Assembly (NCBI GenBank): GCA_963855995.1
Contig: OY979716.1
Coordinates: forward strand, 54,698,281-54,762,280
Reading direction: 5' to 3'
Source: Muricea muricata
Lineage: Eukaryota; Cnidaria; Anthozoa; Malacalcyonacea; Plexauridae
Length of the DNA stretch: 64,000 bases
Numbering within the stretch: the stretch's first letter is position 1; each line of letters starts with the position of its first letter. A model generated the notes under the pieces. It ran no database searches. It saw only the letters and a program-made list of their open reading frames with translations, and was not told where the DNA came from. The position numbers and the translations under genes were made by a program. This document shows, one piece after another, positions 1 through 64,000 of the stretch.

Positions 1-356
1 CTATACTTTGGAACCCTGTAACTTCACTTTAAATATACTTCAGGACTTTCTATTTACATATCTTAAACAAGAGCGGCAATCTCTATGGAACTATCGACTT
101 TTAAAATTCTTTATGGATATAACAAAGCTAAAACCCAACGCTGAATGTTTGCATTCTTTTTGACTGCAGAAATGTCGCCATTGTTGTTGTTGAAAAAGGT
201 TTACGGAAACATTAAATGGTGATTTTCTGCCTCGTTTATCTCCCTGAAAAGTTTTAAAAGTCGATAATTGCATTCACATTTCTGTTCTTGTTTAAAATAT
301 GTAAATACAAAGTCCTGAAATGTATTTAAAGTAAAGTTACAGGGTTCCAAAGTAAA
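1..356. repeat. Fold-back inverted repeat (left edge cut by window)
   Basis: Bases 1 to about 107 read as the reverse complement of about 246 to 356. The arms share blocks such as CTTTGGAACCCTGTAACTT and TTTAAACAAGA, with roughly 15 percent mismatch, around a loop of about 140 bases. No protein is convincing inside. The right arm stops about 45 bases before the truncated transposase fragment that follows, so the fold-back may mark the event that cut that gene. The left limit cannot be seen because the window starts inside it. Confidence 0.75.
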
Positions 357-407
357 GCGTATCACGGATGTCGCGTAAACTTTAGCTTGCGTTTCCAGTC
401 CATTCCT

Positions 408-655
408 TAGATTGTCTACGATTGAACATACCAGCATTCTTGGACGGTAGAGAGCAACTCACCAAAGGAGAGGTTAAAGAAAGCCAATCAATTGCTTCAG
501 TAAGGATACATGTGGAACGAGCTATTCAAAGAGTGAAAAAGTTTCGGCAATTACGCAATGAAATACCACTTGTTTTGCATGGTTCAATTAACCAGATATG
601 GACAGTTGCATGCTTGCTGTGTAATTTTTTACCACCATTGATACAAGAAATGTAA
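408..655 (+). pseudogene. C-terminal fragment of ISL2EU/THAP-type DDE transposase
   Basis: The frame encodes about 80 residues beginning LNIPAFLDGREQLT and continuing IASVRIHVERAIQRVKKF, then stops at 655. The NIP-F-L start and the R-I-H-V-E-R-A-I-R-K block are the C-terminal signature of the DDE_Tnp_4 transposases carried by ISL2EU (IS4EU) elements, in which the HVER glutamate belongs to the catalytic triad. The THAP domain and the first two catalytic aspartates are missing. The gene is cut near 400, next to the fold-back repeat. It converges on the YqaJ-type nuclease gene on the other strand. ISL2EU elements are known to carry both genes, so they probably came from one element. A non-functional remnant. 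Confidence 0.72.
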
Positions 656-1075
656 ATTAACAAGAGTCAAAAACAACACAGACATTCATAGACACAAGAC
701 ACCCACAAACCCAAAGTTTTTATTCTAACTGGTGACAATTTGAATATGCCATATTTCATGGTTTGTGATGCCATCTTGAATGAATTTTTTTTTCATTATT
801 GAGTTTGCCTTACAAATATAGAAACATGAGGTCACTATGGGTGCTATGCATTGCTTTGACTGTTGTGATTCTATAACTTCCAATATGGCATTCCAAACCC
901 CAAAATGGCGCATGCTAATTTGTCATTACACTTGAGTTAGCTCTGGAAACATATTTAATTTGTTTATTAATTCAACAAAGTATGTTGGTTCAAATTCTGT
1001 TCTTATTATTATTATTCCCTTGAATGTATAAACTATAAAATCACAGAACTTTGCTTGGGATAAACCCATTGCCAT
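656..1075. other. Spacer between transposase and nuclease 3' ends
   Basis: About 420 bases of AT-rich sequence between two convergent genes. No open frame with recognisable content is present; it is probably the untranslated middle of the ISL2EU-type element. Confidence 0.5.
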
Positions 1076-1520
1076 TTATATTTGGGAAAAGTAACCATTG
1101 CTGTGATCAGGTTTTATATATGGAACTCCATCTCTACTGCCTACATAAAATTTATCATCATTCAGTAGATCATCTGGATAATAATCACGCTTGGAATAAG
1201 GACACTTAATTTCTATCAAACCTATCTGAGGGTTGTGTGCATTATCACAAATTACTCCATCTGGACTTGCTGCTAGGCAAAACAAACTGGGTTGAATAAC
1301 TAATCTAGTTTCCCTTAAACTTATCTGTTTCTGGTACTGATGCTTTAATATGTCAAGGTACTTTTCACGGGCAACTGGCTCATACATAACTCCATGGTTT
1401 AGGTTTTTTGAACAATGGGAGGTATATGTGACTGGTCCAATGGGTTTAATAGACTAGTAGCCAGTACCTTATGATTGTGTTTTCTAACAAATATGTTGTG
1501 TGCATTACTTGATGTTATTC
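1076..1520 (-). pseudogene. YqaJ-type nuclease gene, 3' half (split by insertion)
   Basis: On the minus strand the frame runs from the insertion point at 1520 to a stop at 1076. It opens with RITSSNAHNIF, matching the conserved R-x-x-RITAS entry motif of YqaJ/lambda-exonuclease-like nucleases. Further on are the metal-binding pieces SPDGVI (Asp) and GLIEIKCPYS (Glu-x-Lys). The frame is not a single uninterrupted ORF in this copy: a frame change lies near 1390-1400, between the PPIVQKT stretch and MYEPVAREKYLDIL. The other half lies at 8287-9258. Removing 1521-8280 and one TTATTC copy rejoins the gene in frame. The family serves in viral recombination and in ISL2EU transposons; its exact job in transposition is not known to me. 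Confidence 0.8.
1515..1520. repeat. Target-site duplication, left copy (TTATTC)
   Basis: TTATTC abuts the left TIR (TACGGTGGCC) and recurs at 8281-8286 right after the other TIR (GGCCACCGTA). Six base pairs fits the IS3EU superfamily. Removing the element with one copy restores the interrupted nuclease reading frame, which makes the call strong. Confidence 0.88.
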
Positions 1521-1862
1521 TACGGTGGCCCGTTAGGGACACACGAGTTCCATAGAAAATGTAAAGCGCTTCCTTAGAAAATGTATAGCTATTCCGTAGA
1601 AGATGCATAACGCTTCCATAGAAACGAATGTGCACAGGATTTTCCGTAGAAAATATGCAGTCTTTCCGTACAAAATGTATAACTGTTCGATAGAAATTGG
1701 GCAACGTTTCCGTAGAAAAAGTATAGTTCCGCCCTAGAATATGTGCTGCTGTTCCGTGGAAAATGTATAGCCCTTCCATACAAAGGGTATACGTCTTCCG
1801 TAGAAAGTTAAAACTAATGCGCGCGCAAGTCCATCATGTGTGTACTATATGAAGTATGGACT
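1521..1862. repeat. Left TIR (342 bp) with about twelve 22-bp subrepeats
   Basis: It starts TACGGTGGCCCGTTAGGGAC. Past the first 30 bases the TIR is a run of about twelve degenerate 22-bp units built on TTCCGTAGAAAATGTATA, one of them about 26-27 bp long. The inner end is a 40-bp block ending GAAGTATGGACT. Arrays of this kind in transposon ends often bind the transposase; that is inference here. Long open frames on both strands in this block are products of the 22-bp periodicity and not genes. Confidence 0.9.
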
Positions 1863-1913
1863 GAACAGCACACAATATCATATCACTGACAATTTGACAA
1901 TATCTTTGACAAT

Positions 1914-3696
1914 ATGGCAGTTTGTCAGCAATGTCTAGCAGAGTTTCCACCTGAAATCTATATAATTCAGTTCTGTCCTTCGTGTGGTTTTCAAAGAAAC
2001 GGTAAGATACCATTTAGTTACTTGATATTAATGCCGTATTATCAATTTTTTCAATATTAATGTAGATTCCTTTCTTTAATACTGCTTAGAGTTTATATGC
2101 AAAAACAATATAATATTGCATTACATATGACATGTTCCTTACCATTAAAAGGGGTTAATACAGTTCGTAATGCAAGCAAACGCTTTGTTTACATTTTGAA
2201 CTGCCATATTTGTAAAATATATAAATATAATACACTTGAAATTCTGACAATTGCCTACAGCAGAATTAATCAAAAACTGCAACCATGAAAAGTAGGAGTC
2301 AGAGAATTAAGACTGGAAAACATCTGTTGCTTCTGTAGTAATCTAGTATTGTGTACCCAGCGGCTGAGCATGATAGTAAAAATGGCAATTTGGTAAATTA
2401 TAGTCAATGATATATTAATATACTTTCATTTTAAATATATTTATACGAATTATCATTATAGCAGTGGATGTTGAACGTGAAGTAATAGAGCACTACTTTC
2501 ATCTTGGTTACAAATACAAACTGATAACTCAACTTCTTAAAAATATACATGGCATAGAAATGTCTGTTCGCACTTTGAAGAGACGTTTGTATGATTATCA
2601 ACTATTTCGTCGAAAAGAAAACGAGAATTTTGATGAAGAGCGTGTCAGAAATATTATAAGGCAAGAAATACAAGGTGCTGGATCTTTGGCTGGTTACAGA
2701 AAGATGTGGCACATCTTGCGTCTGAAACATCAACTACATGCACCTCGACAGCTTGTTGCAACGATTCTAAGAGAACTCGATCCAGAGGCCAGTACTATGA
2801 GAAGAATGAAAAGGTTGAGAAGGCGTCAATATGTCTCTCAAGGTCCCAATCAGTGTTGGCATATTGATGGTGTGTATGCAATATTTTATGTACATTAAAA
2901 GTACATGTAACTGGGACAGAATATTCTAAAAATTTCATTTTTTTAAACAGGTTATGACAAGCTCAAACCATTCGGTTTTCCCATCCATGGTGCTGTTGAT
3001 GGTTTCAGCCGGAAAGTTTTATGGTTGGAGGTTACAAGATCCAACAATGCTCCAGAAACCGTTGCTCAATTCTATTTAGATTGTGTGAGGCAAAACAGAG
3101 GGTGTCCTCTACAGACAAGAAGTGATTGTGGAACTGAAAATGGGGTTATTGCTGCTGCACAATGCTACTTTCGAACAAATGATAACAGTCCATTTCCTGG
3201 AGAACAAGCCCATATTTTTGGAACTTCTACACATAATCAGAGAATTGAAAACTGGTGGTCTCATTTAAAGAAGACTTGTACCAGCTGGTGGATTCAATTT
3301 TTTAAAGATTTAGTTGAGGAAAGACAATTAAACTTGGATCATGAATTTACTAGTGAATGCTTATGGTTTTGTTTTAATGGCATTCTTCAAAGTTCCCTTG
3401 ACGAAGCAAAGTTATACTGGAATACCCATTACATCAGACCGTCTCGCCATGAAACTGTGGCTGGGGTACCAAACATCCTATTTGATATTCCAGAGCAATT
3501 TGGAGGCTTTCACTTTCGTGTCCGAGTCCCTGCAGATAAGTTACAGGAAGTACAAGTTAGATACTCACAGGAAAACAACGAGAATGAATTTGAAGATTAT
3601 TTTGAGTACTTGATGGAATTTTATGAATTACAATATCCTTCCAATTATAATGAAGCTGTTCACGTATTTAATGTTTTAATGAGACATGCAAATTAA
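1914..3696 (+). CDS. Integrase-like transposase (IS3EU-like), three exons, intact
   Basis: Exons 1914-2001, 2462-2869 and 2951-3696 join through GT-AG introns (GTAAG/TATAG; GTGTG/AACAG), both phase 1, to give one uninterrupted frame of about 413 residues. Exon 1 encodes a small zinc ribbon: MAVCQQC followed by FCPSCG. Exon 2 carries a helix-turn-helix-like N-terminal region (SVRTLKRRLYDYQLFRRK). The rve-type catalytic core has first Asp in QCWHIDGYDK, second Asp in TRSDCGTENG and Glu in HNQRIENWWSHL, with about 40 residues between the second Asp and the Glu. ATG at 1914 was chosen because it lies 50 bp inside the TIR and brings in the zinc ribbon in frame. It should cut and join the element ends in the nucleus. 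No inactivating lesion is visible. The splice sites are inferred. Confidence 0.82.
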
Positions 3697-4646
3697 ACAC
3701 AATATGAAAAAGCAATTGTGAAAATTGAACAAAGAATATGTGTGTTTACATGCTTTATCAAAGCACTCACATAAGAGACTCAAATGAAAGAATAGACAAA
3801 ATAAAATGAATGGGTCATTTCAGAAAAGATATACATAACCCACCCACAGAGTAAATTTCAGCCATCCTGAGAGAATGGGGAGGGAACATATATCAAAATA
3901 GTCTTAAGCCTCTGTGGGATGTTTTGAGAAGGGGGGTGGTAGTAATGATTTGCAGGAGGAATGCAGAGAAACGTTGTTCCCTTACTATTTTTGCCTAGGG
4001 TATGCCGTTCCTCTGAGAAAAATCAAAGATAGGGAAATGCTGTTCCTGCGACAAAATTAATGTAAAAATAGACCAGACAGGTCCGTAAAAAATTTTTTGT
4101 CAACAACTGCTGAGTATGCCAGAGTTGTACGTTACTCTCTTTACCAAAGTTATATGTATTTGTAGCCTTCATCGAAATAATATCTGAATGTGGAATTTTT
4201 ACCAACTCTAAAACAAAGATGTGGAACTGTTAATTAATTTTACAAGCAGTGGCCAGGCCTAATTTACTTTCACAACTGGCCACATCCATTTGACTCTCAC
4301 ACTCATGGAAGCATTCCTCCACTTCTATGATCTGCAAATCATCACTGGGAGGGTGGTATTTTCAGTTTCCTCTGTGGGAGGGGTATGGATCTTCTCTGGA
4401 AGAACCCAATTATGTGCAACTGTGCACTGTATATAATATAATTAGTTGGAAAATAACTGTTATTTTATGCATTTGTAATCAAACTATGTGATATATTAGG
4501 TGGAGTAATGTAACCATAACAATAAGATCTATCTACAAGTATGGGATTTGAGTTCATAAGTAGTGCTTTCACTATTCATATCTTAAATTATGCAACAAAT
4601 AATAACAATAACATGACTGGCAATTGTCTGCCTATGTACAGTATAT
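3697..4646. other. Intergenic spacer between convergent element genes
   Basis: About 950 bases between the integrase stop and the HECT stop. It contains several G-rich patches and short open frames with no family resemblance. I see no gene, MITE or strong repeat here. Confidence 0.5.
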
Positions 4647-7600
4647 TTACACCAGTCCAAATCCATAATACTCATCCAGGGCATCGTCCAATGCTTTCTC
4701 AAAATCTTTGCTGTCACTGTAGTGCACTGGAAACATGATACTTGGATCACATGTAGAAACAGTTGGACGGCATCTACAGTTAGCTGGACAACCATGCTTG
4801 AACTGGAGCTTGATGTGTACTTCAGCACCAAGGGGTGTGATAGTATTACTTCCTGTTATAAATCGGTACAGCTTTGATAATGGATTTTCAGCTAAAAGTT
4901 AATTTATAAATTTCAGTAATATTTTTGTGTCATGCCGTATTAGTTGCAACAGTACATTGTTTGGGAGATTCATTAAATAATTAAAATTTGTACCTTCTCT
5001 TGTTTCCACATCTTGCACATAATCACAGTAAAACTTGTGGATATTTATTTCCTCTAATTTTTTGTTGCTGCCTTCTGGACTACCATCCACAATAATATTA
5101 TCCAGGATTTTATCAGCAGTTAACTGGAAGTGCGCAGCACCTTCTATGGTGAGCATTGTTGCCATAACCTCCCTGTGAATTTTGATTTGCTCCAACACTC
5201 CAAAGAGCATCAAACCAGACGTCAACTGGTCCATCATTGCTAACATGGGGTGTATCCCTCCAATCACTAGTGATCTGCAAAATACTGCCCGTGTGTTAGA
5301 TTCCCCCTATACCCAATGGACTGTAAAACATCAAGTGTGGTATCTTCAGACAACACAGCCTTCACTTCTTCATCAGTTGCACATTTTTTTATCTAAATGT
5401 TGAAGAATAAATCAATGTATACAGAGTTAAGGCACAGAATCACTATTTGTAATACATATTACACCTTCAACCCACTGGTGCCTAAGTTTCCTTTTTGAAG
5501 ACAATTATATATATAAATAATTTGATCAATGAATCAAAAGCTGTTGAAGTAAATGTACCTTATCAATTTCATTCTTGATTTTTATGTCTTCCACATGCTC
5601 CAACCAATTATACGAATGGATACTACATATCCCTCTTGCAACATACTCAAACACATCTTCAGATAGCAAGCAAGGAGCTGGTCCTTCTTGTGCAAGAGAT
5701 GATGCCATCAATTCACCAGCAACCTTGAATTCCTCATTGGCCAATGCTCGACTGTTTACCAAAGGATACCCATTTGAATTAAAAAGGGTAAACTTGATAT
5801 GGTGCAAGACATCTGCAAAACACAAAAGAAAGAACAATTATACACATGTAAAAATCTCACAACTTGTTGCAAGTCCGAAAACAAGCCGTCAACAAGTTGT
5901 GTTCGCACGGCTTGTTACAAGTTGTCAACAAGTTTGGAACAAGCTGTTAACAACTTGTAACAACCTTGTTGATATTATCAGACTTGTTACAAGGTTGTTC
6001 CAACAAGGCTGTTACAATCATGATATAACAATATTGCTACAACCTTGTGTTGTCAACCTTGTAACATTCTTGTTATATCAAGACCGTATCAGACTTGCTA
6101 CAACAACCTTGTAACAAGTCTGATAATGAAATCAAGCTTGTTACAAGTTAACAACTTGTTCCAAACTTGTTACAACAAACCAGGAACAAGCCGTGCAAAC
6201 ACAATTTGTTGACAACTTGTGAACAGACTTGTTACAACTTGTTTGCAGACTTGTAACAACTAGTGCATTTTTACGCGTGTACTACATTAAAACTAACCAA
6301 AAATTTTAACATCTTACTAAGGGCAACTGTATGTCTTTGCCAAATTAACACTAAAAAAAACATTTAAAAAACACTTACCTGTAAAGAACTCCCGCCTCGG
6401 CCCTCCTCCATCCACTGCTGGTTCACCTGAGAAGGTAATCTTAAGGATTCCCTCTGGCTTGAACCACTTTTTTCTCCTGGCATCCACATAATCACTAAAA
6501 CATTCACGTCTTCGGATGTTTACTCTGTTTCTGGTAGTTCGGATCACATTATGTTGAAGCTTTTCAACCACTCTCTTTCGAGCTTCCTCAGTCTGATGCA
6601 CAAAGTCATCCAAATCACCAGGGAGATCAATAATTTCTTCGATATCAGGATTATCTTCATTCTCATTTGGTTCAACATCACCAATTGGGTCTACCCAGCT
6701 CTCCGCACACATGTCTGCATGCTCTTCAATGTCAGTCCGGGAGAAATAACCAAGACATGTGGGACATTGATGTGGCACAAGATAAGTATCTATGCTATAT
6801 TTACTTGGTACTACTGATGAAGATTGTTGACCAGTGTTGATTGCTGTAGGTAGTTGGTTGTTTTTGGTGTTAGTTGTTCCACTCACTTGTACTTCCCAGA
6901 TGTTATTATGGCTAGTAGTGGGTAATGCAGTTGAGGATGATTGGTTCACTGGGTTCTTTACTATCATAGAACTTATCTCTTCAATTTCTGCATCATTGTC
7001 ACTGCTCTCGTCAGACATCGAATTTTCAAAGTCAGTTTCAGTGCAGAGCCAAAAGTACATTTTTGAGTATGGCAAAAGTAAATCCTCCTTGTACTCAGAT
7101 AAAACAAATGGCATACTACTCTTCGGCAAGTTTTTTACAATTGACAAATCATGGTACAATATGACATATTTCTGATTTTTATTAAATTGCTGATAGTGAC
7201 GGGCATGTTTTTCAATTGCCTTTTGCAAAAGAGTCTCGGCATTACTATGTGAAGAGACTGCTATTGTTATTGTCCTTGATTTGACTTTGGTCAATATCCC
7301 ATCACCATTCTTGTCTTGCACTATGCCGACTTTAACTTTTACCTCTACAGATTGTTTTGCTCGCTTTCCTCCAGTTTTGGGCTTAAATCTTGACGATCGA
7401 TCAGCCTCCTTTCTCTTGCGAAAGTCTTCCAATGATAGAGGTTCAGTTTGCTTAATTGTACTTGCACCTTGGTTTTTTCCACTAGACAAATGTTCCGATG
7501 GAACTTTATAAAGTAACATGAGATATAATATGAAATGTATTAAAAAGCATGTACATGTAAGTTACCACATTCTATCACACATTCACACAAACACACAATA

Positions 7601-7853
7601 TAAATGATGAACCAAATATAAAGAATATACACTCATAAACATGTACTAAATTGTATGTCAGTACATATTTTTACATCACATGGCAAGTAACCAAACCATT
7701 CATCTAATCATTATCTGATATCATTGTCTCATACATAAATTTACATAATTCTATATATTATTACGTACCGGGATTAGATGCCGAGCACACCCCACAGTTG
7801 TGGCAATATTTACTGTTATCAATTAGCTTTGTTCCGCAGTTTTTACAAAACAT
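4647..7853 (-). pseudogene. HECT E3 ubiquitin ligase with zinc ribbon and UBZ-like finger (one frameshift)
   Basis: Five exons on the minus strand: 7853-7769, 7503-6379, 5812-5559, 5392-4994 and 4891-4647, all with GT-AG borders and matching phases, total about 702 residues. Exon 1 is a zinc ribbon (MFCKNCG, then KYCHNCG). Exon 2 holds a basic region, a Ser/Asn-rich linker, a C2HC/UBZ-like finger (CPTCLGYFSRTDIEEHADMC) and the HECT start (GEPAVDGGGPRREFF). Exons 3-5 complete the HECT domain. The C-lobe has RPTVSTCDPSIMFP, where the TC cysteine would form the ubiquitin thioester, and ends YYGFGLV. Exon 4 is 399 nt instead of the 400 the phases require: one base is missing near 5270-5280, between YFAD and SLVIGG. 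Otherwise complete. It resembles G2E3-like proteins common in cnidarians and fish. A role in protecting the transposase or altering host repair is speculation. Confidence 0.78.
5840..6285. mobile_element. Palindromic MITE in HECT intron 2
   Basis: It begins TACACATGTAAAAATCTCAC and ends GCATTTTTACGCGTGTA, which are inverted copies. The interior is packed with CAACTTGTTAC/GTAACAAGTTG blocks that pair along its whole length, so a strand could fold into a long hairpin. There is no coding content. It sits wholly inside the intron (5813-6378) and should be removed by splicing. I recognise this CAACTTGTTGCAAG type as abundant in cnidarian genomes (recollection, not checked). Confidence 0.75.
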
Positions 7854-7938
7854 TTCGCCATCTTTTTGACGTCCAGACAACCAGGTCACAAAATAAATAG
7901 ATAAATGACTTTTTCGTGACCAGGCAAATAAACGTGCA

Positions 7939-8280
7939 AGTCCATACTTCATATAGTACACACATGATGGACTTGCGCGCGCATTAGTTTTAACTTTCTA
8001 CGGAAGACGTATACCCTTTGTATGGAAGGGCTATACATTTTCCACGGAACAGCAGCACATATTCTAGGGCGGAACTATACTTTTTCTACGGAAACGTTGC
8101 CCAATTTCTATCGAACAGTTATACATTTTGTACGGAAAGGCTGCATATTTTCTACGGAAAATCCTGTGCACATTCGTTTCTATGGAAGCGTTATGCATCT
8201 TCTACGGAATAGCTATACATTTTCTAAGGAAGCGCTTCACATTTTCTATGGAACTCGTGTGTCCCTAACGGGCCACCGTA
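7939..8280. repeat. Right TIR (342 bp) with 22-bp subrepeats
   Basis: Reverse complement of the left TIR with two substitutions seen by eye. It ends CTAACGGGCCACCGTA and is followed by the TTATTC duplication at 8281-8286. It has the same 22-bp subrepeat array as the left end. Confidence 0.9.
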
Positions 8281-8286
8281 TTATTC

Positions 8287-9258
8287 TCATCTTCCTTGAC
8301 TCCATCCATTTAGGATTATTGCATTGCCCAACAGTTTCTTTTTCAACTGATTGTTCATTAGAAATTTTAATGGTTTCCAAGTAAGACATCTCCACATTAG
8401 TCAAGTTCCAATCTGGCCTAAATTTAGTTTCCAGGATAAATGCAAGAGGTAAATCAATTTTAGATATATTAGGTGAATCTGGCTTTTGTGGACAATCTTC
8501 TCTGACGTTATACAAAACTTTGAAATTAAACTCAACTGGTTGTAACTGGTACGATAATAATGAACCCACAAGAAAATTTCCAAATTCAGTTTTCACAGAG
8601 CCTGCTGTTGAAACAGGTTGAATGCAATGAGCAAAACCAATGTTCTTGTCTATAGAGCTTAATGAATTCTGCAACTGTTTCGTTCTTTTTCCAAATTCGT
8701 GTTTGTTTAATTTAATCTCGGGTCGTATACTGTACATCTAATTCCTTTTTTTTTTTGAGACTGACTTTTGGACAGTTGTTTTCATAACAGGCTCTTTTAG
8801 ATGCAACGAGTTTTCTCCTGGAAGACCCCACTTTCGCAAGGCGCTTGTGCAAGCTTTTTCCTTCAGTACGGTCCTAAGACCTCTTAAAGAATAGTCAGCC
8901 AACTCAAATAGAATAGCCATGACATGATTAGAATAGCCACTTTGCCAGCTGGGCATGAACATGAACCACTTATAACAAGTCCAGTCTTACGATCGATCGT
9001 GGCGCTCACGAAACGCTGAACTTTTTTCATACTCGCCTGACACTTAACAACAAAATGATCTTTTGTTTTTGCAGTAAATACTGAATCCGATGACAAAAAT
9101 CGTTCTTCTTTAAGTTTTCTTCTTCGTATCATTGTTTTCATAACAGATTGATCTTTTTGCTTACCACTGGCATCTCGGTGTTTTTCGATTTCTTTAATCG
9201 TAAAAGTCGGTAAAAACTCCAAGGATTTTCCCCAATCTATTCCACACATGCTTTCCAC
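8287..9258 (-). pseudogene. YqaJ/SWIM nuclease gene, 5' half
   Basis: Starts near 9258 (MESMCGIDWGKSLEFL) and runs to the insertion site at 8287. The first part ends in a SWIM-like zinc motif SGSCSCPAG, followed after a one-base shift by SGYSNHVMAILFELADY. The expected third ligand Cys (GYCNHV) is Ser here. The next part, CTSALRKWGLPG, is typical of SWIM/YqaJ proteins of ISL2EU elements. A stop and a frame change follow near 8738. The last frame ends KWMESRKMRI at the insertion site and continues as RITSSNAHNIF at 1520. So the gene already had at least two lesions besides the insertion, making it an old host for a young insertion. Confidence 0.72.
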
Positions 9259-9727
9259 TACATTTTCTTTATCATTATCAGTTTTTTGAGAAGAAATGTG
9301 CGTCCTTTTTGATGTATCTTTGTTAAAGTCATCGCCCTTTTTAGCCGCCTTTTTTTTTTTTTTTTTACAAAGCTGTCATTCCCCGCCTCGTTTTGATATT
9401 TTGGTTTCCCGCCAAAATTTAAATCGGGAAATGTGTATTCACACTGCTATACCAAAGAGTTCTCAAAATAGCTTTCAAAGCATCTTAAATAGTTAACAAA
9501 TAATTTTACTATTTGTAGACAAAAAAGTCTTCAAGAAAAAATCAATGTGTAGCTAAATTAGAAGTGATGACAAAAATTAGGTGTTCTCTGACAAAAAAAA
9601 TTACTCTATTGTAAATGAGTTTTCAGTTAGCCTTCAACAGGCATATATACAATGTAAAAACTGAAAGTGGCTTTTGAAACTACAATCTTTTTCATCAAAT
9701 TTTATCATCATTTACTTCATTATCACT
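9259..9727. other. Non-coding stretch with poly-T tract
   Basis: It contains a run of about 17 T at 9350-9366, a small CCCGCCAAAATTTAAATCGGG block and AT-rich sequence. The upstream end of the ISL2EU-type element probably lies here, but I cannot place its TIR. Confidence 0.4.
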
Positions 9728-10500
9728 TAGTCCGTGGGCTGTGGACCGAAATTGTTTAGTTTCGTTGCCGTCATCGCGGTGCTAAGGTAACTTTACACCG
9801 TTCTATAGATTTCGATGTGCTGAATTCAAATTTCGTTATTCCCACTCGCGTAAACTCGCAGTTTTCTCGTAAATGGCAATTGAAGTTACTTCGTTTCGGC
9901 CATTTTGATTTGGCGGCACCTTTCATCTTACGGCATTTTAACATGAAGTATCTGAAGTCATGTTGCACCACAGGTTTATAAACAAACTCAGTTTAGCTCT
10001 ATCTTATTTCGACACGAATACAACCCTTTAAAAGACAGGGAATCAGCTATAAATCATGTAAGTTATTTTATGATCATTAAATAAAAGTAGATAATGTGTT
10101 TACAATTTTTCATATCACAGTATACATATTGACTAAAATGTATATCCTGTTAAAATATTCCATAATAGTACTATTGAACATTTTATATCAATTAAACTAC
10201 TTATTTACTGTATACACGTATTTACAGATTAAAAAATTTCGTCATCGCTTAAACATTCAGGATAGGCCGTATTCTGTGACATCAAAAGCCGTTGAGAAAA
10301 TGATTTTCGTTGCCCCAGTTTCCCAACTACATTTTCTCGATATGATTCTATGAACTTTTACGATAAAAAATCTATCTTTTTTTTTTCCCAGGAAACTTCA
10401 TGTTATTTACAATTTATTGTACTAGTCCAAGTCTCTTAGCAGGGGGGGGGGGTTTCTCGCGGATACAGGCATTTTTGTATTATTTTGATCACAGAGTTCA
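9728..10500. repeat. Left inverted arm of the 7.5-kb element
   Basis: Pairs with 16654-17191 and 14870-15146 in inverted orientation. It includes the block CGTTGCCGTCATCGCGGTG near the outer end. Near 10441 it holds a run of 12 G where the partner copy (14923) has only five C, an expanded homopolymer. Confidence 0.8.
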
Positions 10501-12209
10501 TGAAATCATACTTTTCCGACGAAAAAATACACATAAAATGTTGGCTTGATGATTCCATATTTATGTATTCTTATTTATGTTGTTTATTTATGGGAGAGAA
10601 TTGTGGACATTGGCCAAACGGTCTGCTATGCAAATTTTTACTACCCTATTTTGCATATATGCTGTCAGTCATATTAATATCACTTTTGATATATATAATT
10701 TATTATATTATATTAATTTCAGTTTTTGTTAATAATGTGAAGTGTGAGTAGTGTTAAAGGTGTAAAGTAAAAAGTACTAAACATTGCATATTAGGCACAG
10801 ACTTCTGTAGTGCATTTTTACCTTATACTTGAATGTTAACAAATGATAAGATATCACTATGCACATGATAGTTTTTTAAACTTTCTGCAATTGTTTAGTT
10901 AATGGTAAAACTCAAATTAAGATCATTAAATTCAGTAGTATTTACAAGCCATGTAAAGTTGATTTTTTTATTAAAGGACATTGGCAATAGATTTTTTTAT
11001 TCTTTATATCTATTACACATACGTACGGAATACTTAATTACGTATTTTCACTTGTCCATCGCGTTTAGTTGCTTAGAAATATCGTAAAACTTTCTACCTT
11101 CATCGGCCATCTTGAAAAAAAACGGGTATGCTAATTTATGCGGAAATAAATTTGTGACGTCAGGTGCAGGGGAACGAAATAATATCAATATACGATAGTA
11201 TTAGAACAAATACATTCTAACACGATTTTGATCCAAAAAATACAGATGAACCCGAATTGTTTTTGTATAACTGCGTAAATATTTAGTGTCACTACTGTAC
11301 TATGTGTTTCATCTGTGTTTCTAAAATAAATGCGTTGATTTCGACGGTAAAAGCACTTTCATCACCGGTACTATGCCAATTAATTGATATGCTCGCGTAC
11401 TTTGTAGACTTTTATCATACCGTTATCGGCGGTCAGGGCTACTCTGTGACGGCTGTGATGTGCTATGACTACTTACCAGACACTAAATGTTTATCAATTC
11501 TGTTGATGTAACGTTATAATTTGGGCGCTTTTACAATGTTGCGGGATGTAGCTCAACAGGATGTAGCTCAAAATACCAGGTCAAGTTCAATTTTTACTGT
11601 TTGTAATATATACAGATACAACTTATGTTTATTCATTATATATAGCTCTGAGGATGTAGCTCATTGAACACTATTGTCTAATACAGTTATAGCTACTAGC
11701 TATATAGTAACGACTGAGTACAATATGTTTTAATTCTTTGCATTCGCATTATATAAACACCTTCATTATTGCTTGCTTGGAGGTCATTTAGTAGGTGTGT
11801 AACGTACGAGACTCTCAAATAACACACTAATACTTCCAGTTAGAAACTGTTTTATCTATGATAACTTCTCTACATTTGTACTCTAGCCGTCTATAGCGTT
11901 TACTATGACTTTGCATGATTTACATATGACCACGCGCAAATAATGGCAATGCGAATTCGTTTTAGTAGCTATTAACATAATCGTTACAGGTCACACATAG
12001 AATAGCGTCAGTTCTACGGACCTCCTAGGTTTTTGTTGGAAATCCTTCGCACTAGTTCGGTTAAACTGTCAGAATCTCCCGTTCGCTGGTTCAACAACAA
12101 CAGTGGGGACTGTATTTTGTTTTTTCTTATTTTCGTTTATTCAACACAACATTTACAACCAATTCAATATAGCATTACAAACACAATCTGATACAAGAAG
12201 CTGTTCACC

Positions 12210-12519
12210 TTAGGAGTAGGTACAACACTGAGGAAAACTAAAGTCTATGCCAATGAAGTGCTACCTGTTGAACCAAAATCACTTGTTGAGCAGTATTTAC
12301 AAGGGAAGGAACGTCCATCAAAGGAGCAAGTGGTGGCCAGTCGAAAATCTCGGCTCAGCAAGCCAGCTTTACCTGCAATTACAGAGAGACAATCAGCTAA
12401 GAAACTGTGTGCTTGTCAAGGAAAATGTGCCACCAAAAATGCAGTTGTAGGGGTGAAGATTTAATGTGCAACACAAAATGCAATTGTAAAGTTGAGAAGT
12501 GTAAAAATCGTGAGTGAGG
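12210..12519 (+). pseudogene. Cys-rich C-terminal tail, integrase/KRBA2-like (fragment)
   Basis: An open frame includes VEQYLQGKERPSKEQVV and LCACQGKCATKN. After a one-base deletion near 12437 it continues CSCRGEDLMCNTKCNCK and stops after KCKNRE. Spaced C-x-C-x3-C, C-x-C and C-x3-C-x-C clusters of this type end many cnidarian TE proteins, including Ginger/KRBA2-like integrases. No catalytic core is present upstream. Family assignment is weak; the Cys pattern itself is plain in the sequence. Confidence 0.42.
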
Positions 12520-12734
12520 CAGATTTATATGATGAACAACTTTATAAACTAACATTTTAGAAATTAATTTGGGGATTGTATGCACATTAAAGCTGATTTA
12601 GTACATGGAACATCTTCGACATAAAAACATTTCAACACTGTCAACAGCAAACGAGTTAATATCTCATGGTTGAAATGCTTCATATGTTAGCACAAAGTTG
12701 GCCAAATTTCAAAAATGTGGAAAGCCTACACTCA

Positions 12735-13282
12735 ACTGTCTTGTACAGTAAAAATACAAAAAAAAGCTAACCGTTTCCATTTTTTGCCATATTTAAAATG
12801 AGTATAAAGGCCGTCATGCGACGCGAATCGTTCTCTGATTATTGTGTAAACACATGCAGGAAGTGGCCTTCGGTTCCTTTTCCCCAAAATCTGAAATACC
12901 CAACGCAAACAGTCTATAAAGTTTGAGCATTTTGTCCAAATCTTCATCATCCAAGGGCCAGACATTTACACCAGCTCAGGCTTTCAAGGCGCCAAGCATT
13001 TTTTGCCTCAAACACACGGTCGATTTCCTCGTCAGACGATTCGGCACTCTCTTCTTCCGAGTTGCTCTCGTCACCGCTATTGCTTGTTTGTAAGCCCGGT
13101 TCAGGTTCAAATTGATAGGGCAATACCTGAACTACTTGATTCTTGTGGTATTTTCCATTCGAATAATCGAAAAGCACAAAATTCTTCACTAGAAGTACGA
13201 AATCCCGAAATGCGTCTAATAAAGTATGTTTGTTTAATTTGCTCTCCCCTGCACCTGACGTCACACGGGTCATGTGACCCAA
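12735..13282 (-). pseudogene. P2X7 C-terminal ballast-like ORF (broken)
   Basis: The first frame (13282 to about 12950) contains VLPYQFEPEPG, an acidic Ser/Glu run, and SWCKC. After a frame change, a second frame has WVFQILGKRNRRPLPACVYT and IRERFASHDGLYTHFKY. The PYQFEPE start and the R-x-PLPACV-x-x-IR-x-x-F ending match the zinc-binding ballast domain of vertebrate P2X7 receptors, which occurs alone in many invertebrate proteins. No channel domain is present. The Cys-rich middle, normally with a CC pair, is reduced, so a deletion as well as a frameshift is likely. It lies inside the TTAA-flanked element. Confidence 0.6.
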
Positions 13283-13620
13283 AAGATAATTTTTTTAAAA
13301 ATCGATCCAAGGTGGTGGACGAACTAAATATTTAGGGTGAGATATCTTGAGAAAGAAACAATTTGGGTGAAAGATAATAGCATATTTGTAATCAGGGGGT
13401 CCAATTCTACTAATATCGGAAATAAAAAAATTTATTGCCAATGTCCTTTAAGCTGCTAGTTTTCTAGTTTTGTAAAAAATTTTTTGTGTTGATTTAAAAT
13501 ATTTATCTGGTTGATAGTGCTATCCAATATCCAAACTAACAATTTACTAACAATATTACATAACAAAAGAAAAAAAGATTGGAAATGATCAATGATATGG
13601 CTTGAAGCACTACATTTATA

Positions 13621-13820
13621 CTACACAGCAAGAAATTACGGGTTGTAACAGGTTGTTGAAAACTGGATCGCTGTTCCTGGTTGTCAACAATATTGTTGAG
13701 CCTGAATTAGCCTGCAATGACAAGGCTGAACAATAAATATTGTTGACAACATTGAACAATGTTGCCCCAAAAACATTGTTGTATACTGTTTTCAACAGCT
13801 TCTGATTTTTGGCTGTGTAA
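13621..13820. mobile_element. Short palindromic MITE (CTACACAGC ends)
   Basis: Ends CTACACAGCAAGAAATTACG and, inverted, CTTACACAGCCAAAAATCAG. Inner blocks GTTGAAAAC/GTTTTCAAC and CAACAATATTGTTG extend the symmetry. About 200 bp, no coding content. Confidence 0.65.
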
Positions 13821-14045
13821 GATCTCTGAGAGCTACAAATATGGCATCATTATACGGTGTTAAAGTGTGCAGATGTATCTCCAGGCATTACTTTATAGTA
13901 TAACTTTTACATTTGCTTCTCAGCTTAGAAAAATAACTTAACACTACGCACTCTGCTGATGAAATTTACAGTATGATACTGTAATGTATGCTACAGTCTT
14001 CTACAAAGCCTCTAACTCAGCTGCTATAATAACTAACTAAGCCCC

Positions 14046-14182
14046 AGTAGCCTGACCATTTAGTCCCGCTATGCAAATTTCAAGTTGTTGTCATTATTCG
14101 TTTCTTAGGAATGGACTCTTTTCACAGTCAATGAATATAAAAATATTTGCATAGCAGGACTTAAATCTTAAGGCTGGCTACT
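14046..14182. mobile_element. Short MITE (AGTAGCC ends)
   Basis: Ends AGTAGCCTGACCATTTAGTC and, inverted, AGTAGCCAGCCTTAAGATTT; both then share CTGCTATGCAAAT-type sequence. About 137 bp, non-coding. Confidence 0.62.
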
Positions 14183-14869
14183 CTACTGTAAGCTTCTACA
14201 TTTATTTCTGGTAATGTGTGAGGGAATTTGATTTTTACTGTCATTGTTGATTTTAACTGTGTTGTAGCTCCTACACTATGTAATCTTAAAAACTAAGATA
14301 TGCAGATATGTGTTTCAACCAAGCCAGCTTGCATACACAGCTTTGTTGCTACAGGATCGAGAGGAAGTCTACTTCTGAATATACTTTTAAATTTCACTTA
14401 AATCAATTAATCCATTAAACTTCAGAACTGTTCCATTGACAATTTAAATTGTTTTGCATTAAAAAATTTAGAAAAATAAGCAGGGCACACTTTTTAAGCT
14501 AGTCTTAAGAAGCCAATGGTGCCCTAATACATGTATCAAATACTAGAAACTAATATTTTAAAACTAAAAAAATTTCCAAGGTCTGTGCAAGAGAATTTAG
14601 AGATCAATCTTATGATAAGTCAACTATTATATGTGAGGTATCAATAAACCTCCATTAATACTAAACTACCAAAAAATTCCCAAATTTATTGAGAGCGTTT
14701 GTATACCATTCTTGCTGGATGTGCAAAAGCATATGTCTCAGATTAGTAACTAATCGCTAGTCTCATTGAAACAAATATTTAAATAACACCATTAAATTAA
14801 AAAGATGCTCCCGAGAAAAATTATGACTTAAAACACTGACGAGGAAAATAAGGTCGTACGAATTGAACT

Positions 14870-15146
14870 CAATGATCAAAACAATACAAAAATGCCTGTA
14901 TCTGTGAGAAACCCCCTGCTAAGAGACTTGGACTAGTACAATAATTGGAAATAACATGAAGTTTCCACGGGAGAAAAAAAAGATCGATTTTTGATCATAA
15001 ATTACAAAAAAACTGCAGGTTTTTGGAAGTGACAACATTAAAATTCGAATTCAGCACATAAAAGTCCATAGAATCATATCGAGAAAAAGTAGTTGGGAAA
15101 CGGGCACAACGAAATTGAATGAAAATCGGGCACAGATTATGGCCTA
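14870..15146. repeat. Right inverted arm, inner part
   Basis: Reverse complement of about 10262-10500, with shared blocks such as GCTAAGAGACTTGGACTAGT and CATAGAATCATATCGAGAAAA. It is separated from the outer part of the same arm by the inserted fold-back. Confidence 0.75.
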
Positions 15147-16653
15147 GGAGATTTGTCAAGCTCATTCTCACAGTTTGTGCACTCAATACATTGGCACATA
15201 TTATTATGTGTGTTTAATGCTTTTTTGCAGGAGCACGGTTTGGTTGCACAGCCTGTTTTACACTTACAATTACAATTTGCAAGCAAAGCATCTGGAGCAC
15301 AGTTTCCATCCATCCACTGAATACTTATTTTGCCTTCTTGATTTAATTTCCAACCATGGTTGACCGGGCTTGGGGCATCAATGCTACCAGCTTGTAGATT
15401 GCTGCTTGGTAATTGGCTCTCTGGAGATGCTTTAGAAGGCAATCTTTATTTGGTGGCATAGAAGAATCAGAAAATTTTCTAATTCAGAACATGTTGTACC
15501 GTAGAACATTAACACTGGATTCATTTTTTACCTTGTACAATTTTCATACAGCTGCTTCTATTTCCTTTTCGAACTGCTCATCAAAGGAAAATTCAGCTCC
15601 CAGGGAGGTTAATTCAGCCACAGATGTTGGGTCATGCAATAGCATATTCTATGAAGATACCTTACTGTAAACATGAAATGAGGTGGTTGAATCACATCCT
15701 AGAATACTTGACATAAACTATATCGCACAGCAATTAGGTGAAGAAAAATGTAGAGCATCAATTGGATTTCATGCACTTACTGGTAATGTATGAATAACAC
15801 ATTCTTATATCATTTGCAGTGTGATCAGACTTGGTCACATGGACAACACCACCTGTAAATACTTGAAACATTTAGAATAGGGGAGGGGTTGTATGAGTGC
15901 ATCTGACTGAATCTGGTAAACAACTTGCATATATGCCCACAATTTCATTATCATTCATGGCCATGTCTGAATAGGTCCATGCTCCACTCACAAGAATTTT
16001 CTTAGTAAAATGTGCAGTAAAATGACATGTGTAGGGGAAAGGGATTAGTGTCCTTTTTTCAGTAGGGGGGGGGGGAGAGGGGGGTTATACACAGTTTTAA
16101 AAGGTTACTCGTTTGGTAATTTCTAGGATGTGATTCAACCAGCTTATTTCATGGTTACAGTAAGGTATCTTCATAGAATATGCTATTGCATGACCAAACA
16201 TCTGTGGCTGTATTGACCTCCCTGGGAGCTGAATTTTCCTTTGACGTGCAGTTCGAAAAGAAAATAGAAGCAGCTGTACGAAAATCGTACAAGGCAAAAA
16301 AAGGAATCCAGTGTCAATGTTCTACGGTACAACATGTTCCTAATTGGAAAATTTTCTGATTCTTCTATGCCACCAAATAAAGATTGCCTTCTAAAGCATC
16401 TCCAGAGAGCCAACTACCAAGCAGCAGTATGGAAGCAATCTACAAGCTGTAGCATTGATGCCCCAAGCCCTGTCAACCATGGTTGGTTGGATGGAAACTG
16501 TGCGCCAGATGCTTTACTTGCAAATTGTAATTGTAAGTGTAAAACAGGTTGTGCAACCAAACTGTGCTCCTGCAAAAAAGCATTAAACACACAAAATGAT
16601 ATGTGTCAATGTATTGACTGCACAAACTGTGAGAATGAACTTGACAAATCTCC
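15147..16653. mobile_element. Fold-back element with two inverted copies of a Cys-rich ORF
   Basis: Begins AGGAGATTTGTCAAG and ends with its exact complement. Arms 15147-15715 and about 16115-16653 pair along their length around a spacer of about 400 bp that includes a G-rich tract (16066-16084). It interrupts the right arm of the 7.5-kb element at a point where the intact left arm reads CATTCAGGATAGGCC. Each arm encodes part of the same Cys-rich protein, in opposite orientation. Confidence 0.72.
15149..15475 (-). pseudogene. Tesmin/CXC-like Cys-rich TE protein fragment, copy 1
   Basis: Encodes DAPSPVNHGWKLNQ, then APDALLANCNCKCKTGCATK, PCSCKKALNTHNNMCQCIEC and TNCENELDKSP. The ordered clusters C-x-C-x-C-x3-C, C-x-C and C-x-C-x2-C-x2-C resemble the CXC (tesmin/TSO1) zinc-binding fold seen at the C terminus of many cnidarian TE proteins. 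The upstream part (PPNKDCLLK-type) is shifted out of frame near 15440. Fragment only; the start of the gene lies beyond the arm. Confidence 0.5.
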
Positions 16654-16684
16654 TGAATGGTCAAGCAATGACAAAATTTCGTAA
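16334..16684 (+). pseudogene. Tesmin/CXC-like Cys-rich TE protein fragment, copy 2
   Basis: Mirror copy of the minus-strand fragment at 15149-15475 and better preserved. It reads SMPPNKDCLLKHLQRANYQA, AVWKQS, then GNCAPDALLANCNCKCKTGC, LCSCKKALNTQNDMCQC and CTNCENELDKSPEW. Copy 1 has an extra KLNQEGKISIQ-type segment after NHGW that is absent here, so the arms have diverged by an indel. The last residues read through the fold-back edge into the outer element, so the stop is not native. Confidence 0.52.
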
Positions 16685-17191
16685 CTTATAAATACACTAA
16701 ATAAGTAGTTTAATATAAAATGTTCAATAGTACTATTATGGAATATTTTAACTGGATAAACATTTCAGTAATAAATACTGTTATATCAATATGTATACTG
16801 TGATATGAAAAATTGTAAAAACATCTACTCTTATTTAATGATCATAAAATAACTTACATGATTTATAGCTGATTCCCTGTCTTTTAAAGGGTTGTATTCG
16901 TGTCGAAATAAAAAGATCAAACAAAACTGAGTTTGTTTATAAACCTGCGGTGCAATATGACTTCGGATACTTCATGTTAAAATGCCGTAAGATGAAAGGT
17001 GCCGCCAAATAAAAAATGGCCGAACCGAAGTAACTTCGATTGCCGTTTACGAAAAAACTGCGGGTTTACGCGAGTGGGAATAACGAAATTTGAATTCAGC
17101 ACATCGAAATCTATAGAACGGTGTAAAGTTGCCTTAGCACCGCGATGACGGCAACGAAACTAAACAATTTCGGTCCACAGCCCACAGACTA
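16654..17191. repeat. Right inverted arm, outer part
   Basis: Reverse complement of 9728-10262 with a few percent divergence, ending GGTCCACAGCCCACAGACTA. Its inner end at 16654 is the edge of the inserted fold-back. Confidence 0.8.
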
Positions 17192-17192
17192 T

Positions 17193-17850
17193 TTTAAGAG
17201 TTTGGAAATTCTGAACGTTTATCAAATCAATGACTACTTAATTAACCAGCATATTCATGTTTCGATATTTTAATTTAAAGAATCTTACTGAAACTTTTGC
17301 AAACTACTTTGTAACTAACAACAAGGTTCATCACTACAACACAAGAAAAACATCCCAGCTCCATAAAACGTATAATAGAACCAATTATGCAAAACACATA
17401 TTATCCAACAATGGAATTGATATTTGGAACGGTTTAGAAAACAAATATAAACACATAAGACATTTACACTTTCGAACGAGAACTTAAAAAATACTTCTTC
17501 CAAAAAAATATTATTTGCCAATCTTAAAGTTTAAAATAATCAAATCTCGTTTGTAGGATTCATACTTAATTAGCTAATCAATTTCTTTATTATTACTGTA
17601 AATAGTACTACATATTCATAGTTTCTTATATTCATAACTTGTTTTGTTTTAAGTTTTGAACTGACAAAAACTTTATTAAATATAATCTATATTAATGTAA
17701 GTTAGGGGAATAAAATAAAAAGCCTTCAGAGGTTTCTAGTAGTCTCCTAGCCCTATCTTGTGATTAAAATCGAAAAGAAAAAATCATGTAATTAGCTATT
17801 AAGGGCGAAATGAATAAATTGAAAAAAATTGAAATTGAAATTAAAGTACT
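17193..17850 (+). mobile_element. 5'-truncated L2/CR1-type LINE tail
   Basis: Starts directly after the right end of the 7.5-kb element. The frame holds SLEILNVYQINDY, then after a shift FANYFVTNNKVHHYNTRKTS, GIDIWNGLENKYK, a C-terminal pattern (HxYNTR, G-x-x-IWN-L) of reverse transcriptases of L2/CR1/Daphne-like LINEs. An untranslated tail follows, ending in ATTGAAATTGAAATT repeats at about 17815-17846. 5' truncation is normal for LINE insertion. The RT core is absent. Confidence 0.68.
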
Positions 17851-18047
17851 AATAACATTTAACAAGACTAGGAGAAACATTTATTAAGTACAGCACAAAC
17901 TGTAGTATGCTGTACAACCAAACACGAAATATCAATTTGTCATTTGACATTACAGTAAAGTATGAATACAAATATCAATGAATACACCTAAACTGGCTAA
18001 AGTACTAATAACATAACATCAATGTTTTAACCTGGCATTGGAACCAA
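17851..18047. other. Short non-coding spacer
   Basis: AT-rich, nothing recognised. Confidence 0.4.
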
Positions 18048-18055
18048 GTGCATTC

Positions 18056-18640
18056 TTATGATAAAAACTGTGTAACAATCTTTATAGATTTGTCAACTAT
18101 CAGTTTCTGTTTGCCAGCAGTCAACAGGGCCAACTTAATTTCATTTTCCCTCACATCTGAAAGCTTTCTTGCATTTCCTTTCACAAATAGAAAACTTTCT
18201 AAGGCATCATTGAATGCTGAGTATGTTGTAATCTTGCTGTCAATTTGCAGAGCCAATTTAGAAACAACTTTTGGTTTGAGCATTTTCTTCAGAATTGTGT
18301 TTTTACAACTTGTGCAATCCATTATCTCACTGCAAGCTTGTTCCTCATGGTTGGTGTTGCATATTGGACAAGACAGTGTTCATTGCATGTCAACACCAAT
18401 TATTTCTCCTTCAATAACAGAATCTTTGAGCAAGGCTGCAGTTATGGACCATAGTTATGTAACATCTGTGTCTTTAATCTCATCAGTTGTAGTAAATTCA
18501 TTTGTATTCAAATACTTGAAATCATTGAAGATTCTTACTCTTACATTTTGAATGTGGTAGCATTCTCCTCTGCTAATTTTATCAATGGGTGATTCCCATG
18601 GTTCCAATCTCATAGAATCAGTCCCATCTGAAATAAGACA
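18056..18640 (-). pseudogene. RPA-like OB-fold/zinc-ribbon protein fragment
   Basis: Read on the minus strand from about 18640: SPIDKISRGECYHIQNVRVR, FNDFKYLNTNEFT, two in-frame stops, then CPICNTNHEEQ with MDCTSCKN, and ALQIDSKITTYSAFNDALES to the end. An OB-fold-type strand pattern with an inserted four-Cys zinc site is typical of RPA70-like single-strand DNA-binding proteins, which also travel with Helitrons and other elements. The two stops make it inactive. The RPA-like call is by pattern only; it could be another OB-fold protein. Confidence 0.42.
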
Positions 18641-18740
18641 CTTAGCTTAAAGCAGGTGCTGCCTTGCACAATTATTTTTTCCTCTCTTCTGTTTTCTGTA
18701 CAACCTTTACCTTGACATCAACTGTGTCATATAATGACAA

Positions 18741-19153
18741 TAGCGACCTTTAGAAACAAGACGGCGGTAGAATAGGACGGCAATAGAAACGCGGTAGGAC
18801 TGAGGCGAGAACGGCGTTCGTTCTCTACAAATCATCCTTTAGCGAGCTTTAGAAACAAGACGGCAGTGTAACAGGACGGCGTTTCTTGTTCCCGTGATCA
18901 GCTGTTGCAATAACTGCGCATGCACAAAATCCTTCGCTTTGCCGTCTTGCTTCGTTCACAACGTGAATTCTTACTGTTTGCCGTCAGGTGAAGAACGTTC
19001 TCCACCTGACGGCAAACAGTAAGAATTCACGTTGTGAACAAAACAAGAGGGCAAAGCGAAGGATTGTGCGCATGCGCAGTTATTGCAACAGCTGATCACG
19101 TGAACAAGGAACGCCGTCCTGTTATACTGCCGTCTTGTTTCTAAAGGTCGCTA
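18741..19153. mobile_element. Hairpin MITE with 151-bp near-perfect stem
   Basis: Arms 18840-18990 and 19003-19153 pair almost base for base around a 12-base loop (AAGAACGTTCTC). Ends read TAGCGAGCTTTAGAAACAAG and its complement TTTCTAAAGGTCGCTA. A partial extra copy of the end (TAGCGACCTTTAGAAACAAG) lies at 18741-18840, so there may be two overlapping insertions. Internal features include GCGCATGCGCAG and TGATCACGTG. No coding content. Confidence 0.78.
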
Positions 19154-19280
19154 ATGAAGCTATGCCTGATAGCTTGGTTAGCTTGTTATCGAAGCTGTCT
19201 TCGTAACTAAAATTCACAACTGCAGATTGAAATTTAGTTTTTTCCTGACAGTAAAGTCCATTTGTGCTGCATTCCGTTTA

Positions 19281-19424
19281 CTTGGACTGGACTGGACTGG
19301 ACTGGACTGGACTGGACTGGACTGGACTGGACTGGACTGAACTGGACTGGACTGGACTGGACTGGACTGGACTGGACTGGACTGGACTGGACTGGACTGG
19401 ACTGGACTGGACTGGACTGGACTG
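19281..19424. repeat. (TGGAC)n satellite, about 28 units
   Basis: Pure five-base repeat with a single G-to-A change near 19340. Because five is not a multiple of three it is open in several frames on both strands (WTGLD and SPVQS repeats). Those frames are not genes. Confidence 0.95.
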
Positions 19425-19689
19425 CCCATCTTTCAACACTACAGGAATCTGATTTTTTTGGAAATTCAAAAGTTCAGATCGTTATTCAGGAGCATACAAA
19501 CTGCACGTTGAACTTGACTTGGCGATGTTTGAACCTGGAAATTAAAATATGGTGTTGAAGCTACAAAAGTTGACTTGTTTCTTTAACTTTTTTCGCGATC
19601 TAAATAACGCCTCTTTTACATCCCTTCGAACAAAATAGCCTTATCCATTTGAAGGGCTTAGCTGCAATGGTTATTTGTTGTGGAAGGTT

Positions 19690-22240
19690 TTGTCATTCAG
19701 ATTCTGAGCCAAAATCTAATTTATAATTGATCTTGCCATCTGGTGTGTACTGCAGTGCTCTCAAATTGAAGACAGTTGGATCACCAGCTTTCCTGGTCTG
19801 ATAGATGAGATAGTTGCCTGGCAACTTCAAAAAATTTTTGTGGCACAAACGGGTAACATGATAAGGAGATGGCCGGATACATGCATTCCCAAAGATGACA
19901 TGATAGTCGCGGGGTGTATATATGTCACCAACAACCTTCCTCTCGATGGTGCTATGCATAGAATCACTCCATTTGGGTGTGCCCAACCACCACAAACTTT
20001 TGCTCGATTACAATATTATACTGTTTTGCCAGATGTAAATATGCATTGGAAAGTACTGCATTGCGGTTCTGGTATCCGCAACCATCACTCCACACAATAA
20101 TCTTTTCAATGGTTGGGTTTGCATTCAGCAGCTTTGCAAAATGCTGAAATTGAATGTGAGCAAATACTTCAGCACTAAGATCACCTTCATGCTCTTCCCA
20201 TGGGTAACAGTGTCCATCTTTATTACCTAGATTGAAACAGGTAAAGTTGTGCACTTGTAATTTAGTTTTTTAGTACATTGCACTGGCTTGGGTTTTAGGA
20301 CAAATTAGCACTGCCTGGACATCCACAGTCCAAACTGACACCTTGTCACTGTATTTCTCCTTGTCTGAAGCTTTTTCAGCTCGAGCTTAATTTTTTGCCT
20401 TGACGTGAACTTCAAGTGCATCTTGATCAGTGTTGCCATGCTTTGCACTGACACATAAGTCACATTGATCTTTGCGTGGTGTGAATACTGACAATTTCTC
20501 CTTTTCAAAGACTATTAAAAAATGTCTCACCAATAACTCTTACACCAGCTTTCTCAGCAGATTTTCTGTATTCTCTGTACAGATTACTTTTTGTTGTCCC
20601 AGGATACAGGAATTTCTTCTCCTTTTGTATGATGGAACTTTCTAGCAGTAATGTGATGGGACGGTTGGCAAACCAGAAAGCCAGTTCTTCAAAAATAAGG
20701 AATCTGCCTCGCCAACAGGTACATGCTTGCCGGAAAATCAGAATGAACAAAATTGTTTTAACACAAGGATACAAACTCTAAAGGCTAAACTTCTGAGTGA
20801 CTACACACTGAATAAACTTCTGCACAGACTACCTGTCTGATTAATCTTTGGCTGTGGCAGTTCTTTATTACCTAAATCTTGCATCCACAAACCAACAGTT
20901 CGTTGTGAAAGGTCAAGTGTGGAAGCAAAGAGTGATTTGCACACTGGGACTTTAGTTGCATCATTGAGCTTCAGATTGTATGAGAATGAAGTGGTTTGCC
21001 TGGAGGATGTTTCTCCTTTTTTCTGCCTTATATCAACCTGTAAGAAGTTGTAAAACAAGTATAGCAAAATAACAAGCAAATTAAAATAGTAGGATTTTCT
21101 GACTTTATTTCATGATAAAACTTCAAAGGTCATGACTTCACTTAGCAACACATTTATTAAAGGCATCCCTTATTTGACACTTGAATATACATACCTTGTC
21201 AACTAAAGCACGAACAGTTGATCGACACTCTCCGCGTGAACTAATTGGACCAAAATCTATCAAATATTTCTTGTCTTTCATCTTCTGTCAAGGATTGGCA
21301 GCTCTGCAAACTTGACCTCTTGCAATGAGATGATGTGCATGGGGCACCCATTACTCTTGCTTGTCTTTCCTTCCCCTTTGCATTTGTGTAATTCTCCCCT
21401 TTCACGCGTTTTGTTTTGATTACTTGACGTTTCCATTTTTGTGGAGTTATGCATTTGTGGTTATAATTTAAGTGAAAAAGTATAGCTATGATATATAATA
21501 AAACCGATGTTCAAAGTTTTAGCAAATAAATTATGATAAATGCTATCTGTCTTTGGTCGAACAGTACTTTCTCATATGACTGTTCATGGCATTTATAACG
21601 TTGCTCCATGATCCATTCGAACAAATAGTCTGGTAGCCTTTTTTAATTTTTGCCAAAGTTTATTACGCTTAGACCTTTTGACTTGTGTCCCTCTCCATGC
21701 ACTGTACAGTTCGTGCGCTCTTCACAAGTTGTATACTTCTTTAAAAGCATCACTGTGAAATATGCATCTTTTGTCCCTTTTTTTTGCAAGTTTTTCAAAG
21801 CCTTGAGTTCTGCAGTTGTTAATTTGTTTGTGTTGTATGTGGCGTTCGGCTTGGTGTACTGTGGGTCATTGGATGGACTTTGGCACGTAGGAGTCCTAAC
21901 GGTGGATGTATTATACATGAGACTATTTCCTTGCAAGCAATCAATAATAAGGCATTGATTTTCCAACACTGCATCAATCCTTTCTTAGTTTCCACTTTGC
22001 TTTTTATCTGTCCAATGGTTGGTGGGCTTTCTGAGAATACATGACCAGGTAATAAATTCTTAATATTACTTGGGCTGTGAAGAGAAATTTCTTCCTCCAA
22101 AAAGCCTGTCTGAAAACCCGATCGCAAAGGAGAAGAAACTCGAAAGTTTGCTTGCCCAACGGAATCGAAAGTAGGCCTACTAAACGAAAAGATATCGAAA
22201 AGATATTCAAGTTTGTAGAGTCCAAGCTGAGAGACAAAAC
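19690..22240 (-). pseudogene. DUF7869-like TE transposase, degraded
   Basis: Pieces in order on the minus strand: an N-terminal region (22240 to 21643, including LTTAELKALKNLQKKG); KVPVCKSLFASTLDLSQRTV near 20930; FLYPGTTKSNLYREY near 20610; a PRKDQCDLC zinc motif near 20470 in another frame; then IVWSDGCGYQNRN, VVVGHTQME and the C-terminal block to 19690. WSDGCGYQN with GHTQME and a CDSVHS-type segment marks a family of invertebrate DDE-like TE proteins that I associate with DUF7869; the transposon superfamily is uncertain. Several frame changes and a stop after VKAKN show it is dead. GT-AG introns may explain some of the breaks. Confidence 0.55.
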
Positions 22241-22436
22241 ATCAACTGCAGTGTGTGAAGGTTTTAGATGTGGGCTGCAATCCGCTTAAAAATGTGGAAT
22301 AAGTAAGATTATCAGAGCGTGCGGAAAAATTTGATTGAGGTGAAGGCTGCAGGTTAGAATTCAAGGTTGAGATGTTTGAACAGTGACAGTGGAATTAAAA
22401 AATGATGCGACTAAAGGTGAAACAGAACTAAGGCTG

Positions 22437-22820
22437 CTATTTGAAGTTATTGCTGCACTTTGTGAAAAAGAACTGAGAGAGGGTAAAAGGCATGCAAAAA
22501 TTGGCAATAGATTGTGCAGGATGTATGTTGGACGTGTGGGGCGATGGGAGAGAGGTTTTTATTGTTGAGATTGTTACAGAATTAGAAACAGAAGGATTAA
22601 CAATAGTTTCAACAGTTGAGAGATTTTTACTTGAAACAACAGCCAGTAAATCGGATGGATTAGCAGATGGGGATGATACACTTGGAATGTTGGTTGGATT
22701 GTTAGTTGAAAGAGTCGATAGAGGCTCTGCATCATCAATATTTTCTAGGGTGCAGGTCACAGTTGGCATGCTTCCTAATCCTACTGCTTTGTTCTTTGAT
22801 TTTGATTTCAATTGAGTCAT
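22437..22820 (-). CDS. Ser/Thr-rich low-complexity ORF, unknown
   Basis: 127 residues beginning MTQLKSKSKNKAVGLGSM and dominated by Ser, Thr, Asn and Pro, with no recognised domain. It could be a disordered N-terminal exon of the transposase on the same strand just downstream. Weak. Confidence 0.22.
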   Translation of the reverse strand: MTQLKSKSKNKAVGLGSMPTVTCTLENIDDAEPLSTLSTNNPTNIPSVSSPSANPSDLLAVVSSKNLSTVETIVNPSVSNSVTISTIKTSLPSPHTSNIHPAQSIANFCMPFTLSQFFFTKCSNNFK

Positions 22821-22829
22821 TTTGGAATG

Positions 22830-23616
22830 TTTTACTGGTGCTTTTTTGTTGTTTTGTCTCTAAGTTTCAAAAAATGTTTTGTCTTCTTCAGTCATTGAGC
22901 ATTAAAATTATTATTACTGACTTCATTCCTTCTTTTTCCACCCTTTTCAAGTCATCTGTAATTATAAAATAACAATTACACAAATATCTTCATTTTGGGG
23001 TTAATCAGACTCGGCTTACGAAATAAGTCTTGGTTAGTTGTTGATGAGTACTAATCCAAGCAGCTAGAGTATGTACACATTTGCTGGAGATCTTGTCAAC
23101 TAAATATGTTCACAGCTATTCAAATTCTCCTGCTATTAGTGCTATATATCCTGCTATCAGTACTAATGATCGACGCACATGTGTGCAAAAATACTATATG
23201 CATGCAACACATATACAGTCACATACCTTCTAAAAAGATCATTTTAGCTGGTAGATCTGGATTTTTCTTATCCCAGTACAGCCGAACCATTTTGCTTTCA
23301 TGAACTGACCCCTATTTGATGCATGATGTCTTACATGGCTCCAGCAAATTATCAACCGAGAAGAAAAACAACGCAAATTTTTTTGGTTGTAAACTTGCCA
23401 TCTGACGTCTCAATGTTGTCATTTTTTAATATTGTCTTTACTTCGACTTTTTAAAAGAATTTCAGTTCTGTTTGTACTGTTGGGTTAACAAATTTAAACA
23501 CTTTACCACCGAAGAGCTGTTTTGCGAGTCAGTTGAACTTCCACCCTTTCCTTATTATCTAAGCATTTCCTTATTGTATCATCAAACTGAAATTTGTGAC
23601 TATATCGCAACCAGGT
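22830..23616. other. No recognisable feature
   Basis: AT-rich sequence with a few short frames; nothing supported. Confidence 0.4.
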
Positions 23617-24391
23617 ATATAATCCGACATAATAAGTGCTACACTGGTTTTGTTAAATTAATGAAATCACCTTACTAAGATTACATTCATGACCCAACGT
23701 TTCGACACTCTGGTCTAGTGTCTTCATCAGGGGTGGTCTGATGTTGAAACTCACGACCTTATATGCTGTCAAGGTGACGTCATTTACCAACAAGATGTAA
23801 ATACTCTTGTGGTAAATGACTTCCGTCATCCCTATTTAAGGCACAATGGCTCGCATTGATATGCCAGGCTTCCAAACAAAGCCTTTGACCATAACAATTG
23901 TTAGTGGTAATGACTTTAGAATCTTCCCACGCAATGTTATGGCTTGTTTCACACACGTGTTCAGCCAAAGCTGATTTTGAGCTGTTAAAATTAGAAACAG
24001 CCCTTTGATGTTCTTTCAGACGTGTGCAAAACTGGCGTTTTGTTTGACCCAGATATACTTTCTCGCAATCACCGCATGGTATAGAGTATACAGCATGTGT
24101 TTTCTGATCAGTCGGAACGCGATCCTTGGGTTTCGCAAAAATATGTCCCAATGTCTGAAAGGGTTTCAGGGCAACTTTGATACCACAATTATTAAGAACT
24201 CTCTTGATCGGTTCCGCAATTCCTTGAATGTACGAGACTATTGCAAAACCTTTCACAGCGGAGTCACCCTCTGGAGAGTTGCAATGAGTCAAGGTTGGAT
24301 GCCTTAAACAATCATAGAGAAAGCTCTTAGGATAATTGTTTTCTTTCAGAATATTGGTTACATATTGACACTTGTTTTCCCTAGCATCGTT
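23617..24391 (-). mobile_element. Penelope-like element, copy A (3' part)
   Basis: Minus-strand frame (about 24300 to 23780) starts THCNSPEGDSAVKGFAIV and contains a GIY-YIG-type endonuclease: HAVYSIPCGDC, then VYLGQTKRQFCTRLKEHQ. It ends in DGSHLPQEYLHLVGK. The untranslated tail has ACTAGACCAGAGTGTCGAAACG and runs to 23617. Only the end of the reverse transcriptase is present. It forms the mirror image of 24696-25474, so the two copies are head to head. Penelope elements commonly occur as inverted or tandem partial copies. Confidence 0.78.
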
Positions 24392-25478
24392 CTGGAAGCG
24401 ATTTGTTGATGATGTGATCTCTGCGGTTTCTCAAGATGAGATTGTTGTTCTTTTGCAACATTTGAATTCAATTGAGCCTTCTATACAGTTCACCATAGAA
24501 CGTGAGACTGATGCGAAGTTGCCCTTTTTGAATACTTATGTTCAGAGAATTACTGATGGGAAGTTGGAAACTGTTGTTTATCGAAAACCAACTCATACTG
24601 ATAAATATCTGTCATTTAACTCTCATCACCCGAGAAGCCATAAAAGGTCTGTTGTTACAACTTTGTTTCAGAGAGCGGAGAATTTAACATCAAACAACGA
24701 TGCTAGGGAAAATGAATGTCAATATGTAACCAATATTCTGAAAGAAAACAATTATCCTAAGAGCTTTCTCTATGATTGTTTAAGGCGTCCAACCTTGACT
24801 CATTGCAACTCTCCACAGGGTGACTCCACTGTGAAAGGTTTTGCAATAGTCCCGTACATTCAAGGAATTGCGGAACCCATCAAGAGAGTTCTTAATAATT
24901 GTGGTATCAAGGTTGCCCTGAAACCCTTTCAGCCATTGGGACATATTTTTGCGTAACCTAAGGATCACCTTCCGACTGATCAGAAAACACATGCTGTATA
25001 CTCTATACCATGCGGTGATTCCGAGGAAGTATATCTTGGTCAAACAAAATGCCAGTTTTGCACACGTCTGAAAGAACATTAAAGGGCTGTTTCTAATTTT
25101 AACAGCTCAAAATCAGCTTTGGCTGAACACGTGCGTGGAACAAGCCATAACATTGTGTGGGAAGATTCTAAAGTCATTACCACTAACAATCGTTATGGTC
25201 AAAGGCTTTGTTTGGAAGCCTGGCATATCAATGCGAGCCCTTGTGCCTTAAATAGGGATGACGGAAGTCATTTACCACAAGAGTATTTACATCTTGTTGG
25301 TAGATGACGTCACCTTGACAGCATATAAGGTCGTGAGTTTCAACATCAGACCACCCCTGATGAAGACACTAGACTGGAGTGTCGAAACGTTGGGTCGTGA
25401 ATGTAATCTTTGTTCGGTGATTTCATTCATTTAACAAAACCAGAGTAGCAGTTATTATGTCGGATTATTGTATCATGT
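24391..25478 (+). mobile_element. Penelope-like element, copy B (RT end plus GIY-YIG)
   Basis: The frame opens with FWKRFVDDVISAVSQDE, the catalytic (R-F-V-D-D) box of a Penelope-type reverse transcriptase, then SIEPSIQFTIERETDAKLPF and RKPTHTDKYLSF. A stop at 24954 and another near 25080 interrupt the GIY-YIG endonuclease, whose remains include HAVYSIPCGD and VYLGQTK. Ends EYLHLVGR at 25304. The tail matches copy A. Start is truncated. Inactive. Confidence 0.78.
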
Positions 25479-25740
25479 TTGTAGCTGCCAGAAAAACATA
25501 TTTTACTTAACATATGAGGCAATATGGCGGCACACAATCTATGTTTATATTAAAGCGAAAAAAATTGGAAAATATAAATCTTAAACCCAAAATATTTCCT
25601 TGTTTAACCAGTCATCCTTTAGCTTTGAGTAACTTTGAATCAAAATATGTACTAACAGTATTTTGGGCTGTAATGTAAGTCGTAAAAACAGTAGCATAAA
25701 GTATTTTCGCCTTAACTAAAGGAGAAGACGATTTTTCGAA
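25479..25740. other. Spacer, nothing recognised
   Basis: AT-rich sequence, possibly the 5' flank of the THAP fragment. Confidence 0.35.
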
Positions 25741-26200
25741 AAAACTTGACAGGAGTGGGAAAAGCAAATGAGAAATTGCATTGTTGACCAAGATTTAAAG
25801 CGACAAATTGAAGCGCACTCATTGTACATCTGCAAAAGACATTTTCAGGGAAAATATATTGAAAAACGTAAGTTTTGCCAATATGAATTTTTGCATTTAT
25901 GTATTTTAACGTTGTGTCAATCAGTATGTATATTATTTACAAATACCTGAATTAATTCAGTTAATAGAAAAAATGCCTATTTTCCTATTAAATATGATTA
26001 ATTTCATCCTGTACTTGTATTTGCAGATGCCACTCGTAAGAAATTTAATTTCGAAGCAGTGCTAACATTAAACTTGCCTAAAAAATTGTTCGAGTCGGAT
26101 AAGCAGCCAAGAAGGATAATTCAAAGACGTGAAACAGAAGAGAGTAGCAAAACCCAGTTGAAGGCTGGAGTATATACACATTTGCTATTATCTGCAAAAT
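25741..26200 (+). pseudogene. THAP-domain fragment (two exons)
   Basis: Exon 1 ends at 25867 with SLYICKRHFQGKYIEK at a GTAAGT donor. Exon 2 from 26027 (TTTGCAG acceptor) reads ATRKKFNFEAVLTLNLPKK and runs on to a stop at 26200. C-x-x-HF followed by the LNLP ending is the second half of a THAP zinc-binding domain. The first Cys pair is not clear. THAP domains head P-element, THAP9 and ISL2EU transposases. A MITE copy begins near its end, which may have truncated the gene. Confidence 0.5.
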
Positions 26201-26375
26201 AAACGAGACACGAATGCACCCACACCCTCCCCAATGTTGGTGAGTGAGCGTGAGCATCATTTCAGGGCTTTGGATTGAATTTTAACCAGAAATTCCAACA
26301 CTGAATGAGGGAAAAGGGGGACACGGCCCAGGAAATCATGGTGGCCCACCCCACCTCGCAAACGATTGTCTAAAA
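26185..26375. repeat. MITE, first of two direct copies
   Basis: Same sequence as 29900-30100 with about 10 percent difference, including TGCAAAATAAACGAGACACG and GACACGGCCCAGGAAATCAT. Its right terminal TIR is decayed (CCTCGCA where the second copy has TTATTTTGCA). Confidence 0.72.
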
Positions 26376-26775
26376 CAAGAACGCTTGGAATGCTCGCACA
26401 ATTGGCTTAATTGCTGCATGATATGCTGGTCTGTATTGTTACAAGTAAACCCATTTAATTGTACCAGGATCCTTGAAAATATGATCATTAAAACAATTAA
26501 ATGTTAGAACACTATAAACCAAGCATGCTATATTTATTTTGCCTAAAGTAAATCCAGTATGAAACCTCAAAATACAACTTGAAATGCAGTAAATGTTAAT
26601 AATTGACAAAATGAAATTGACAGCATGAACATTTTACAATGATTGTAAAGTAAACAAGCTGAATTAGCTACGTACATTGTGGAAATTTCGGCGTGCTATA
26701 CGGTTGCGTATTACACATATTTGAAAAAGCAAATAAGTAGCTCTTTGAATGAGTGCCTTTGGGGTTCGCCAAGTG
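26376..26775. other. No recognisable feature
   Basis: AT-rich sequence upstream of the Rep-like pseudogene. No promoter or origin hairpin could be supported. Confidence 0.35.
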
Positions 26776-28062
26776 CGAGAAATTTATGTGATAACCTACA
26801 GTCAAGTCAATGCTGATCTCTTTCCAACCTGAGAAAGTTTTGTCAACAAAGTTTGCGAAGTGTTCGCAGCTTGTAATGTGGATATACTTCAGTGGGTTTG
26901 TGCAAAAGAAAACCAGGAGCAATCTGGATTCCATTTTCTTATGACTGTTAAGTTAAAAGAATGGCACAGATGGAAGCGAGTTAGAAACAATATAGCTGAG
27001 AAACATGGTGTACATGTCAACTTTTCTAATCGACATGACAATTACTTTTCTGCACGGAAATACACAACAAAGGAAGATTTAAAGTACATTCAGTCTTAGG
27101 GCCATCCTGATCTTACCAATAGCCAACCTCCTCAAAGTATGCGAGCTAGCGAAGCATGTCATGCACGAGGGAACTCTGAAGGAAAACGAAGAGCTGTTAA
27201 GGCAAAAAGTCGGAAACGACAACTGAGTGTTTATGAAGTTTCCCAAATTGTTGTTAACAAGAAATTCAAATCACGTCTAGAGCTTTTTTGGCATTTGCAC
27301 AAGAACAACAAAACGAAGGGAAGGGAAAACAGACCTCACTCAATTTATAGCCAACCGTGGATCTAAAGCCGTGGACGAAGCGATCCGAGTAGGATGGGAG
27401 CTCAGTGAAGCACCAAATTGTGTAATTTGGCTACGGCAAAATAGTTTACGCTGCCTATGCAAAAAGTTGCCCTCGAGACTATAACAAGAAATGGTTAGAG
27501 CTGGCCAGGAAAATACTAGTGCGAAATAATGTGAAAATCTCTGAGCTTGTTGGTGTGGTACGTCTACTATTAGAGAAAGGAAGGAGAATGTATCGGAATA
27601 TTTTGGTGACAGGCCCATCTAATTGCGGTAAAAGTTTTATCCTCAATCCGTTGTTTGAAATCTATGATACATTTCAAAACCCTGCTAGTACAAGTTTCGC
27701 ATAGGTTGGAGTTGAGAATAGCGAAGTTATATTTTTGAATGATTTCCGTTGGTCAGCGCAGATCATCCCCTGGCATAATCTCTTATTGTTACTCGAGGGA
27801 GCAGTTGTTCACTTCCTAGCACCCAAGATGCACTACACTCAAGACATTCTGTTTGACAAAGATGACCCTGTCTTTGCCACTGCAAAAGAGCATTTTAGTT
27901 TTGTACAAGGTGGTGCAGTTGACTGCATCAAACAGAAATGATGAGAGTGAGATGGCGCTTTTTCCAGTTTTTTTCACAAATACCACAAAGCGAACAAGTA
28001 GATATCCTACCTTGTCCCCATTGTTTTGCAGAATTTGTTCTGCACTGAACCGCCTTGAGGGG
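26776..28062 (+). pseudogene. Rep-like protein: HUH endonuclease plus SF3 helicase (dead)
   Basis: Pieces in several frames follow the order of rolling-circle replication proteins. Motif I is YVITYSQVN near 26785. Motif II is HFLMTVKL near 26930; the second His of the expected HUH pair is Leu. Motif III is KYTTKED near 27060 with the tyrosine. The superfamily 3 helicase follows: Walker A GPSNCGKS near 27610, Walker B VIFLNDFRW near 27730, and PVFATAKEH near 27870. A Cys-rich end (CPHCFA) lies near 28020. Stops near 26830, 27098 and 27702 and frame changes near 27340 and 27480-27530 inactivate it. Architecture matches CRESS-DNA virus and parvovirus Rep and related ORFs repeated in cnidarian genomes. 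Whether it is an old viral insertion or a transposon gene cannot be told here; no capsid gene is seen. Confidence 0.7.
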
Positions 28063-28675
28063 GACTGATAACGTGTACGGTAACGTTAAACGGTTCACCA
28101 TTCAAATTCTCAAAATTTTCATACTTTTTAGCATCTGTATAATGGATGTTTGTTGGTACATTTAAACATCATTAAATGCTTCCTCATTTACAGGGATTTT
28201 GGCAGCGATTGAAAGTATCGTACATCCGTTAAGCGAGGAATGATCATGGTGAACCGTTGATGTCTAAAATATTTATATATATTAAATATTTTAATTTTGT
28301 TGCAATGGTTCACTGTTGCACAATGGGTCAATTTTGTTGAGATTTTTTAGGATGAACTCAATCTTTCACTTGATAGTCTGGCATAATGGCTAAATGCATC
28401 TTCATGTTAGAAATTAAATGTAGAATCTCATAGGACTTTTGAGTTTTTCTACATGTTTCTGTGGTGAACCGTTGCAGTTATGCATGCATCAATAATCGAG
28501 GGAAGCCGGTTAATATATGTTGTTCGCGGGATTACTTTATCAGTTCACACTGATTTTCAATTACAATTATATATAGTAGTTGAGAGTTTCATGTATTTAT
28601 TCTAATACCTTAAGCACTCACCTTTCCTTTTAATAATCTCGTCTACGCGATTTGCCATAGAGGCGATTGTTTTAT
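28063..28675. other. Non-coding spacer with scattered GGTTCACC-like words
   Basis: The word ACGGTTCACCATT or its complement AATGGTGAACCGTT occurs in variants near 28087, 28246, 28305 and 28461, in both orientations. Apart from that it is AT-rich without coding content. Confidence 0.4.
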
Positions 28676-29654
28676 TTAGTACTTCTCTAGGAATAGATTT
28701 AATTGTTCATACATTTCCGTTGTGATTCGTGACATTATTGCATGCTTATGAAATGCGTCTTTAACTAACTTAAAGGTCTTCTCTATGGGGTTTAAGTCTG
28801 GACTTTTTGGAGGTATTTTTAGAAGTTGACAGTTTGCATGGTCCATAGCTGCACGAGCCATTGCTGAATTTTGACTTGGATCTCCGTCTTGTACCCATAA
28901 CCTCAGTGCACTCTTATCTGCAAGAGCAAACGTACTTTCAAAATTCTAGTCAATGAAACCAGCAAAGTGATGACCATCTAATTTTTCATAAGTCTGGCAT
29001 ATCACTACACCCTTGTCAAAACTGATAGCCACCATTAACATTGACCCTTAGTGCCTGTTTTTCTCCCTTTCACAGTACATCCTAACGCTAGTCCTTCGCT
29101 TTGCCTCTGCCAAACTCTGGCTTTAGGGTGCTAAGGCTTGATCCAAGGGATTCCTCTTGTATGCAAATGCTGTACCGTCGAGATAGAACGCAACATCATG
29201 AGTCTAAAACATGGCGAGGATATTCATTTTTCATTTTTCGTGCAAAAATTCTCCTATTTTTCAGGTCAATCTTTTTCAAAAGTCCCTTCTTTCGAGCTTG
29301 TAGATAATAATAACCCTCTCTATTTAGGAAACGTGAAATTGTACTCTCCGAAATGTCTTCTCTAAGAATACACGCGTTTTCCATTAGCCTTTTTAACGTA
29401 AAATTAACCTCACGCTCTCTCAGTACCTGTATTGATCAGCGCAGTTTTCTCTCTAGCCGTGCATCCAGTTTTCTTGGCCTTCCTCTTCTCTCCTTGCCTT
29501 TTGTGGAATGTTGGTTGCTGCTCAAATCTATTTTGCTGATCCTCCAGACAGTAGCTGTAGGAACATTGCACGTTTTTGCTATTTGCCGAATGGGAAGCCC
29601 TTGAATTTTTGATAAATAATAAACCAAAGCCCTCGTTTTGTTATCAATAGCCAT
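28676..29654 (-). pseudogene. Tc1/mariner transposase, DD34E (frameshifted)
   Basis: Starts at 29654 with MAIDNKTRALVYYLSKIQGL and a helix-turn-helix (IAKTCNVPTATVWRI), followed by the GRPRKL AT-hook-like motif. A second part reads DISESTISRFLNREGYYY. In a shifted frame FYLDGTAFAYKRNP gives the first catalytic Asp. The second Asp is in QDGDPSQNSAMARAAM and the Glu in SPDLNPIE, 34 residues apart. The gene ends at 28676. At least two frame changes occur (near 29436-29384 and 29196-28870). The TIRs could not be placed. A dead Tc1-family copy. Confidence 0.78.
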
Positions 29655-29899
29655 AATGAGAGAATGAACACTAAGACTTGTTCTCTTAGAGTTATATAGC
29701 TACTATTATCGTTAAGAGTAAGACTATTCATTCTTAAATATTACTTTCGTCCTTATTTTATCCCATTATATAATGTAAACACGTTTTAGTTCACGAAAGT
29801 GGCATCATTCTCAGCACTTCTAGATAAAACTTTGCTACGCCAACATGTCCACACCTACTTAAGATAACACGTTTACGTAATTATTTTCATCCTGAAATA

Positions 29900-30100
29900 C
29901 AATCATCTGCAAAATAAACGAGACACGAATGCACCCGCACCCTCCCCAATGTTGGTGAGTGAGTGTGAGCATCATTTGAGGGCTTTGGATTAAATTTTAA
30001 CCTGAAATTCCAACATTGAATAAGGGGGGAAAGGGGGGGGGAAGGGGGACATGGCCCAGGAAATCATGGTGGCCCATTTTATTTTGCAAACGATTGTGGA
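29900..30100. mobile_element. MITE, second direct copy, with 20-bp TIR
   Basis: Left end ACAATCATCTGCAAAATAAA and right end, inverted, ACAATCGTTTGCAAAATAAA. The interior contains a variable G-rich tract (30027-30052). With the copy at 26185 it forms direct repeats on both sides of the Rep-like and Tc1 genes. Confidence 0.75.
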
Positions 30101-30888
30101 TGATTTCAAGAGAGCCATTGCATGTGTGAAACTTTCTGGGTGGTCAAGGAAAGAAACAGAGGATGCTTTTATGCTGGAGTATTTTGATATTCTGAACATA
30201 CAATTCCAATCTATTCAGAGTGGATTGTGATCTTGGGTTTTCAGTAGCTGTTCTTGGTTGGTTTTTACCTGACACCTATACTTTATACTATGAACTTAAA
30301 TGGTCTTTGTTTCATATCACTGCTGCATCATTGTGTAAAGCTATCCAAACTTTTTCCATCTGTCTTGGTGTACCTGAAGTTTTATTTCGATGCAATTGAT
30401 CCTATTGACAGTGTTTCAAAAATTATTCAACACTCTTAGGTTGAAATCCCAAGCCGATTATCTTTCAATTCTGCTGGACACAATCAGGCACTACCTCAAA
30501 ACCTCAAAACAATTCACGTTTGAATGTCGGACATTTCTACAACTTGCCAACACAAAATCCACCATTTTGTCTCAGAATACTCGATGTAAGTCATGGTCAA
30601 TTGAACGATTTTGAGTTAATTTCATTAATCTTACATGATATTTTAGAGTATCGCAATTAAACATTGGCAAAGGTTCATGTTTAATTCATTGCGAGGAATC
30701 AACTGAATCACTTACAAGGTTTACCCTGTATCCTTTCAATGTTTCCTGAGTTGCTGAATGAAATGGCTAAACCTTGATGTCATCAGAAGGATGTTGCTGT
30801 GCATACAACTTATATCATTGCTGTTGAGCATAAAAATACTGGGTCTTGTGATAAATTAGCATACCATTGAAAGTGCTACTCTAAATTT
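30101..30888. other. No recognisable feature
   Basis: Short frames without family resemblance. It may be the 5' flank of the gene that starts at 30889. Confidence 0.35.
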
Positions 30889-32870
30889 ATGAACAAAACA
30901 TTGATAAGCCACACAGAAGATCGTTATCAGGAAGAAGAACAAAAATCAGATGAAGAGGAAATATTTCAAGGCAAGTCACAACTTGTGGCAAGTGAAAAAT
31001 GTACTGATGAGCCACAAAAAAAGCACTTAAGGTCGTCAACTTCGGCTGTCAGTAATGATAATGTAAAATCGAGAAGTGAACATGTGTTTCCTCCAGGCTG
31101 TATAATTTGCAAAAAAAGGAAAGCTTATTATTATGACAAAGTAAGTCAACACTTAAGAGTTCTGCTTTTTTATGCACTCAATACCCCATCATTGATGTAT
31201 ATACACAAACAGATTTTTAATGTATATTGTGTCCATATTTTTGCAGAGTAGCAAGAAAAGAAACCATGCTGAAACCATGGATGGTGGACAATTAAGAAAT
31301 GCTGGAATGCTGAGAGAGGATATGGATATTTTGCTTGATATCCAAGGCAAAGATTGAATAGCTTTGGAAGTTAAGTATCATAGGAAGTGTTATGAACAAT
31401 ATGCTTCCTTTGTAAGACATAAGAAGGCTGATCCAGCAACCAGCACATCTGGTAGATGTTACAAGTTCCAGGAGGCTTTTAATGTTTTTTTGTGAGGAAT
31501 TTATCAGGACAAAACTAATTGATGAAGAAAATGTTGTTTATATGAAGAAAATCTTGCAAGAACTTGTTAAAACAGTGTCGAATGTTAAAAAAGCTGATGC
31601 ATATAATTACAAGGCATGTTGTTTGAAACAGAGATTGCAGAATTATTTCCAGAACTGATTTTCATGACGCCCACAATGCGCAACAAAAGTGAAATTGTTT
31701 ATGCTCATGATGTGGAGGCGAGTAGCATGGTTGAAAGTGTTGTTGATTTACATTCAGAAAGTTCAGCAGCTGAAAGCGAGGAAGCTTTTTCCAATATAGG
31801 AAGTACCCTCCTGCTCAGAGATGGCACGTGAGAGAAGAGATGTAACATTGCAAGACTTTTACAATGTTGCCCTTTTCTGGAGAAGTAAGCTGAAAGAAAG
31901 AAAAAATGTCAAGTGGTTTGATTCATGGCCAGCAACAGCTTCTGAATTTCATTTGACAGTGTCAAAAAACTTGTTTCCCGATCTCTTTAATTTTATAACA
32001 TGGGTGCTTGGCTTTTCTGACAAACCAGAACAATCAAGTTATATACATGTTGATGAAGCTGACAAAATGAAAATCTTTTCAGTTTGTCAAGATCTGATAC
32101 ATATATTTAGTCATATAAGCGTTCAAACACCCAGTCTTTATCACTACCAATGGCTGTAAGACAAATAACAGGTTCGTCAAACTTTATAACCGTGTTGAAT
32201 AGACTGGGATGCTGTATTTCACTACCATGTACAATGTCATATCTGCTATTCCTCAGCTTGTAATTAACAATGCAAATATGCTTCTAAAAGAAATGTTACC
32301 AGGGCAACACATTAATCTTGTGTATGATAATATTGATTTTGGAAAAGAGTCTACAACACAAACGCATGCTACCAGTGGGATTATCGTACAAAAAAAGATG
32401 CCACAACGTTGTTTTCACATCCATCAACAGCGGAACATTCATTTGTAATCAAGAAGAAACAACGAACTGTGAATGTTCCAGATACTACCATTGCACCTTG
32501 TAAAGTTGGTGAAAGAAGGACTCCAAAGTTTCATGGTTGTGCATTAGAAGATCCTGCAGCCAAACAGGAGATTGTCCAAGCATGTAAGCTTGATTTAGCT
32601 TATGTTTTGATTAAATTATTTGGGATGAGTGATGATGATCCATGGCCTGGGTGGTTGGGATTCAACATATTACTAATGCTGAAAAAATACCTAGGGTATC
32701 GCACATTGGCTACCTTCCATTGGTTGATGTTCCTACAACAGAATATTCTACACTTACGGAAGTATTGAAGAAGAGTATTTCCATTATTGATTCATTAGAG
32801 CTGCAGCATTGCGTTCTAGTGTTTGATGAGGCAGTTTACTCAAAAATTCAACAGAAAAGGGGCGGACCAT
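30889..32870 (+). pseudogene. Large TE-type protein, N-terminal part (possible Academ-like transposase)
   Basis: Exon 1 (30889-31140) is acidic, then has CIICKKRKAYYYDK at a GTAAGT donor. The next exon from 31247 gives AETMDGGQLRNAGMLRED, a stop in place of a residue near 31356, then ALEVKYHRKCYEQY, which adds Cys/His ligands. Further on: LFNFITWVLGFSDKPEQ; MAVRQITGSSNFITVLNRLG; INLVYDNIDFGKEST; and HIGYLPLVDVPTTEYSTL with CVLVFDEAVYSKIQ before the break near 32860. Frame changes near 31490, 31830, 32160 and 32410-32640 make it dead. I know this protein type as multi-copy in cnidarians. The D-rich motifs suggest a transposase, and the helicase next door suggests Academ; both are inference. 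The rest lies at 35095-36127. Confidence 0.5.
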
Positions 32871-33180
32871 TAGATATCCTGGGAGGGGGGCAGAAAAATT
32901 TTCTCTGCAAGAATTTCTTTTAGTTGGAAGCTTTGTTGGAATTTTTTTTTCATATCAGACACTGTGTAAGAATTTTTTTCGATATATCAGACACCTCGTG
33001 ACCCTGATCATTATGACCAGTTGTTGCCCTCCTGAGAGTTGCTAGTGTGTAAATAAATGACTTCACAACGTTCTGGCGAGCATTCTGATATATTATTCAG
33101 TTATAAAACGATTTTCAAACGTTTTTTATGTTAAAATAAAGACTTAGCTCTTTAAATTGTTGTTGTAATGTGAGTCAACA
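32871..33180. other. Low-complexity junction before the piggyBac-like gene
   Basis: G- and T-runs (GGGAGGGGGGC, TTTTTTTTT) and two copies of ATATCAGACAC. Possibly the left end of the piggyBac-like element; GATCATTATGAC near 33010 faces a partial complement near 35030. TTAA flanks were not found. Confidence 0.3.
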
Positions 33181-34883
33181 ATGTCTGGAAGACGGATAAG
33201 TTTACAGCACGTGAAGTAGTCAATCTTTAGGATGAAAATTATGGCATTCCTTTTGATGGGGAGGGTTCAGATATTTCGTCTGAGCCAGATGTTTATGTTG
33301 AACAAGCCGATTTTGATAGTGAATTGGGTGAAATAAACGAAAATACCGATGTACTTGACAACCTTCATGCTGTAGAGATTGCTGATGAAGAGAAAATTGT
33401 TTCAAATGGCACAGATATCCAATCTCCTCAAGGCAGAATACCATCCTACTATGACTTTAGTAAAACAATATGGAAATTGGAAAAGAACAGTGATCATGAT
33501 GAGTCTCTGATGAAGAGATGGAAGCTGTAGAAGAGCCAGAGGTTCGCCAATATGAGTTTTGACAGCAGGTGTGGGTGCAGTAAACATTTCAGTATGCATT
33601 CCAATGTCTCAAAGGTGCAGGTAAAGAGCCAAATTTGTTTGAGAGAGTTACTGACATTGAACTGCTTGCATATTTCGGCCTTTGTATTGCTATGTCAATG
33701 CATCCTGTTCACAGTATTTGTGATTATTGGTCCCACGACTGGATATTGGGGGTGCCATCATTAGCTCGCATAATGACTGTCGCTCGCTTTGCGACAATTA
33801 CTCGTACTTGTATCTAAATGACAATGCAAATATGCCAGCCAGGGGAACTCTGGGCTTTGATAAACTGTTCAAAGTTCAATTAATCCTGGAATCAATTCGT
33901 GCTAACTTTCTATCCCAATATGTGCTACACAGAGGTTGCTATTGATGAAGCAATGATCAAATTCGAAGGCAGAAGTTCCCTAAAACAGTACATGCCCATG
34001 AAACCCATCAACAGGGAGATAAAGATGTGGTGCAGAGCCGATAGCATCAATGGTTATCTAAATGACTTTAAAATATACACTTGTAAGACTGGGGAAGGAG
34101 TAACTCGTGATATAGGTTATTCTGTTGTCAGAAAAGTTGTGCTCTGTGTTATATGGGAAGTGGCACGAAGTTTACTTTGACAACTTCTTCACTTCGCTGG
34201 AACTTCTGCAGGCTTTGTTTTCTAAACGCGACTTCCCCAAAGAAATGTAAGACAAGAAAGAAAACAACAAGCTTGAAAGGGGTACTAGTGTATTTCGAAG
34301 AAAGGCTCCAATCACAGCTGTTACCTGGATTGACAATAAACCTGTCAATGTAGTATGTACACTGAAGGTTGCTTCTGGAGAAGCAACAAAACCGGTGAAG
34401 AGAAAAAAAAGATGGTGAGCAGCAAGACATAGATTGTCCATTGATGATTTCATCATACAACAAATATATGGGAGGTGTTGACCAAAATGATCAAATGAAG
34501 TCATACTATGCCATCAAGTTTATATCAAGGAAATGGTGGCATAGAGTATTTTTTGAGCTACTTAATCACTGTATTGTCAATAGCCATATTTTGGAATCTG
34601 AGTCTCCAAATCACAAACAGCGAAGTTTGAGGGATTTTCGTCTCGAGCTTGCGATGAAACTTATCGGGGATTTTACCTCTAGGAAACGACCAGGTCGGCC
34701 CTTGTTGGGATTAGCTGCAAGGTTTACTAAGAGACATCTCCCAACCAATGAGAAGAGCAAGTAAAGGAAAGCAGATGTAATGTTTGCTCCACAAAAGATA
34801 AACCAAAGAAGACATCCTACTATTGCAAGGATTGCAAAGTGGCTCCATGTATTTTTGCATTCACCACACAAACCAGTAAATGA
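33181..34883 (+). pseudogene. piggyBac-type transposase (frameshifted)
   Basis: Acidic N terminus (MSGRRISLQ, then in another frame SDISSEPDVYVEQADFDSEL). The core includes ERVTDIELLAYFGLCIAMS; AIDEAMIKFEGRSSLKQYMP with the first catalytic Asp; MWCRADSINGYLNDFKIY with the second; and YNKYMGGVDQNDQMKSYYAI with the third. The C-terminal Cys-rich RING-like finger (CNVCSTKDKPKKTSYYCKDC) appears after a frame change near 34765 and the frame stops at 34883. Other shifts occur near 33230, 33530-33630, 33815-33900 and 34140-34440, so it is inactive. It lies between the two halves of the large TE protein and probably reached there by insertion, although about 200 residues of the host protein are missing at the junction. 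Confidence 0.8.
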
Positions 34884-35094
34884 ACTCAACAATGAGGTAC
34901 ACATAATTAGTAGGTAGTAATGAATAAATAATCAACCGATCCGAACGTTGTATTCCAATAAAATTACTGGTTACAACGTTTGATAATTCCAATAGTTACT
35001 GGAATTGTCATTTCATGCATATAAAATGATCCCTGATAGATCTTGCTTGCTCATGTTATAAGAAAGTCAGTTCGTTGCAATTTAATAGTTTTTT
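34884..35094. other. Right flank of the piggyBac-like gene
   Basis: AT-rich. It contains an inverted pair CCAATAAAATTACTGG / CCAATAGTTACTGG-like. No clear TIR. Confidence 0.3.
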
Positions 35095-36127
35095 TGTATA
35101 TTACAGGAATTTTACTGATGTTTATTACATGGACGAGAGAGCTTAACTGGATGCTTCATTTAGAGGCTTTCAGGTCCATGCTCCCATGGTTCTTTATGAC
35201 AGATCACGTTAATTATGCAAGATATGGAACAATGTATTGGTTGGAAATGAAAGCGCTTGATAAAACACATCCAGGTCTGTCTGACTTCATTGATGTGGAC
35301 AAATAGTGATAAAAAGACAATTAGACATTGCATATGAAATCAGCATTTTGTTGTGTAGGAGTTGTTGCAGATCTCGCTGAAAGTTTAGCATTTCAGTGTC
35401 AAAGCGATCACAGCTTTTTGGCTGTCTCATGTGACCAAACAAACAATCAATAGACTCAAAAACAAAAGGCAATATCATTGGGTTTTCCCTAAATCGATCT
35501 ACAGTCCACAGATGGTTGTTGGCACAATTTGAAAGGGTAGCAATTACCCGAAAATGCAGGTAAATGGCAGGAGCTGACGCAAAGCCAATGTATCAGTTTA
35601 AAGTGTAATACAACCATACAATTTACTACAGCAGCTTATGTAAACTTAATCATGCATTAAATAACAAGAAACATATATAATATTATATTAATCGTCCATT
35701 TACTTGTTTCAGACAATGTAAAGACTTGGACAAATGGAAGTCAAAGCATTATGAAGAATTTGTGAATAGTGTGAAGTCAACTGTGTCAAACTTAATCAAT
35801 CCATATGAAGCACAGCAAGAGCAACTGGTTAGTTTAGCAAGTGGTTTTGTTGTTGCAAATGATGTGGCTGACACGAAGTTAAACGCTGAACAACTTGGAG
35901 AGGAACAATTCGAGCAATTCATTAATCATAATAATCATAAGAGCCAGACACTTTGGCCAAATTTAAACTAAACAAGCTTTTGACCTTTTCCACCAGCCAA
36001 AAAAGGGACTGTGAGGGACAAGAAGAGGAAGGAAATCAACATGAGGACGAATAGAGAATTGTTTGCACAATTGTTACTAATCACTAAACCCAGACAAGTC
36101 GATATCATCAATCCATACATATTTTAA
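35095..36127 (+). pseudogene. Large TE-type protein, C-terminal part
   Basis: Continues the family of 30889-32870. LNWMLHLEAFRSMLPWFF followed by HVNYARYGTMYWLEMKAL and THPGLSDFIDVDK (35130-35306), degraded sequence to about 35530, then an exon from 35714 after TTGTTTCAG: KSKHYEEFVNSVKSTVSNLI, then NPYEAQQEQLVSLASGFVVA. After a frame change near 35965 it ends ELFAQLLLITKPRQVDII. The NPY-x-x-EL-SL-SG-VVA and R-x-LFAQLL blocks are the C-terminal signature I associate with the same cnidarian family. The RecQ-type gene starts within a few bases, in the same direction. Confidence 0.5.
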
Positions 36128-37482
36128 TACTATTTTGAAACCGAAGCAGGTGATATGCTTGGAACACCTATATTTGAAACGCAATGTCATTTGCGTTCTG
36201 CCCACTGGATATGGAAAGTCGCTAAAATTTCATCTGCTCCCAGCGTTGCTATTTGCCAAAGAAATGTTACTGATGAACGAAAGTGTTTGGGATATAGATA
36301 TATCAGTTGTTATGGCTATAGTCATTGTTGTTTCATCACTGACCAACCAGATTTCCCACCTTGGCATAAGCACAATATGCGCATCAGTTCTTGGCGTAAA
36401 AATATCACAAGATAAAGAATTCGATTCTTTCAATTGTGACTTTTGACTTTGCAACAAAGAAAAACTGCGCACAGGTCATCATATAGTATTTGCACATCCA
36501 GAGTCCTTTGTCTCTTGTAAATATGGACGGGAATTGCTACAGAGTCTTGTGTATCAAAAGAATGTATCCGCGATTGTGATCGATGAAGCACATTGTATGT
36601 TTTGTATTGTATAATATTGTGTAAACTGGAATCAACATGCACATATTACACTATAGCCATATGTGTTTATGATTGTTATTTTCAGGGGAAGTGAATTCAG
36701 ACCAGACTACAGTAAGCTAGGCGTTCTGTGTGCAATATTTCCTGATGTTCCAGTTCTTGTCATGACTGCAACTGCTAACCAGCAAGACAGAATATGCCAA
36801 AACGGTGTTGGTAATTTTAACAGGACGAACATTTTTTACAAAAAAGTGTTTAGACTGGGACAAGATCTAGATGCTTTTGAAGGTATTTTAAAGACCAATA
36901 GCTATAAACTTGCTGGATTACAAGATACAGTATCCACTCACCATCATATATATTCCCTTAAAATGGTGTGGCTTTGCTTATAAACGTTTTGAATCAGTGT
37001 TGGGTAGTTTACAGTATTACCCACCAGGTTTGTTACAAATCCCAGAGAACAGACTATTTGCTCAGTTTCATGCTTCACAAACTACGCACATGAAAGAGCA
37101 AATTCTTCATCGCATATGTTCTCCAATCAGCATTGTTCAAGTTATTTTTGCAACTGTTACAATCGTTATGGGTTTAGACACACCATGCATATGGAAGGTA
37201 ATACATATTGGTCCACCATGCAGTCTCAAAGCTTACTTCCAAGAAACTGCTGAGGCAATTTTATATCACAACAACAAAAATGTTGCAAAGAATAGAACCG
37301 CAGTACAAGATGAAATGAGAAGTTTTTGTGAAAGTACTGACATTTGCTTGAGATATCAGTTGCTTAAGGCACTTGATGTAGAAGGTACCTCACCTACCAA
37401 GCCAATGCATGAATGTTGTAGTGTGTGCATGGAGAAGTGTACATGCACAGAATGTTTGGGTATTCTTATGGACAAACTTTAG
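36128..37482 (+). pseudogene. RecQ-type SF2 helicase lacking motif VI
   Basis: KPKQVICLEHLYLKRNVICV, motif I LPTGYGKS, motif Ia VIVVSSLTNQI, HIVFAHPESFVS, motif II IVIDEAH at a GTATGT donor (intron 36595-36685), then WGSEFRPDYSKL, motif III VLVMTATANQQ. After a frame change near 36925 come IIYIPLKWCGFAYK, LFAQFHASQTTHMKEQIL, motif V IFATVTIVMGLDTP and VIHIGPPCSLKAYFQETAEA. In this family QET is followed by GRAGRDG, which holds the arginine finger of motif VI; here it is missing, so the protein could not couple ATP hydrolysis. A stop near 36444 also breaks it. The end is Cys-rich (CCSVCMEKCTCTEC). Many cnidarian RecQ-like copies of this kind appear to be mobile-element cargo. Confidence 0.72.
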
Positions 37483-38530
37483 TTATCATCCTTATGGACA
37501 AACCTGCAATTATCACAAACAACATGGATGAACATGATGTCAATGGTATAGTTGTAGTTTATTAGTGTATATAGTGTTTCAGTTTTTGCCTTACCATTTG
37601 TTGCATTTCAATGGATTTGTTTTCATGCTGTTAATCTGTGTAATGGAACTCAGGATAGATAGATAACAGAGCTCAATCTCTAAGAAAAGTATTTATGTTA
37701 TGAACATTCAGAAAATGCCGCTGGGCAAAATTTAAAAAAAAATACATGAAATGACACCATTAGGTAAAATGCAATAGATAGTGAAATTGTGCACAAGTTC
37801 TTAAAAATTAGCTTAGTTATTTGTGTTAATAGACACAAAATATTTTGTATCAGTCTGTCATATTTGAGGTGTAGCAAATAATAGATATTTACAGTTCTTT
37901 ATCTACTGTAAGAGCAGATGTGTATCCAATTTGCCTTTTTGTTGCAGCATATTTGTCTTTTTAGTTCTCCCATTAGTTCTTGATTTCATGACATTTTTAT
38001 TGTCAAAACCTATCCCTCCCCTGCCCTTCCTACCATAAAATGTGAAAATTTAGGCTGCACCCAGAGCAAAGATGGAAATTGTGGTATTCACTACCAACAC
38101 TGTCCAGATGCACTCTACTCTATAACATCATTTAGATGGGGATAAGCATTGCAATATGAGTAAATCCATGAGCATTATAAGTTTAATGTACATCCTCATT
38201 TAATTTTCATCTTCTGAAATGTCCTCCTCATTATCATTTTTCTGACTAGGAAAATGCAACAACATGTCTCTTTCGTGTCTGTTTATCCGTCCAACAAATT
38301 TTTCTTCATTAAATGATGAGGTAGGGTTGTGAGAAATATTCTCAAAGGATTCAAGTTTCCTCTCATTAACATGGCTAAAAATCCAAGACAGTCAACGGTT
38401 GCACGCGCGGTCTCGTAAAATCAGCAGTTTTGCTTGTGGGCTCGAAATTATAATACAATATTCACGAAATGGCTTGAGAGAAAGTTGAAATGCTGAAGGA
38501 TTTTATCTTCAAATGCACACAATGCATCTT
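37483..38530. other. No recognisable feature
   Basis: About 1 kb of AT-rich sequence between the helicase and the chromodomain gene. Probably 3' flank and promoter region; no specific site supported. Confidence 0.4.
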
Positions 38531-39628
38531 CGGGCAATCTACTTTGGGAAGGACTTAAAGCTACAAATTCAAGGAAGCAGAAAGCGTCGGCAGAATTTTT
38601 TCCTGAGGAAAGAATTATATCGAAGAGGATTGTTCGAAATACGGTATGTGCTAGACCAAGTGATTATATTACTTTAATATTAGAATGTATGGTTTATTCA
38701 TTGTAAACACATTTAAATATGGTAGTTTTCCTTGTAAAGTATTAATATGATCACTGTTACATTAAAAACTTTGTCTGTGTTTATTTGACAGACAGAATAT
38801 TTGGTGAAATGGAAAGGTTACAGTGCCTTTGATAACTGCTGGGAGCAAGAGGAAAATTTAACTGCTGATCTTTGAAGGTATTTTGTAATTTTATACTGTA
38901 TGTAGCAAGTTGCTAAAGTGTAGAATTCATATCAGGCAATAATTATAAATTATTGCTAGTTTATATGGTAGAAATTTGTTTTATACCAATGAACAGTGGT
39001 TGGTGTAATACTCACGGTATATATACTGTACATGTAGACACTCAGTATGCTTAATGGCCTTGTGTACAGTGCAGTATGATTTGTATTTCATGGCATAGCC
39101 AAGGAACTTCTTGGCTCATTGCTGCTGGGGATAGTCAAATCATTGCATGCATTATTTTAGCTAAACCCATGTATGCATTCATACTTTTTAATCATGGAAC
39201 ATAAGCAATTTTGTTAGTCATTATAACATAAATCGTTCTTATTTATAGCACAGTCAAATAGTAGCACTGCATTCATGTAATACAAGATAATTGTTTTTTT
39301 ATTCAGAAGTTATAACAAGCCATTGATACAGCCAGAGAGACTGGACAAAAATCTGGACTTTTTAAGGGTGGCCATTACTACAAAGTTGAAGGCCAAGAGT
39401 AATAACAAATTAGTTATAAACTTTGAACATGATTGTTTTAGATATTTATATTATGGAAAGGGTAGAACATCAAGGGGCAACAAGTATTTATTATTAGAGA
39501 AAAATGACTTCAGAAAATGTAGATTTGTAGATAATTGGGACACAGTTTTTGACAGAATTGGTGATGGAGTTACAGTAAAATATCCTGTTAAAGTTAGGGT
39601 ATTTTTATCAAAATCACAAAAGTTTTAA
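38531..39628 (+). pseudogene. Chromodomain protein gene (one premature stop)
   Basis: Three exons: one ending at 38643 (EFFPEERIISKRIVRNT, donor GTATGTG), one at 38792-38879 (TEYLVKWKGYSAFDNCWEQE then ENLTADL), and one from 39306 to 39628 (SYNKPLIQPERLDKNLDFL to KVRVFLSKSQKF). EYLVKWKGY-x(3)-DN-x-WE-x-EENL is the classic chromodomain, whose aromatic cage (Y, W, W) reads methyl-lysine on histone tails. The exon 2 to 3 junction is in frame, but a TGA lies where Leu is expected (DL, stop, RSYN). The third exon has the DDF-x(6)-W-x(5)-G-G-pattern domain seen in multi-copy cnidarian chromodomain proteins. The 5' end is not found: no ATG in frame. Either a decayed host gene or TE cargo. Confidence 0.6.
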
Positions 39629-39772
39629 TCTTGTGAATGGAACACTTCAGGTCAGTGGGCAGAAGTTAATTGAAAAATTATCAATCGATTTTGTCTGACA
39701 ACCTGTTAAAGTTCATACAGTAGAGTAATGTATATATAACTTGAAGGATGTTGTTTGTACTTCACTTGATTG

Positions 39773-40009
39773 ATAACCCAAGTGAGCATATATATACACA
39801 ATTTAACCCATTGAGTTGCATTGTGCCCTGCTTTGTTATTTTACTCTGTCTAACACAAGATAGTTTTACTCATCAAGAGGAGAGCGCACTGGCGCTTAAT
39901 GGGTTGAGACCTAACCAGGAATAGTTGCAAAAAATGCAACCTAGGGTCTTCTGGTTGGAGGTTCCTGGTTAGGTCTTAAATTGTGTATGTATATGCTCAC
40001 TTGGATTAT
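39773..40009. mobile_element. Palindromic MITE with nested short repeat
   Basis: Ends ATAACCCAAGTGAGCATATA and, inverted, ATAATCCAAGTGAGCATATA. An inner repeat from TTAACCCATTGAG to GCGCTTAATGGGTT, with GAGGAGAGCGCACTGGCGC, is a type widely seen in marine invertebrate genomes (recollection). Non-coding, 237 bp. Confidence 0.7.
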
Positions 40010-40539
40010 CCCCCAAATCAGCATTAATGTATATATAATATATAAAATTTTAGACTGACACAATTAGACATTATTTTGAAATTCATCGTGGTCTTGCTAG
40101 AACAGAGTTTGGCTCTTTGCCACTAGGCAAGCACACATGGATATTAACTCATTTACTGGCAGTACCCAACCACCAACAAATAAATTTGTCTGGTGATAGA
40201 CAAAGTAGAATATTAAAGTATGGTGTCATTGCCAACAAATTGGTTAACATCTTGAACATTGAGTAATGTAGTGTGGTATGCCCAGGATAAAGATTACTGA
40301 AATAAAGTCAAGCTATTCTGACTTTATTTCAATAAATGTACTGTAGATGTACTATTTTGCAAGCATTTGATTTATCTCCTATTTGAAGTAGTTTGTGTTG
40401 ATATTTAATATGGTGTTAAATTTTTACTTAATCTAAAATATATGGTATTATGATGTACATTTGTACTTATTTACAGTATGTTTAGTGTTTACAATTTGGT
40501 GCAGCCGTCAGTACAGGCTTCTGACTATAACATTGTGTG
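40010..40539. other. No recognisable feature
   Basis: AT-rich, nothing supported. Confidence 0.35.
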
Positions 40540-41045
40540 CTTACTGTTCTTCTTGTATTTGTTTCAATTGTTCAATTAGTTCTGCTGTATTTTTTTCTGC
40601 TAAATCCTATGGCATTTCAATTTTTTAATTCTTGTCTTAATTGTTTAATGTTCAATCTTGAAAAATCCACAATGCTGGAACTAGTACTAGTGCTGGCACT
40701 TGTGCCCGTACTAAGGTTGGCAGTTAGGGGCGCCTCAGGAATAGGACCAGAACCAGGACTTGAGATGTTTGCATTTGTCTGATTCTCAACTGATGCCTCG
40801 ATTTGCTCTTCAACACTCACCCTTTTCCTTTTTTCCTATTTTCCCTTATGTCACTTTTCCAATACCTGTCATCCTTTTTTTCATAACTTTTCAGCAATCT
40901 TTCACACTCTTTCAGTTCTTACTGCCTCTTTTGGTGTCGCAGAACATCAGCAGTCGCATCCCATTTATTTGACTTTCGCAGCACTATCCCCCGAGCAACA
41001 TTGTTTTTTTCCACTCCCTCCCCTGTAAAAATTTTTACTGACCAG
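40540..41045 (-). pseudogene. Coiled-coil/SAP-like ORF fragment, unknown
   Basis: Minus-strand frames read KSNKWDATADVLRHQKRQ, a stop, ELKECERLLKSYEKKDDRYW, KRVSVEEQIEASVENQ, a Ser/Thr-rich linker, and LNIKQLRQELK. Charged helices and a SAP-like end are all that can be seen. Not recognised as a named gene. Confidence 0.3.
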
Positions 41046-41184
41046 TCTAGCTCAAGACTTAATTGTATTGACTAGCTTTTTCAGATGAATTCCACGCTCG
41101 GCACCTCTACAGTGGTCAAGCTCGTCCTCCTTGTCCCAATCAAGGCATTCTTGTATTAGGTTCTCAGTGAGAATATCAGTTATC

Positions 41185-41870
41185 CATAGTAGCAAATGTA
41201 GTTCATCTGGCTGCCTCGTCCCCAGGCGCTTGGTAATAGAACGCGCATTAAGTAGACAGTTTACATGACGTACTGCATTGCGGCGTGAGTGTGCAAGGGA
41301 CGATGGGATGTGGAGAGGAGATTGCGGAGCGCCTGGAAGATCTTGTTCTGTTTCTTGTAAAATACGTCTGTTTCTTGCAAATCGTGGTTTTTCGGCCAAT
41401 TCGGTCCGTTTTTCGCTCTGTTTTCTTCGAAGCCGTTATATTCAATCTTATTTGCAAACATTTCAAACATGTGATCATAATCGCATTAATTTTTAATGCC
41501 GTTTGACCTTTTTTAATGGCAACAATATGCAACACTTGAGGATGTCAACCAGGCTGTTGAGAGATTATCTTTACAAGGTATGAATACATGACGATGTTTC
41601 ATGGCAACTTTTTTATTTAAAAACATTATATGAACCGGTCGCTTGTCGTAATCGAATTGATTCTTCAATGCTTCCTCTTCGAAGGTCTCGTTGTCCGCCA
41701 TGACAGCTACAAGATCGGCCAGGCGCTAGCCTTTGCACGCACATCCCATCGTCCTTTGCACACTCACGCCGCAACGCAGTACGTACGTCATGTAAACTGT
41801 CTACATAATGCACTTTCTATTACCAAGTGCCTGGGGACGAGGCAGTTCATCTGGAACTACATGGTCTAGT
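41185..41870. repeat. Inverted repeat pair (CTGCCTCGTCCCCAGGC arms)
   Basis: Arms 41205-41345 and about 41700-41855 are inverted copies sharing CTGCCTCGTCCCCAGGC and CAGTTTACATGACGTAC. The loop of about 350 bp includes CCGTTTTTCGCTCTG. Non-coding; probably a decayed MITE or fold-back. Several short open frames here are by-products. Confidence 0.6.
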
Positions 41871-42041
41871 TCAATGTTTAGCAATGGCTGATGTTGACAA
41901 CAGAAATTACCTGTAGATTTCTTGCTCATAGCCATAATTTCTTCCAGAGATCTTGATAGGGTAGGTTCATTGTAATAACTATAATGCTGATCCATCTTCC
42001 ACCTTTCATCTTTATGAATTTTATACCAGGCGCATGCATAA

Positions 42042-43484
42042 TTAGATATTGGCTCCTTTCAGGCCCAGCATCATCAGGATAAATTTATAATCCCCACCCG
42101 AGAAAAATTCAATGTTAATGTCCTTACCTTCAACATTAAGTTTTCCATCAGCAATAAGTTGGTTTAATTCATCAATAATATCTGTGAATGCTTCTTTTAT
42201 TGTGCTGTAGTCCTCTTTCCCATTAACAACTCCAATTGTTCTATTTCCCTTAGCTGACATAACACTCTCACCAGTCTGCAGGATGGCAAATGATAATAAA
42301 GTAAAATTAGAATTATTGGTCATTTTTGCTCCATCACCACTGATTTTAATTTGAATTGTGTCAGTGTCAGCTTGAAAACCAGGGTTTTTGCTGAGATAAT
42401 TCAAAAATATGAGCAAGAAATAGGTTTTTGACTTAACTGACTTTTGCTCCAGGAAATTTGGCTTTCAATCCTTCAAGGTGTCACATGTCATTTAAATCAT
42501 GACGACACTGCTTCACAAGATATGATCTTGGTAAACCACTGACAATCATTGAAAGTTCATGGTAAAAGTTATCTCCTAGGCAGAACTTGTCAGGAAGAAA
42601 AAGTATTCGTTCAAATATGTTCTTCTCTTTTAACGGCAAAGAACTGAAAGTTGACGTTTCACCAGACTGATCAGTTGAAGTTGTCGGCTCAAGGTTTCGA
42701 ACATGTCGATGGCATTTTAAATCATGAACTTTCCCGGTATCATTCTCTTTAACTGTGAGACTTTTTAATTGAAGACCAAAAGAAGAAGCAAACCATAATG
42801 CTATTTTAGCTCTTGACAAAAATGTTTTCAATGTCCTGTTTTTCTTCTTGTGCTCAGATACTGGCCATAACAGCCTTGGAAAGATTTTTAACATAATCTT
42901 CAAGCTCTTTGTTGTTTTTCATTAAATGATCTATCACCCGCTCTTTTTCTTCCAATGTCTTTGCCATTTCATTATACATTTTTTCCTTTTCTTCTTCCAA
43001 ATTAATATATTTTTCTTTCCATTCTTTTAACTCATCTTTTATACCCTGTATACTTCTTATTTGTTCATGTAACTCATCAGAAGACATGGTTTCTCCCTCA
43101 AACACATGGAACTCTTTTATCCAAATCCATTCTAGCCCTTCCCCTGCTCTTCTTACACAGCTATGCTTCACCTACCACAATCTTCGATAGAGATTCATCA
43201 ACTTTATTTCTTATAACTTTAGCTGCTGTAACTTGAAAAACCCTGCCAGGAATACAATAAACCAAAAGGCCTACATAATTCACAGAGTTATCTTCATCTA
43301 CGATCAAAGCTGACTCTGAACTTGACAACGTCTGGCCTTCAGTGTTCATGTCTTGTTGACTCATCTGACTTGAATTTGGTTTGATATAGCCTTGTACTAT
43401 TCCATGCCATTTCTTTAAAAGAGGATATGGCATATCCAGCTTGCAAATGATCTTTCTTTTGCATGTCTTAACTGCATACCTCAA
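42042..43484 (-). pseudogene. Cnidarian TE-type protein with SGDGA/GGDYKF motifs
   Basis: Order on the minus strand: an N-terminal region from 43484; a coiled coil (KDELKEWKEKYINLEEEKEK, about 43090-42900); ALWFASSFGLQLKSLTVKE; LPDKFCLGDNFYHELSMIVS and LPRSYLVKQCRHDLNDM; then IQIKISGDGAKMTNNSNFTL, VMSAKGNRTIGVVNGKEDY and FFSGGDYKFILMMLGLKGAN to 42042. Two conserved Asp sites (SGDGA and GGDYKF) suggest a DDE-type transposase core, an inference. I know the family as very repetitive in corals and anemones. The third acidic site and the rest of the C terminus are missing. Frame changes lie near 42860, 42480 and 43165; one or two could be introns. Confidence 0.5.
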
Positions 43485-44110
43485 TTCCGGTTCACCTGGA
43501 ACAACAACTGATTCCTAGCCAAATTGTCCAACATTTTACTTGCAAATGAGATGTTGCAAAATGATTACATCATTGCAAGAGCATTAGGGGAATCCCCATA
43601 GACAGGGAAACCCTCAGACAAAATGGCGAAGTGGTCGATGGCAAAATTTGATAAGAAATTACTAAATTTCTCCTTGTACATCTCTGTCTTAAATGGCCCA
43701 AAGACATACTTTGGACATTGTTGATATTTTGCAAATTTTCAGAGCGTTTTGGAACAGGTTAAACCACAAAGGGCCTTATTTTACAAGCAAAGTGAAGACA
43801 AACACGTCAACAACGTAAACAGATTTGTGGAGGTAAACCAAATTACTTTGTAGAAATGCAATAAGTGTGTGTTTCCATGAATTTTTTGAAAATTTCGTGG
43901 GTAAAAGGGAGATAATATGAGGGTCTTGAGCATTTGGTAGCTGTTCTGTCCCCCCCCCGGGATAAAATATTGTATTTCGCCTTTCGCGCCATTTTTGGCT
44001 CATCCTCAGCTCCCATTGGCTGTGGTGCAGCCAGGGGGGGGGGAACCACCCCGACATTATTGTTTTATTTTTTCTGGCCTCGAGAAGCACTCTTTTTTCT
44101 GGCCTCGAGA
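43485..44110. other. Non-coding flank with C/G tracts and a 25-bp duplication
   Basis: Homopolymer tracts (CCCCCCCCC near 43952, G-run near 44031) and a tandem duplication of TCTGGCCTCGAGAAGCACTC directly before the left LTR of the BEL element. Confidence 0.5.
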
Positions 44111-44232
44111 AGCACTCTTTTTTCACCTGTTTTAAAAACTATTAAACGTTGAAATACACATGAGTTTTTATTCGGTTACACTGCTGATGAAGGGCCCCAA
44201 TACTCAAGCGAGTTCCAAAGGATCAGAATAGT
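44111..44232 (+). repeat. BEL/Pao left LTR (122 bp shared part)
   Basis: Starts AGCACTCTTTTTTCACCTG and ends GGATCAGAATAGT. It differs from the right copy at about five positions. The true LTR may be longer with its 5' end lost, since the right copy is preceded by AT-rich sequence that the left lacks. Confidence 0.7.
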
Positions 44233-44313
44233 GAAAAAAGAGATTGTACAGCGTAAACAAACAGCAAATTTAAAGTTGTTGTGAAAGTCAAATTCGTCCG
44301 CCACATTTGTAAA

Positions 44314-46666
44314 ATGTCTCATAGTATGGATTCTAGCGCTACAAACGACAACTCTAACATATCTGGGACCACAGTTGACGAAGAAAACAAAGATCAATCG
44401 CCTCGTGACATGCAAACGACCGGGGAAAATATCCAAACAAACGAAAATATGGAAAATTCCGACGTTCAACGCGAGGAAACTGACGTCGGTCTCGATAAAG
44501 ACACCGGGGAAAATCAAAATATCGAAGTCGCTGCCGGCGCTACATTGGATACATTCACAGCTGAAAGAACCAAAAGGAGAGGTAAACCGTCTATGAAATC
44601 TATCGAGAACTGGATTGAATCGGACGAAAATAAATTAACAAAATTATGGGCAAAAGTACAAAAGGATGTATCAGAACTTCAGAATGCACCAAACGTAGTA
44701 GAAGAAATATGTCGAGCAATGTCACGGGTACTTACAGATTTTAATGCTTATCACGAGGCATGGTTGTCATTTGCAGACTTTCTCACTAACATTGGCACAT
44801 CGAAATGCCTCCAAGAGCTCGAAAGATTGGAAGGCGTAATGAACAATCACCAACATTTTGTGGATGAAAATATAACTCAAGGGAACGAAAGAAAGAAAGA
44901 AATTCTGTCAGAGATGAGATCATTACATTTCGGCTCTGGTTCTCATGCGTCTTCCATGTCTTCTACTGCCCTTAGAGCGCAAGCACGAGCTGAAGTAGCT
45001 GCAGCCATAAAGAAGGCTGAAATTGAAAAAAAGCGTTCTGTCCTAGAATCTCAATCAGCGTTAGCCATACAGCAACAGGAACTCGCTTTAGCTAAATGAA
45101 AACTAGATGAACAGGCTCGGCTAGAGACTCTTTATCTTGAAGAAGCAGCCGCAGTTGCTCTAGCTAAAGCAAATGCAATCGATGACGAATTAGGTTTAAG
45201 GAACCCTGGCGAGCCACCCCTTTTAGACCTACCCGAAGAAAATCCTAGCCAAAGAGTACAAAACTTTATTGACAATCAGTACGCTGACCAACCCTCTAAC
45301 ATGGAAACCCCCCACATGGGTACCAATAACCAGCCTAACACACCACCTCACCATGCAACCCCCATTACCCCCCAACCACAACATGTGTCTGACCCCAGAC
45401 CCTTGAATCCCGAGCCAATCACCTTTGTCCCAAATAACCACCCTATTTCAACATCAAACTCAGATCAAAGTGTAATAAAGTCTTACATAGAATTTATGGC
45501 CCGTCGAGAACTGATAGCCAACAATGTTGAGAAGTTCGACAATAACCCTGAGAATTTCCACACATGGAAACTGACATTTAAGAACATGACAAAGAATATA
45601 AGCATTACCCCCAGCGAAGAACTCTCTCTAATCATTGAGTACACCACAAATGATTCAAAGAAACTTGTGCAAAAACTGCATAATGCATATATTCGTTATC
45701 CAGAAAAGGGTGTGACTGGAAGTATGGACAAAATCGGGAAAACGGTATGGGTCAAACGCAGTATTGACCAAGGCCCATATAGATAAACTAACAAACATTC
45801 CTAAAATCGGGTTTGCAAGAGTTTGGCGACCTTGTACTAGAACTGCAATGTGCCAAAGAAGATGGCCGCCTCCAAGGTTTAAAAATCCTTGACGAACCAG
45901 TTTACCTAAAACCGTTACTAACCAAATTACCAAGTGATATCTAAAGCAGATGGCAGCGTCATGCCTTCTCCTACAACAGGCAGCATGGTGTAGACTACCC
46001 CCCCCCCCCTTCGTCGAGTTTTCCAGATTTATACAAGATATATCACTTGAAAAAATTACCCAAACCTGGTTATAGATCACCCCGATGGCGACAACCCTCC
46101 CCCAAGAGAGCGTAGCAGATACCCAAGGTGAAGCTACAAAACCGACATCAAAGACCCTTCAGATGATGATCGAAGAAACACCCCAGAGCGAAATTTGTGT
46201 ATTATTCACCAGAAGCCACACCCTCTCAGCAAGTGTCGTGATTTTTTGCGCCAAACCCATTGAGGAACGAAAGAACCTACTTCGATTACATCGTTTGTGT
46301 TTTCGTTGCCTTGCCTCAACCACCCACATGGCAAAAGATTGCAAACTGTCCATTAAATGCACCGACTGCGAGAGCGACAGACATCTAGCTGCTTTACATG
46401 TTGAGAAACCTCTGAAGCCTGAAAATCGGGAAAGGGTCCAAGGCGGGGAGAACGGAAATGGTCAGCAAGCAAGTAGCCAGCAAGAAAGAACAGATGGCGC
46501 AGACCAGCAACACCTGGGTGAACACAGTCAAGTAACCACAAGCTGTACTGAGATATGCGGCGGCAGACCTAGCGGAAGATCCTGTGCCAAGATATGTTTA
46601 GCAAACATCTATGCCACCAACTACCCAGACAGAAAGGTTAAAGCCTATGTAGTTATAGACGACTAA
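44314..46666 (+). pseudogene. BEL/Pao gag with zinc knuckles
   Basis: Gag starts at ATG 44314 (MSHSMDSSATN). It holds a helical region (RRGKPSMKSIENWIESDENK), an Ala/Glu-rich coiled coil (RAEVAAAIKKAEIEKK), a TGA at 45097 inside the frame, then a Pro-rich linker and NVEKFDNNPENFHTWKLTF, the BEL gag signature. After stops and shifts between 45786 and 46080 (including a C-run at 46001-46010) the nucleocapsid part has CFRCLASTTHMAKDC and CTDCESDRHLAALH, two CCHC-type knuckles. The frame ends at 46666 in YVVIDD, the start of the aspartic protease region. It would package RNA; inactive here. Confidence 0.78.
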
Positions 46667-49600
46667 AGCAATTGTTCACTTGCCAAACCCCAACTTTTTG
46701 ACCAACTGAATCTCAAAGGAGATAGACTTCCCTACACCTTAAAAACTTGCGCAGGTACAACACAGCCCGAAGAAAGGCGTGCCAAGGGTTTGGTCATCAA
46801 GTCGCTTAATGGACATGTACAGCACCAACTACCGACCATAACGGAGTAGTATGACATACCCGATAGCAAAGATGAAATCCCCACCAGACGTGGCTAGAGC
46901 CCATCCCCACCTCCATCAGATTGCCGACCAGATTCCCAAGGTTCAAAGTAGTGTTGACATCCTCCTGTTGATTGGGAGGGATGCACCCCCACTTCACAAA
47001 GTGCGTGAGTCGAGAAATGGTAGGGGTAACTCACCATGGGCACAACGACTGGATCTTGGTTGGGTTATATTGGGCAACGCATGCTTGGACAGTGTACACA
47101 AACCCAACAACCATTCCACCTTCAAGACCCACATTCTGCAGGACGGGCGACCCTCCATCTTCGAGCCATGTTCAAACCTATTACACATTGAAGAACCAAC
47201 CTCTGCAAACAACCACTCGAGAAAGGAGTCATTCTTCCAAGGGAAATTCGAGGACGGACTTGCCCAGAATGTGTTTCAACAAAACAAGTTCGACAACAGG
47301 CCAGGACTATCCATCGAAGATCGGAAGTTCATCAACATTATGGATACAGGAAAGTCAAGCTGGGTAGCTCCTCTCCCCTTCAGAGATGAAGTCACACAGC
47401 TACCCAACAGTCGCGAAGAAGCCTACAGTCATCTAACATCCACCAGAAAAGCACTTGATCAGAAACCAGAGATGAAAGAGCATTACTTTGCCTTAATGTA
47501 AAAGATCCTAGACAACCAACATGCTGAACCTGTACCCTCGAGAGAGCTGGTCACGTCAAAACCATGTTGGTATTTACCTCATTTTGGGGTATATCATCCC
47601 CAAAAGCCTAATAAGATACATGTTGTCTTCGACTCGGCTGCTGAAACGAACGGCGTTTCCCTCAACAAGTTGCTGCTCTCCGGACCTGACCTCATGAACA
47701 GCTTGATAGGAGTTTTACTACGTTTTCGTCAGAGCCCCACAGCATTTATCGCTGACATTGAGCAGATGTTCCATTCGTTTATTGTCGAAGAGGAGCACCG
47801 CGACTATTTACGATTCTTGTGGTATGAGGACAACGACCCAGTCGGGAAAGTCATTGAATACAGAATGAAGGTACATCTATTCTGGAATACATCGTTGCCA
47901 GCGGTCGCAACACTTGGCTCAGAAAAACAGCACAAGTTGGGGAGAACCAATTTGGATCTGATGCCAGAGAGTTTGTTGAAAAAAATTTCTATGTGGATGA
48001 CGGACTTAAGTCCTTGCGAGGAAGTGAAGAGTCAATCGACTAACTTCAGCGAACACAAGCCATGTTGGCTACAGCGAACTTACGTCTTCATAAGATTGCT
48101 TCGAACGATGCGGAAGTGACCCAAGCATTACCCAAGATCTCGCACTGTGTGACCTTGACTTAAACAAGGAAATAATACCGGTTCAATGTTCATTGGAAGT
48201 GTACTGGGATCTCGAAATGGACACGTTCACATTCAGTCTCTCAGGAAAGCAAGCCATTCACAAGACGAGGAGTTTTGTCAGTTATCAATAGCCTTTTTGA
48301 CCCATTGGGAATAGCATCACCGGTGGTGATCCAAGAAAAGATGCTGCAGAGATCTATGTCCACCCATCTAAAGAATCGTCAGCTCGGAGGATGGGACGAA
48401 CCACTGCCAGACCAACATCATCCGGCCTGGAAAGAATGGTGTCAATCACTCTCAAGTCTGCAAGATCTCAAAATCCCGTGTTGCTACACCACAGCATCCC
48501 TTGCAGATGCCAACCCTACCGAGTTACATGAATTTTGTGATGCCTCCATCCACGGCATTGCTGCAGTTCGCTATTTAAAGTCTACACATCCAGATGGAAA
48601 GATTAACATGTCCTTTGTCTTTGGAAAGGCAAAACTAGCCCCATCCCATGCCACGACCATCCCTCGCCTGGAGTTATGTGCAGCTGTCCTCGCAATGGAA
48701 ATCGCCGAGTTATCAGAGAACAAGCCATTAAACCTGACTCAGTCACCTACTACTCGGACAGTAAAGTAGTCCTGGACGTAAACGAGCGGGAATAGTGATA
48801 ATTATCAGTCTCCAAAAGGAGGTTTTTGCTGAAGAGATCAAGTTGATCGAGAACGGAACGAAACTGCCCAAAGAAAGCCCTCTCGCGAAGCTAAGTCCGG
48901 TGATTGATTCAAACGGACTGTTAAGTGTCGGTGGGCGTCTCGAGTGTGCCGAGTTGTCGATTGAAGAGCGCCACCCAGTAATATTGCCTGGTTCCCATCA
49001 CATTACCAATCTTATAGTTCAGCACTGTCACAACGAAGTGAAACACCAAGGCTGACATTTCACGCGTGGTCTCGTCAGAGCGAAGGGCTACTGGATAATC
49101 GGTGGCAAGCGGCTCATAAACAGAGTAATTCATCTGTGCCTCAAGTGCAGAAAGTTACGAGAACAGCAAGTGCACCAAAAGATGGTAGACCTTCCAGTTC
49201 AACGCCTCACACCAGCCCCTCCCTTTACATACGTCGGCCTGGATGTCTTCAGGCCATGGCAAATAGCAACACGGCGTACCAGGGGAGGAGTCAAGTACAA
49301 TAAACGTTGGGCCATTATTTTCACCTGTTTGACTCTCAGAGCAATCCACATTGAGTTGACTGAGGCAATGGACACCTAGTTTCATCAACGCCCTCCATAG
49401 ATTCTTGGTGTTAAGAGGACCAGTAACCCAACTTCGTTTTGACTGCGGAACGAACTTTGTCAGCGCGTGAAACGAGTAGGAGCCGCGATGAAGGTGATGG
49501 ACAAGAAGCACATCGAAGCGTTTTTGGTTAGAGAAGGTTGCGAATGGGTCTTCAACCCTCCACACGCCTCTCACGCCGACGAAGTATGGGAGCACATGAT

Positions 49601-49991
49601 TGGAATCGCAAGAAGGATCTTAGACTCTATGTTGTCTGAGTTGGCGTCAAAACAACTAACACACGAAGTCCTCTCCACTCTAATGGCGAAAGTCACAGCA
49701 ATCGTCAACAATAGACCTTTAATACCGGTGTCAAATGATCCAGAGGCGCCTGAAATCCTAACTCCATCCACCTTGTTGACCCAGAAACCCTTGGTTCTAC
49801 TAAGGAGCAAAGAAGTAGTGAGAAATAGGTGGCCACTTGCTCGTGTGACGAAAGCCCAAGAAAGCGCAGGCGGAAAAGTTAGAAAGGTCGACCTACTGAT
49901 GGCAAAGGACGGAGTGAAACACACGTATAGCAGACCGGTCAACGAAGTTATTCTACTTAAGACCGTGGACGAACTTAACTCGGAACATTAA
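46667..49991 (+). pseudogene. BEL/Pao pol (protease, RT, RNase H, integrase)
   Basis: After the protease start come IDILLLIGRDAP and LGWVILGNAC. The reverse transcriptase begins VVFDSAAETNGVSLNKLLLS-type near 47625 and AFIADIEQMFHSFIVEEEHR; the YVDD box is present but in another frame near 47990. RNase H-like FVFGKAKLAPSHATTIPRLE lies near 48620. The integrase has a zinc-binding part (48930-49160), the DDE core with VGLDVF and EGCEWVFNPPHASHADEVWE, then the C-terminal domain ending LKTVDELNSEH at 49988. Stops and shifts near 47500, 47885, 48120, 48770, 49055 and 49380-49467 break it. It would copy RNA to DNA and insert it; inactive. Confidence 0.8.
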
Positions 49992-50135
49992 AGTACTATT
50001 TGGTGAACAGTTTTAATTAGTTTAGTTCACATTAATACTTACATAACGTATTCGTCTTAGTATGCGAACAGTTCACGAACGTTCTTACTTAGCGAGTTAG
50101 CACAGCTAGAACAGTTATAGTGGTATTTTCATACC

Positions 50136-50257
50136 AGCACTCTTTTTTCACCTGTTTTAAAAACTATTAAACGTTGAAATACATGCGAGTTTTTATTCGG
50201 TTACACTGCTGATGAAGGGCCCCAATACTCAAGCGGGGTCCGAAGGATCAGAATAGT
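50136..50257 (+). repeat. BEL/Pao right LTR (122 bp shared part)
   Basis: Direct copy of 44111-44232, including TGCTGATGAAGGGCCCCAAT. About 4 percent divergence from the left copy implies an insertion older than that of the transposon at 1521. Confidence 0.7.
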
Positions 50258-50595
50258 AGCGCAATGCAAACGTGAAAATGGAACAATATTGCATTGCCCA
50301 TGTACATGAATAATGTCAATTTGTTTAAAAAGCATAATATAATTCTTAATTTAATATTTGTGGAGCTTTCATTCGTTTGGTAGATTTCATAAAATTTGCA
50401 GAAATAGCTATGGTACATTAGATTTTCAATACAATTTCCAGTTACGAATTGAAAAACTCTTAAAAATTTAAGTCTGTAATTCGAGCAACACACATGCGGG
50501 GCGGCCATACTGTCTCAAATTTCTAGCCATGTTGGTGGAATTGCCTCAGTCTTCGTAAATCTGTCATCACTATTTTCTCATCTTGACTTGACTAT
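50258..50595. other. Spacer, nothing recognised
   Basis: AT-rich sequence between the BEL element and the DUF6589-like gene. Confidence 0.35.
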
Positions 50596-53000
50596 TTATG
50601 AGAATGAGATTAGGAGGTTCTGTGTTACAGAAGCTTGCTTTCCAAAGGCATCAACAATGTGCCTTACTGGACCCTTGCTTGCTCTTTGAATTGCTTTTTC
50701 AGATTTGTTTGCCCCCATTGACTTGATCATCGATTTCATGTCTTTATTTCTATTCTCCTGAAACAAATCTATTTCTACATTTTTTCCATATCCGCCACTC
50801 CAGTTAACCGTGGCTGCCCACATGCATTGATGAGCTTGAGTTGGTGACAGAAGGATCTGATGCTACATTATATTAACCAACATCTCGATTGCATATTCGT
50901 TGAAACCAGATGCTGAAAAGAAATGAACCAACAACTGCTTATGCAAGACAGAAAGATGTTGGCCATTTTCAGTTGCTACGGCATCTTTGATATCAGCAAG
51001 GATCATAAATGATTTTACAAGGTTGACCGAGTAGTGACATACACAATCAGTTCCGATTGCTTGATCATTTCAATGAAACGTACTGTTCAAGAAATTTGTC
51101 TAGTGTACTTTCAATAAACAATTTCTTCTGCTCATCAGTGGTGATGTAAGCCATGTTAGGACAATTTCTTTTAGGCTTTTGTTGTGAATCAGACATGAAA
51201 AAACTCAAGAGCTTACACAGCATAACACCTACCAACAATAATGAAAAACTGTTCGCAGTCTTCATAATGTTTCACGTCAAGCGTAACATTTCTTTTGTTG
51301 AGTTCTTCCCGGAAGTACCTCAATGTGCCTTTCTCTCTTCCAAAATTTTTTTAAAGCCTGTTGAATAATGTCTTAAAGAAAGAAGATAATAGAAAATAAG
51401 CTATGTCACCTTGAGAAAATGAATTTTAAGACAGTTTAACCTTATTAAACATTGGGTATCACATTTGCCAATAAGTCCAGTCACAAACCCGTAGACAACT
51501 ATAATAGTCAAAACCATACTGTAGTACAAATCAATTTATAAAGATCTGTATTTGCACCTGACAATGCAGTACTGTATTGGTGATGTACTGTTCATTCTAC
51601 TCATAACAAAAGCAATTGTTGAGATCCTACTGTTGGAATTCTATTTGAACCAGCACATAGCTTTGCATTGTTGTAGTTTTAATTCAAATAAAAATTCAAA
51701 TAACCAGGTCTTGCCACTTGTGTTTGCTATAGGTAGAAAATATGTGCAAAACAGACTAATTAGATCATCTTTAACTGACAAGCACTATCATAGTACTAAC
51801 TGCACTCTCCATTATGTCACTATTGTGTGTATTTGTTCAGGACATTATAAAACGAACTACATAACTTAATTATTCTGTAATATAGTAAAAACTGGAGGAC
51901 TAATTCAGGACAGTAATTCATATTTACTTGTTAAACCGATGAGTCATAACGTGCACCAGTGTACCCTTCATCGTACTTACCTTTTTGTTTGTTTAATACT
52001 GGGCAGTTTTAATGGGAAAATTTTGCGACTTATTGGGGAATGACAGATCTGTACTAGGAAATACTTACATTAACAATATACTTTAAGTACTGTATATCTC
52101 AATAAAATCAAAACAGACCAACATGCATTATTGAGAGGATGAAGGTAAGGCTACAGATCTATGGTAATAAATTAACATTGAGCAAAAGGTTTAATTGTTT
52201 ATGTGGCAATTCAGTGACATTTACCTTTAAGAAAGTTCTCTTTGTGTGCCATTCCACAATACAAAAGGTGTAGAGGTAGTCAAGTCGCTGTCTAGCAAAA
52301 TGGCCACCTGTCCGAAGGTCTTTGGCACCTGGAAGTTGTACTCTAGTTAATTGGTCACCATAACAAGGTATCCTTACGCCAGACAAAGGGTCATCATTGG
52401 ATGGCACAGCATGAACATGGGATGCTGGCTGATCAGGTCTTGATCTGTTTCCTATTGCAGGAAGTTGATCTGTACTGTCAGTTGGTCCTGCATCAGAGTA
52501 CAGTTTATGAGTCCATGTTTCAAGCTGGTCTAGCACATCGACACAATCTGAATATTTTTTCTGATGTTTCATGAGCACTGACAAGGTGACAACTTCAGAT
52601 TTCATACTTGTCTTCTCTGAAAACAGACATTCAGTATGTGCAGATATATATGGCTGAAATATACAAAGTTCTGGGAAGTGTTCAAATAGAATCCGTGCCA
52701 ATAAAATTCTGTACTGATTTCTGATAGAATTCTTCTCTGCCTGACTCAATTTAACCACTTCACGAACATTGCAAGTTTTCAGATCTTTCTGTGGACCATC
52801 GTCTGGTAAATCACTACTGGGAATACAACAAAACACAACACTTGAAGCCACACAGCATGAACACTCTTGTTCTGACTATCTGTCCTGATATCATGGGCCT
52901 TCTCTTCCCAGTCAATGTTATCCAAGACATATACAAACTGCACTCTAGACTTAACCAATTGGACAGCATGATCCATAAAGTGGTCACCAATTTGATTTAT
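50596..53000 (-). pseudogene. DUF6589-like TE protein, main part
   Basis: Minus-strand exons: INQIGDHFMDHAVQLVKS, FVYVLDNIDWEEKAHDIR; after a 2-base shift SSVVFCCIPSSDLPDDGP; SQAEKNSIRNQYRILLARIL; YSDCVDVLDQLETWTHKLYS; SRPDQPASHVHAV and IPCYGDQLTRVQLPGAKDLR; a donor near 52230 (FLK then GTAAATG). The next exon ends near 51228 (GTLRYFREELNKRNVTLDVK), then LFIESTLDKFLEQYV and NLVKSFMILADIKDAVATEN. The last part reads AATVNWSGGYGKNVEIDLFQ, ENRNKDMKSMIKSMGANKSE. All are in the order of DUF6589 proteins, abundant and repetitive in cnidarians. Function unknown; linked to mobile elements. The gene's upstream exon lies beyond the MULE at 55796-55885. Confidence 0.65.
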
Positions 53001-53055
53001 GGTCGTTCGTCCCCTAACTGTTTCGTCCCCTATTGTTTCGTCCCCTACCGTTTCA
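53001..53055. repeat. MULE left TIR, three TTTCGTCCCCTA units
   Basis: Units TTCGTCCCCTAACTG, TTTCGTCCCCTATTG and TTTCGTCCCCTACCG follow one another with periods 16 and 15. Confidence 0.8.
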
Positions 53056-53369
53056 TCTAGGCTTTTCTCGATTGTGCTAGTAAAATTAGCATAATATGCT
53101 ACTAGCAGTGCTCGTTTTTTGTTTAAATTATGCTCGAAGTATGCCAGTTTTTAAAAATTGTGCTAGTTTTTTTCTATTTTATTCTAATCAAAAATGCACT
53201 ATAAGAAAGAAATATCAGCAATGGTATAAAGCAACTTTGTATGAACGTGTGAAAAGACGTGTATTTTCTGAGCTAAACTCAAATTAACTAAAACAACTTA
53301 ACAACAGTTCGTTGTAATAGTTTATTAAAGTTAATTATTAAATATGTTCAACGTTTGTTATATTGAAGC

Positions 53370-53740
53370 ATCACACTTGCTTGCAAGTAATCTGCAAGGG
53401 CATGCTGTTGCTGATCATTGAAGGAAGCTTTAAGAATGGAGAAACTCTCTCAGAGGCTGCAGATGATGGTTGAACCAGCAAGACTTTCTTAACAGCAGAG
53501 GACCAATTTGGAAGTTGTTCTGCGTGATGCTTCCACTATTCTACCTTCTTCTCTTAGTCGCGGTAGCTCTTTAAGCAGGGCGTCAATGGTTGCGTCGTTA
53601 TGAAGAAGTGTAAAGATTTTCAAGGCTCTCACCGTTTCTTCGCTGGGTGATAACCACTGGACAGACACGAGGCACATTATTCTTGCTGCTTTGAAGGCTG
53701 TCACGGTGTCATAAAGCTCCACGTTAAATTTTTGCAGTAT
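53370..53740 (-). pseudogene. hAT transposase C-terminal dimerisation fragment
   Basis: Frame from 53722: MELYDTVTAFKAARIMCLVS, SPSEETVRALKIFTLLHND, LLKELPRLREEG. After a shift it continues NWSSAVKKV-like sequence, then VQPSSAASERV and FNDQQQHALADYLQASVML. W-x-x-A-x-x-V-x-x-x-QPSSAA-x-ERVFS is the hAT dimerisation domain. The catalytic part is absent. It sits within the MULE borders, downstream of the MULE gene on the same strand, so it was probably picked up or inserted later. Confidence 0.65.
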
Positions 53741-53799
53741 GGGGCACCAAAAGTATTTTTATTATTTACATAAATTACAAAGATATTTTGGATGATATA

Positions 53800-54105
53800 T
53801 TTTATTACATCATATAACCAAAATATCTGCTTTGGTTATTTGAAATAACAACATTCTCGTTTGCCGAATGAACTCTATTATATCAAATAACCAATTTGCG
53901 TTTTGTGCTGTATATGAAATAATAAACTTGACGCGTTTTTGTATTTTCGTTATATCAAATAACCAAGTTTGATGTCATGATTTAATTTGGTTATTTGAAA
54001 TAACCATTTTTGTGTTCATGATTTAATTTGGTTATATCAAATAACCACTTTTTGCGTTCATGATTTAATTTGGTTAAGTCAAACAACCAATTTTTTGTCG
54101 CATTA
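53800..54105. repeat. Tandem 41-42 bp repeats with palindromic AAATAACCA core
   Basis: About six units, each carrying TTTGGTTAT and ATAACCAA-type words in opposite orientation next to CATGATTTAATT. The first units are diverged and the last three nearly identical. The repeats overlap the 3' end of the MULE reading frame, giving a repeated peptide (WLFDLTKLNHE, WLFDITKLNHE), so the native stop has been replaced. Confidence 0.72.
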
Positions 54106-55400
54106 TATGGGAAGTAAAATGGTAATCCAGAACGTCCGTTGGTCCTTCGTCGAAGACCATGATGCCAACCTTCAACGTCATTGTTTGTTCTCACAAAAAA
54201 CGTAAAAACAGACCAGGTACTTGGAGACCAGATCTCATTTTCAATCCATGTGTTTTGAATGTACAAGACTAATTCTTGAAGAGTAGGAGTGGTTGCTAAA
54301 TTGGCCAAATGTTCAAACATTGCTGTGATGGTTTCATGTGAGAGGAAAGGTAATGCCATGAGTTTTCTAATGAAACTGTTGATCGCCTTGTTATCACTGT
54401 ACGCAGTTTGCAAACCGAGTTGCTGCACTTTTTTCCAAACTGCTTGTGTCCAGTGGAATAAACATTCTTTTACCTCAATTCCAGGCAGCACGAGGCGAAA
54501 GGCTTGCCAAAGTCCTTTTTCAAAATCTATAGTAATACGTTGGACATTCGGTGTTGGAATCAACTCAAGTACTTTCTTCAAGATTTTCTTGTAGTCTGAT
54601 TTCTTGCGACCATACATCAGCACGAACACCAGTGGAACCTGCTTCACTTGGTCTTCTTTGCAAACAAAGGCATTTATTGTGAACAGCTGAGAAAAGGGAT
54701 GTCGGCATAATTTAAATGTTCCATCAGGATACCATTGCTTGGCCCTAGCTAGTTGTGACAGCTGCTTGCTTGAGGCAAAAATCAGATGCCTTCTCTCATG
54801 GACACAAACATCCGCTCTCGAAAAGTCTTCAGGAATGTGTTTGTCTTCAAGAACAAACTCCAGATCATGAGGATCTTGTGGACACTTTGCTTGCCTCAAG
54901 TGATTTGCAGCCCGAATCAAATGTTCCACCTTTGGTAGTTTTGGGCATGGACCTTGCAGCATTTCATTTACAAGGACTTCATCAACGACTGCAGATGACG
55001 GACGGAAAAGGTTTTCTTCTGCCTTTCGTTTTATCGCCTTGACAACCTTGGTTGTGGCAGGAAGACCAACTCACCGGCATGATTGTGATCCAATCTAATA
55101 TGAAATTTATTCTCATCTTGTACCACTGACCCTGAGCAACGGTTGTTTTTTCCATGGATTGTGCATGTCCAATCAGTTGCAGTTCCTCTTCGTCGCTTGA
55201 CGGTGTAGCAGTAACCACGACTATCGAAAAGCTTCTTCTGGCCTCTTTCGGAGCAATTTTCAACAACTTCAAATGTTACAGTAGGTGGTTCTTCATCAAT
55301 CATCTCTTCTTCTGTCAGTGGTTCCAAAATTGAGGACTCTTCAATTGCGGTAGGTATCTCGTATGAAATACTGCTCATACCTACATATAATTTTAAAAAA
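54060..55400 (-). pseudogene. FLYWCH-MULE transposase (one frameshift)
   Basis: Begins near 55378 (MSSISYEIPTAIEESSI). An acidic stretch precedes a FLYWCH-type zinc finger (KKLFDSRGYCYTVKRR, WTCTIHGKNNRCSGSVV, HIRLDHNHAG). One frame change near 55050-55080 follows; then KVVKAIKRKAEENLFRPSS and a 323-residue open frame. The core has QWYPDGTFKLCRHPFSQLF (first Asp), ITIDFEKGLWQAFRLVLPG (second Asp), the CxxH-type ECLFHWTQAV and RTNNDVEGWHHGL (Glu), as in Mutator-like DDE transposases. About 440 residues in all, close to a full-length cnidarian MULE. It runs into 41-bp repeats at its end. Nearly intact; one base change from open, apart from the altered C terminus. Confidence 0.78.
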
Positions 55401-55747
55401 AAAATTATTAATGAGAAGTGAATGAAAATATTTGGGTTTTTCACGCGTTTTATGTGTGCTATTCGTAAACAACAGACAAAGGACTGCATAGGATGAATTA
55501 GTTGTCAACGATGACTCATGCTGCATGACTGTTTTCGCGCAAATTAGCCAAACACTATTAATGCAGGATATCGTTAATCTGTCTATTGTTTACGAGTTTG
55601 TTTGGAGATTGTGTTTTCTAAAAACTCTGCGATATTTTGAGTGTTTAATTATTAAATCCTCAAATGTGGTAACATTAGTAGCGATGTCGCACAATATACC
55701 TTTTAGGTTTTATATAAAAACCACCAACTACCGACATATAGTAAGAA
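55400..55747. other. 5' flank of the MULE gene
   Basis: AT-rich, between the MULE start and its right TIR; likely promoter and leader. A plus-strand frame here has no family resemblance. Confidence 0.4.
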
Positions 55748-55795
55748 TGTGGACGAAACGGTTAGGGGACGAAACGGTTAGGGGACGAAACAACC
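55748..55795. repeat. MULE right TIR, three TAGGGGACGAAAC units
   Basis: GGACGAAACGGTTAGGGGAC repeated at a 16-bp period: inverted copies of the left units, closer to each other than the left ones are. Confidence 0.8.
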
Positions 55796-55885
55796 AGATA
55801 CCACGAATTTCATCAAGCAATGGATACTTTGCATTGGGCTCCAGGCAAAACCCATACTTGTTTAATTGTTCTATCAACTAGAAAT
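55796..55885 (-). pseudogene. DUF6589-like gene, upstream exon
   Basis: Minus-strand sequence LIEQLNKYGFCLEPNAKYPL then LDEIRGI meets the MULE edge. DUF6589 proteins have such a segment just before the LGDHF-type stretch found on the other side at 53000. The pairing supports the insertion model, though the exact joint is not exact base for base. Confidence 0.45.
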
Positions 55886-55899
55886 TAAAGATATATAGA

Positions 55900-56038
55900 T
55901 TTCTTAATGGGAAGTGCTGACATATGGTATTTACACACGCGTTAATTTGTTTTCGCAAAACAAACGAGCGAGTGAGTTTGGCGAAAACAAATTGACAAGT
56001 GCGTAAATACCGTACATAAGCACTTTCCATTAAGAAAT
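55900..56038. mobile_element. Short palindromic MITE
   Basis: Left TTTCTTAATGGGAAGTGCT and right AGCACTTTCCATTAAGAAA are inverted copies, and GGTATTTAC/GTAAATACC plus AATTTGTTTTCGC/GCGAAAACAAATT extend the stem to the centre. Confidence 0.75.
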
Positions 56039-56039
56039 T

Positions 56040-56783
56040 TGTTTATTTTATAGAAACTGATATTTTCTATTCAAAAGGTTGCCTTTACCCAACCTAAATT
56101 TGGCTCACTTAAATGTCAAGCGCCTGGCAAAGAGCACTTTACTTTTGCAAAAACCCAAAACAAAACGTCATTGTGTACGATGCCGTATGTACAGTATATG
56201 AAAATTACTTTGCTTTTTGAAGCCAGATCTAATAATATAAACCCTAATAAACCAGCAGTTTTTAATTTTTCCTTCAAATAAGCAAAGAATACAAAGCCTA
56301 TCTTTTCAAAATCTCAAAAAGTTAATATAATTTAAATGCAACTTACCTAGCTGTTTGTTTTGGTATAACTGCCGTGTTTTTTGCTTGCATATTTCTCTTT
56401 CAAAAATATATTTTCGGTTTTTCATAAAATTATAAATCTTTGTAAACATGGGAAATTGCCCAACGTGTCGAATTTAAATCTAAAATAGACTTTCAGCCAC
56501 AAGACACAGCCAGCAACTTGAAAAAAATCTTGCCGAAAAGTTTGCCGGCTGTAAACGAATTCACTGCTATGTAAAACAGGCTCGCACTGATTGGAGGAAA
56601 CGGTTTTTTCACGTGTGACAAAATCGTTTCATGATTCTGATTGCATAACGCTCGTTAAGAACAAATCACGAAACGGCTTTTCATACAAGAAAAATCGTGC
56701 GTAAATATCAGTATCTATATAATAAAAATATGTATTCATCGATATTATGATTAGCAAACTAGTAAAAAAACTACACATGGCTT
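56040..56783. other. No recognisable feature
   Basis: AT-rich flanking sequence; nothing supported. Confidence 0.35.
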
Positions 56784-57086
56784 GAAATGTTGTAGAAGGA
56801 GCATTTGCAAGCAAGAAATGTTGTAGAAGGAGCATTTGGAAGATTAAAGGGCAGATTTCGTTGCCTGTTAACAAGGAATAATACAACCTTGAAGTATCTA
56901 CCGTCAAAAATTGCTTCATGTTGTGTCCTTCATAACCTATGTGAGACAAGGGCAGATGAATTTCTGGAAGAATGGCTTGACACAACTGAGGTTACCGCTG
57001 ATGAAAGCTTTGACTTTGGATCCCAAGTAGACACCAATGTCCAAGAAATACGAGAAGCCTTGACTGAGCATTTCAAGACACGTTAA
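56784..57086 (+). pseudogene. Harbinger/PIF transposase C-terminal fragment
   Basis: Reads RNVVEGAFGRLKGRFRCLL, then LPSKIASCCVLHNLCETRAD and EEWLDTTEV, stopping at 57086. The VE-x-AFGRLKGRFR block (with the catalytic Glu) and CCVLHN are signatures of HARBI1-like transposases. A direct 24-bp duplication (GAAATGTTGTAGAAGGAGCA at 56784 and 56815) marks the truncation point, so the DDE Asp residues are gone. A convergent partner gene at 57420-57775 fits the two-gene plan of Harbinger elements. Confidence 0.7.
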
Positions 57087-57419
57087 TTGTTGCATTTTGG
57101 TCTTGTAATTGAATACATGCAGTAAATGTACATTTAAAAACGCTGCTTTGTAAATACCAGTTTAACATTAAATTATATAAATATAATTTCTGGAACAAAT
57201 TCAAAGATTAACAGGTGACAGTTCAGAAATGCTGTTTTGTAAATAACAGTTTTAACAGTTTTTTTTCTGAGAGTCCTTGTACTTTTTATATACGCTTTTC
57301 AATTGTTTTATTTTATTTCGACATTGCACACAATCTCGCTCTATTCCGTTTACTGCTTTTAAACATAAATTGCAAGTACAAGTAGCTATTATTTCACGCA
57401 ACTCAAATATAAACAGTTC
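57087..57419. other. Spacer between convergent Harbinger genes
   Basis: About 330 bp AT-rich, with two copies of AAATGCTGTTTTGTAAATA-like words near 57140 and 57228. Nothing else. Confidence 0.4.
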
Positions 57420-57775
57420 AGAATGTGAAGTAAGTTTTCCCACCGTCAACGATATTGCGTTGATAATTATTGTAACCCCTGTCTTGTGCTTCCATTGAGT
57501 TAGCATGGTTACCAGCAATTGTTCCTGCAAGTAACGCCATCGAATCCTTGAATGCTTTTAATTCCTGGTTCCTCAAATCAGCTTCTACTGTTGCTTGCTC
57601 TGCCATATGACAAAGAAAGGCTTGATCTGACTCTTTTTGATACTCCGTAAATTTTCCGATAGCTTTTTCGACAGCCGTCTCTTTCTTACTTTTTTTCACA
57701 ATTTTAACTTTTGATTTTTTGGATTTCCGTTTGTTTTGCTGGTTCATCTCACCAGATGCTAAAAGCAAATATTGC
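57420..57775 (-). pseudogene. Harbinger accessory (SANT/Myb-type) protein, C-terminal exon
   Basis: An exon with acceptor near 57775 reads SGEMNQQNKRKSKKSKVKIV, KAIGKFTEYQKESDQAFLCH, EADLRNQELKAFKDSMALL and ends in GGKTYFTF at 57420. A basic stretch followed by a K-F-x-x-x-Q-x-x-SD-x-x-F helix is typical of the C-terminal half of the MADF/SANT protein of animal Harbinger elements, which in the family helps the transposase into the nucleus. The DNA-binding half is not found upstream. Incomplete. Confidence 0.5.
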
Positions 57776-58314
57776 GAGTGTTAGAAATATGATTTTCCAT
57801 ATGTGTGGGTAAATTAATCTTTGTTTGCTTTTCATAAACTTGAAAACAGAGAATAAATAATCATGTGTGTATTTCATTAATACTAGGATACGTCAATAAT
57901 TAACTTTCCGCGAAGGTAAATACGCCATTTTGCGGGAAAATCTGGCCAATAAGAGCCTTAGAAATTGTGATGTAAGGCAGGTTTTGTGCATCCTAACAAT
58001 TTTCTGCCGTTTTAAACTCAAAAACGTTTGTATTTTGCCAAAATTCTCGAGTTTTCAGTCGTTTCAAAGCAAAATAAGACTTGTCAAATGTTGTAAAGAA
58101 GTCATTGTCCCTCCAGAGTAAGTTTTTTTTCAAATTTTCCGTGTTTAAGTGTGAATATTTTTGTGTGTAAGTTTGTGTATATAGTTCGTAGGGATCAAAA
58201 TCCGTTGGGAAGTTGCCAACCTTTTAGTATATTATACATATTATGATGACAGCAAGTGCAGCCGCTTATCGGGCTACCTGTGACAAAAGGTAAAGTTTTT
58301 GCGTGCATTTTTTA
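57776..58314. other. No recognisable feature
   Basis: AT-rich; a CCCTCCAGAG-type splice-like site near 58110 was not supported. The flank of the Harbinger remains ends at the TTA duplication of the next MITE. Confidence 0.35.
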
Positions 58315-58560
58315 GGGTGGTTACACAGTCAAAACGTGCCTGAAACACCTGAACAAATTGTCTGAGCCTGCCTGACTGATTCGTTTCACTTCGTTTGTGC
58401 GTTCACACAATGAATGAGATCAAATTAATTCAGATCGAGACCACCTCTTCAAGTGGGCTACTTTAAATCGGATCGAATTCGTTTTCGCTTTGCTTGTGGC
58501 TGTTCACATTTGCCTCATTTGGATTTGAATCGATTTAAAAACGTTGGTGTGAACGGGCCC
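58315..58560. mobile_element. Harbinger-type MITE with TTA duplication
   Basis: Starts GGGTGGTTACACAGTCAAAA, ends AACGTTGGTGTGAACGGGCCC (last 20 bases), and is flanked by TTA at 58312-58314 and 58561-58563. The imperfect TIR (GGG-x3-GTT-x-ACAC) and TWA-type duplication fit the PIF/Harbinger superfamily. 246 bp, non-coding. Confidence 0.65.
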
Positions 58561-58563
58561 TTA

Positions 58564-59530
58564 TTACATCATATTACACTTTGCATAATGAGTCATTATA
58601 AAGACTAGACTATGCTGTTGTACAGTGTGAACTAAACATCTCATCAACAAAGCACTACAATAAAAAAGACATAAAAGAACTTGTGTCACAGTTTTAGAAG
58701 TTCTTTCACATTATGCAATAAAAATTTTCGTGTCAATTATTTCTACTTTATCAAACACTTTTTCGCGGGTTTCAGCAGCTTTTAGTGCCAGTATCAATTA
58801 AAAAATAATCAATTTACATATAGTACCAAAGATATGTGTTCCCAATTGTTGGAAATCAACTTTGTTTCTGGCTACTTTTTCTGTGCTTTAACAACCAAGA
58901 CACACACACACACACTTTTGTGGATGCATTGCCTTCTGTGAGCAAAATGGTATTAATTCTCTGGGTTCTACTCAGTTCATGGCATCTAAGGAACATAACA
59001 ATTCCATAAATCAAACAGAGTGCTGGAAACTTCTTTTAAGGATAATAGTCAGTTTGTTTGCAGTAAAGTTTCCAAAATGCTTGACACTATTGGACACCGA
59101 GTTGATAATTCAGCGTTAACTTCTGTCATCCAGTTGATTTGTGACATCCCATAGTAAGACCTCTCTCAAAGAACTGATGGCTCGCTTCGTCTTGCAATTT
59201 CAACCAATTCTTGATTAGCCATTTTCAACACTGTGTTGAATGGTGTAAATTCATGTAGGTTGTAGAAATATCCACATCATCACTGGAATGTGAAGGGTTA
59301 TTCTACAAAACATAACATTATATAATAAACTGTGAAGGCACAAAATACATGGCAGCTTATTTTTACGTTACTCATTTGTATGTCAGTTCATAACAGAAAT
59401 ATTATTTAACATTCACACTTTTGGCTGCACAATAAATTATTGGGAATTTTTTGTGTATATCATCCATAGTGTATATCATCCATAATCAGAGTGCGACAAA
59501 ACATTCTTTGAACTATAAATTATTCATGAC
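58564..59530. other. No recognisable feature
   Basis: About 1 kb, AT-rich, with a short (AC)n run near 58900. No gene or repeat structure supported. Confidence 0.4.
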
Positions 59531-59968
59531 TTACATCGATGGGGGGATGATTCGGTGAATTGAAGACTTCTTCTCCGAGACTGTAATCGAGAAACCTTCA
59601 CTGCTTGTACTTGCGCAAACTCTGCTCTTTGTCTTTGATGGTTGTGCCACTGATGGGGACGTATCCAGCACGTGTTTTGATCGAAATTCGCTCTCTAATG
59701 ATTTTTGGGTTTCTTCAATCAGGTTTTTAAACTTTGCTGGGTTATCAAGCCTTCTCTCACAAGGTCTACATATCAGATGAGGAAGGGCATTGTCTAGGCC
59801 AAGGACGTTGCCATAAAGACCTTGCATGTTATTTAAAATATTGCAATTTGCTGATCCAAATAAATCCTTGCTGTGTCTTTCATCCACAAGAGGGAAGAGC
59901 CTGGGAATGAGGTTGTGGCAACTGCATCTAGAAATCAGATTAAAACTGCAAAATCTAAGCTGATTCAA
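59531..59968 (-). pseudogene. N-terminal Cys-rich domain of a TE-type protein
   Basis: Contains RCSCHNLIPRLFPLVDERHS, YGNVLGLDNALPHLICRPCE, RRLDNPAKFKNLIEETQKSL and SKTKSRVCAS. A C-x-C pair and a C-x-x-C pair spaced like a ZAD/treble-clef zinc domain head several families of repetitive cnidarian proteins. An exon border near 59945 (GATTTCTAG) is likely. The rest of the protein is not seen downstream on this strand. Function unknown. Confidence 0.42.
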
Positions 59969-60059
59969 ATTATTGAAGGATTATCAGGTACAGTAATCAA
60001 GTTTAAAATAATTTTTGTGTATTAGCATGCTTAAAACATGAAGAGAAGTAAAACAGAAC

Positions 60060-60480
60060 AAAACTCAGGGATCCAGACTGTATATTTGAAAAATACCAAA
60101 ATACTCCTAAGCAGTGGAAGAAGTTTATGAGCATCGGTGAAAACAAAGAGCATTTGATTGTGTTTCTCTACCAATATTGGCGCACATACCACTCTAATCA
60201 CCTTGATTATGTGTCACATCGCAAGAAAAGTGTTACTGTTTTACCCATTCTGCATCCAGCGAAGATAAAGTTGAATGTACTTAACAGGCAGACCTTGCTT
60301 CTAACCACAAAGAAGCGGATACATGTCTTCTATTACACACCAAGCATGCAGCCACTACCAACGACAAGGTGATTGTGAAGTCCAGACACAGATGTTGTCG
60401 CTCTGTGTATTACTATGCAAACAGCGATTCAAAAACACTTATTGTATTGACTGGAACTGGTTGCTGACTTCGACTTGTTA
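60060..60480 (+). pseudogene. HEADTR-type (PIN/XPG-like) TE protein fragment
   Basis: Frames give QWKKFMSIGENKEHLIVFLY, then HKEADTCLLLHTKHAAT and, after shifts, SPDTDVVALCITMQTAI. The pair (H-x-E-A-D-T-x-x-x-LH and SPDTDV-x-LC) characterises a repetitive cnidarian protein. Its acidic residues are spaced like those of PIN/FEN (XPG) nucleases. That reading is my inference. Only about 120 residues remain. Confidence 0.4.
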
Positions 60481-61571
60481 AAATAAAAGCAATTGCGGAG
60501 TCTATGGACCATGCACATAATATGTGTACAGCGTACTGTACCTGTAAGGTACGTTTTGGCCCACCATGTTTTGGCCCACCATCACCAATAGAAGGCTCTT
60601 CTATAAAAACAATTTTTGCAATCCTCTGTTTTAAACCAATGGTCTTCTCTTTCGTGTGTTGGGACAATCTGCTAAAAACGTTTTCCTCTGAATGTTAATT
60701 CTGTTTGTTGACATTCCCATATTTTCAGGAATTCTTGAATTCAATCAGTTTACCTCTGCTGATTTCTTGGGAACCTTCGCTAGCTGAAATAGTTTTTTGA
60801 GGACTTCACTCTGTGTATATGTTTCATCATGCTGCATATCAGTATCAAAGCTTCACATCAAATTTGCATATGTAAGCCATTCTGATCCATGGTAGGTAGA
60901 CTCAGCACAGTGATCTGCATGTTCCTCAATTTCATTGCTTTTAAATTGTCCATTGCATGTTGGACAAGAAACTAAAGGTGCACCTCCTACCTTGTTTGCA
61001 ATGTAGATTGTAATGTCTCTTGCTCTGGATGTCCAAGGCAAGCCTGTTTACTGGATGTTGGATGACTAGAAGTGCAAGCCTGTTTACTGGATGTTGGATG
61101 ACTAGAAGTGCAAGCCTGTTCTGTCATCGCTGCTTTCTTCATTTTCTAAATACATGTTCAGACACAAACTGGTGTCTGTTGTTGCCCTGATGTATGTGCA
61201 GGGGAGCCTGGCCAAAAAAATACATTTCAACAGCCATCCATTGTAGCTCGAGCAATCTTGTCTTGTTAACAAACTATTTTGCTGTTAATGGTAGCTATGA
61301 ACTCGATCTTCAGTATCTTTTTTCATGGCAACAGCTTTTGCCTAAATTTTTCTTAAAGATTATCTCTAATTTCATGTTCACTTGTCTTCGGGGTTAGCTC
61401 AAGCGTGGTAACGAAACCATTTGAATACAAACCTTCTCGTGTTGTCCCACGTGAAACTTTATTGAATGTTAGCGTGTGCAACAAAATCACATCCTTACTT
61501 GTTGAATGCTGTTCCACATGCTTGTTCTTGTTTGATACATTCACCTTCGCTGATTTAGCCTTTTTTACCAC
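60413..61571 (-). pseudogene. Second HECT ligase gene copy, N-terminal half
   Basis: Order on the minus strand: MVKKAKSAKVNVSNKNKHVE and LELTPKTSEHEIRDNL (61571-61353); a UBZ-like C2HC finger (SCPTCNGQFKSNEIEEHADH) near 60970; then KIVFIEEPSIGDGGPK near 60600, the start of a HECT domain. The finger matches the one in the transposon-borne gene at 4647-7853 (CPTCLGYFSRTDIEEHADMC). The HECT start has a 15-base internal duplication (GGPKHGGPK), and the rest of HECT is missing. This looks like a dead relative of the transposon-borne ligase; no integrase is seen nearby. Confidence 0.55.
61040..61120. repeat. Tandem duplication of about 38 bp in the HECT copy
   Basis: CAAGCCTGTTTACTGGATGT followed by TGGATGACTAGAAGTG occurs twice in a row, with a third partial start. 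Confidence 0.8.
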
Positions 61572-61574
61572 AAG

Positions 61575-61850
61575 GCTGTAGTTAATAATAGTAGTAATAA
61601 TAATCTTTATTTTAACAGGTTGACCCTGTCAGCTGAAACAGCTGTTATAAATAGGGGGCCTGCACATTATATTACAACTATACTCTAAGTATTATAAAAG
61701 TTAATCGACAGTAAATCTGAAAATTTTAAAGATTAAAAGGCTTATAAAACAACCTGTTTATACACTTATTCACTAAGAATAAAACAATTTAAGTTTATAC
61801 TAAAAAAGTAAGATTGATCGTTCTTCTTTAAGTTGCCTTATTAACTCTGC
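61575..61850 (-). mobile_element. 3' end of an L2/CR1-type LINE
   Basis: On the minus strand it reads AACAGCTGTTTCAGCTGACA, GGGTCAACCTGTTAAAATAA then AGATTATTATTACTACTATT, a tail of ATT-type repeats that ends many invertebrate L2-like LINEs. No coding sequence remains. Confidence 0.5.
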
Positions 61851-62623
61851 TAGGAACTGGACATAACTCTATATCCCCAGCAAGAATCATTAACATCTTC
61901 ACAACAACACTTTGTAATACAAAGAGGCCTCTTTCCTGTTTATATTACCATATTGAAGAATATAAATGATTTTGCTCAAATACTATGGGACTGCTCTTAT
62001 TCAAATCATAGCAGACAGAATCACAGTTTAAGAAAACCGGCTTCTTAACAGAAATTGTAATTAAAACAAGTAAAACAAGCCAAGCACACCACACAACCGC
62101 CATGTTGTATTGATGATATTGTATTGATTGCTTGGTTTAAAACAGGTACACTCTCGAACAACACTGTTGCTGCAGCGCCATTTGTTGAGGGAAAAAGCAA
62201 TCTTAAACCTTGTGTAGTTTTATTGCTTTCTATGTTCTGGCTGGATTGGCGAAAGGTGAAAATAGCTTTCACAAGACCAGAAAGAGCACTCCTACGTTTC
62301 TTGGCCACCATACTAACCCACATCTTTCCCGTGGAAAAATAGCGTTACTGCTAAGAATTCTGGATATTTTTTTCGTGTGCTAAAAAGTTTGAGAGTGAGT
62401 ATCTGGAAAAAAAATAATGAAACACCTGAAACAAACATGCGAAATGTTACAAATCCCCCTCCCCCCCCCGGACAATGTTGGTTGAACACTGTAATATATT
62501 GGTGTCAAGGTATTTCCAAATGAATTAGCAAGTAACATAGCATGTTTTCTCAATTCAGAAATCAACATTGCAAGGGGGAGGGGTCATAGAAATGAACATT
62601 AATGAATAATTCTTCATGTTTCA
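61851..62623. other. No recognisable feature
   Basis: One open frame each way near 62045-62340 without family resemblance, and a C-run at 62456-62469. Confidence 0.35.
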
Positions 62624-63270
62624 CTAGTTTTTGTTAAGATTGTCGGGAAATTTTACGATTGTAGCATGCCATATCTGAGCCGTTAATAATGATATCTGGG
62701 TTTTGTTCGTAGATCTTCTTAAAATTTTCGTTTCATATACATAGACAGGTAACAAAATGTTGCTAGTATTTTGTCCTTTTACAGCTCGTATACCCAATTT
62801 CTCGCTCACACATCTGTAAAATTCAGGATCGGAGTCGGATGAGTCATAATCTTGTACATAATTTCTCATATCTGGACCATTACTGGAACCAGCAGCCTTT
62901 ACTTGCTTTAAACTGCTATCAATCTTTCTCGAGAAACATTGCGCGCTGAAATGGCCAATTTTCCCACATTTGAAACATTCTTTTTCAGCAGCTGGACAGG
63001 TCGAATGAGATTTATCACGACCACATTTCGTGCAAATATTTTCATTCTGCAAGGCATTATTTACAGACCTCTTCGGGTTTTCGTGGTTTCAAAACGAGTA
63101 CAAATTCTTCGATTTTCTTTTCGCACATTTTTTTCCAGATACACTTCTTATTTCATTGTCGGGTGATTCCTGTTTTCATTTCGTTTCTTTGTGCTTCAAC
63201 GTCTTGCTTTGTAGTAGCATATTTCAAGAAGTCCTCAAGTGACCAATTATTTTCTAATGCTTTTGCTTGT
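62624..63270 (-). pseudogene. Ty3/Gypsy gag fragment with zinc knuckles
   Basis: From about 63270 on the minus strand: KALENNWSLEDFLKYATTKQ then VEAQRNEMKTGITRQ, a frame change near 63150, then NENICTKCGRDKSHSTCPAA, ECFKCGKIGHFSAQC and an acidic stretch to 62624. Two zinc knuckles after a short helical matrix-type segment are the gag end of Gypsy elements that lack a large capsid ORF. A protease-like continuation (LPVYVYET) begins near 62740. No LTR or pol remains in the window. Confidence 0.62.
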
Positions 63271-64000
63271 AGACAGGGGTGGAAAAAATAGGCGAGCACG
63301 CGAGCAGCGCTCGCAGGAAAGTTTTCACCAGTCGCAGGAAATTTTTACGCAGGCTACGTGCTGTAAGATTTGTAATTTGAAATTTTGAAGAAAGACCCAT
63401 CACATGCATCTCTCTAGGAGCTTGATTTGCCTTTAGAAATTCACTGGCAGATAGCTTTAACAGATTTTTGGCTGATAGCTTTAATTTTTCAGCTACGCCT
63501 ACGGATTTAGTTATTGTATCTCTCACCTCAACAATGTTTCAAAAGATGTTCAATGTTCATGCGAAACTTTAACGTTTGTTTGGAGCACTTGAAGAGTTTA
63601 CAGTCAAATACAAAAACCTTCCCACTTCCACTTCTGTAACTTTGTTTTGTATTTCTGTAATTTGTTCTATTTTACTGTAGCGATTACCACTTTATCGGCA
63701 AATATCGCGATGGGGTTCGATAGAATTTTGCTTTTCGATACGTCAATTTGTAGCAATGGATACAATGGATATAAGCAAACGTCTACTTCACTGTACTATG
63801 TAAAGTGTCTATTTGGTTAAACGTATAAGCATTAAGCAGTCGAACTGTTGATGCAATTGTATGATTTAAGCTAGCCTACTCAGTATTATGTGAGTTATTA
63901 CAGCAGTTCACTTCGACTTTGTAAATAGATTCTATATACACCACAAAAATGTTACTCTTTTTAGTCTATTTCAATAATTATGCAACTTTTTCTGGATAAA
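63271..64000. other. Right edge of window, no recognisable gene
   Basis: A GC-richer insert (GCGAGCACGCGAGCAGCGCT and repeated TCGCAGGAAA) at 63290-63365 interrupts the upstream side of the Gypsy gag. The remainder is AT-rich with no supported feature. Confidence 0.4.

Follow-up and report, generated by a model that had tools for sequence, protein, structure and literature searches.

Elements of the IS3EU / GingerRoot type have TA..TA termini, usually generate a 6-bp target-site duplication (TSD) and encode an integrase-like DDE transposase, as described in the main text of PMC10045372. In the part of PMC12730594 that treats fungal IS3EU, the termini are TAYGG..CCRTA and the accessory genes include an alpha-kinase, which lies opposite to the transposase, and TET/JBP, so accessory enzymes are already known in this superfamily. 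A DNA transposon is commonly viewed as one enzyme aided by its host.

We identify a complete DNA transposon at positions 1521-8280 of a 64,000-nucleotide stretch (the window) of Muricea muricata contig OY979716.1. Its termini, TSD and transposase resemble those given for IS3EU / GingerRoot in the main text of PMC10045372, and a convergent second gene of HECT type is what sets the window element apart. The ends also fit the fungal TAYGG..CCRTA pattern, and the second gene opposes the transposase as the alpha-kinase does; the accessory enzymes that PMC12730594 describes in its fungal account are a kinase and a dioxygenase, whereas the enzyme here, in an animal, is a ubiquitin ligase. Neither "HECT" nor "ubiquitin" occurs in the main text of PMC10045372 or PMC12730594, and we found no paper that brings IS3EU and HECT together in the literature searched, which lay outside Repbase and most subscription literature. 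We are confident in describing this as a two-gene element with a conserved ligase.

Ends, copies and insertion site

The element is bounded by terminal inverted repeats (TIRs) and TSDs as follows.

1515-1520, unstranded: left TSD, TTATTC, matching the right flank
1521-1862, plus strand: left TIR, 342 bp, starting with TACGGTGGCCC
7939-8280, minus strand: right TIR, 342 bp, its end the reverse complement of TACGGTGGCCC
8281-8286, unstranded: right TSD, TTATTC

The two TIRs differ at 2 of 342 nucleotides. The termini are TACGG at 1521 and CCGTA at 8280, with TACGG..CCGTA also present in three related elements (L055, L060 and L076), and 6-bp TSDs flank these three, all four full-length copies in the window family and a non-autonomous relative. 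Ends, TSD and transposase together support placing the element with IS3EU. An earlier note on this DNA had proposed an IS3EU-type element with 342-bp TIRs carrying two differences and a TTATTC duplication, and our coordinates and the integrase-like transposase bear this out. Within the left TIR, 11 TTCCNTAGAA-like motifs spanning 1548-1805, spaced mostly by 22 bp, are likely to form a candidate transposase binding array.

A genome-wide DNA search (453 Mb, 74 contigs) recovered three further full copies, B (L009), C (L010) and D (L011), with TSDs AATATG, TAAACT and CAAATT. This genome has 51 matches to the Wnt family, against none in any of 14 control genomes, as would be expected of an animal. 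The four full copies are separated by 31-68 substitutions over the 6.7-7.0 kb compared, and their within-copy TIR differences are 2, 3, 2 and 6 of 342. These values support a young, recently active element, in agreement with the earlier note. All four copies lie on the 124-Mb contig C1. The non-autonomous relative E (L012, C1:34642848-34644380) is 1,533 bp long, has TIRs 82-84% similar and is flanked by TSD ATATAC, and a few short elements (L013-L016) have parts of the TIR in common.

The three related elements are themselves complete and belong to other families, each with TACGGTGGCCC ends and both genes inside: L055 (6,380 bp, TSD ATATTC), L060 (7,528 bp, TSD TGTAAC) and L076 (7,946 bp, TSD GATATT; L076:951-8896, corresponding to C1:39698250-39706195). 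A candidate end pair in L059 proved to be an artefact of a palindrome within the TIR, and a wider flank (L076) gave the true ends. Ends and TSDs were searched for in L049, L050, L056, L057 and L058 and were not found.

The element interrupts a minus-strand open reading frame (window 1076-1514 and 8281-8737). Because this frame stays open across the joined flanks and an adjoining exon on the same strand encodes a YqaJ recombinase-like domain (37.8 bits), the host site is probably a gene. Other mobile-element genes abound in the window, among them one with a MULE transposase domain and another matching DUF5641 (53994-55070, minus, and 49443-49988, plus). DUF5641 is often found in BEL/Pao-type retroelements.

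The transposase and HECT genes

Exon models of both genes are predictions from splice signals, reading frame and homology.

1914-2001, plus strand: transposase exon 1, CxxC..CxxC ribbon-like; Pfam zinc-ribbon matches weak, below cut-off
2462-2869, plus strand: transposase exon 2, first catalytic D; weak HTH_21 match
2951-3696, plus strand: transposase exon 3, second D and E, stop included
4647-4891, minus strand: HECT exon 6, C-lobe with presumed active-site Cys (STC)
4994-5274, minus strand: HECT exon 5, copy B model, window coordinates identical by alignment
5302-5303, unstranded: breakpoint of the 236-bp deletion seen in the window copy alone, placed to within a few bases
5303-5391, minus strand: remnant of HECT exon 4, 134 nt when complete in copy B
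5559-5812, minus strand: HECT exon 3, copy B-based model
6379-7503, minus strand: HECT exon 2, ubiquitin-like region, CPxC..H..C finger and start of the N-lobe
7769-7853, minus strand: HECT exon 1, zinc ribbon; Zn_Ribbon_1 at 3.4e-7 for the exon frame

The three transposase exons join into a predicted protein of 413 aa with no internal stops. It matches the Pfam integrase core PF24764 at 1e-33 and carries acidic residues D165, D224 and E265, with 40 residues separating the last two, as expected of the integrase-like DDE transposase of IS3EU. The frame is open in the window copy (A) and in B and C, and in D its last residues are shifted by a 4-bp insertion.

The HECT gene of copies B, C and D comprises six exons whose splice signals are in phase, and it encodes 707 aa with no internal stops. 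The predicted protein matches the HECT profile PF00632 at 26.1 bits (cut-off 23.9), solved HECT structures match its sequence weakly (best E 0.014), and Zn_Ribbon_1 scores 23.6 bits against the whole protein, below the cut-off of 25. Among low-scoring relatives, L056 reaches 20.3 bits against Pfam HECT (cut-off 23.9) and L059 gives no match at E 0.1. The modelled protein of a relative matches the N-lobe and C-lobe fold of HECT E3s (HUWE1, RSP5/NEDD4, Smurf and UBR5), at 14-19% identity across the structural matches listed, and the Cys of the C-lobe motif is common to both; the N-terminal domains of these E3s differ from those of the element's ligase, which is transposon-coded. Profile and fold thus place a HECT domain in the second gene. 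The presumed active-site Cys occupies the expected C-lobe place in 19 of 19 aligned families, and a catalytic role would follow from HECT family membership.

Upstream of this domain, residues ~70-180 of the exon-2 frame are modelled at high confidence (mean pLDDT of the exon-2 model 57.5) and their best structural matches are ubiquitin-like folds; the top matches, to LC3, have E 1.8e-4 and a low TM over the whole model, so the likeness would indicate fold class only. The CPxC..H..C finger is present in three of five aligned relatives, and the frames of the other two stop short of it. By sequence, then, the second gene encodes a predicted multidomain HECT-type E3 comprising a zinc ribbon, a ubiquitin-like region, a zinc finger and a HECT domain.

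The window copy itself lacks 236 bp at 5302|5303 relative to its three sisters, a loss that removes the 3' part of HECT exon 4 together with its donor site and the greater part of intron 4. In the model its HECT frame closes ahead of the C-lobe, so this copy should give no full ligase. Its transposase and both TIRs remain intact, and any mobility it still has would depend on the ligase of sister copies. The earlier note had read the integrase as an uninterrupted three-exon gene with D, D, E and about 40 residues between the last two, which our model reproduces. Its reading of the second gene needs revision: the gene has six exons, not five, the first coding for the zinc ribbon, and a one-base error in the frame is ruled out by comparison with B, C and D, the one-base shift being the visible trace of the 236-bp deletion. 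The same note asked whether full copies keep both genes; both are present in all four, with the HECT gene of the window copy broken. HECT intron 2 contains an imperfect inverted repeat of TTGTTACAAG-like units (window 5859-6275), whose arms (5952-6047 and 6054-6149) show 81% complementarity and whose length varies among copies; it is perhaps a nested small element.

Conservation of the gene pair across the genome

A genome search with integrase exon 3 gave 150 scored matches among 949 candidates. With the HECT protein as query, 86 matches were obtained (63 of the 737 candidates being scored), and these group into 52 loci. Among the matches listed, 34 of the 52 HECT loci have one of the 150 integrase matches no more than 10 kb away, a proximity expected by chance for ~0.7% of loci, and every one of the 34 is downstream of the integrase on the other strand, that is, convergent. 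The other 18 have no integrase among the matches listed within 10 kb and may lie near unlisted integrases, be remnants or be host genes. Counted from the integrase side, a listed HECT match lies within 10 kb of at least 9 of the best-ranked 10, at least 17 of the best 20, at least 21 of the best 30 and at least 35 of all 150; those 9 include all four window-family copies.

A C-lobe profile detected HECT in 30 of 36 loci read, mostly with just 1.5 kb of flank; one positive (L042) is weak and another (L060) is the same place as L035. Two loci missed by the profile (L035 and L036) have their HECT slightly outside the flank, a third (L057) shows HECT-like N-lobe pieces by eye, and in L039, L047 and L048 the profile found no HECT within the 1.5-kb flank. 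Most of the diverged families read therefore carry a convergent HECT gene. We reject the explanation that a host gene lies beside the transposon by chance, because both genes lie inside TIRs with TSDs in four families. These sequences establish the HECT gene as a standing part of this element group in the host genome. Scans of viral contigs (16 pattern stretches) and of bacterial and archaeal genomes (13 pattern stretches) returned no relatives, and such scans may omit near records. Two further HECT pieces (C1:3096812-3097414 and C1:3217970-3218572), with no listed integrase near and a TIR-like match ~2 kb off, look like internally deleted relatives.

HECT proteins of the relatives are 17-49% identical, yet they retain open frames and the Cys. 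Between families the C-lobe has a median dN/dS of 0.38 (24 pairs, dS 0.1-2), a looser constraint than that of the integrase (0.23). Within the young family, HECT pN/pS is 0.38-0.67, from only 9-17 changes per comparison. The constraint that the earlier note proposed to look for in the C-lobe is thus seen between families, and the refuting conditions that the note set did not overturn its pairing of integrase and HECT.

The TIR of L076 extends far enough to include an ATG and a zinc-ribbon exon, read inward from each end in identical copies. The exon has the same phase-1 donor at both ends, and phase-1 acceptors precede both genes; if spliced as modelled, transposase and HECT ligase should have their first 25 residues in common. 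A DNA search for this exon at 100% identity found ten places, forming five inverted pairs ~7.1 kb apart, and one partial match. An integrase match lies inside all five pairs and a listed HECT locus inside four, giving the L076 family four more copies, on C1, C2 and C4. Ribbon identity between the two proteins is 29/29 in L076, 17/31 in L060 and 8/30 in the window family. The window family and the three others compared have 7, 8, 12 and 14 matches, no closer than the mean of 10.6 for pairs drawn from different families. Ribbon sharing as a general rule is therefore unsupported: among six families it stands out in L076 and partly in L060. A common TIR exon is seen in one family, and as an older state it is only suggested.

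Possible roles of the ligase

That so many distant relatives keep the pair makes the second gene look like machinery, not a chance passenger. We propose, tentatively and at rather less than even odds, that the ligase is targeted to the element ends together with the transposase and ubiquitinates what it meets there. The transposase would bind the TIR repeat array, and the ligase would reach the same site partly through its zinc-ribbon N-terminus. It would then ubiquitinate the transposase-DNA complex or proteins occupying the ends, and transposition would complete once the spent complex had been dismantled or silencing proteins removed. Transposase and ligase both begin with a module of one kind, and we regard targeting to the ends as the likeliest reading, above both host-directed degradation and self-limitation.

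The ligase might instead tag host silencing or repair factors for destruction anywhere in the cell, with no link to the transposase complex. We consider this somewhat unlikely. The TET/JBP dioxygenases of fungal IS3EU, for which an escape from methylation silencing is proposed in the account of PMC12730594, offer a parallel, and a ligase conserved more loosely than the transposase is what an arms-race gene might look like; against it, several families have an N-terminal zinc ribbon on both proteins, and in one of them the two ribbons are identical, which suggests that the proteins act at a shared site. A brake on copy number, with the ligase turning over the transposase, seems improbable. Few full copies of the window family were found (four), and the ligase is always convergent and co-descends with the transposase, as a brake might; however, selection on the element would hardly maintain one, a copy without ligase would gain nothing for itself if the ligase acts in trans, and the ligase-less window copy shows no amplification. 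Chance capture of a HECT gene that now drifts unused is very improbable: the broken gene of the window copy and the within-family pN/pS, not clearly low, would suit it, but the convergence of all 34 co-located cases and the open frames and Cys retained at 17-49% protein identity argue against it.

Targeting to the ends can be cast in a stricter form, which is speculative and which we judge rather unlikely as a whole. An ancestral TIR first exon would have given transposase and ligase one zinc-ribbon tag, the two would meet on the ends, and ubiquitin, perhaps with p97, would dismantle the finished complex. The transposition complex of phage Mu is unfolded by ClpX, and disassembly at the element ends, if true, would be its ubiquitin-based counterpart. 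Retention of the ligase with the transposase across many families suggests that ubiquitin signalling belongs to the element's life cycle, making the element a natural, testable system for the dismantling of transposition complexes or the lifting of silencing. If so, a sizeable share of the loci that code for HECT in such genomes would belong to transposons instead of the host, with consequences for annotation and for the counting of gene families. One relative (L058:3978-6380, minus strand) encodes a single-exon ligase of 801 aa with a UBX domain (27 bits, cut-off 21) in addition to HECT (49.1 bits). UBX domains serve in linking to p97, and disassembly by p97 would fit such a ligase.
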